A stretch of 35,333 bases of DNA, taken from NCBI RefSeq assembly GCF_025965215.1, contig NZ_JAOPXI010000014.1:1-35333 (forward strand), written 5' to 3'. The notes under the pieces are model-generated. The model was not told the origin of the DNA. It saw only the letters and a list, made by a program, of their open reading frames with translations, and ran no database searches. Origin of the DNA: Marmoricola sp. GTDB lineage: Bacteria; Actinomycetota; Actinomycetes; Propionibacteriales; Nocardioidaceae. Shown piece after piece: positions 1 to 35,333 of this stretch. The stretch's first letter is position 1, and each line of letters starts with the position of its first letter. Made by a program: the position numbers and the translations under genes.

Positions 1-903
1 GAACCGACCCCCGAACAGCTGGACCCCGGTGTCGACGTCGTCTGGCCGACCTTCGCGAGCGGCAAGCTCGGCCACCTCCGCATCGCCGACATGGTCAAGA
101 GCGGGTTCACCGGCAACGACCCGTCCAAGTTCCACCCGCTCTACTCCGACGCGATCGACACCGACCTGATGTTCCTGGCCTCGAAGATGCGCGCCGCGGC
201 GTCCCGGGGGGAGCTGGACCGGCTGGTCATCCCCGAGGAGCTCGCCCAACGCAAGGACGAGTTCATCGCGATGCAGCTGCGCCAGCCCGAGGAGATGCAG
301 GAGTTCTTCGCCGAGATCGCCGAGAAGCTCGCCGGCAAGCGCATCTTCATGCTCGGGACCTACAACCTCATGTACGACGTGGCCAGGGCCGGCCTCGACC
401 GCGGGATCAAGGGGGTGTTCGCCCCGGACTCGGCGATCCTCACTGGTGGTGGCACCAAGGGCATGGTCCTGCCTGAGGACTACATGGACGTGATCCATGA
501 GTTCCTCGGGACCGAGCGCATCCAGATCGGCTACGGGTACTCGGAGGTCTCGGCGATGCACTTCGCCTGCGAAGAAGGCCGCTACCACGTCCAGCCGTGG
601 ATCATCCCGTTCATCCTCGACCCGGAGACGAGTCAGCCCTACCCGCGCAGCGGTCGGCAGACCGGCCGTTCGGCCGGGTACGACGTCCTCAACAAGAGCC
701 ACTGGGGCGGGGTGATCTCCGGCGACGAGGTCACCATCGACTGGGACCTCGTCTGCCCGTGCGGCCGGTCGACCGTCGCGTTCGAGCCCGAGATCATGCG
801 CTACAGCGACAAGGACAACGTCGACGACGACCGGATCACCTGTGCCGCCACGCACGAGGTGCACAACGAGGCCGTGAACTTCATGAAGGAGTTCGAGGCG
901 TGA
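1..903 (+). CDS. LuxE-like acyl-protein synthetase / AMP-dependent acyl ligase-like protein (5' truncated by window edge)
   Basis: Frame is open from base 1 (EPTPEQLDPGVDVVWPTFASGKLGHLRIADMVKSG...) upstream of the listed ATG at 91; ligase-like 'GYGYSEVSAMHFACEEG' and C-terminal 'CPCGRSTVAFEP'; overlaps the start of a LuxC-like reductase. Confidence 0.7.
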   Translation, partial: EPTPEQLDPGVDVVWPTFASGKLGHLRIADMVKSGFTGNDPSKFHPLYSDAIDTDLMFLASKMRAAASRGELDRLVIPEELAQRKDEFIAMQLRQPEEMQEFFAEIAEKLAGKRIFMLGTYNLMYDVARAGLDRGIKGVFAPDSAILTGGGTKGMVLPEDYMDVIHEFLGTERIQIGYGYSEVSAMHFACEEGRYHVQPWIIPFILDPETSQPYPRSGRQTGRSAGYDVLNKSHWGGVISGDEVTIDWDLVCPCGRSTVAFEPEIMRYSDKDNVDDDRITCAATHEVHNEAVNFMKEFEA

Positions 904-2369
904 GCAGCTCCTACACCGTTCCGTTGTTCCTGCGCGGCGAGGTCATCACCGACGACCTGGTCAGCTTCGGGACCCGCAGCGGCGGCGCCGAGTTCGCCGC
1001 ACCCGACATGAGCAAGTACGTCGACCGCCTCCCGCTGTCGAGCCCGATGGCGATGGCCGACCTGTACGACGTCGGCTTCGCGGAGATCCTCGACGTCCTC
1101 CAGGCCCTCGGCGAGGCGCTCGTCTTCGACACGAACCCGCACCTCCAGGAGGCGTACGAGGCCGCGCGCCTGGCCAACCCGCTTCCCGACGACATGCTGC
1201 GCACCAGCTATCAGATCCTGCCACCGCTGTTCGCCCGCGCCAACGTCCTCGAGATCGCGGACTCCCAGGTCGGGCTGGACTACCTCAACGGGTGGGTGCC
1301 ACAGAAGCTGGCCGACGGCCGCGAGCTACGCGTCCGGGCCTTCGGGTCCCGGGTCCTGCACATCCCGGCGGGCAACGGCGGACTGGTCTCAGCGGTCACG
1401 ATCCTGCGGTCGGTGATCACCCGGAGCGACGCCATCGTCAAGGCGCCGTCGAACGATCCGCTGACGGCCGTTGCCATCGCCCGCACCCTCGCGGACGTCG
1501 CGCCGGACCACCCGATCACCAGGCACCTGGTGGTGGCGTACTGGAAGGGCGGCGACACCGTCGTCGAGGAAGCCCTCTACAAGCCTGAGCACATCGAGAA
1601 GATCGTGGCCTGGGGCGGGCTGGCGTCGGTCAAGCACGTCACGAAGTACATCCAGCCGGGCCTGGAGATGATCGCCCTGGACCCGAAGCGCAGCGCCACG
1701 ATCATCGGCAGGGAGGCGTTCGCGGACGAGGCGACGATGCGCGAGGTCGCCTCGCGAGCTGCCGTCGACATCGGCGTCGCGAACCAGGAAGGCTGCGCCA
1801 ACGCGCGGGTGATCTACGTGATGAGCGGCACCGACGAGGCGGGCATCGCGAACGCGAATCGGCTCGGCGAGCTGATCTACGACGAGATGCTCAAGCTTCC
1901 GGCGTTCATCAGTACCCCGTCGCGGTACCCGAACCGGGACCTGTTCGAGCAGCTCGAGTCCACCCGGATGACCGAGGACTGGTACCGGGTGTACGGCGGC
2001 GAGAACCGCGAGGGCGCGATCGTGGTGTCCCAGTTCGACGAGGCTGTGGACTACTCGCCGATGCTCACGAACCGGGTCGCGAACGTCGTACCGGTCGACT
2101 CCATCGACAAGGTCACCGATGCGGTCAACGCCTATACGCAGACCATCGGCATCTATCCCGAGTCCCTCAAGCGGGAGCTGCGCGACCGCCTCCCGCTCTT
2201 CGGAGCGCAGCGGCTGACGAGTCTCGGCTACGCCTGCAACGTGGCGATCGCGATGCCGCAGGACGCCATCGAGCCGATCCGTCGGATGTGCAAGTGGATC
2301 GTCGAGGAGGAGTGCGACCCGGCCGTGGTGATCCCGTTGTGGCGCCTGGGCGAAGTGGCTCAGGTCTGA
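900..2369 (+). CDS. LuxC-like acyl-CoA/fatty-acid reductase
   Basis: GTG start at 900 overlapping upstream TGA (GTGA). Protein SSSYTVPLFLRGEVITDD...HIPAGNGGLVSAVTILRSVITRSDAIVKAPSNDP...NQEGCANARVIYV resembles LuxC/aldehyde dehydrogenase-fold reductases. The ORF-track start at 597 is in the wrong frame of the upstream gene. Confidence 0.8.
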   Translation: MSSSYTVPLFLRGEVITDDLVSFGTRSGGAEFAAPDMSKYVDRLPLSSPMAMADLYDVGFAEILDVLQALGEALVFDTNPHLQEAYEAARLANPLPDDMLRTSYQILPPLFARANVLEIADSQVGLDYLNGWVPQKLADGRELRVRAFGSRVLHIPAGNGGLVSAVTILRSVITRSDAIVKAPSNDPLTAVAIARTLADVAPDHPITRHLVVAYWKGGDTVVEEALYKPEHIEKIVAWGGLASVKHVTKYIQPGLEMIALDPKRSATIIGREAFADEATMREVASRAAVDIGVANQEGCANARVIYVMSGTDEAGIANANRLGELIYDEMLKLPAFISTPSRYPNRDLFEQLESTRMTEDWYRVYGGENREGAIVVSQFDEAVDYSPMLTNRVANVVPVDSIDKVTDAVNAYTQTIGIYPESLKRELRDRLPLFGAQRLTSLGYACNVAIAMPQDAIEPIRRMCKWIVEEECDPAVVIPLWRLGEVAQV

Positions 2370-3316
2370 TGCCGGGACCCGGGAGCAGGCCGACCGCACT
2401 GGAGGTCGTCGAGGGGGTCGACCTGACCGGCAGGACCTGCGTGGTCACCGGTGCGACCTCGGGCCTGGGTCGTGAGTCAGCCCGGGCGTTGGCCGCGACC
2501 GGCGCGCTGGTCGTCATGACCGGCCGCACCCAGGATGCGCTCGACGAGGCCGAGGCCTGGGTGAGCAGCGAGGTCGACGGTGCCCTGACGGCCACGGTGA
2601 CCCTCGACCTGGCCTCGCTGCGCAGCGTGCGGGACGCGGCGTACGAGATCCCGGCGATCGCGCCGGAGATCCACGTCCTGATGAACAACGCCGGCGTCAT
2701 GTTCACGCCGTTCTCGCGGACCGCGGACGGGTTCGAGGTGCAGCTCGGAACCAACCACCTCGGCCACTTCGAGCTCACCAGGCTGCTCACCCCCCAGCTC
2801 GTCGCTGCCGGGGGAGCGCGGGTCGTGATCCTGTCCTCCGGCGGTCACGTGATGGGCGACCTCGACTACGACGACCCGAACTGGGAGCGCCGCGAGTACG
2901 ACAAGTTCGTCGCGTACGGCGCCTCCAAGACCGCGAACCTGCTGCACATGGTCGAGCTCGACCGCCGGCTCCGCGACCAGGGCGTCCGGGCGCTCTCGGT
3001 GAACCCGGGTGCCGTCGCCACGTCACTGGCCCGGCACATGTCGAAGGAGGACTTCTCCAGCCTGCGCAAGTACGCCGCGGCGAGCACGGCCGCCAAGGGC
3101 GAGCCGACCGACGGGTACCTCGACTTCACGATGCCCGACCAGGGCGCGGCGACCCAGGTGTGGGCTGCCGTCGGTCACGAGCTCGAGGGACGTGGGTCGC
3201 TGTACCTCGAGGAGTGCCAGGTCAGCGACGACGTGCAGCCGTACGCCGTCGATCCTGACCGGGCCGCTCGCCTGTGGGAACTCTGCGACCGGCTCTGTGG
3301 CGCCGTACGGGGGTGA
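2369..3316 (+). CDS. SDR family oxidoreductase (retinol dehydrogenase-like)
   Basis: ATG at 2369 overlaps the LuxC-like stop (TGATG). TGATSGLG cofactor motif, NNAG, YGASK active site. Confidence 0.88.
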   Translation: MPGPGSRPTALEVVEGVDLTGRTCVVTGATSGLGRESARALAATGALVVMTGRTQDALDEAEAWVSSEVDGALTATVTLDLASLRSVRDAAYEIPAIAPEIHVLMNNAGVMFTPFSRTADGFEVQLGTNHLGHFELTRLLTPQLVAAGGARVVILSSGGHVMGDLDYDDPNWERREYDKFVAYGASKTANLLHMVELDRRLRDQGVRALSVNPGAVATSLARHMSKEDFSSLRKYAAASTAAKGEPTDGYLDFTMPDQGAATQVWAAVGHELEGRGSLYLEECQVSDDVQPYAVDPDRAARLWELCDRLCGAVRG

Positions 3317-3332
3317 GGGCAAGAATGTCCCG

Positions 3333-4991
3333 GTGACGTCATCCGACCCGGCGCCGACGCTCGAGGGACCTCAGCTGTCGACAGCGCAGCTGGACCTGGT
3401 GCGGCGGCGGGCTGCGGTGTCGCAGGTCAGCTCCGGGGACGTCCTCTATCGCTCGGGTGATCGTGACTACGACTTCATCGTGCTAGAAACTGCGGCGGTC
3501 GACGTCGTCCGGCCGGCGATGCCCGGCGCCGACGAGGCGTTGATCGCGAGCTGGGGGCCGGCCCAGTTCCTGGGAGAGCTCAGTGTCCTCACCGGGCAGA
3601 CCGCGATCGCGACCGCGGTCGTCACGGCGCCCGGCCTCATCCACCGGGTGTCGCCGTCGGACTTCCGGCTGCTGATGTCCGAGGACGCCGAGCTGTCCGA
3701 CGTGATCCTGCGGACCCTCCTTGCCCGTCGCGAGGTACTGCGGCACGGCGAGGGGGCCAGGACGCTGGAGATCCTGGGCAGCCGTCTGTCGTCGGCCGCC
3801 CATGCCCTGCGGACATGGGCCTCGCGGCAGGAGATCCCGCACACCTGGATCGATGTCGAGGACCCGGCGGGCACGGCCCTGGCACGTGCGGCCGGCATCG
3901 AGGTCACCGACCTTCCGGCGGTGATCACGCCGACCACCGTCCTGCGCCAGGCCACGCCCGGGATGGTCTCGGACCTCCTCGGCCTCGCCTACCGTGGCGG
4001 TGACGGCGTCACCTTCGACGTGGCCATCGTCGGCGGTGGGCCTGCCGGCCTGGGTGCTGCCGTGTACGCCGCGTCGGAGGGATTGAGCACGATGCTGCTC
4101 GACACCGTCGCGGTCGGCGGGCAGGCGGCGGCCAGTGCGCGGATCGAGAACTACCTGGGATTCCCCTCGGGCCTGTCCGGGATCGAGCTCGCTTCCCGGG
4201 CGCTGGTCCAGGCGCACAAGTTCGGCGCCCAGGTCTCGAGTCCGTGCGAGGTCGTGGCGCTGGACAGCGCGGACGGCCACCTGCACCTGAGCCTGTCGAA
4301 CGGCGAGACGATCGACGCCCGCGCCGTCGTCCTGGCGACCGGTGCGCAGTACCGGACGCTGCCGCTGGACGGCTGGGACCGCTACGAAGGCAGCTCGATC
4401 TTCTACGCCGCCACCGAGATCGAAGCGCGCGCCTGTGCCGGGCTTCCGGTCACCGTCGTCGGGGGAGCCAACTCGGCCGGGCAGGCGTCGTTGTTCCTCG
4501 CCGAGCACGGCAACCCGGTCGACCTGGTGGTGCGGGCCGGTGACCTCGGCGCCGAGATGTCCCAGTACCTGGTGGCGCGGGTCCTCGCGCACGAGCTCAT
4601 CACGGTGCGGACCGGCTCGGTGGTCGACGCCCTGCACGGCGGGACCAGCCTGGAGGGCATCTCGGTGACCGGTGCGGACGGGGTCTCGCTGCGGCAGGAG
4701 TGTCGCGGCATCTTCTGCTTCATCGGCGCGAAGCCGGCGACCGACTGGCTACGCGGAGTCGTCCTGGACGAGGACGGGTTCATCCTCACCGATCGGGATC
4801 TGGCAGGCGACGACCTGTGCGCGGCGTGGGACCTGCTCGGGCGCGAACCGCTGCCGTTCGAGACGAGTGTGCCCGGGGTTTTCGCTGTCGGGGATGCCCG
4901 GGTCGGTTCGCTCAAACGGGTTGCCGCGGCGGTCGGCGAAGGCGCGAGTGTGATTCGATCCGTGCATCTCGCGTTGATGCCGGCGACGTGA
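3333..4991 (+). CDS. Cyclic nucleotide-binding (CAP-ED) domain fused to thioredoxin-reductase-like FAD/NAD(P)H oxidoreductase
   Basis: GTG at 3333. N-terminal cNMP-like domain (SSGDVLYRSGDRDYDFIVLETAAVDV...FLGELSVLTGQTAIATAVV), C-terminal GGGPAGLGAAVYAASEGLSTMLLD, VVVGGANSAGQA-type Rossmann motif, GVFAVGDAR. Confidence 0.88.
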   Translation: MTSSDPAPTLEGPQLSTAQLDLVRRRAAVSQVSSGDVLYRSGDRDYDFIVLETAAVDVVRPAMPGADEALIASWGPAQFLGELSVLTGQTAIATAVVTAPGLIHRVSPSDFRLLMSEDAELSDVILRTLLARREVLRHGEGARTLEILGSRLSSAAHALRTWASRQEIPHTWIDVEDPAGTALARAAGIEVTDLPAVITPTTVLRQATPGMVSDLLGLAYRGGDGVTFDVAIVGGGPAGLGAAVYAASEGLSTMLLDTVAVGGQAAASARIENYLGFPSGLSGIELASRALVQAHKFGAQVSSPCEVVALDSADGHLHLSLSNGETIDARAVVLATGAQYRTLPLDGWDRYEGSSIFYAATEIEARACAGLPVTVVGGANSAGQASLFLAEHGNPVDLVVRAGDLGAEMSQYLVARVLAHELITVRTGSVVDALHGGTSLEGISVTGADGVSLRQECRGIFCFIGAKPATDWLRGVVLDEDGFILTDRDLAGDDLCAAWDLLGREPLPFETSVPGVFAVGDARVGSLKRVAAAVGEGASVIRSVHLALMPAT

Positions 4992-5019
4992 CGAACTGAT
5001 CCGATCGGGAGGAGAAACC

Positions 5020-5376
5020 ATGTCGATCACCGATGCTGCGAACCCTGGGGTTCCGCCGTCAGGCAACGGGTGCGTCGAGTGCCTCAGTGGTGCCGGGCCG
5101 GGGTGGTGGTTCCACCTGCGCCGGTGTGCGCAGTGCGGCCACATCGGCTGCTGCGACTCCTCGCCGAGCCAGCACGCCCGGGCCCACTTCGCGACCAGCG
5201 GGCACCGCTACATGGCCAGCTTCGAACCGGGGGAGTACTGGTTCTGGGACTTCGCCGATGACGTCCAGGTGGACGGACCGAGCCTGGCCCCGCCGCACCA
5301 CCACCCCACCGACCAGCCGACCCCCGGGCCGGCCGGAGCGGTGCCGGCCGACTGGATGCAGCACCTCCACGACTAG
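5020..5376 (+). CDS. UBP-type zinc finger domain protein
   Basis: 118 aa; CVECL...WWFHLRRCAQCGHIGCCDSSPSQHARAHFATSGHRYMASFEPGEYWFWDF matches the ZnF-UBP Cys/His pattern; GGAGG-type RBS upstream. Confidence 0.85.
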   Translation: MSITDAANPGVPPSGNGCVECLSGAGPGWWFHLRRCAQCGHIGCCDSSPSQHARAHFATSGHRYMASFEPGEYWFWDFADDVQVDGPSLAPPHHHPTDQPTPGPAGAVPADWMQHLHD

Positions 5377-5960
5377 AGGTCACCGATGACGAGCAGGTCG
5401 CACAGGGCGACGCCGACGTCGTGCAGCCCGGTGCGCAGCGAGTAGGTCTCGTCCACCGTCCAGGTGACGATGGAGCCGACGAGCGCACCCACGACGATGT
5501 CGGCCAGGGTGGCCGGATCGTGCCGCGTCGACACCTCTGCGCGCGAGACGCCGTCCTTGATCAGCTCGAGGAAGGTGTCGTGCAGCCCGGAACCCCGCTC
5601 GCCGCCGAAGCCGACCGTGCCGAGCATCGTGCCGATCATCTCCCGGTAGGTGTCGCCGGAGTCGACCAGCACGGTGGAGATGTTGTCGAACAGGCCGAGC
5701 AGGCGCGTTGGGACAGGCTCGTCGACCAGGTCGAACAGCACGTCGTGCAGGTTGGCCAGCCGGCGCTCGGCGAGGGCGCGCACCATGTCCTGGCGGGTCG
5801 AGAAGTGGTTGAAGAAGGTCCGGTTCGCGACGTCGGCGCGTGCGCAGATGTCCTCGAGCTTGGTCGCCTCCATGCCCTGGGACAGGAAGAGGTCGAAGGC
5901 TGCCTGGAGGATGCGCTCACGCACCTCGGCCTTGCGTCGGTCCGTTCTGTTCCCGGTCAC
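5373..5960 (-). CDS. TetR family transcriptional regulator
   Basis: VTGNRTDRRKAEVRERILQAAFDLFLSQGMEATKLEDICARADVANRTFFNHFSTRQDMV: TetR HTH. GTG at 5960 is a likely start (ORF open to 6014). Stop overlaps the UBP-ZnF stop at CTAG. Confidence 0.88.
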   Translation of the reverse strand: MTGNRTDRRKAEVRERILQAAFDLFLSQGMEATKLEDICARADVANRTFFNHFSTRQDMVRALAERRLANLHDVLFDLVDEPVPTRLLGLFDNISTVLVDSGDTYREMIGTMLGTVGFGGERGSGLHDTFLELIKDGVSRAEVSTRHDPATLADIVVGALVGSIVTWTVDETYSLRTGLHDVGVALCDLLVIGDL

Positions 5961-5980
5961 AGACTCTAGGGTGGACCATT

Positions 5981-6019
5981 TTACAGATCTATGCAACCTT
6001 ACAGTTGTCTGCAATCTGT
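5981..6019. promoter_or_regulatory. Candidate operator region between divergent TetR and IclR genes
   Basis: Direct repeats TTACAGATCTATGCAACCT (5981-5999) and TTACAGTTGTCTGCAATCT (5999-6017), 15/19 identical; outer inverted pair ACAGAT (5983-5988)/ATCTGT (6014-6019). Confidence 0.5.
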
Positions 6020-6031
6020 TGAGGAGGTGCC

Positions 6032-6826
6032 ATGACCGCTGTCGATGCTCCGGCGGACGACGACGCGCTCGGACGTCCGGCGTCCGCGATCGACCGGGTG
6101 ACCAGGGTGCTTGATGCTTTCACGCAGGAGCATCGCCCGCAGACGTTGCGCGAGGTGACGACGGTGGCCGGACTGCCGCGATCCACGACGTTCCGGATCC
6201 TCTCGCAGCTGGTCGACCTCGAGTGGCTGAACCAGGACGCGTCCGGCTACACCCTCGGCCCGCGGGCCCGCGGGATCAGCGCGCACCCCCACGACTACCG
6301 CGGGCTTCGTGAGGCGTCGCTGCCCACGATGACCGAGCTCGGGGCACGGACCGACTCCTGGATCCAGGTCGGCGTGATCGAGACGAACTGGTTGCGGGTC
6401 CTGCAGGAGGTCGGCCGCCCGGCCGACACGGGTCCGCGCGCGAGTCTCCACCGGGTGCCCCCGGCGCGGCACGCCATCGGCGTCACCCTGCTGGCGGCGA
6501 TGACGCCCGAACGGGTCGATCGCGTCCTGCGGCTCACCGACGGCCCGGCGCCCAGCTCCCCCGAAGCGTGGTCGCTGCAGCAGAAGCTCGCGGCCATCCG
6601 CAGGCGCCACGGCATCGGCGTCCTGCGGGCGAGGAACCGGGCGGACGGTCGGGACGCGGGCGGCAGCGTGTCGGCCCCGGTGTACGGCACCGAAGGCCCG
6701 GTTGCAGCGATCTGCGTGCGTACGACGAGAACCGAGGCGCTCCAGGGGCTGGTGCCGATCGTCGCGTTCGCGGCGACGACGATCTCGGAACGCCTGCTCG
6801 GTGCCTCCGAGCGTCAGACGCGCTGA
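6032..6826 (+). CDS. IclR family transcriptional regulator
   Basis: SAIDRVTRVLDAFTQEHRPQTLREVTTVAGLPRSTTFRILSQLVDLEWLNQDASGYTLGPRA typical IclR HTH; AGGAGG RBS. Confidence 0.9.
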   Translation: MTAVDAPADDDALGRPASAIDRVTRVLDAFTQEHRPQTLREVTTVAGLPRSTTFRILSQLVDLEWLNQDASGYTLGPRARGISAHPHDYRGLREASLPTMTELGARTDSWIQVGVIETNWLRVLQEVGRPADTGPRASLHRVPPARHAIGVTLLAAMTPERVDRVLRLTDGPAPSSPEAWSLQQKLAAIRRRHGIGVLRARNRADGRDAGGSVSAPVYGTEGPVAAICVRTTRTEALQGLVPIVAFAATTISERLLGASERQTR

Positions 6827-7698
6827 GGCCTCGGCCCGGTGGTGGTGTTGTGTCGGATCCGGATCCGGTCGGCCAGGCGGTCCACGTAGGCGATCACCTC
6901 GGCCTCGGACTTGTCGGGCACCGGCCACATCAGCTCGGTGACGCCGGCCTCCGACCAGATCTCGAAGTCCTCGGCTTCGGGTCGCTTCGTGACGAGCACG
7001 TGGACCTCGGGGGTGCCGTGCCGACCGGCGGCAGCCCAGGCGTCGGAGAGCTGGGCGACCTTGGTGGGCACGTCCTCCTCCCGCGGCGTGGTCATCCACC
7101 CGTCAGCGTTCTCGGCGATCCACGCGAAGGTCTTCGGTCCGGCGCCGGCGCCGATGATCAACGGGATGTGCGGCTGGACCGGCTTCGGCCACGCCCACGA
7201 TGCACCGAACGTGACGAACTCGCCGTCGTAGGACGCCTCGTCCTGGGTCCACAGGGCACGCATCGCCTCGACGTACTCGCGCAGCACCGTACGTCGTCTG
7301 GCGGGCGGGACGCCGTGGTCGAGGAGCTCGTCGGTGTTCCAGCCGAAGCCCGCGCCGATCGTCACCCGCCCACCGGAGAGGTGGTCGAGGGTCGCGATCG
7401 TCTTGGCGAGGGTGATCGGGTCCGACTCGACCGGGAGCGCGACCGCGGTGGAGAGTCGAATCCTCGAGGTGACGGCCGCGGCGGTGGCCAGCGCGACCCA
7501 AGGATCCAGGGTTCGCAGGTAGCGGTCGTCGGGGAGCGTCTCATCGCCGGTCCCGGGATGCGCTGCCTCCCGCCTGACCGGGATGTGGGTGTGCTCGGGG
7601 ACGTACAGCGTGTCGAAGCCGCGATCTTCGGCGACGATCGCCAGCGCGGCCGGGGTGATCCCGCGGTCGGAGCTGAAGAGGGAGATTCCGTGGCGCAC
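6814..7698 (-). CDS. LLM-class (luciferase-like, probably F420-dependent) oxidoreductase
   Basis: MRHGISLFSSDRGITPAALAIVAEDRGFDTLYVPEHTHIPV...GAGFGWNTDELLDHGV... typical LLM family; 13-bp convergent overlap with the IclR gene. Confidence 0.88.
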   Translation of the reverse strand: MRHGISLFSSDRGITPAALAIVAEDRGFDTLYVPEHTHIPVRREAAHPGTGDETLPDDRYLRTLDPWVALATAAAVTSRIRLSTAVALPVESDPITLAKTIATLDHLSGGRVTIGAGFGWNTDELLDHGVPPARRRTVLREYVEAMRALWTQDEASYDGEFVTFGASWAWPKPVQPHIPLIIGAGAGPKTFAWIAENADGWMTTPREEDVPTKVAQLSDAWAAAGRHGTPEVHVLVTKRPEAEDFEIWSEAGVTELMWPVPDKSEAEVIAYVDRLADRIRIRHNTTTGPRPQRV

Positions 7699-7728
7699 AC
7701 CAGCACTGTGAGTCGGTTCCGGACCGGT

Positions 7729-7743
7729 GTCAACAGTGTTGAC
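7729..7743. promoter_or_regulatory. Perfect 15-bp palindrome GTCAACAGTGTTGAC, candidate operator upstream of LLM gene
   Basis: 7-bp perfect arms with one central base, 31 bp upstream of the LLM start codon; same arms recur at 9229-9243. Confidence 0.7.
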
Positions 7744-7760
7744 CCAAAACCGGGACCGCT

Positions 7761-7779
7761 GTCCCGCTGAGTGCGGGAC
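7761..7779 (-). terminator. Hairpin GTCCCGC-tgagt-GCGGGAC after TetR gene
   Basis: Perfect 7-bp stem, 5-nt loop just downstream of the TetR stop (minus strand); no U-tract, so terminator role uncertain. Confidence 0.4.
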
Positions 7780-7781
7780 TG

Positions 7782-8378
7782 CTAGGCCCCGTAGGTGATC
7801 AGGCTCTGGATCGCCGTACCGAAGTACGTCGCGAGGCGCGCCCGGTCGGCGTCGGCTATCTCCGGATCGGCGAAGATCGCGATCGCGTCGATGAGTCCGC
7901 CGAGCTGGGCCGCGATGAGTCGTGCCCGCAACGCCGTGTCCGGCCCCGACAACCTGGGAGCCAGTGGTTCGACGAACATGCCGTGGATGGCCTCACCCAG
8001 GCGGACCCTGACCTGCTCGCTGCCCGAGGCGTGCATCATCGCCCGGTACGCCGAGAAGGTCGGGTCGTGCTGGTCGCTGAGCAGCGAGGTCACCAGGCGC
8101 TCGCCCATGCCCTCGAGAGGGCCGTCCATGGCCTGCTTGAAGAAGCCCCGGAAGCCGACGGTGTCGAGGAACAGCTTCTCCTTGGACCCGAAGTGACGGA
8201 TCACCAGGGCGGGGTCGACCCCCGCCCGGGTCGCGATCGCGCGGACCGAGGTGCCGCCGTACCCGTCGGTGGCGAACATGACCCGGGCCGCGTCGGCGAT
8301 CGCCCTCCGGGTGCGCGCGGCTGCCGCAGCACGGGTGGTCGTCTCGATCTCGGCGGGCTCTGACACGTAACGGATCAT
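7782..8378 (-). CDS. TetR family transcriptional regulator
   Basis: MIRYVSEPAEIETTTRAAAAARTRRAIADAARVMFATDGYGGTSVRAIATRAGVDPALVIRHFGSKEKLFLDTV: TetR HTH; start at 8378, the 466-aa ORF-track extension is not supported. Confidence 0.9.
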   Translation of the reverse strand: MIRYVSEPAEIETTTRAAAAARTRRAIADAARVMFATDGYGGTSVRAIATRAGVDPALVIRHFGSKEKLFLDTVGFRGFFKQAMDGPLEGMGERLVTSLLSDQHDPTFSAYRAMMHASGSEQVRVRLGEAIHGMFVEPLAPRLSGPDTALRARLIAAQLGGLIDAIAIFADPEIADADRARLATYFGTAIQSLITYGA

Positions 8379-8402
8379 GCCGCAATTCGCGACACTTGCT
8401 GC

Positions 8403-9257
8403 ATGAGCGTGGACGTACTGGCTGACGGTCTCGGCTTCACCGAAGGGCCCGTGTGCCTGCCCGACGGCCGGATCGCGCTGGTCTCGATCAGTCACGCGTG
8501 CGTGTACGTCGTAGAGCCGGGTGGACCGGTCGAACGGTTCCAGACCGGGGGCGGCCCCAACGGGCTGGCGCTCGGAGACGACGGCACGGTGTACATCGCG
8601 CAGAACGGTGGCGTCTGGGGAGCGCCCGGCAAGGCTGCGGCGGGGGTCCAGGTGTTGCGCGACGGTCGCGTCGACTACCTGGTCCAGGGCATGGGTGCTC
8701 CGAACGACTGCGCCATCGGGCCGGACGGCCGGCTGTGGGTCACCGACACGGTGGCCGAGTTCGCCTGGGGTGATCGCCGTGGTGCGCAGCCGGGTCAGGT
8801 CTGGGCTGTCGAGGTGAACCGCGGCGAGGCGGATCTGGTCCTGGAGTCCGGTCCACTCTTCCTCAACGGCCTGGCCTTCACCCCAGGCGGAGAGCGGCTG
8901 CTCGTCACCGAGACGCTCGACGCGAAGCTGTCGTCGTACGAGGTTGTCCGCGGGAGCCTGGTCGATCCCGTCGTCCGGTACGTCTTCGCCGAGGGCCACC
9001 CGGACGGGCTCGCCGTCACCGAGCAAGGAGTGGCCCTGGTCGCGCTCACCTCGGCCGACCGGATCGACGCGATCGCGCCGGACGGCTCGCTGGTGGCCCG
9101 CTGCGAGCTCCCGGAAGGGTCGTTGCCGACCAACGTCTGCCTCGCGCACGACCCGCGGTTCCTCTACGTGACGGCGGCCCACAGCGGGTCCCTGCTGCGG
9201 GTCGAGAACCCGATCGAAGGCAGTTCAGTCAACACTGTTGACAGAACAGATCGGTAG
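8403..9257 (+). CDS. SMP-30/gluconolactonase/LRE family protein
   Basis: Beta-propeller-like repeats: GLGFTEGPVCLPDGRIALV, GGPNGLALGDDGTVYIAQNGG, PNDCAIGPDGRLWVTDT, FLNGLAFTPGGERLLVTET. Confidence 0.88.
   Translation: MSVDVLADGLGFTEGPVCLPDGRIALVSISHACVYVVEPGGPVERFQTGGGPNGLALGDDGTVYIAQNGGVWGAPGKAAAGVQVLRDGRVDYLVQGMGAPNDCAIGPDGRLWVTDTVAEFAWGDRRGAQPGQVWAVEVNRGEADLVLESGPLFLNGLAFTPGGERLLVTETLDAKLSSYEVVRGSLVDPVVRYVFAEGHPDGLAVTEQGVALVALTSADRIDAIAPDGSLVARCELPEGSLPTNVCLAHDPRFLYVTAAHSGSLLRVENPIEGSSVNTVDRTDR
9229..9243. promoter_or_regulatory. Perfect 15-bp palindrome GTCAACACTGTTGAC, candidate operator for the 9311 gene
   Basis: Identical arms to 7729-7743 with the central base changed (G to C); lies within the last codons of the SMP-30 gene, 67 bp before the next start codon. 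Confidence 0.7.
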
Positions 9258-9310
9258 CGCCACGCTCTCGGGAGACGACCCGGATCCGGGGGCGCAGGAG
9301 AGGAGCAACG

Positions 9311-10399
9311 GTGGCGAGGACCAGCGGCGAGAAGATCCGGGTCTTCCAGGTGGCGACAGGCAACGTGGGTGCGGAGATGATCAAGCGGATCGGCACCCAT
9401 CCCGATCTCGAGCTGGTCGGGGTGCACTGCTACAGCCCCGAGAAGGTCGGCCGCGATGTCGGCGAGGTCGTCGGCATCGGCCCGATCGGCGTGGTCGCCA
9501 CCGGGACCGTCGAGGAGATCATCGCCGCACGCCCGGACTGCGTGACCTTCCACGGCGTGTGGCCCGATTTCGACCTGTACGAGCGGGTCCTGGAAGCCGG
9601 CATCGACATCGTGACGACGGCTGACTGGATCACCGGGCACCACCGCAACCTCAACTACCCGAACCCGACCGGCAAGCCGCCGACCGAGGTGCTCCAGGAC
9701 GCTTGCCTGCGCGGCGGATCCACGTTCTACGGCACCGGGATGAACCCGGGCCTGGCGCAGATCCTGACGATCGTGAACTCCGGCAACATCGCCGACATCG
9801 AGAACGTCGTCTGCATCGAGTCGGTCGACGTCTCCTGTCACCATTCGGTCGACACGTGGAAGAACTGCGGCTTCGGGATGCCGATCGACGACCCCGAGAC
9901 GCTGCGCCGCCTCGAGCTCGGAACACGGGTGTTCGAGGACGGTGTCCGCCTGATGGCCGACTGCCTCGGCATGGAGATCGACGAGGTCGCCTTCGAGCCC
10001 GACCTGGGGTCCGTGACGAAGGAGGAGGACCTGGGCTGGTACCGCCTCCCGCCGGGCTCGCTGGGCGCCTGCTACGTCAAGTACGTCGGCAAGCTGGCCG
10101 GCGTACCGAAGGTCGAGCTGCACCTGGAGTGGCAGATGACTCCGCACACCGAACCGCACTGGGACATCAAGGGCGGCTACGTCACCCGGATCACGGGCGA
10201 CCCGTGCGTGTACTCCAAGCAGCGGATCCTGCCCAAGCCCGGCACCGACTTCACCGACCCGACGGCGCTGGCCGCGATGGGGATGACCCTGACCGGCATG
10301 CCTGCCCTGAACGCGGTTCGCTCGGTGGTTGAAGCGCCACCCGGCTGCATCACCAGCGCTGACCTCCCGCTGCGGGCGTTCGCCGGCCGGTTCCGGTAG
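9311..10399 (+). CDS. Dihydrodipicolinate reductase-like / NAD(P)-binding amine dehydrogenase-like protein
   Basis: EKIRVFQVATGNVGAEMIKRIGTHPDLELVGVHCYSPEKVGRDVGEVVG Rossmann N-terminus; GTG start; resembles the gene starting at 34628. Confidence 0.8.
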   Translation: MARTSGEKIRVFQVATGNVGAEMIKRIGTHPDLELVGVHCYSPEKVGRDVGEVVGIGPIGVVATGTVEEIIAARPDCVTFHGVWPDFDLYERVLEAGIDIVTTADWITGHHRNLNYPNPTGKPPTEVLQDACLRGGSTFYGTGMNPGLAQILTIVNSGNIADIENVVCIESVDVSCHHSVDTWKNCGFGMPIDDPETLRRLELGTRVFEDGVRLMADCLGMEIDEVAFEPDLGSVTKEEDLGWYRLPPGSLGACYVKYVGKLAGVPKVELHLEWQMTPHTEPHWDIKGGYVTRITGDPCVYSKQRILPKPGTDFTDPTALAAMGMTLTGMPALNAVRSVVEAPPGCITSADLPLRAFAGRFR

Positions 10400-10407
10400 T
10401 GACGCCC

Positions 10408-10492
10408 TCCGGTCGTCTGCACCCCGGTCGTCTGCACCCCGGTCGCCCCCACCCCGGTCGCCCCCACCCCGGTCGTCGAGCTTGCCGAGACG
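10408..10492. repeat. 15-bp tandem repeat plus 22-bp core of a dispersed repeat
   Basis: + strand: ggtcgtctgcacccc x2 then ggtcgcccccacccc x2 then GGTCGTCGAGCTTGCCGAGACG (10471-10492). The core matches 17793-17814 (reverse complement) at 21/22. Confidence 0.8.
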
Positions 10493-10494
10493 CG

Positions 10495-11505
10495 GTGACG
10501 CACGCACGGAACCGCGCCGCAGCTCTCTGCCTGGTTCTTCTCTTCACGGCACTCGTGACGGCACCAGCCAGCGCCGCCGACCCGGCTTCCGACCCGATCT
10601 GCTCCACCGTTCCGCCGCACCAGGCCGTGGCCTCCGGCCCCCGGATCCAGCACCTCACCGTCGACGGCACCCCGGTCTCGGTGCTGCTGCCGCCCGACTA
10701 CGCCACCTCGACGAAGCGCTACCCGGTGCTCTACCTCCTGCACGGCGGGACCTCGGGCGTCGACGACTTCCTGGCCAGCTCCGATCTGGTCGCGCGCACC
10801 GGTCAGATCCCGGACTCGAACCAGTTCATCGTGGTGACGCCCGACGGCGGCCTGACCGGGTTCTACGTGGACTGGAAGGACGGCAGCCACCACTACGAGA
10901 CGACGATCATCAAGCACGTCATCCCGGCGATCGACGCCCAGTTCCGCACCAACCCCGACCGGGCGTCACGCGCCATCGCCGGGGTCTCGATGGGTGGGTG
11001 GGGCGCGATGCACTACGCCGTTCGCTACCCCGAGCTGTTCGGCGCGGTCGGCTCGCTCTCCGGGGGCGTGGACAACCAGTCGCCGGACGCGATGGCGGTC
11101 TTCCTGCTCGCCACGGTGACCCAGCGCCAGTGTGCCGACGGAGTGCCGCCGGGCCAGTACGACCTGTTCGGGATGTTCGGCAACCCGATCCTCGATGCCG
11201 GTCGCTGGACCGAGGCGAACCCTGTCGCCCTTGCCGGGAACCTGCGGGGCATGGACGTCTACCTGACGGCCGGAACCGGACTGCCGTGCGACCTCGCCGA
11301 CGTCCCGACGATCGCCGCCGATCCGACGACCAGTGCCGTCGAAGCGATCGTCGGCCACACAACCCTCAACCTCGACCTGGCCCTCACGCTGGCTGGCGTC
11401 AGGCACACCTACGTGCCGAAGCCCTGCAGCATCCACACGATGCGCTACTTCGGACCCGAGCTCGACACCTACCTGGGCAGACTCGCCAGCCTCTGGGCCA
11501 GGTGA
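10495..11505 (+). CDS. Secreted esterase (alpha/beta hydrolase, antigen 85/esterase D-like)
   Basis: GTG at 10495 gives signal peptide VTHARNRAAALCLVLLFTALVTAPASAA; RYPVLYLLHGGTSG, GVSMGGWGAM nucleophile elbow. ORF-track start at 10399 reads through the tandem repeat (GRLHPGRLHPGRPHPGRPHP) and is probably not the real start. Confidence 0.82.
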   Translation: MTHARNRAAALCLVLLFTALVTAPASAADPASDPICSTVPPHQAVASGPRIQHLTVDGTPVSVLLPPDYATSTKRYPVLYLLHGGTSGVDDFLASSDLVARTGQIPDSNQFIVVTPDGGLTGFYVDWKDGSHHYETTIIKHVIPAIDAQFRTNPDRASRAIAGVSMGGWGAMHYAVRYPELFGAVGSLSGGVDNQSPDAMAVFLLATVTQRQCADGVPPGQYDLFGMFGNPILDAGRWTEANPVALAGNLRGMDVYLTAGTGLPCDLADVPTIAADPTTSAVEAIVGHTTLNLDLALTLAGVRHTYVPKPCSIHTMRYFGPELDTYLGRLASLWAR

Positions 11506-11520
11506 GCGCCCCACACAGAT

Positions 11521-11555
11521 GAGCGGCACCGAAGGGCTTGCCTTCGATGCCGCTC
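11521..11555 (+). terminator. Strong hairpin downstream of esterase gene
   Basis: GAGCGGCACCGAAGG-gcttg-CCTTCGATGCCGCTC, 14/15 paired stem, 16 nt after the esterase stop. Confidence 0.7.
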
Positions 11556-11730
11556 TCACACACAACTTGGCTACCAAGCGTGCACGGTCTAATTGTTGCC
11601 TCGGGAGTGTCCCGATCTGCAAACGCCCTCAACGAAGGGAGATCGCCGCGTGGGTACCTGCGTCGTGTGCTGGTCTGTAGTTGTCTGATCCCTGTGTAGC
11701 CCGGTCTCAGGGTGACTTCAAGGGTTGACT

Positions 11731-11758
11731 TTTGAGCCACGTGAGCGGCGCGCTCAAA
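11731..11758 (-). terminator. Candidate terminator of HAD-IB gene
   Basis: TTTGAGC ... GCTCAAA inverted repeat, 14-nt loop, spanning the minus-strand stop codon. Confidence 0.4.
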
Positions 11759-12569
11759 TACCGAGGTGGCTGCGCCGAGCCCGTCGTGAATTGACCCAGA
11801 TGGCGGCGCCGAGGCCGGCCACACCAGCCACCGCGAGCGCCGCGAGCGTCGGTTTGGCCGGTGGCAGCTTCATCCGGCTGGCCAGCGCGACCGGGCGTTC
11901 GAAGACCAGGATCGGCCAGCCCCGCTCCCTGGCGATCTTGCGCAGGTCCTTATCGGGATTGACGGCGTACGGGTGCCCGACGGTCTCGAGCATGGTGAGG
12001 TCGGTGATCGAGTCGCTGTAGCCGTAGCACTCGTCGAGGTCGTAGCCGCGCTTGCGAGCGAGGTCGCTGACCGCCTTGGCCTTGTTCTCGGCGTACGCGT
12101 AGAACCGGATCTTGCCGGTGTACTTGCCGTCGACGACTTCCATGCGGGTCGCGACGACGTGGTCGGCACCGAGCATGGCGCCGATCGGCTCGACCATCTC
12201 GGCGCCGCTGGTGGAGACGATGATGACGTCGCGCCCGGCCGCGTGGTGCTCCTCGATCAGGTTGACCGCCTCGTCGTAGACGAGCGGGTCGACGATGTTG
12301 TGCAAGGTGTCGGCGACGATGTCGCGCACGGTCTGCACGTCCCAGCCGGCGCAGAGCTGCGACATGAACTGCCGCATCTTCTCCATCTGGTCGTGGTCCG
12401 CTCCGCCCACCAGGTAGACGAACTGCGCGTAGGCACCACGCAGGACGGCGCCGCGCGAGATGAGCCCGCCAGCCTGGAACTCGCGGCTGAACGCGAACGT
12501 GCTCGACCTGGCGATGATCGTCTTGTCCAGATCGAAGAACGCGGCAGTGGGGCGAGCGACAGAGCTCAT
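11754..12569 (-). CDS. HAD-IB family hydrolase (SerB-like phosphatase)
   Basis: AAFFDLDKTIIARSS HAD motif I; VIIVSTSGAEMVEPIG motif II; GYSDSITDLTML motif IV; C-terminal TM. Confidence 0.92.
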   Translation of the reverse strand: MSSVARPTAAFFDLDKTIIARSSTFAFSREFQAGGLISRGAVLRGAYAQFVYLVGGADHDQMEKMRQFMSQLCAGWDVQTVRDIVADTLHNIVDPLVYDEAVNLIEEHHAAGRDVIIVSTSGAEMVEPIGAMLGADHVVATRMEVVDGKYTGKIRFYAYAENKAKAVSDLARKRGYDLDECYGYSDSITDLTMLETVGHPYAVNPDKDLRKIARERGWPILVFERPVALASRMKLPPAKPTLAALAVAGVAGLGAAIWVNSRRARRSHLGI

Positions 12570-12705
12570 GTTTCGAGTCTAGGGACGGAAAGTCTTGTGG
12601 GTCGGGCGATTGCGGAGCATTCCACAGGGTGCCGGCGAGGCTGCGAATCCACAGCAGCTGGCCGATCCGGCTGTCTCCCGCGAGGCTGACCTTGACGCTG
12701 GGCCC

Positions 12706-13755
12706 ATGAACCACCCGGGCGCACCGCTGTTGGTGAGCAACGACGACAGGCTGCTGTCCGACCTGGAGCGCCTGGCTGCCGCGGCCGGAGTTGTCCCGGT
12801 GGTCGTGCGCGACATCGGAGCCGCGATGGGCGGGTGGTCTGCCGCTTCGTCCATCATCGTCGGGGCGGACATCGCTGACTTGATGGCTTCTGCCGAGCCT
12901 CCACGCCGAGCCGGGATTCACCTCGTCGGCCACGGGTCACTTCCAGACTCAGTGTTCCGATGCGCTGTCGAGTGCAGTGCGGAGTCCGTGTTTGCCCTAC
13001 CGGGAGGCGACGAACGGGTCATTGAGTTGCTGACGGACGCAGGGGACGGTGCCCTGGTTGGGGGTGCCACGATCGGTGTGATCGCAGGGGCCGGTGGCGC
13101 GGGCGCGACCGTGTTCGCGGCTGCCCTTGCCTCCGTGTGCGCCCACAGCATGCCGACGCTGTTGGTCGACGCGGATCCCCTGGGCTCCGGCATCGATCGC
13201 GTCCTCGGAGTCGAGTCAGTTGCTGGCATCCGCTGGGACGCCCTTCCGATCGCAGCCGGCCGGCTCAGCGCGCGGGCGCTGCGCGAGGCGCTGCCGAAAC
13301 GTCAGGATCTGGCTGTCCTCAGTTGGCCGACCGAGCACGCCTTCGACCTGAACACGCTCGCTGTGCGCGAGGTGCTCTCGGCGGCCCACCGAGGATTCCC
13401 GGCTGTGGTGATCGATCTGCCGCGGTTGCAGAACACCGTGACCGATGAGGTGATCGCCCGATGCGATGACGTGGTCCTGGTCTCGACGCTGACAATCCCC
13501 GCAATGGCCTCGGCCTTGAGGGTTGCGCGGCGACTCCCACCCGGCTCCACACGCCTGGTGCTGAGGGGACGAGGGCTGGCTGAAACCGACGTCGAACGAC
13601 TGCTCGGGTTGTCGGTCGTGGCGACCATGTCGAACCAACGCGGCCTGGACGAGGCCATCGGTCTGGGGATCGGTCCGCTACGCACACGGCGGGGTCCGTT
13701 GGCCCGGGCAGCGAACGTGGTCGCTCGCGAGCTGTTGGGCCGGGCTGTCGCGTGA
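12706..13755 (+). CDS. Septum-site-determining/CpaE-like P-loop protein (Ssd)
   Basis: ATG at 12706; GVIAGAGGAGATVFAAALASVCA deviant Walker A, LLVDADPLGSGIDRVLG; directly upstream of tadA. Confidence 0.85.
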   Translation: MNHPGAPLLVSNDDRLLSDLERLAAAAGVVPVVVRDIGAAMGGWSAASSIIVGADIADLMASAEPPRRAGIHLVGHGSLPDSVFRCAVECSAESVFALPGGDERVIELLTDAGDGALVGGATIGVIAGAGGAGATVFAAALASVCAHSMPTLLVDADPLGSGIDRVLGVESVAGIRWDALPIAAGRLSARALREALPKRQDLAVLSWPTEHAFDLNTLAVREVLSAAHRGFPAVVIDLPRLQNTVTDEVIARCDDVVLVSTLTIPAMASALRVARRLPPGSTRLVLRGRGLAETDVERLLGLSVVATMSNQRGLDEAIGLGIGPLRTRRGPLARAANVVARELLGRAVA

Positions 13756-14897
13756 ACGGGGACGACATTCTGATCGGGGTCCGCGACCGACTCGCAAGGG
13801 ACGGTGCCCAGGTGACTCCTCAGCGGGTTGCCGAGGCACTTCGTCACGGCGGCCGTCCGGTCAGCGACGTCGAGGTTCTTGCCGTCCACGATGTCCTCCG
13901 GCGGGAGGTGTCCGGGGCCGGACCCCTGGAGGAGCTCATCTCGCTGCCGGGCGTGACCGATGTATTGGTCAACGGTCCTGATCAAGTCTGGATCGATCGG
14001 GGCCACGGACTCGAGCTCAGCTCGATCAGGTTCGCCGACGACGACGCCGTACGGCGCCTGGCGCAGCGGTGGGCGGCCACGGGCGGGCGCCGACTCGACG
14101 ACGCTTCTCCGTACGTCGACGTGAGACTCGTCGACGGCACGAGGTTCCACGCCGTTCTGGCACCGATTGCGTGGCCCGGGACCGTCCTGTCCTTGCGTGT
14201 GCCGCGTCGGCGCGCCTTCGATCTCACTGCTCTCGAGGAAGCTGGCGGGGTCAGCGCCGAGGGCGCGCAAGTCCTGCGCCGGGTGATTCAGGCGCGGCTC
14301 TCGTTTCTGGTTACCGGTGGGACCGGGAGCGGCAAGACCACCCTGTTGGCAGCCTTGCTCGGACTCGTCGATCACACCGAGCGTCTGGTCGTCGTCGAGG
14401 ACTCGGGTGAGTTGCGCCCCGACCACCCGCACGTTGTGACCATGGAGGCTCGACCGCCGAACATCGAAGGTGCCGGCGAGGTGACCGTCCAAACGCTGGT
14501 TCGTCAAGCAATGCGGATGCGTCCCGATCGACTGGTCGTCGGAGAGGTCCGCGGTGCCGAGGTCGTCGATCTGCTCGCTGCGATGAACACAGGTCACGAA
14601 GGCGGCTGCGGGACGATCCACGCGAACTCTGCTGCGGACGTTCCGGCCCGGATCGAGGCGCTTGCTCTGGCGGCCGGGATGGGGCGTGACGCTGCTCTGA
14701 GCCAGCTGACGGCAGCCGTCGACGTGGTCGTCCACCTTCATCAGCCTCGTCGAGGTGGTCGTCGGCTACGAGAGATCGGCGTGCTGATGCGTGACGCCGA
14801 GGGCAACGTCGCGGTCGTCCCGGCTGTGTCGTTCGACAGTGATCTGAGACTCGCAGCGGGTCCGGGTATCAACCGGTTGGAGGCGTTGTTGTCGTGA
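13752..14897 (+). CDS. tadA: TadA/CpaF family secretion ATPase
   Basis: [18 protein letters not shown] Walker [48 protein letters not shown]. Confidence 0.95.
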
Positions 14898-15646
14898 CGG
14901 CGGCAATCGCTGCGAGTCTCGCCTCGTTCCTGATGCTGCGGCCGCCGTCGGGAACGCGTGCCCGTCCCTCAGCGAGGGTGGTGGGGGCGCTCTTCATCTG
15001 TCTTGCTGTTGCCGCACTCCTTCGGTGGCGAGTCCCGATCGTGGTGATCTGCCTTGCCCCGGCAATTGCGGGGGCCGTGTGGCAGCACCTGCGCCGCAAC
15101 CGGGCACGGGCGCGATCGGCGCATCGCGCGACCGCTGTGCTCCTGCTCTGCGAAGGGTTGGCGGCAGACCTCGCCGCCGGGCTGGCGCCGCAAACTGCCC
15201 TGACGGCTGCCGCCGAGCGGTGGCCTGAGTTCGCACCTGTCTGTCACGCCTCGCACCTGGGTGCCGATGTGCCGGGCGCCTTGCGTGAGCTCGCTGACCT
15301 TCCGGGGGCAGCCGCGTTGAACCACGTCTCAGCGGCTTGGACGGTGGCTCATCGGTCTGGCGCTGGACTGGCCGAATCGATGTCGCTCGCTGCGCGCGGG
15401 ATCCGTGAGCATCGAGCACTGGAGCGCCGGGTCGACACAGAGCTGGCGGCGGCTACGGCTACGGCGAGGCTGCTTGCGATCTTGCCGTTCCCGGTGCTGC
15501 TCATCGGTCGCGGTGCCGGTGGCGATCCGTTTGCCTTTCTCGTTGCTACGGCGGCAGGCCAGGTCTGTCTTGCCGCGGGACTGCTCCTTTCCTGGCTCGG
15601 AACCGTCTGGCTCGATCGGATCGCTGACCGGGTCAGGCGTTCGTGA
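14894..15646 (+). CDS. tadB: TadB-like type II secretion system F family protein
   Basis: Translationally coupled after tadA; ADVPGALRELADLPGAAALNHVSAAWTVAHRSGAGLAESM and TM segments. Confidence 0.85.
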   Translation: MTAAIAASLASFLMLRPPSGTRARPSARVVGALFICLAVAALLRWRVPIVVICLAPAIAGAVWQHLRRNRARARSAHRATAVLLLCEGLAADLAAGLAPQTALTAAAERWPEFAPVCHASHLGADVPGALRELADLPGAAALNHVSAAWTVAHRSGAGLAESMSLAARGIREHRALERRVDTELAAATATARLLAILPFPVLLIGRGAGGDPFAFLVATAAGQVCLAAGLLLSWLGTVWLDRIADRVRRS

Positions 15647-16353
15647 CGCTCGTTGCGAGCGCAGTCGCTGCGGTCCTCGGGCTGATGCTCGCACGACCTG
15701 CACGCCTGAGGGCTAGCTTCACTGCCGTCGCTCCTGGTCAGGTTGCGGAAGCGGCTGCACTGCGGCGACTTCGGACACCTCTCACTGCCCTGGCATTCGT
15801 CGGCGGCTGGACCTTCATCGGGGCTTGGCCGGGCGTCGCGGCCGGCGCCGTTCTGGCGGCCTTCGCGTGGCGAGTCCTCGGTTCAGTCGAAAGTCCTGCC
15901 GCCCGGCGCCGACGTGACGAACTTGAGCGGGATCTCCCGTTCGCCATCCATCTACTCGGGGGATGCCTGGTCGCCGGCTCCGACGTGACCAGGGCGCTCG
16001 ACGACGTCGCGAGCGCGGTCGCCGGGCCTGTTGGCGACGAGTTCACGCTGGTACGGAATCGCCTGCTCCTGGGGGTCGACCCGGGGGACGTCTGGGCGGC
16101 GCTCGACGGTCCCCTGACGGGTCTCGGCCAATCCATGTCCCGCGCGGCGTGGAGTGGCTCGTCGGTTCGTGACGCGGTCGAGAGACTCTCCGACGACCTC
16201 CGCGCCGACACCGGACTGCGTGCCGAGGCGCGGGCGCGAACCGTCGAGGTTCGTGCCGCTGCACCGCTCGGCGTGTGCTTCCTGCCGGCTTTCGTGATCC
16301 TAGGCATCGTCCCGATGATCGCCGGGATCTTCTCATCGCTGCAGATCTTCTGA
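15643..16353 (+). CDS. tadC: TadC-like type II secretion system F family protein
   Basis: DLPFAIHLLGGCLVAGSDVTRALDDVASAV...CFLPAFVILGIVPMIAGIFSSL; GTGA overlap with tadB. Confidence 0.87.
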   Translation: MTLVASAVAAVLGLMLARPARLRASFTAVAPGQVAEAAALRRLRTPLTALAFVGGWTFIGAWPGVAAGAVLAAFAWRVLGSVESPAARRRRDELERDLPFAIHLLGGCLVAGSDVTRALDDVASAVAGPVGDEFTLVRNRLLLGVDPGDVWAALDGPLTGLGQSMSRAAWSGSSVRDAVERLSDDLRADTGLRAEARARTVEVRAAAPLGVCFLPAFVILGIVPMIAGIFSSLQIF

Positions 16354-16481
16354 GTGACGACCGTCCACAGCCTGCGCCGGTGAACCGCTGTCCACGACCC
16401 CCGGCATGCGGGTTCGCTCGCGGTCGATCTCGCGACAATCGTCAACCCTGTCAAGGAAAACGCAAACATTCGGGAGTGCAG

Positions 16482-16679
16482 ATGCCAGGAGTTCGTAGCA
16501 GCACCACGACGAGGGCTGCGGCACGCAGCCAAACTGGAGCCACGACCGCCGAGTACGCCGTCTGCACCGGAGCGGCGGTCGGCTTCGCAGGGCTGCTCTT
16601 CAAGTTGATCACCAGTGAAACGGGACAACGGCTGCTCAATACCGTGTTTGACCATCTCCTGGGGATGCTCCCGTTCTGA
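16482..16679 (+). CDS. Flp-type pilin-like small protein (DUF4244-like)
   Basis: 65 aa MPGVRSSTTTRAAARSQTGATTAEYAVCTGAAVGFAGLLFKLITSETGQ...; G/ATTAEY prepilin-like site plus hydrophobic segment. Confidence 0.82.
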   Translation: MPGVRSSTTTRAAARSQTGATTAEYAVCTGAAVGFAGLLFKLITSETGQRLLNTVFDHLLGMLPF

Positions 16680-17035
16680 TGCGACGGGACCAGTCAGGAG
16701 CCGTCACTGCGGAAGCGGCAGTCGCCCTGCCAGTACTCGTCCTGATCGCGGCAGCCCTGGCATGGGCCATCGCGGTCGGCGTGAGTCAGGCGCGGGCCGA
16801 GGACGCAGCTCGCGAAGCCGTTCGATCACTGGCCCGCGGCGACGACGTCGCTGTCAGTGAAGCGCTCGGTCGGCGGATCGCCCCGGGGGGAGCGAGATTC
16901 GACATCCAGCGCGACGCCGACCTGGTCACTGTGAGGGTGACGGCGCTGGTGAGCAGTCCGGGCGGAATCCTCGGGTTCCTTTCTGGCCACGAGGTGCACG
17001 CCGAGGCGACGGGCGCATCGGAGCCCGTGTCGTGA
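16679..17035 (+). CDS. tadE: TadE-like pseudopilin
   Basis: RRDQSGAVTAEAAVALPVLVLIAAALAWAIAVGVSQARAEDAAREAVR; ATG overlaps the pilin stop. Confidence 0.87.
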   Translation: MRRDQSGAVTAEAAVALPVLVLIAAALAWAIAVGVSQARAEDAAREAVRSLARGDDVAVSEALGRRIAPGGARFDIQRDADLVTVRVTALVSSPGGILGFLSGHEVHAEATGASEPVS

Positions 17036-17376
17036 CTGGTCGGAATGAAGCCGGTGCCGGGGTCGTGGTCGTCCTGGGTCTCGCCGGAGTCCTGATGGCC
17101 GTCGGCACCATCGCGTTCGCGCTCGTGACGGTCATCTCCGCACATCGGCGGGTCGAGGCAGCTGCTGATCTGTCGGCGCTGGGTGCCGCAGGGGCGTTCG
17201 GAACCGGACGAGATCCCTGTGCGATCGCTTCGGAGCTTGCCCGGCGCAACGGTGCGGTGGTCGAGACGTGTACGGCAACTGGCCGGGACCTGTCTGTGGT
17301 CGTGCGATCCGATCTGCCGCGGGTTCTGGGCGGTCAGACTCTGCGGGCGCGAGCGCGAGCGGGCCCCTCCGAGTGA
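17032..17376 (+). CDS. Rv3654c-like TadE/TadG-like protein
   Basis: EAGAGVVVVLGLAGVLMAVGTIAFALVTVISAHRRVEAAADLSALGAA; last gene of the Tad operon. Confidence 0.82.
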   Translation: MTGRNEAGAGVVVVLGLAGVLMAVGTIAFALVTVISAHRRVEAAADLSALGAAGAFGTGRDPCAIASELARRNGAVVETCTATGRDLSVVVRSDLPRVLGGQTLRARARAGPSE

Positions 17377-17379
17377 AGG

Positions 17380-17775
17380 TCAGCGCACGTTGCCGAGCAC
17401 CCTTGTGACCTCGATCCGCAGCGCCACCCGTTCCGGGTTCTCGCGCGGCACCTTGTAGCGCTCGGCGTACCGCTGCTCGGCCTCGGCGACGGCCGCCGGG
17501 TGGACCAGGACGGTGGCGGTGCCTTCGAGGGTCGACCAGTGCCGACCGTCGACACAGCAGACGGCGATCGGTCCGTTGCCGTTGGCGGCCAGCAGGTTCT
17601 GGGCCTTGACGGAGGCGCCCGAGGTGATCGCCCAGGCGACGTCGTTCTCCGGGTCGATCACCACGCCCATCGGGACGACGTGCGGGGTGCCGTCGCGGCG
17701 CAGGGTGGTGACGGTGCAGAGGTGCCGGGAGCGCCAGAAGTCGAGGAAGGCGTCGGTGGTGGGGAGGACTGGCAC
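17380..17775 (-). CDS. Pyridoxamine 5'-phosphate oxidase family (split-barrel flavin) protein
   Basis: FLDFWRSRHLCTVTTLRRDGTPHVVPMGVVIDPENDVAWAITSGASVKAQNL. Confidence 0.85.
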   Translation of the reverse strand: MPVLPTTDAFLDFWRSRHLCTVTTLRRDGTPHVVPMGVVIDPENDVAWAITSGASVKAQNLLAANGNGPIAVCCVDGRHWSTLEGTATVLVHPAAVAEAEQRYAERYKVPRENPERVALRIEVTRVLGNVR

Positions 17776-17792
17776 CCGATTATGGTCGCGTG

Positions 17793-17850
17793 CGTCTCGG
17801 GAAGCTCGACGACCGGGGTTGGGTGGCGACTGGGTTGGCGACGACCGGGG
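17793..17850. repeat. Second copy of dispersed repeat (core + degenerate 15-bp units)
   Basis: CGTCTCGGGAAGCTCGACGACCGGGGTTGGGTGGCGACTGGGTTGGCGACGACCGGGGTCAG; core 21/22 to the reverse complement of 10471-10492, followed by GACGACCGGGGT-type units. Confidence 0.7.
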
Positions 17851-20166
17851 TCAGCCAGCTTCTGCGAGGAGGAGGTCGAGGAGGTGGACCGCTCCGGGCT
17901 TGTCGAGGGGGTTGTTCTGGTTGCCGCACTTCGGGGACTGCACGCACGACGGGCAGCCCTCGGCACACGTGCACGAGTCGATCGCCTCGCGGGTCGCCTC
18001 CAGCCAGTCATGGGCGGTGTGGAAGCCGCGTTCAGCGAACCCCGCGCCTCCCGGGTGGCCGTCGTACACGAACACGGTGAGCTGGCCGGTGTCGGCGTGC
18101 CTCGCGGTGGAGACGCCGCCGATGTCCCAGCGGTCGCAGGTCGCGAACAGAGGTAGCAGTCCGATTGCGGCGTGCTCCGCGGCATGGGCGGAGCCCGGGA
18201 GGTCGAGCTTGTCGAAGCCGGCGTCCTCCAGCAGGTCGTCGGGCACCGTCCACCAGACCGCGGCCGTCTCCAGGGTCCGCTCGGGCAGGTCCAGGGGCTC
18301 CTCACCGAGGACCTCGCCCGAGGCAATCCGGCGGCGCAGGAACGAGACCACCTGATGGGTCACCCGTACCGTGCCGAAGCTCAGCCGGTTGCGACCCCAG
18401 GTCTCGGCCAGCCGTTCTCGCACGATCTCGATGTCGGTGATCTCGCGTGCCGAGGTCGAATAGTCGACCGTCGTGCTCGCAACCGTCGCCACCGACTCCT
18501 CCAGGTCCAGGTCGAGGACCAGGAAGCTCTCGCCCTGGTGCAGGTACACCGCTCCCGTGTGAGCCGTGCCGTGCGAGGAGCCGTGGTCGACGGTGCCCAG
18601 CACCCGACCGGTGCCGTCCTCGACCAGCCTCACCGGAGAACCACCGGACGAGCGGATGTCGGCGAGGTCGCTGGCCCGGCGTCGATCCGTCCAGTACCAA
18701 CCGTGCGAGCGCCTGCGCAGCAACCCGGCGTTGGTCAGCGCATCGACGGCGTCGCGCGCGGCCGGGCCGAACAGGGCGAGGCCGTCCTCGGTCAGCGGCG
18801 ACTCCGCCGCTGCCGCACACAGGTGCGGGCCCAGGACGTACGGGTTGTCCGGGTCGAAGACGGTCGCTTCGACCGGACGGCCCAGCAGGTGCTCCGGGTG
18901 GTTGACCAGGTACGTGTCCAGCGGGTCGTCGCGGGCCACCAGCACCCCCAGGGCGTCGCCGCCGTTGCGTCCGGCGCGGCCCACCTGCTGCCACAGCGCT
19001 GCCCGGGTGCCCGGGAACCCGCCGAGCAGCACGGCGTCCAGCCCGGAGATGTCGATGCCAAGCTCCAGCGCGTTGGTCGCCGCCAGTCCGAGCAGCCGGC
19101 CGTCGCGCAGCGCCTGCTCCAGAGCCCGGCGTTCCTCGGGCAGGTAGCCACCGCGATACGCCGCTACCCGGTCGGCCAGCGCCGGATCGACCTCGCCCAA
19201 CAGCCGGCGGGTCGTCAGCGCCACCGTCTCGGCGCCGTGCCGGCTGCGGACGAATGCGAGCGTCCGCACGTTCTCGACCACCAGATCGGTCAGCAGGTCG
19301 GCCAGCTCTGCCCCTACTGACCGGCGTACCGGGGCGCCGTGCTCGCCACCGTGCGACACGAACGGCGGCTCCCACAGCGCCAGTGCCACCCGCCCGCGGG
19401 GCGACGCGTCGTCGGTCACCGCCAGCACCGGCAGCCCGGTCAGCCGGCTCGCCGCCACCTCCGGTTCGGCCACCGTCGCCGAGGCCAGCACGAAGGTCGG
19501 GTGGGCGCCGTACAGGGCTGCGACCCGGCGCAGCCGGCGCATCACCTGGGAGACGTGCGCCCCGAAGACCCCGCGGTAGTGGTGGCACTCGTCGATGACG
19601 ACGTACTCCAGGGCCGAGAAGAACCGTGACCAGCGCTCGTGCCCGGGCAGCAGCGAGCGGTGCAGCATGTCCGGGTTGGTGAGCACGTACTCCCCGTGGT
19701 CCCGGGTCCACTCGCGCTCTTCGGTGGTCGAGTCGCCGTCGTGGGTGGCCACCCGCAGGTCAGCCAGACCGAGGCTGCGCAGGGTGCTGAGCTGGTCCTG
19801 CGCGAGCGCCTTGGTCGGGGACAGGTAGAGCGTGCTGGACCCGCGCTGGCCCCGGGGCCCGCGTTTCGCAGCGATCGCGGTCAGTGCCGGCAACAGGTAG
19901 CCGAGCGACTTGCCGGACGCGGTCCCGGTCGAGATCACCGTGTGCTGACCGGCGTGCGCCTGCTCGGCCGCGGTCACCTGGTGCTCCCACGGCGCCGGTA
20001 CGCCGGCCAGCTCCAGCGCGGCCACGAGGCTGGCATCCACCCAACCCGGCCAGGCCCCGATCCGGGCCGTTCGTGGGGGAAGCACCTCGAGGTGGGTGAG
20101 CCGGTCCTCGCGCCCCGGGGCGCTCACCAGCCGCTCGACCAGCTGCTCGAGGTGATCCAGGCTCAC
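17851..20166 (-). CDS. DEAD/DEAH-box helicase with DUF1998-like C-terminus (MrfA/YprA-like)
   Basis: STGTASGKSLGYLLP Walker A, VIDECHHYRG DEAH-type motif II, SATVAEPE motif III, QQVGRAGRNG motif VI; C-terminal CTCAEGCPSCVQSPKCGNQNNPLDK. GTG at 20166 is the likely start (ORF open to 20289). Confidence 0.92.
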   Translation of the reverse strand: MSLDHLEQLVERLVSAPGREDRLTHLEVLPPRTARIGAWPGWVDASLVAALELAGVPAPWEHQVTAAEQAHAGQHTVISTGTASGKSLGYLLPALTAIAAKRGPRGQRGSSTLYLSPTKALAQDQLSTLRSLGLADLRVATHDGDSTTEEREWTRDHGEYVLTNPDMLHRSLLPGHERWSRFFSALEYVVIDECHHYRGVFGAHVSQVMRRLRRVAALYGAHPTFVLASATVAEPEVAASRLTGLPVLAVTDDASPRGRVALALWEPPFVSHGGEHGAPVRRSVGAELADLLTDLVVENVRTLAFVRSRHGAETVALTTRRLLGEVDPALADRVAAYRGGYLPEERRALEQALRDGRLLGLAATNALELGIDISGLDAVLLGGFPGTRAALWQQVGRAGRNGGDALGVLVARDDPLDTYLVNHPEHLLGRPVEATVFDPDNPYVLGPHLCAAAAESPLTEDGLALFGPAARDAVDALTNAGLLRRRSHGWYWTDRRRASDLADIRSSGGSPVRLVEDGTGRVLGTVDHGSSHGTAHTGAVYLHQGESFLVLDLDLEESVATVASTTVDYSTSAREITDIEIVRERLAETWGRNRLSFGTVRVTHQVVSFLRRRIASGEVLGEEPLDLPERTLETAAVWWTVPDDLLEDAGFDKLDLPGSAHAAEHAAIGLLPLFATCDRWDIGGVSTARHADTGQLTVFVYDGHPGGAGFAERGFHTAHDWLEATREAIDSCTCAEGCPSCVQSPKCGNQNNPLDKPGAVHLLDLLLAEAG

Positions 20167-20276
20167 GCCGTGAGTCTCGCAGCGGACCCGGACATCGCCA
20201 GCCTCGGTCCGGAACTGCTGTGCGGCAGCGTGGTTGAATGAGAAGGACCTGCCGCCACACGCTTGGGAGTACGAGG

Positions 20277-20612
20277 GTGGACCTGACACTGACGACCCGA
20301 CAGGACGGCGAGCGCACGATCGTATCCGTCGGTGGGGAGATCGACGTGTACACCGCCCCGAAGCTGCGCGACAAGATCACCGAGCTGGTGAACGCCGGTC
20401 ACCACGACCTGTTCATCGACATGGAGGAAGTCGAGTTCCTCGACTCCACCGGCCTCGGCGTCCTGGTCGGCGGGCTGAAGAAGATCCGCGCCCAGGACGG
20501 CTCGATGGCGCTCATCTGCAGCCAGGACCGGCTGCTCAAGATCTTCCGGATCACCGGCCTCGCGAAGGTCTTCACGATCCACCCCTCGGAAGCCGTTGCG
20601 CTCGGAAGCTGA
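20277..20612 (+). CDS. STAS-domain anti-sigma factor antagonist (BldG-like)
   Basis: GTG at 20277: [38 protein letters not shown]...[23 protein letters not shown]; conserved [10 protein letters not shown] phospho-serine region. Confidence 0.92.
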
Positions 20613-20739
20613 CCTCCGGTTTCGGATGGTGACACGCCGACGTGATCTGAGTCACCCGGTGGGCGTGACTCGGGCGACACCTGCGTAGACTCCGCGACGT
20701 TTGTTACCCGTGTTACCCGGATCACACCGAGGAGACCTC

Positions 20740-23079
<2,340 letters not shown>

Positions 23080-23091
23080 CCCGTCTCTCCC

Positions 23092-23135
23092 GGTTTCGGC
23101 AGGCTCAACCACCACTGGTTGAGCCTGCCGAAGCC
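23092..23135. repeat. Near-perfect 20-bp inverted repeat (terminator-like / REP-like)
   Basis: GGTTTCGGCAGGCTCAACCA-ccac-TGGTTGAGCCTGCCGAAGCC, 19/20 paired, 12 bp after the hppA stop; core is 17/21 identical to the 10471 repeat core. Confidence 0.85.
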
Positions 23136-23164
23136 TTGTCGCCTTCCCGACATAGCCTTCCCCG

Positions 23165-24664
23165 GTGACCGATCTCCATTTCCGCCTCCGCGACGCGCTC
23201 GCCGCGGCCGGCTACACCTACGACGTCGTCTCGGACCTGATCGGTACGACGGCCCAGGCGGCGCTCGGTCGCAACGAGACGACCCCGGGCCTGCGGGTGA
23301 CCCGCGGCGGCAGCCCGGTCGAGACGCTGACCCGGATGTGGCTGCTGCAGGCAACGGTCAGCGCCGAGGACGCCGAGCGCGCCCTGCCCGACCTGGTGGA
23401 TGAGCTGTGCGCCGCCGGGATCCTCGAACGTACGCTCAGCGAGGTCGCGGCCCGGGTCGACCTGCGCCCGTACGGCACGGATGGGGGCAACCTGTGGGTG
23501 GCCAGCGACCTGACCCCCGGGCTCGACGGCGGTTCGATGCGCGTGGGCAGCGACCACGTCCTGGGGATCAGCCCGGCCGCGACCTCGCTCGCCGAGCTCA
23601 CTGTGCGCGCACCGGTCGGCCGGGCACTCGACCTCGGCACCGGGTGCGGCGTCCAGTCGCTGCACCTCGCGACCCACGCCCGCCAGGTGGTCGCGACCGA
23701 CGTGAACCAGCGTGCCCTCTGGCTGACGCAGCTCAACGCCGACCTCAACGGCGTGACGTTGGACGTACGCGAAGGCAGCTTCTTCGAGCCGGTCGCAGGC
23801 GAGCTCTTCGACCTCATCGTCACGAACCCGCCGTTCGTGATCTCCCCTGCCACCGGCGAACGCCTCGTCTACCGCGACTCCGGGCTGCCGGGCGACCGGG
23901 TCGTCGAGGACATCGTGCGCAGGATCCCCTCGTTCCTGAACCCCGGTGGGGTCGGCCAGGTGCTCGCCAACTGGGCGATCCAGAAGGGCACCGACTGGGA
24001 CGAGCGCCTCGCCGCGTGGCTCGAGCCTGCCGCCGACGTCCGCGGCTGCGACGCCTGGATCGTCCAGCGCGAGGTCGTCGACCTGCCGTCGTACGTCGAG
24101 CTCTGGCTCAAGGACGCCGGCCAGCACGGCGCACCCGACTACGCGCGGCGCTACGAGACCTGGCTGTCGTGGTTCGACGAGGTCGGCGTCGAAGCGGTCG
24201 GGTTCGGGTGGATCAACCTGCGCTCACGCGGCGCTGACGGCACCGACCCCGGACCGGACGACCACCGCCTGGAGGAATGGCGCTGGGAGGTCGAGCAGCC
24301 GCTGGGCCCGGAGGTCGCGGCACACTTCGAGCGGGCCGCGTCTGTGCGCGCGCTGGACGACGACGCCCTGCTGGCCACCCGTCCACGGCTGGCCGTCGAT
24401 GTCGTCCAGGAGACCTTCGGCCCCGCGGGCGCCGAGGACCCCAGCCAGATCGTCCTGCGCCGACAGCGCGGCCTGCGCCGCGCCGTGCCGGTCGACTCCG
24501 TCACCTGCGCGCTGGCGGGGGCCGCGGACGGCGAACTGACCCTCGCCCAGCTGCTCGCAGCGATCGGCCAGCTGCTCGGCGAGGTCGATGTCGCAGCCCG
24601 GCTCGCGGAGGTCCGCACCCTGATCGCCGACGGCTTCCTGGAAAACGGCGACCACCTCGGTTGA
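23165..24664 (+). CDS. Class I SAM-dependent methyltransferase (HemK/RsmC-like, NPPF motif)
   Basis: ALDLGTGCGVQSLHLATHARQVVATDVNQRAL...LFDLIVTNPPFVISPATG; GTG start. Confidence 0.87.
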   Translation: MTDLHFRLRDALAAAGYTYDVVSDLIGTTAQAALGRNETTPGLRVTRGGSPVETLTRMWLLQATVSAEDAERALPDLVDELCAAGILERTLSEVAARVDLRPYGTDGGNLWVASDLTPGLDGGSMRVGSDHVLGISPAATSLAELTVRAPVGRALDLGTGCGVQSLHLATHARQVVATDVNQRALWLTQLNADLNGVTLDVREGSFFEPVAGELFDLIVTNPPFVISPATGERLVYRDSGLPGDRVVEDIVRRIPSFLNPGGVGQVLANWAIQKGTDWDERLAAWLEPAADVRGCDAWIVQREVVDLPSYVELWLKDAGQHGAPDYARRYETWLSWFDEVGVEAVGFGWINLRSRGADGTDPGPDDHRLEEWRWEVEQPLGPEVAAHFERAASVRALDDDALLATRPRLAVDVVQETFGPAGAEDPSQIVLRRQRGLRRAVPVDSVTCALAGAADGELTLAQLLAAIGQLLGEVDVAARLAEVRTLIADGFLENGDHLG

Positions 24665-24734
24665 CGGCCCATCTGGGCTGCCGCGCTACCTTGTTGCCGG
24701 CAAACCCGCCGAAGAAGCGAAGGATTCCCACTCC

Positions 24735-27440
24735 GTGGCACACAAGCTCGTGATCGTCGAGTCCCCGGCCAAGGCCCGCACCATCGAGGGCTACCTTGGC
24801 AAGGGCTACGTCGTGGAGTCCTCGATCGGACACATCCGCGACCTTCCGCAGACCGCCGCCGACATCCCGGCGAAGATCAAGGGCGAGCCCTGGGCGCGCC
24901 TCGGAGTCAACGTCGACGACGGCTTCAAGCCGGTCTATGTCGTCTCGCGCGACAAGAAGGCGCACATCACCAAGCTGAAGAACCTACTCAAGGACGCCGA
25001 CGAGCTCTTCCTGGCCACCGATGAGGACCGCGAGGGCGAGGCGATCGCCTGGCACCTGCTCGACGAGCTTAAGCCGCCGGCGGGCCTGCCGGTCCGCCGG
25101 ATGGTCTTCCACGAGATCACCCCGGCCGCGATCCAGGCCGCTGTCGAGAGCCCGCGCGAGATCGACATGGACCTCGTCGAGGCCCAGGAAGCACGCCGCA
25201 TCCTCGACCGCCTCTACGGCTACGAGGTCTCCCCGGTGCTGTGGAAGAAGGTCATGTCCGGCCTCTCTGCCGGCCGGGTGCAGTCGGTGGCGACCCGGCT
25301 GGTCGTGGATCGCGAACGCGAGCGGATCGCCTTCCGGATGGCGTCGTACTGGGACCTTGAGGGGACGTTCGACGCCGGTGCCGACCACGAGCAGCGGATG
25401 TTCGGTGGCAAGCTGCACAGCATCGACGGGACCCGCGTCGCACGCGGCACCGACTTCGGTGATGACGGCCTGCTGAAGGCGACCGCCAAGGTCGTCCACC
25501 TCAACCAGGCCCGGGCCGACCAGCTCGTCGAGGCCCTGCACGACACCGCGTTCACCGTGCGCTCGGTCGAGTCCAAGCCGTACACGCGCAAGCCCTACGC
25601 GCCGTTCCGGACCACCACGCTGCAGCAGGAGGCCAGCCGCAAGCTCGGCTTCAGTGCGTCCTCGACCATGTCGGTGGCGCAGCGGTTGTACGAGAACGGC
25701 TACATCACCTACATGCGTACCGACTCCACGACGCTCTCGGACACGGCGCTGAACGCGGCGCGGACCCAGGCCCGTGAGCTGTACGGGGCCGAGTACGTCC
25801 CGGACGCCCCGCGCGTCTACGCCTCCAAGGTGAAGAACGCCCAGGAGGCGCACGAGGCGATCCGCCCGGCCGGCGACAACTTCCGCACTCCCGCCCAGAC
25901 CGGCCTGACCGGCGACCAGTTCCGCCTCTACGAGCTGATCTGGATGCGCACGATCGCCTCCCAGATGAAGGACGCCGCCGGCAACTCGCTGACCATCCGG
26001 CTCGGCGGCCCCTCGGCTGCAGGTGAGGACGTCGTGTTCTCCGCCAGCGGCCGCACGATCACCTTCCACGGCTTCCTCAAGGCCTACGTCGAGGGCAACG
26101 ACGACGCCGAAGCCGCCCGCGACGACGCCGAGAGCAAGCTGCCGAACCTGACCGAGGGTGCCTCCGTCAGCGCAGCCGCCCTGAAGTCGAGCGGGCACGA
26201 GACCAAGCCACCGGCTCGCTACACCGAGGCCTCGCTGATCAGCGAGCTCGAAGGCCGCGAGATCGGCCGCCCGTCGACGTACGCCTCGATCATCGGCACG
26301 ATCCTCAACCGCGGCTACGTCTACAAGAAGGGCACCGCGCTCGTCCCGGCGTGGCTGGCCTTCTCGGTGATCAGGCTGCTGGAGGAGCACTTCGCGCGCC
26401 TTGTCTCCTACGAGTTCACCGCCGGCATGGAGGACGTCCTCGACGAGATCGCCGGCGGACGCAAGAACCTCGAGACCGAGCTGGGTGAGTTCTACTTCGG
26501 CAGCGACAAGGTCGAGGGCCTCAAGCGCCTGGTCACCGAGCTCGGCGAGATCGACGCCAAGGAGCTCGCCACCTTCCCCGTGCTGACCCTGGCCGGTGAG
26601 CCGAGCGGCATCGACCTGCGCGTCGGCCGCTACGGCCCGTACGTCGAGGACACCGGCTCGTTCCAGGACGGCGACGGCGAGGGCGACGGCGTGCCGGCCC
26701 GGGCGAACGTCCCGGACGACATGCCGCCCGACGAGCTGACCGAGGCCGCTGCCCGCGAGCTGCTGGCGAACCCGGCCGGTGCGGAGCACGAGCTCGGCAG
26801 GGACCCCGAGTCCGGCAACCTGATCGTGGCCAAGAACGGCCGCTACGGCCCCTACGTCACCGAGGCCCTGCCGGACGACGCCCCCAAGAAGCAGAAGGCG
26901 CGCACCGGCTCGCTGTTCAAGTCGATGTCGCTGGAGACCGTCACGCTCGAGCAGGCGCTGCGGCTGCTCTCGCTGCCGCGGGTCGTCGGTGTCGACGCCG
27001 AGGGTGTCGAGATCACCGCGCAGAACGGTCGCTACGGCCCGTACCTCAAGAAGGGCACGGACTCGCGCTCGCTCGAGACCGAGGACCAGCTCTTCGAGGT
27101 CACCCTCGAGCAGGCGCTGGCGATCTACGCCCAGCCCAAGGCGCGCGGACGCGGAGCCGCGACCCCGCCGTTGAAGGAGCTCGGCAACGACCCCGTGTCC
27201 GGCCAGCCGGTCGTGGTCAAGGCCGGCCGCTTCGGTGAGTACGTCACCGACGGGGAGTACAACGCCACCCTGCGCAAGGACGACTCGGTCGAGGAGATCA
27301 CCCTCGAGCGGGCCGCCGAGCTGCTCGCCGAGCGTCGCGAGAAGGGCCCGGCCAAGAAGGCCGCCAAGAAGGGCGCGAAGAAGACTGCGAAGAAGTCGGC
27401 CAAGAAGACCACGAAGAAGGCCGCCGCCAAGAAGGCGTGA
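24735..27440 (+). CDS. topA: DNA topoisomerase I
   Basis: KLVIVESPAKARTIEGYLG; ATDEDREGEAIAWHL; YITYMRTDSTTLS catalytic Tyr; Lys/Ala-rich C-tail KKAAKKGAKKTAKKSAKKTTKKAAAKKA. Confidence 0.98.
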   Translation: MAHKLVIVESPAKARTIEGYLGKGYVVESSIGHIRDLPQTAADIPAKIKGEPWARLGVNVDDGFKPVYVVSRDKKAHITKLKNLLKDADELFLATDEDREGEAIAWHLLDELKPPAGLPVRRMVFHEITPAAIQAAVESPREIDMDLVEAQEARRILDRLYGYEVSPVLWKKVMSGLSAGRVQSVATRLVVDRERERIAFRMASYWDLEGTFDAGADHEQRMFGGKLHSIDGTRVARGTDFGDDGLLKATAKVVHLNQARADQLVEALHDTAFTVRSVESKPYTRKPYAPFRTTTLQQEASRKLGFSASSTMSVAQRLYENGYITYMRTDSTTLSDTALNAARTQARELYGAEYVPDAPRVYASKVKNAQEAHEAIRPAGDNFRTPAQTGLTGDQFRLYELIWMRTIASQMKDAAGNSLTIRLGGPSAAGEDVVFSASGRTITFHGFLKAYVEGNDDAEAARDDAESKLPNLTEGASVSAAALKSSGHETKPPARYTEASLISELEGREIGRPSTYASIIGTILNRGYVYKKGTALVPAWLAFSVIRLLEEHFARLVSYEFTAGMEDVLDEIAGGRKNLETELGEFYFGSDKVEGLKRLVTELGEIDAKELATFPVLTLAGEPSGIDLRVGRYGPYVEDTGSFQDGDGEGDGVPARANVPDDMPPDELTEAAARELLANPAGAEHELGRDPESGNLIVAKNGRYGPYVTEALPDDAPKKQKARTGSLFKSMSLETVTLEQALRLLSLPRVVGVDAEGVEITAQNGRYGPYLKKGTDSRSLETEDQLFEVTLEQALAIYAQPKARGRGAATPPLKELGNDPVSGQPVVVKAGRFGEYVTDGEYNATLRKDDSVEEITLERAAELLAERREKGPAKKAAKKGAKKTAKKSAKKTTKKAAAKKA

Positions 27441-27506
27441 GGGTCGGGGTGGAGGAAGGCGCTCTGCGCCGGTCTCGGAACCTCGGTCGGCGCCCGCGTC
27501 TAGGGT

Positions 27507-28160
27507 GTGCGTGTGTCGAACGCGGGTGTCCCAGCAGGTGTCTATGCCGAGTGCGGCCTCTTCGTCTGTTTCGAGGGTGGCGAGGGTGCCGGCAAGTCCA
27601 CCCAGGCGCAGGCGCTCGCTGACTGGCTCACCGCGGAGGGGCATGACGTCGTCCTGACCTTCGAGCCCGGCGACACCGGCGTGGGCCAGAAGATCCGCCA
27701 GATCGTGCTGAGTCCCGAGACCGGTCACCTCGCGGACGCGACCGAGGCCCTGCTGTACGCCGCGGACAAGTCCGAGCACCTCGACAAGATCGTGCTCCCG
27801 GCGCTGGCCGCCGGCAATGTCGTGATCACCGACCGCTACGTCGACTCGACCCTGGCCTACCAGGGCGCCGGCCGTGCGATCCCACCCGACGAGCTCGAGC
27901 ACGTCGCGCGCTGGGCCACCGGAGACCTCCGGCCGCACCTGACGGTGCTCCTCGACCTGGAGCCCAGCGCAGGCCTCACGCGTTTCGCCGGACGCGACCG
28001 GATCGAGGGCGAACCCCTGGAGTTCCACCAACGGGTGCGCTCCGCGTTCCTGCTCCTGGCCGAGCGCGACCCCACGCACTACCTGGTGCTGGATGCCCAT
28101 GACGACGTCGACGCGATCGCCGTGGCAGTCCGCACCCGGGTGGCGGAGCTGCTGGCATGA
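27507..28160 (+). CDS. tmk: Thymidylate kinase
   Basis: LFVCFEGGEGAGKSTQAQALADWL P-loop; VVITDRYVDSTLAYQGAGR DRY motif. Confidence 0.95.
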   Translation: MRVSNAGVPAGVYAECGLFVCFEGGEGAGKSTQAQALADWLTAEGHDVVLTFEPGDTGVGQKIRQIVLSPETGHLADATEALLYAADKSEHLDKIVLPALAAGNVVITDRYVDSTLAYQGAGRAIPPDELEHVARWATGDLRPHLTVLLDLEPSAGLTRFAGRDRIEGEPLEFHQRVRSAFLLLAERDPTHYLVLDAHDDVDAIAVAVRTRVAELLA

Positions 28161-29314
28161 GTGCCACCACCACGTCGGTCTTCGACGACCTGGTCGGCCA
28201 GGAGGTGGTCGTCGAACGCCTGCGGCGAGCGGTTGCCGGCGACATGACGCACGCGTGGCTGTTCACCGGGCCACCCGGCTCGGGTCGGTCGAACGCGGCG
28301 ATCGCGTTCGCGGCCGCGCTCCAGTGCGAGCAGGGCGGCTGCGGGACGTGTCCGTCGTGCCACACCGTCGCGGTCGGGTCGCATCCCGACGTACGGGTGA
28401 CGCGGACCGAGAAGCTGTCGATCGGCGTCGACGAGGTCCGCGACCTGGTCCGTTCGGCCGCCCTCGCCCCATCAGGTCGTCGCTGGCAGGTGATGATCGT
28501 CGAGGACGCCGATCGCCTGACCGAACAAGCCGCCAACGCGCTGCTCAAGGCGATCGAGGAGCCGACGATCCGCACCGTCTGGCTGCTGTGCGCGCCGACG
28601 ATCGAGGACGTGCTCCCGACGATCCGGTCGCGCACCCGCCTGATCGTGCTGGCGACGCCGAGCAGCGCCGAGGTCGCCGACTTCCTGGTGCGTCACGACG
28701 AGGTCGACGCGACCACCGCCCTGTATGCCGCTCGGGCCAGCCAGGGCCACATCGGCCGCGCCCGTGCCCTCGCACGTGACGAGGACACCCGCGGCCGGCG
28801 GCGCCAGGTCGTGCACCTGCCCGTCCGGCTGACCTCCCTCGGTGCCTGCATGAGCGCTGCGACCCTGATCCACGATCTCGCCAAGGAGGAGGCCGACGCG
28901 CTCACCGGGGTGCATGATGCACGCGAGCGCGAGGAGCTCGACCGCGCCTACGGGGTCGTCGAGCGCGGCCGTCGTCCGCGCGAGTACGCCCCGGCGCTCC
29001 GCGATCTCGAGAAGTCCCAGAAGACCCGAGCCAAGCGCCGTCACCTCGACGTCGTCGACCGCGGGCTGATGGACCTGGTCTCCGTGTACCGCGATGCCCT
29101 CACGATCCAGCTGGGGGCGCGCTCCGAGGTGGTCAACGAGGAAGTGCGCGGCGACGTCGAGCAGCTGGCCCGGACCACCACCCCCGAGGACAATGTGCGT
29201 CGCATCGATGCCGTCTTCGTCGCCCGTGAGCAGATGCTCGAGTTCAACGTGCCGCCGATGCTGGCGCTCGAGTCGTTGATGGTGTCGCTCAAGGTGCACC
29301 CGGTCGCAACCTAG
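28157..29314 (+). CDS. holB: DNA polymerase III subunit delta'
   Basis: FDDLVGQEVVVERLRRAV...HAWLFTGPPGSGRSNAAIAFAAALQC...CGTCPSCHTV; NALLKAIEEP; overlaps the tmk stop. Confidence 0.95.
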   Translation: MSATTTSVFDDLVGQEVVVERLRRAVAGDMTHAWLFTGPPGSGRSNAAIAFAAALQCEQGGCGTCPSCHTVAVGSHPDVRVTRTEKLSIGVDEVRDLVRSAALAPSGRRWQVMIVEDADRLTEQAANALLKAIEEPTIRTVWLLCAPTIEDVLPTIRSRTRLIVLATPSSAEVADFLVRHDEVDATTALYAARASQGHIGRARALARDEDTRGRRRQVVHLPVRLTSLGACMSAATLIHDLAKEEADALTGVHDAREREELDRAYGVVERGRRPREYAPALRDLEKSQKTRAKRRHLDVVDRGLMDLVSVYRDALTIQLGARSEVVNEEVRGDVEQLARTTTPEDNVRRIDAVFVAREQMLEFNVPPMLALESLMVSLKVHPVAT

Positions 29315-29324
29315 GCTTGCGGGC

Positions 29325-30938
29325 ATGTCGCAGTTCACGCCTCCGCCCCCACCCCCGGGACCTCCGCCGACCCGCAACGGCAACTCGGTCCTGATCGGCG
29401 TCCTGGTCGGAGTCGTGGTCTTCGCCCTGATCGCGGCCGGCATCGGCATCTACGCGGCCAAGCACCACCATTCCTCGGTCGCGGCGGGACCCGGTACGAC
29501 ACCGACTGCGGCGCCTTCCCCGACGGCGCCGCTGCCCACGACGGCTCCCTCCCTCGCCAGGTACTACGACCAGAAGCTGAGGTGGACCGGGTGCGGTCGG
29601 GACCAGTGCGCGCGGCTTGCCGTACCGCTCGACTATGCCAACCCGGGCGGCACCGAGCTGCGCCTCGCGCTCCTCAAGGTCCCGGCACAGAACCCGTCCC
29701 AGCGCATCGGTGCGCTCGTCGTGAACCCGGGGGGTCCCGGGGGTTCGGGGACGGACTACGCGGCAGCCGGCTCGCTGCAGTTCGGAGCCCCGCTCTCGAA
29801 CCACTTCGACATCGTCGGCTTCGATCCCCGCGGTGTCGGCAAGAGCGATCCGCTCTCGTGCGCCTCGACGGCTCAGATCGACGGGCTGCTGGCATTCGAC
29901 CCCGATCCCGACACGGCGGCGAAGCGCAACCGGATGGACAGCCTGATCCACGCCTTCGGCGAGGGCTGTCTGAGTCGGAGCGGTGACCTCGCGCGGCACA
30001 TGTCCACCCAGGAGGCTGCGCGGGACATGGACATCCTGCGTGCAGCGTTGGGTGAGCCGAAGCTCGACTACTTCGGGGCGTCGTACGGGACCTTTTTGGG
30101 CGCAACGTACGCCGGTCTGTTCCCCACCCACGTCGGCCGCTTCGTGCTCGACGGAGCGATCGACCCGGCGCTGACGAACGCGCAGCTCTCCATCGAGCAG
30201 GCCCACGGCTTCGAGACCGCCCTGCGCGCCTACGCGGCCAACTGTGCCGGCTCGGGCACCTGCTTCCTAGGTCGGACCACAGACGAGGTGGTCACCCGGA
30301 TCCAGCAGTTCCTCGCGGCGACCGACAAGGCCCCGCTGGACACCGGCACCAGTCGCAAGCTCACCGAGGGCACCGCGATGACCGGGGTCTGGCTGCCGCT
30401 GTACGTCAGGAGCTACTGGCCGAACCTGACCGACGCCCTCAAGCAGGCGATCGTCGACCACGACGGTTCCGGGCTGCTCGCGCTGTCCGACGCCTACTCC
30501 TCGCGTGGTGCGACCCGGTACACCGACAACTCGATGGAGGCGCTGTACGCCGTCAACTGCCTGGACCACGACGACTCCATCCCCACCAGCCAGGTGCCCT
30601 CGCACTTCGCCGAGTTCGTCAAGGCCTCGCCGACCTTCGGCCGAGCCTTCGCCTTCAGCCTCTCGACCTGCTCGACCTGGCCGGTACGCAGTGGCCAGGT
30701 CAGCCACGCGATCCATGCTCCGGGTGCTCCGCCGATCGTCGTGATCGGCACCACCCGCGATCCGGCCACACCGCTGGCGTGGGCCCAGGCGCTGGCGAGC
30801 GAGCTGGACTCCGGCCGGCTGATCACGCGCAACGGCGACGGTCACACCGGCTTCGGGCAAGGGAATTCGTGCGTCGACAATGCCGTCCAGGACTGGTTGA
30901 TCCAAGGCAAGGTTCCACCCGCCGACCTGCACTGCTGA
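29325..30938 (+). CDS. Membrane-anchored alpha/beta hydrolase with TAP-like C-terminus (tripeptidyl aminopeptidase-like)
   Basis: Proline-rich N-terminus plus TM; LVVNPGGPGGSGTDYA oxyanion motif; DYFGASYGTFLGATYAGLFP nucleophile elbow; C-terminal PIVVIGTTRDPATPLAWAQAL. Confidence 0.9.
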   Translation: MSQFTPPPPPPGPPPTRNGNSVLIGVLVGVVVFALIAAGIGIYAAKHHHSSVAAGPGTTPTAAPSPTAPLPTTAPSLARYYDQKLRWTGCGRDQCARLAVPLDYANPGGTELRLALLKVPAQNPSQRIGALVVNPGGPGGSGTDYAAAGSLQFGAPLSNHFDIVGFDPRGVGKSDPLSCASTAQIDGLLAFDPDPDTAAKRNRMDSLIHAFGEGCLSRSGDLARHMSTQEAARDMDILRAALGEPKLDYFGASYGTFLGATYAGLFPTHVGRFVLDGAIDPALTNAQLSIEQAHGFETALRAYAANCAGSGTCFLGRTTDEVVTRIQQFLAATDKAPLDTGTSRKLTEGTAMTGVWLPLYVRSYWPNLTDALKQAIVDHDGSGLLALSDAYSSRGATRYTDNSMEALYAVNCLDHDDSIPTSQVPSHFAEFVKASPTFGRAFAFSLSTCSTWPVRSGQVSHAIHAPGAPPIVVIGTTRDPATPLAWAQALASELDSGRLITRNGDGHTGFGQGNSCVDNAVQDWLIQGKVPPADLHC

Positions 30939-31020
30939 GAGGCGCACGGCCCGTTTGGCGCGACGCCCCGAGCCCGCCCTATACTCGTCCGGCGTGCCCG
31001 GCTGGACGGTCGGACACTGC

Positions 31021-31093
31021 GCCGCCTTAGCTCAGTCGGTAGAGCATCTCACTCGTAATGAGAAGGTCGTCAGTTCGATTCTGACAGGCGGCT
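31021..31093 (+). tRNA. tRNA-Thr (anticodon CGT)
   Basis: GCCGCCT acceptor pairing with AGGCGGC (31086-31092); D-arm TAGCTCAGTCGGTAGAGC; anticodon stem TCTCA/TGAGA around CTCGTAA; T-arm GTCAGTTCGATTCTGAC. Confidence 0.93.
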
Positions 31094-31141
31094 CCGCGCA
31101 TGCGTCTGACTGCGGGCTTCGATGGCACGCACAGTGCTGAT

Positions 31142-31187
31142 TCGTAATGAGAAGGTCGTCAGTTCGATTCTGACAGGCGGCTCCGCG
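31142..31187 (+). repeat. 46-bp exact duplicate of the tRNA-Thr 3' half (att-like direct repeat)
   Basis: 31053-31098 = 31142-31187: TCGTAATGAGAAGGTCGTCAGTTCGATTCTGACAGGCGGCTCCGCG; no 5' half present. Confidence 0.93.
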
Positions 31188-31194
31188 TCAAATC

Positions 31195-31245
31195 CCCGCC
31201 AGTCGCCACCCGCCAGCCGCCAAGCGACTGGCGGGTCTTTCTTCT
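31195..31245 (+). terminator. Rho-independent terminator after the tRNA-Thr region
   Basis: CCCGCCAGTCGC (31195-31206) pairs perfectly with GCGACTGGCGGG (31224-31235), followed by TCTTTCTTCTT. Confidence 0.88.
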
Positions 31246-31358
31246 TCCTCAGCTGAATTCATCTGGTGCCGATTACCCAGGCAACTGGTAACCCCTACCG
31301 TGGTGACCAGAGCCATCACGAGGTTGCGGGGAATCGTCGGGATCCCGCTGGGAGTTCG

Positions 31359-32198
31359 ATGAACAAGTTGGCGACGTCTGGATCGACGATCCTGATCGCC
31401 GTGCTGGGATTTCTCGGGGTCGCGCCGGCGGCTTCGGCGTCCCCGAGCGCCGCCGTGCACCTCCATGTCAGCCGCCACGTCGTGGTAGCCGGCGAACCGC
31501 TGACCGTGACCGAGACCTCGAACGTCGTGTGCGACCTGTGGGTGAAGTGGAACGGGGATCTCCGGCAGACTCGCGGAAGGCGGCTGGTGGCGACCTACAC
31601 GGCGCCGCAGGTGACGCGCGCGACGAGGTTCGTGGTCCAGGGCATCTGCTTGCCGACGGGCCAGACATCGCCGGCGACCACGACATCGTCGGCTCGCTCG
31701 TCCAGCGCAGGCGCGACGATCAGCGTCGTCGTTCCGCTGACGGTGCGCGGCACGGTCACGATCACCGTCGTGCCGCCCGGCGGCGTCGTCAGCCCGCCGA
31801 GCCACCACCAGCATCCCGGCGGCATCGGCCTGCCCAACACGGGCGGGCCGCCATGGTGGCTGGTGATCGCAGGCGTGGGATGCGTCCTGGTCGGTTCGGT
31901 GGTGGTCCGGGCGGCCGAACGCCGGGGGACGGCACCCGACTACGCTGCGGCGTCATGGCCGACCCAGTGCTCCGCACCGACGTCCCCGCGCCGGGCCCGT
32001 TCTCGGCTCTGCTCGGCTTCCGCTACATCGAGGTCGCCGATGGTGTCGCCGTCGTCGAGGCGGATCCGGGGCCGGAGCACTGCAACGGTGGCGGCATCGT
32101 GCACGGTGGCTTCCTCGCGGCGATGCTCGACACCACCACCGGCTGGGCCGTGCACGACGGTGTTGCTCCCGGTGTTGCAGCGCCCCATGTCCAGCTGA
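31359..32198 (+). CDS. Secreted LPNTGG-motif (sortase-type) protein 1
   Basis: Signal peptide MNKLATSGSTILIAVLGFLGVAPAASA; VVCDLWVKWNGD...ATYTAPQVT; GLPNTGGPPWWLVIAGVGCVLVGSVVVRAAERRG. ORF continues about 95 aa past the TM into the next gene in another frame. Confidence 0.78.
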   Translation: MNKLATSGSTILIAVLGFLGVAPAASASPSAAVHLHVSRHVVVAGEPLTVTETSNVVCDLWVKWNGDLRQTRGRRLVATYTAPQVTRATRFVVQGICLPTGQTSPATTTSSARSSSAGATISVVVPLTVRGTVTITVVPPGGVVSPPSHHQHPGGIGLPNTGGPPWWLVIAGVGCVLVGSVVVRAAERRGTAPDYAAASWPTQCSAPTSPRRARSRLCSASATSRSPMVSPSSRRIRGRSTATVAASCTVASSRRCSTPPPAGPCTTVLLPVLQRPMSS

Positions 32199-32368
32199 GC
32201 GTCCAGTACGTCCGTGCGGCAGTGCCGGGCTTGACGCTCATCTGCCGTGGCAGTGCGATCGCGGTCGGACGCCGGATCGCGTCGGCCGAGGCCGAGATCA
32301 CGCAGTCAGGTCGGGTGGTCGCGCGAGCGGTCGCTAGTCACGCGGTGCTGGCCCCGGCGACCGATTGA
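31955..32368 (+). CDS. PaaI/hotdog-fold thioesterase family protein
   Basis: MADPVLRTDVPAPGPFSALLGFRYIEVADGVAVVEADPGPEHCNGGGIVHGGFLAAMLDTTTGWAVHD; start 31955, TACGCT -10-like box 31941-31946 suggests possible leaderless start. Confidence 0.87.
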   Translation: MADPVLRTDVPAPGPFSALLGFRYIEVADGVAVVEADPGPEHCNGGGIVHGGFLAAMLDTTTGWAVHDGVAPGVAAPHVQLSVQYVRAAVPGLTLICRGSAIAVGRRIASAEAEITQSGRVVARAVASHAVLAPATD

Positions 32369-32398
32369 GCAGCGGGTCGGAAAATCAAGGAATGAATG

Positions 32399-32462
32399 CG
32401 GACAAAGTACCCACAGACGAGATGTGGGTCACAGATTCGTGTGCATCGTGAGTCTTTGTCCG
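32399..32462. promoter_or_regulatory. Nested inverted repeats upstream of LPNTGG protein 2
   Basis: CGGACAAAG (32399-32407)/CTTTGTCCG (32454-32462) perfect 9-bp arms enclosing ACCCACA (32409-32415)/TGTGGGT (32423-32429). Confidence 0.45.
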
Positions 32463-32515
32463 TTATATGGTTGGACCTCGTTCGCGGGACCTGAGACGAA
32501 TCGTGGGGTTATCAG

Positions 32516-33064
32516 GTGATTAAGAAATGTGCATCTTTCAGCGTGGTCGTTCTGGTCGGCCTGTTGGCGGCAATCGGCTTCGCGCCGTCCGCTCAGGCCT
32601 ACCCCGAGGTGCTCATCAACCTCTCGGTCAACAAGCAGGTCCTGTACTCGGGCCAGACCTTCACCGCGACGGCCACGGCCAACGTCGTGTGCGACTGGAC
32701 GCTTGAGTGGAACGGTGACTCGCGCAATCGGACAGGTCACCGCGACTTCGTGACCACCTACACGGCTCCCGACGTCACCAAGGTCACCCCGATCCCGCTG
32801 CACGGCACCTGCGGCTACACCCTTCCGGACGGGGCGACTCCGGTCACCGGTCGGATCGCAGCGGGCGCCGCTCCGCACGTCACCTGGCGCCGGACGATCA
32901 TCGTCACGGTCCTGCCGACGAGCGGCACCGTCTCGCCGCCGACCCAGGGCGGTCTGCCGAACACGGGTGGTCCGGACCTGTGGATCCTGCTCGGCGGACT
33001 CGGGCTCGTCGCCGGTGGCTCGCTCGTGATCGCACGCTCCAAGCGCCGCGACCCTGCCGCCTGA
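32516..33064 (+). CDS. Secreted LPNTGG-motif (sortase-type) protein 2
   Basis: GTG start; signal peptide ...VVVLVGLLAAIGFAPSAQA; NVVCDWTLEWNGDSRNRTG...TTYTAPDVTKVT; VSPPTQGGLPNTGGPDLWILLGGLGLVAGGSLVIARSKRRDPAA. Confidence 0.87.
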   Translation: MIKKCASFSVVVLVGLLAAIGFAPSAQAYPEVLINLSVNKQVLYSGQTFTATATANVVCDWTLEWNGDSRNRTGHRDFVTTYTAPDVTKVTPIPLHGTCGYTLPDGATPVTGRIAAGAAPHVTWRRTIIVTVLPTSGTVSPPTQGGLPNTGGPDLWILLGGLGLVAGGSLVIARSKRRDPAA

Positions 33065-33239
33065 GCGTCTCCTCACCCGTGGTCTAGCGGGGTAGCGCCG
33101 ATTCCTCCCGATCGGCCGAATGCCCGTTATGGTCGCTGCGTGCCGTAACGAAGGCTCCGCGCCCTCGTTGTTCTCTGTGAGCGGCACCACAACGGTGCCC
33201 GAGCACGCTGGGCGCGTCATGACCACACGGGAGCAGTGC

Positions 33240-33794
33240 ATGAAGAAGCTGGTAGCCATCGGGGCCGCTGCCTTGGTTGCGATGTTCATGGCCGTGGGCT
33301 TGGCGCCCGCCGCTTCCGCCTACCCCGAAGCCGTCTGCAACCTCGTCGTCTCGCCCACCGTCGTGCACCCCGGCGACGTCGTGACCGTCCACTGCTCGCT
33401 CCAGACCATCGAGTCGCCACGCCTCGCCGGCCGTTCGGCGGCCTCGGCCGACACCCACTGGGTGGTCACCTTCGACGGCCTGACGCACACCGGTACCGGG
33501 GAGGCCTTCACCACGCACTTCACCGCGCCCCAGGTGACCAGCTCGACCGTCTTCAGCGTCCACTCCGTCGGTCACGACACAGTCACCGGGGTGAAGTGTG
33601 ACCGCAGCGTGAACGTCACCGACATCCCCGGTGGCACGGTCGTGTCTCCGCCAACCGGAGGCCTCCCGAACACCGGTGGCCCGGGTCTGATCCTGCTGAT
33701 CCTCGGCGTCTGTTTCGTCCTCGGCGGCAGTATCGCCATCCAGCGGTCCCGCAAGGGTCATCACGCGCAGTCGCTCCCGCAGCACCGGCACTGA
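33240..33794 (+). CDS. Secreted LPNTGG-motif (sortase-type) protein 3
   Basis: MKKLVAIGAAALVAMFMAVGLAPAASAYPEA...FTTHFTAPQVTSSTVF...VVSPPTGGLPNTGGPGLILLILGVCFVLGGSIAIQRSRKGHH; start at 33240 (signal peptide). Confidence 0.87.
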   Translation: MKKLVAIGAAALVAMFMAVGLAPAASAYPEAVCNLVVSPTVVHPGDVVTVHCSLQTIESPRLAGRSAASADTHWVVTFDGLTHTGTGEAFTTHFTAPQVTSSTVFSVHSVGHDTVTGVKCDRSVNVTDIPGGTVVSPPTGGLPNTGGPGLILLILGVCFVLGGSIAIQRSRKGHHAQSLPQHRH

Positions 33795-33805
33795 CATTCC
33801 GAAAG

Positions 33806-33819
33806 TAGAACCTGTTACA
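33806..33819. promoter_or_regulatory. KstR-like operator TAGAACCTGTTACA
   Basis: Exact fit to the TnnAACnnGTTnnA pattern described for KstR in mycobacteria/rhodococci; 8 bp before the SDR start codon. Confidence 0.5.
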
Positions 33820-33827
33820 TTTCCGGA

Positions 33828-34631
33828 ATGATTCTGGATCGCTTCAAGGTCGACGGCAAGGTCGCTGTCATCACCGGTGCCGGACGCGGGATCGGAGCCG
33901 CCTCGGCGCTCGCCCTCGCCGAGGCCGGCGCTGACGTCGTCATCTCCGCACGGCACTCCTCCCAGCTGGCCGAGGTCGCCGAGCAGGTCCGGGCCGTCGG
34001 TCGTCGGGCACTGGTCGTCAAGGCTGATCTCAGTGACCTCGAGCAGACCGCGGCGCTCGCCCAGGCGGCGTACGACGAGTTCGGGCGCCTCGACATCATC
34101 GTGAACAACGTCGGCGGGACCATGCCCCTGCCGTTCCTGGACACCGACGAGGACTTCCTCATCGACGCGTTCCGGTTCAACGTCGCCACGGCCCACGCAC
34201 TCACCAGGGCCGCCGTCCCGCTCATGCTGACCGGCGAGGACCCTGGCGGATCGATCGTGAACATCTCCTCGGTGATCGGTCGGGTCTCGGGTCGCGGGTA
34301 CGTCGCGTACGGCACTGCCAAGGCCGCGCTGACGCACTGGACCCGCCTCGTCTCCAAGGATCTCGCGCCGCTGATCCGGGTGAACGCGATCGGCACCGGC
34401 TCGATCATGACCAGCGCGCTGGACTACGTGGCCAGCGACGAGGCCGTGATGACCGAGCTCGCCGAGAAGACCACGATGCAGCGGGTCGGAGCGGTCGAGG
34501 ACATCGCCGCCGCGGTCGTCTACCTGGCCAGCCCGGCCGGTTCGTTCCTGACCGGGAAGGTGATCGAGGCCGACGGCGGTCTGGACATCCCCAACCTCGA
34601 CTTCCGTCTCCCGGACCTCGAGGCACGATGA
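33828..34631 (+). CDS. SDR family oxidoreductase (FabG-like)
   Basis: [51 protein letters not shown]. Confidence 0.9.
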
Positions 34632-35333
34632 CCCCGCCGCTGCGCGTCGTGGCCTGGTCGACCGGCACCATCGGCCGGCACGCGCTGGCCGGCATCGACG
34701 CCCGACCGGATCTCGAGCTGGTCGGTCTCTGGGTCTCGAACCCCGAGAAGGTAGGCCAGGACGCCGGCAGGCTGGCCGGCCTGGACCGTGACCTCGGCGT
34801 CCTCGCGACCGATGACAAGGAAGCGCTCTTCGCGCTCGAACCGGACGTCGTCGTGCACTCGGCAATGACCGACGACCGGATCTTCGATGCCCTCGAGGAC
34901 CTGATCGAGATCGTCGAGCACGGCATCAACGTCGTCTCCTCGGGACCAGTCGTGCTGACCTTCCCCGCAGGCGTCGGCATGGACAGCTACGTCGACCGGA
35001 TCAATGCCGCAGGCGCCGCGAACGGCGCCAGCCTGCACGTGAACGGCATCGACCCAGGCTTCGCCAACGACGTGCTGCCGCTGGTGATGACCAGCCTGTC
35101 GCAGCGCATCGACCTGGTCCGGGTCAGTGAGATCTGCGACTACTCGACGTACTACCAGCCGGTGGTGATGGGTGACATCTACGGCTTCGGCCGTCCGATG
35201 GACTACGCCGCGCTGCTCTGGCTGCCCGGGGTCCTGACGACGGCCTGGGGGCCGGTCGTCCGCCAGATCGCTGCCGGGCTCGACCTCGAACTCGACCCCG
35301 AGCTGACCGAGTACCACGAGCGGATCCCTTCCG
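34628..35333 (+). CDS. Dihydrodipicolinate reductase-like protein (3' truncated by window edge)
   Basis: ATGA overlap with the [54 protein letters not shown]..., open to window end; similar N-terminal layout to the 9311 gene. Not in the ORF track because there is no stop codon. Confidence 0.83.

Follow-up and report, generated by a model that had tools for sequence, protein, structure and literature searches.

Three small genes in the window (the whole 35,333-nucleotide stretch analysed, from a contig of Marmoricola sp., a soil-type actinobacterium) encode members of a new, undescribed protein family of a familiar kind, namely secreted proteins carrying an Ig-like domain, as predicted or by homology, in front of an LPNTGG sorting signal, and a fourth copy elsewhere in the same genome lies directly upstream of a gene for a DUF4012 protein. 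We propose, with roughly even chances of the whole being right, that the three proteins (P1, P2 and P3) are sortase-anchored, disulfide-bonded Ig-like proteins which descend from a partner of DUF4012 and act with DUF4012 in the envelope or its surface polysaccharide. The link to DUF4012 lies outside the window and is invisible from the window alone. It is testable, and the conserved small secreted partner gives a handle on the role of DUF4012, with a possible bearing on how such bacteria build or hold surface polysaccharide. A preliminary description had reported three related secreted LPNTGG proteins, each with a signal peptide, a transmembrane (TM) helix and a basic tail; this observation is confirmed, coordinates included, and the interpretation attached to it is partly supported.

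Gene layout and protein architecture

The features discussed in this report are as follows.

31021-31095: tRNA-Thr(CGT)
31359..31934, + strand: P1, a small secreted protein with signal peptide, Ig-like domain (by homology), LPNTGGP, TM helix and basic end
31425..31811, + strand: P1 ectodomain, in the extent used for alignments, with cysteines in VVCDL and QGIC
31935..32198, + strand: run-on of the P1 frame, which enters the thioesterase gene and is not conserved as protein
31955..32368, + strand: thioesterase gene of the hotdog fold, lying between P1 and P2 and probably without a functional tie to them
32516..33064, + strand: P2, with a GTG start and the architecture of P1, closest to the DUF4012-linked group
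32594..32935, + strand: P2 ectodomain, a predicted Ig-like sandwich with cysteines in VVCDW and HGTC
33240..33794, + strand: P3, of the same architecture, with the conserved cysteine pair at other positions (in AVCN and VKCDRS)
33306..33644, + strand: P3 ectodomain, a predicted Ig-like sandwich

Common to the three proteins are a signal peptide, a beta domain of ~110 residues, a Pro-rich linker, a VSPP element, LPNTGGP, a TM helix (also present in the structure models of P2 and P3) and a basic end, and each thus combines the signal peptide, LPXTG motif, TM helix and basic end of a sortase substrate. The start of P3 is most likely at 33240 (MKKL, as in relatives). The genes had been described as standing three in a row, which overlooked the PaaI-type thioesterase ORF that separates P1 from P2. 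Likewise, P3 had been said to lack the VVCDxxxxWNGD segment; its conserved cysteines do sit elsewhere, but the W and an NG-like part are kept.

Homology and predicted fold of the ectodomains

By sequence comparison, the ectodomains of P1–P3 are homologous without the help of the anchor: when cut before LPNTGG, they matched each other in blastp at 1.8e-30 (P2/P1), 2.2e-14 (P2/P3) and 6.5e-9 (P1/P3), and hhalign among the three subfamily profiles gave 1.3e-32, 3.1e-25 and 6.2e-21. AlphaFold2, run on shallow input alignments (31 and 28 rows), predicted beta-sandwiches with high local confidence for both proteins, with blocks at pLDDT 94-98 across most of the length of the P2 ectodomain. Foldseek searches with these two models retrieved numerous domains of the Ig, FnIII and macroglobulin types, with moderate scores and no single known family being prominent. 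The Ig-like fold that had been suggested from the sequence is therefore borne out by the models of P2 and P3, and extends to P1 by homology only. In the alignments, the cysteines of the P1 and P2 types fall within V-x-C-x-W and G-x-C motifs, which vary slightly, and those of the nine P3-type proteins lie close to the N-terminus and in the final strand; the two placements presumably represent two disulfides. No Pfam or NCBIfam family matches the ectodomain, and only anchor models match the proteins convincingly.

Linkage to DUF4012 and possible role

The fourth copy, on contig C132, stands just upstream of a gene for a membrane protein with a DUF4012 match (PF13196, E 1.8e-45), on the same strand and with only 9 bases between its stop and the DUF4012 start. 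DUF4012 adjoins a gene of the family in 15 loci, including two from a second genus, and in 10 of the 11 loci checked it starts 7-18 bases after the stop of the family gene (no in-frame start was found in the eleventh). The C132 copy and the copies in relatives thus form a two-gene unit, in which the small gene lies directly upstream of DUF4012 on the same strand; the loci of P1–P3 themselves have no adjacent DUF4012 gene and form no such unit. A detector that recognises motifs only picked up small anchored ORFs in 19 of 52 DUF4012 loci (3.4 kb), compared with 1 of 91 stretches used as controls (Fisher 5e-9, a p-value which overstates independence, since the 52 loci share ancestry). Seven class-level DUF4012 loci belonging to other families have small neighbouring proteins of different sequence. 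In genus g6, a small secreted, unanchored protein is encoded directly upstream of DUF4012 in 9 loci, and three of the six that were scanned resemble Big_3_5, one of them over the cut-off. A Wzz or tyrosine-kinase-like ATPase is found near DUF4012 in five g6 loci, on the side opposite the small protein in several (as judged by reading, with four profiles tested). Sampling of 297 genomes in the class found DUF4012 in 138, and the EPS cluster of Bifidobacterium longum lists a DUF4012 gene (PMC5412050). In the genome studied here, the neighbours of DUF4012 resemble, by sequence (DUF4012 and two others scanned), lipid metabolism and ABC transporter genes, with no evident polysaccharide genes among them. 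Small secreted beta-rich proteins, anchored or not, were also seen beside DUF4012 in many actinomycetes (L064:4951-6714, L114-L190).

It is probable, though by no wide measure, that the family was originally a partner of DUF4012. In this proposal, P1–P3 would derive from, or share ancestry with, the gene that forms the two-gene unit; the small protein and DUF4012 would together build or hold the outer envelope or its surface polysaccharide, and the three genes of the window would be stand-alone paralogues with variation in the exposed domain. A role in surface polysaccharide, proposed because of the DUF4012 linkage, the Wzz and kinase-like neighbours in g6 and the B. longum EPS cluster, is possible, its chances lying somewhat below even. 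The broader idea, that actinobacterial DUF4012 and its adjacent small secreted Ig-like partner, wall-anchored in some genera and free in others, constitute a new module for the assembly or retention of envelope or surface polysaccharide, from which P1–P3 arose, is more tentative still.

Gram-positive bacteria often carry small wall proteins with Ig-like domains, and P1–P3 might simply be ordinary sortase-anchored adhesins or wall-decorating proteins, DUF4012 being a chance neighbour of one paralogue. The loci of P1–P3, devoid of DUF4012, and the many DUF4012 loci that show no anchored ORF agree with this alternative, to which we give a serious but distinctly less than even chance; against it, the pairing of the family with DUF4012 is found repeatedly in two genera, the genes being only a short distance apart, and other small secreted proteins stand beside DUF4012 in further genera.

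The open reading frame of P1 and selection on the family

No stop codon follows the basic tail of P1, and the frame remains open for 264 bases more, to 32198, overlapping the thioesterase gene over ~240 bases in a different frame. The nearest relative, G016, has the same arrangement, including the overlap, and a sequencing error as its origin is rejected on this ground. Between the window and G016, there are 4 changes in the run-on, each of them nonsynonymous in the frame of P1, and 4 in its thioesterase-frame part, each synonymous in that frame; because of this pattern, the extra residues of P1 do not look selected, and the thioesterase frame appears to be the selected one in the overlap. The run-on would be cytoplasmic and downstream of the sortase cut, and it may cost the cell little, because sortase would remove whatever follows LPXT.

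In the same comparison with G016, dN/dS is 0.28 for P1, 0.20 for P2 and 0.11 for P3, and computation indicates purifying selection on all three proteins between near relatives. The highest of these ratios and the run-on frame might suggest that P1 is a decaying copy that has lost its stop codon, but the ratio for its ectodomain is 0.20, its frame, cysteines and anchor are intact and G016 shares the arrangement, so that decay is improbable.

Sortases and probable anchoring to the cell wall

A sortase encoded elsewhere in the genome had been predicted as necessary for anchoring, and the genome search gave 10 sortase matches, 9 of them over the Pfam cut-off. Neither unrelated ectodomain folds nor a genome devoid of sortases, either of which would have refuted the earlier reading, was encountered. 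Classification, which covered the nine matches other than the one on contig C42, assigned one sortase to class E (182.5 bits; NCBIfam cut-off 160) and one to class F (167.3 bits; NCBIfam cut-off 166). One sortase-like protein (L077:7018-8049, G000:C136) appears to be without the catalytic cysteine normally found in TLTTC. P1–P3 would be exported by Sec, after which a sortase of class E or F would cleave the signal at LPNT|G and link the protein to the wall, so that a single compact beta-sandwich would sit on a short Pro-rich stalk. Judged from the sequences, the reading of P1–P3 as paralogous sortase substrates is well supported, and their anchoring to the wall is very probable. Another LPNTGG-anchored protein, with repeated domains, is encoded in the same genome (L082:914-2050, G000:C6). 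A literature search for sortase substrates of Nocardioides or Marmoricola returned nothing relevant.

Class E sortases are reported to favour LAXTG, though SrtE1 can accept proline (PMC5148588); the signal of P1–P3 is LPNTG and not LAXTG. The class E sortase of this genome (L072:1807-2547, G000:C171) has Phe at the position equivalent to Tyr229 of SrtE1, which is only a hint of a link to LPNTG. The Tyr229-to-Phe replacement was discarded as an explanation of LPNTG, since it is not a clean correlate: the relative G021 has Tyr at this position, yet carries the family.

The combination of LPXTG with an Ig-like domain, together with weak matches to pilin models on the anchor only, could also be expected of minor pilins or pilus-tip proteins built by a class C sortase. 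This is highly improbable, as none of the nine scanned sortases reaches the class C cut-off, the Pfam scan shows no pilin domain and each protein has only one small domain.

The tRNA-Thr gene, distribution and history of the family

The preliminary description correctly placed the genes next to a tRNA gene, but this proximity is incidental to P1–P3. The 3' part of the tRNA-Thr gene, from the anticodon onward (31054-31098), is repeated exactly at 31143-31187, 89 bases downstream, and is followed there by a terminator-like inverted repeat; the repeat insertion is absent from G016, and other relatives have one copy, a pattern that looks like the attachment-site scar of a lost integrated element. 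That P1–P3 were cargo of an element integrated at this gene, as the exact 45-base repeat might suggest, is highly improbable, given that G016 has P1–P3 in the same order without the repeat, that other relatives have a single copy and that P3 stays beside the SDR gene in nine relatives.

A scan of the genome collection yielded 9 loci, mostly from Marmoricola and Nocardioides and all, to judge by the record titles, from Nocardioidaceae or Propionibacteriales. Nocardioides marmorisolisilvae carries genes of the P2 and P3 types, and Nocardioides pocheonensis has the pair with DUF4012. The whole-protein query found matches in 19 of 99 relatives, some of them to the anchor only, and the ectodomain profile, run on 37 genera sampled from the order, found the family in 2, the same two being recovered among 137 in the class. 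Each of the P1, P2 and P3 types has members across a Marmoricola-type genus, and several genus-g1 genomes lack the family. In a tree with modest support, the P1 types group together, as do the P3 types, and P2 falls with the DUF4012-linked genes. In nine relatives, the P3-type genes have the same SDR and DapB-like neighbours, and in other genomes the copies of the family are dispersed, as is the fourth copy here. The earlier idea of a locally expanded cluster is not upheld: because the three types each recur across the genus, the family is old and partly clustered in the window, rather than the product of a recent local expansion.

Comparison with known systems

DUF4012 (PF13196) is a protein different from P1–P3 and is the genomic partner of the fourth copy. 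It is almost unmentioned in the literature searched, and no relative of it was found in the PDB. Its possible kinship with LytR-CpsA-Psr proteins was set aside, hhalign giving 3% probability with shallow profiles. Among structures, the Ig-like BIgI domain of streptococcal beta protein (PDB 6v3p) and R28 (8cxj) gave profile matches to the family and a weak Foldseek match; the profile matches take in the LPSTGG end of the crystallised chains and are inflated by it, and kinship with these proteins was rejected, since the ectodomain alone matches 6v3p at E 0.036. With the Big families, PKD and FnIII, P1–P3 share the predicted beta-sandwich, and no Big or PKD model reaches its Pfam cut-off on any of the three. 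With the LPXTG anchor proteins (PF00746, TIGR01167), they share the signal peptide, LPXTG, TM helix and basic tail; PF00746 scores P2 and P3 under its cut-off and is absent for P1, and on TIGR01167 P1 and P3 fall just under the cut-off and P2 exceeds it (23.4 vs 15.9 bits).
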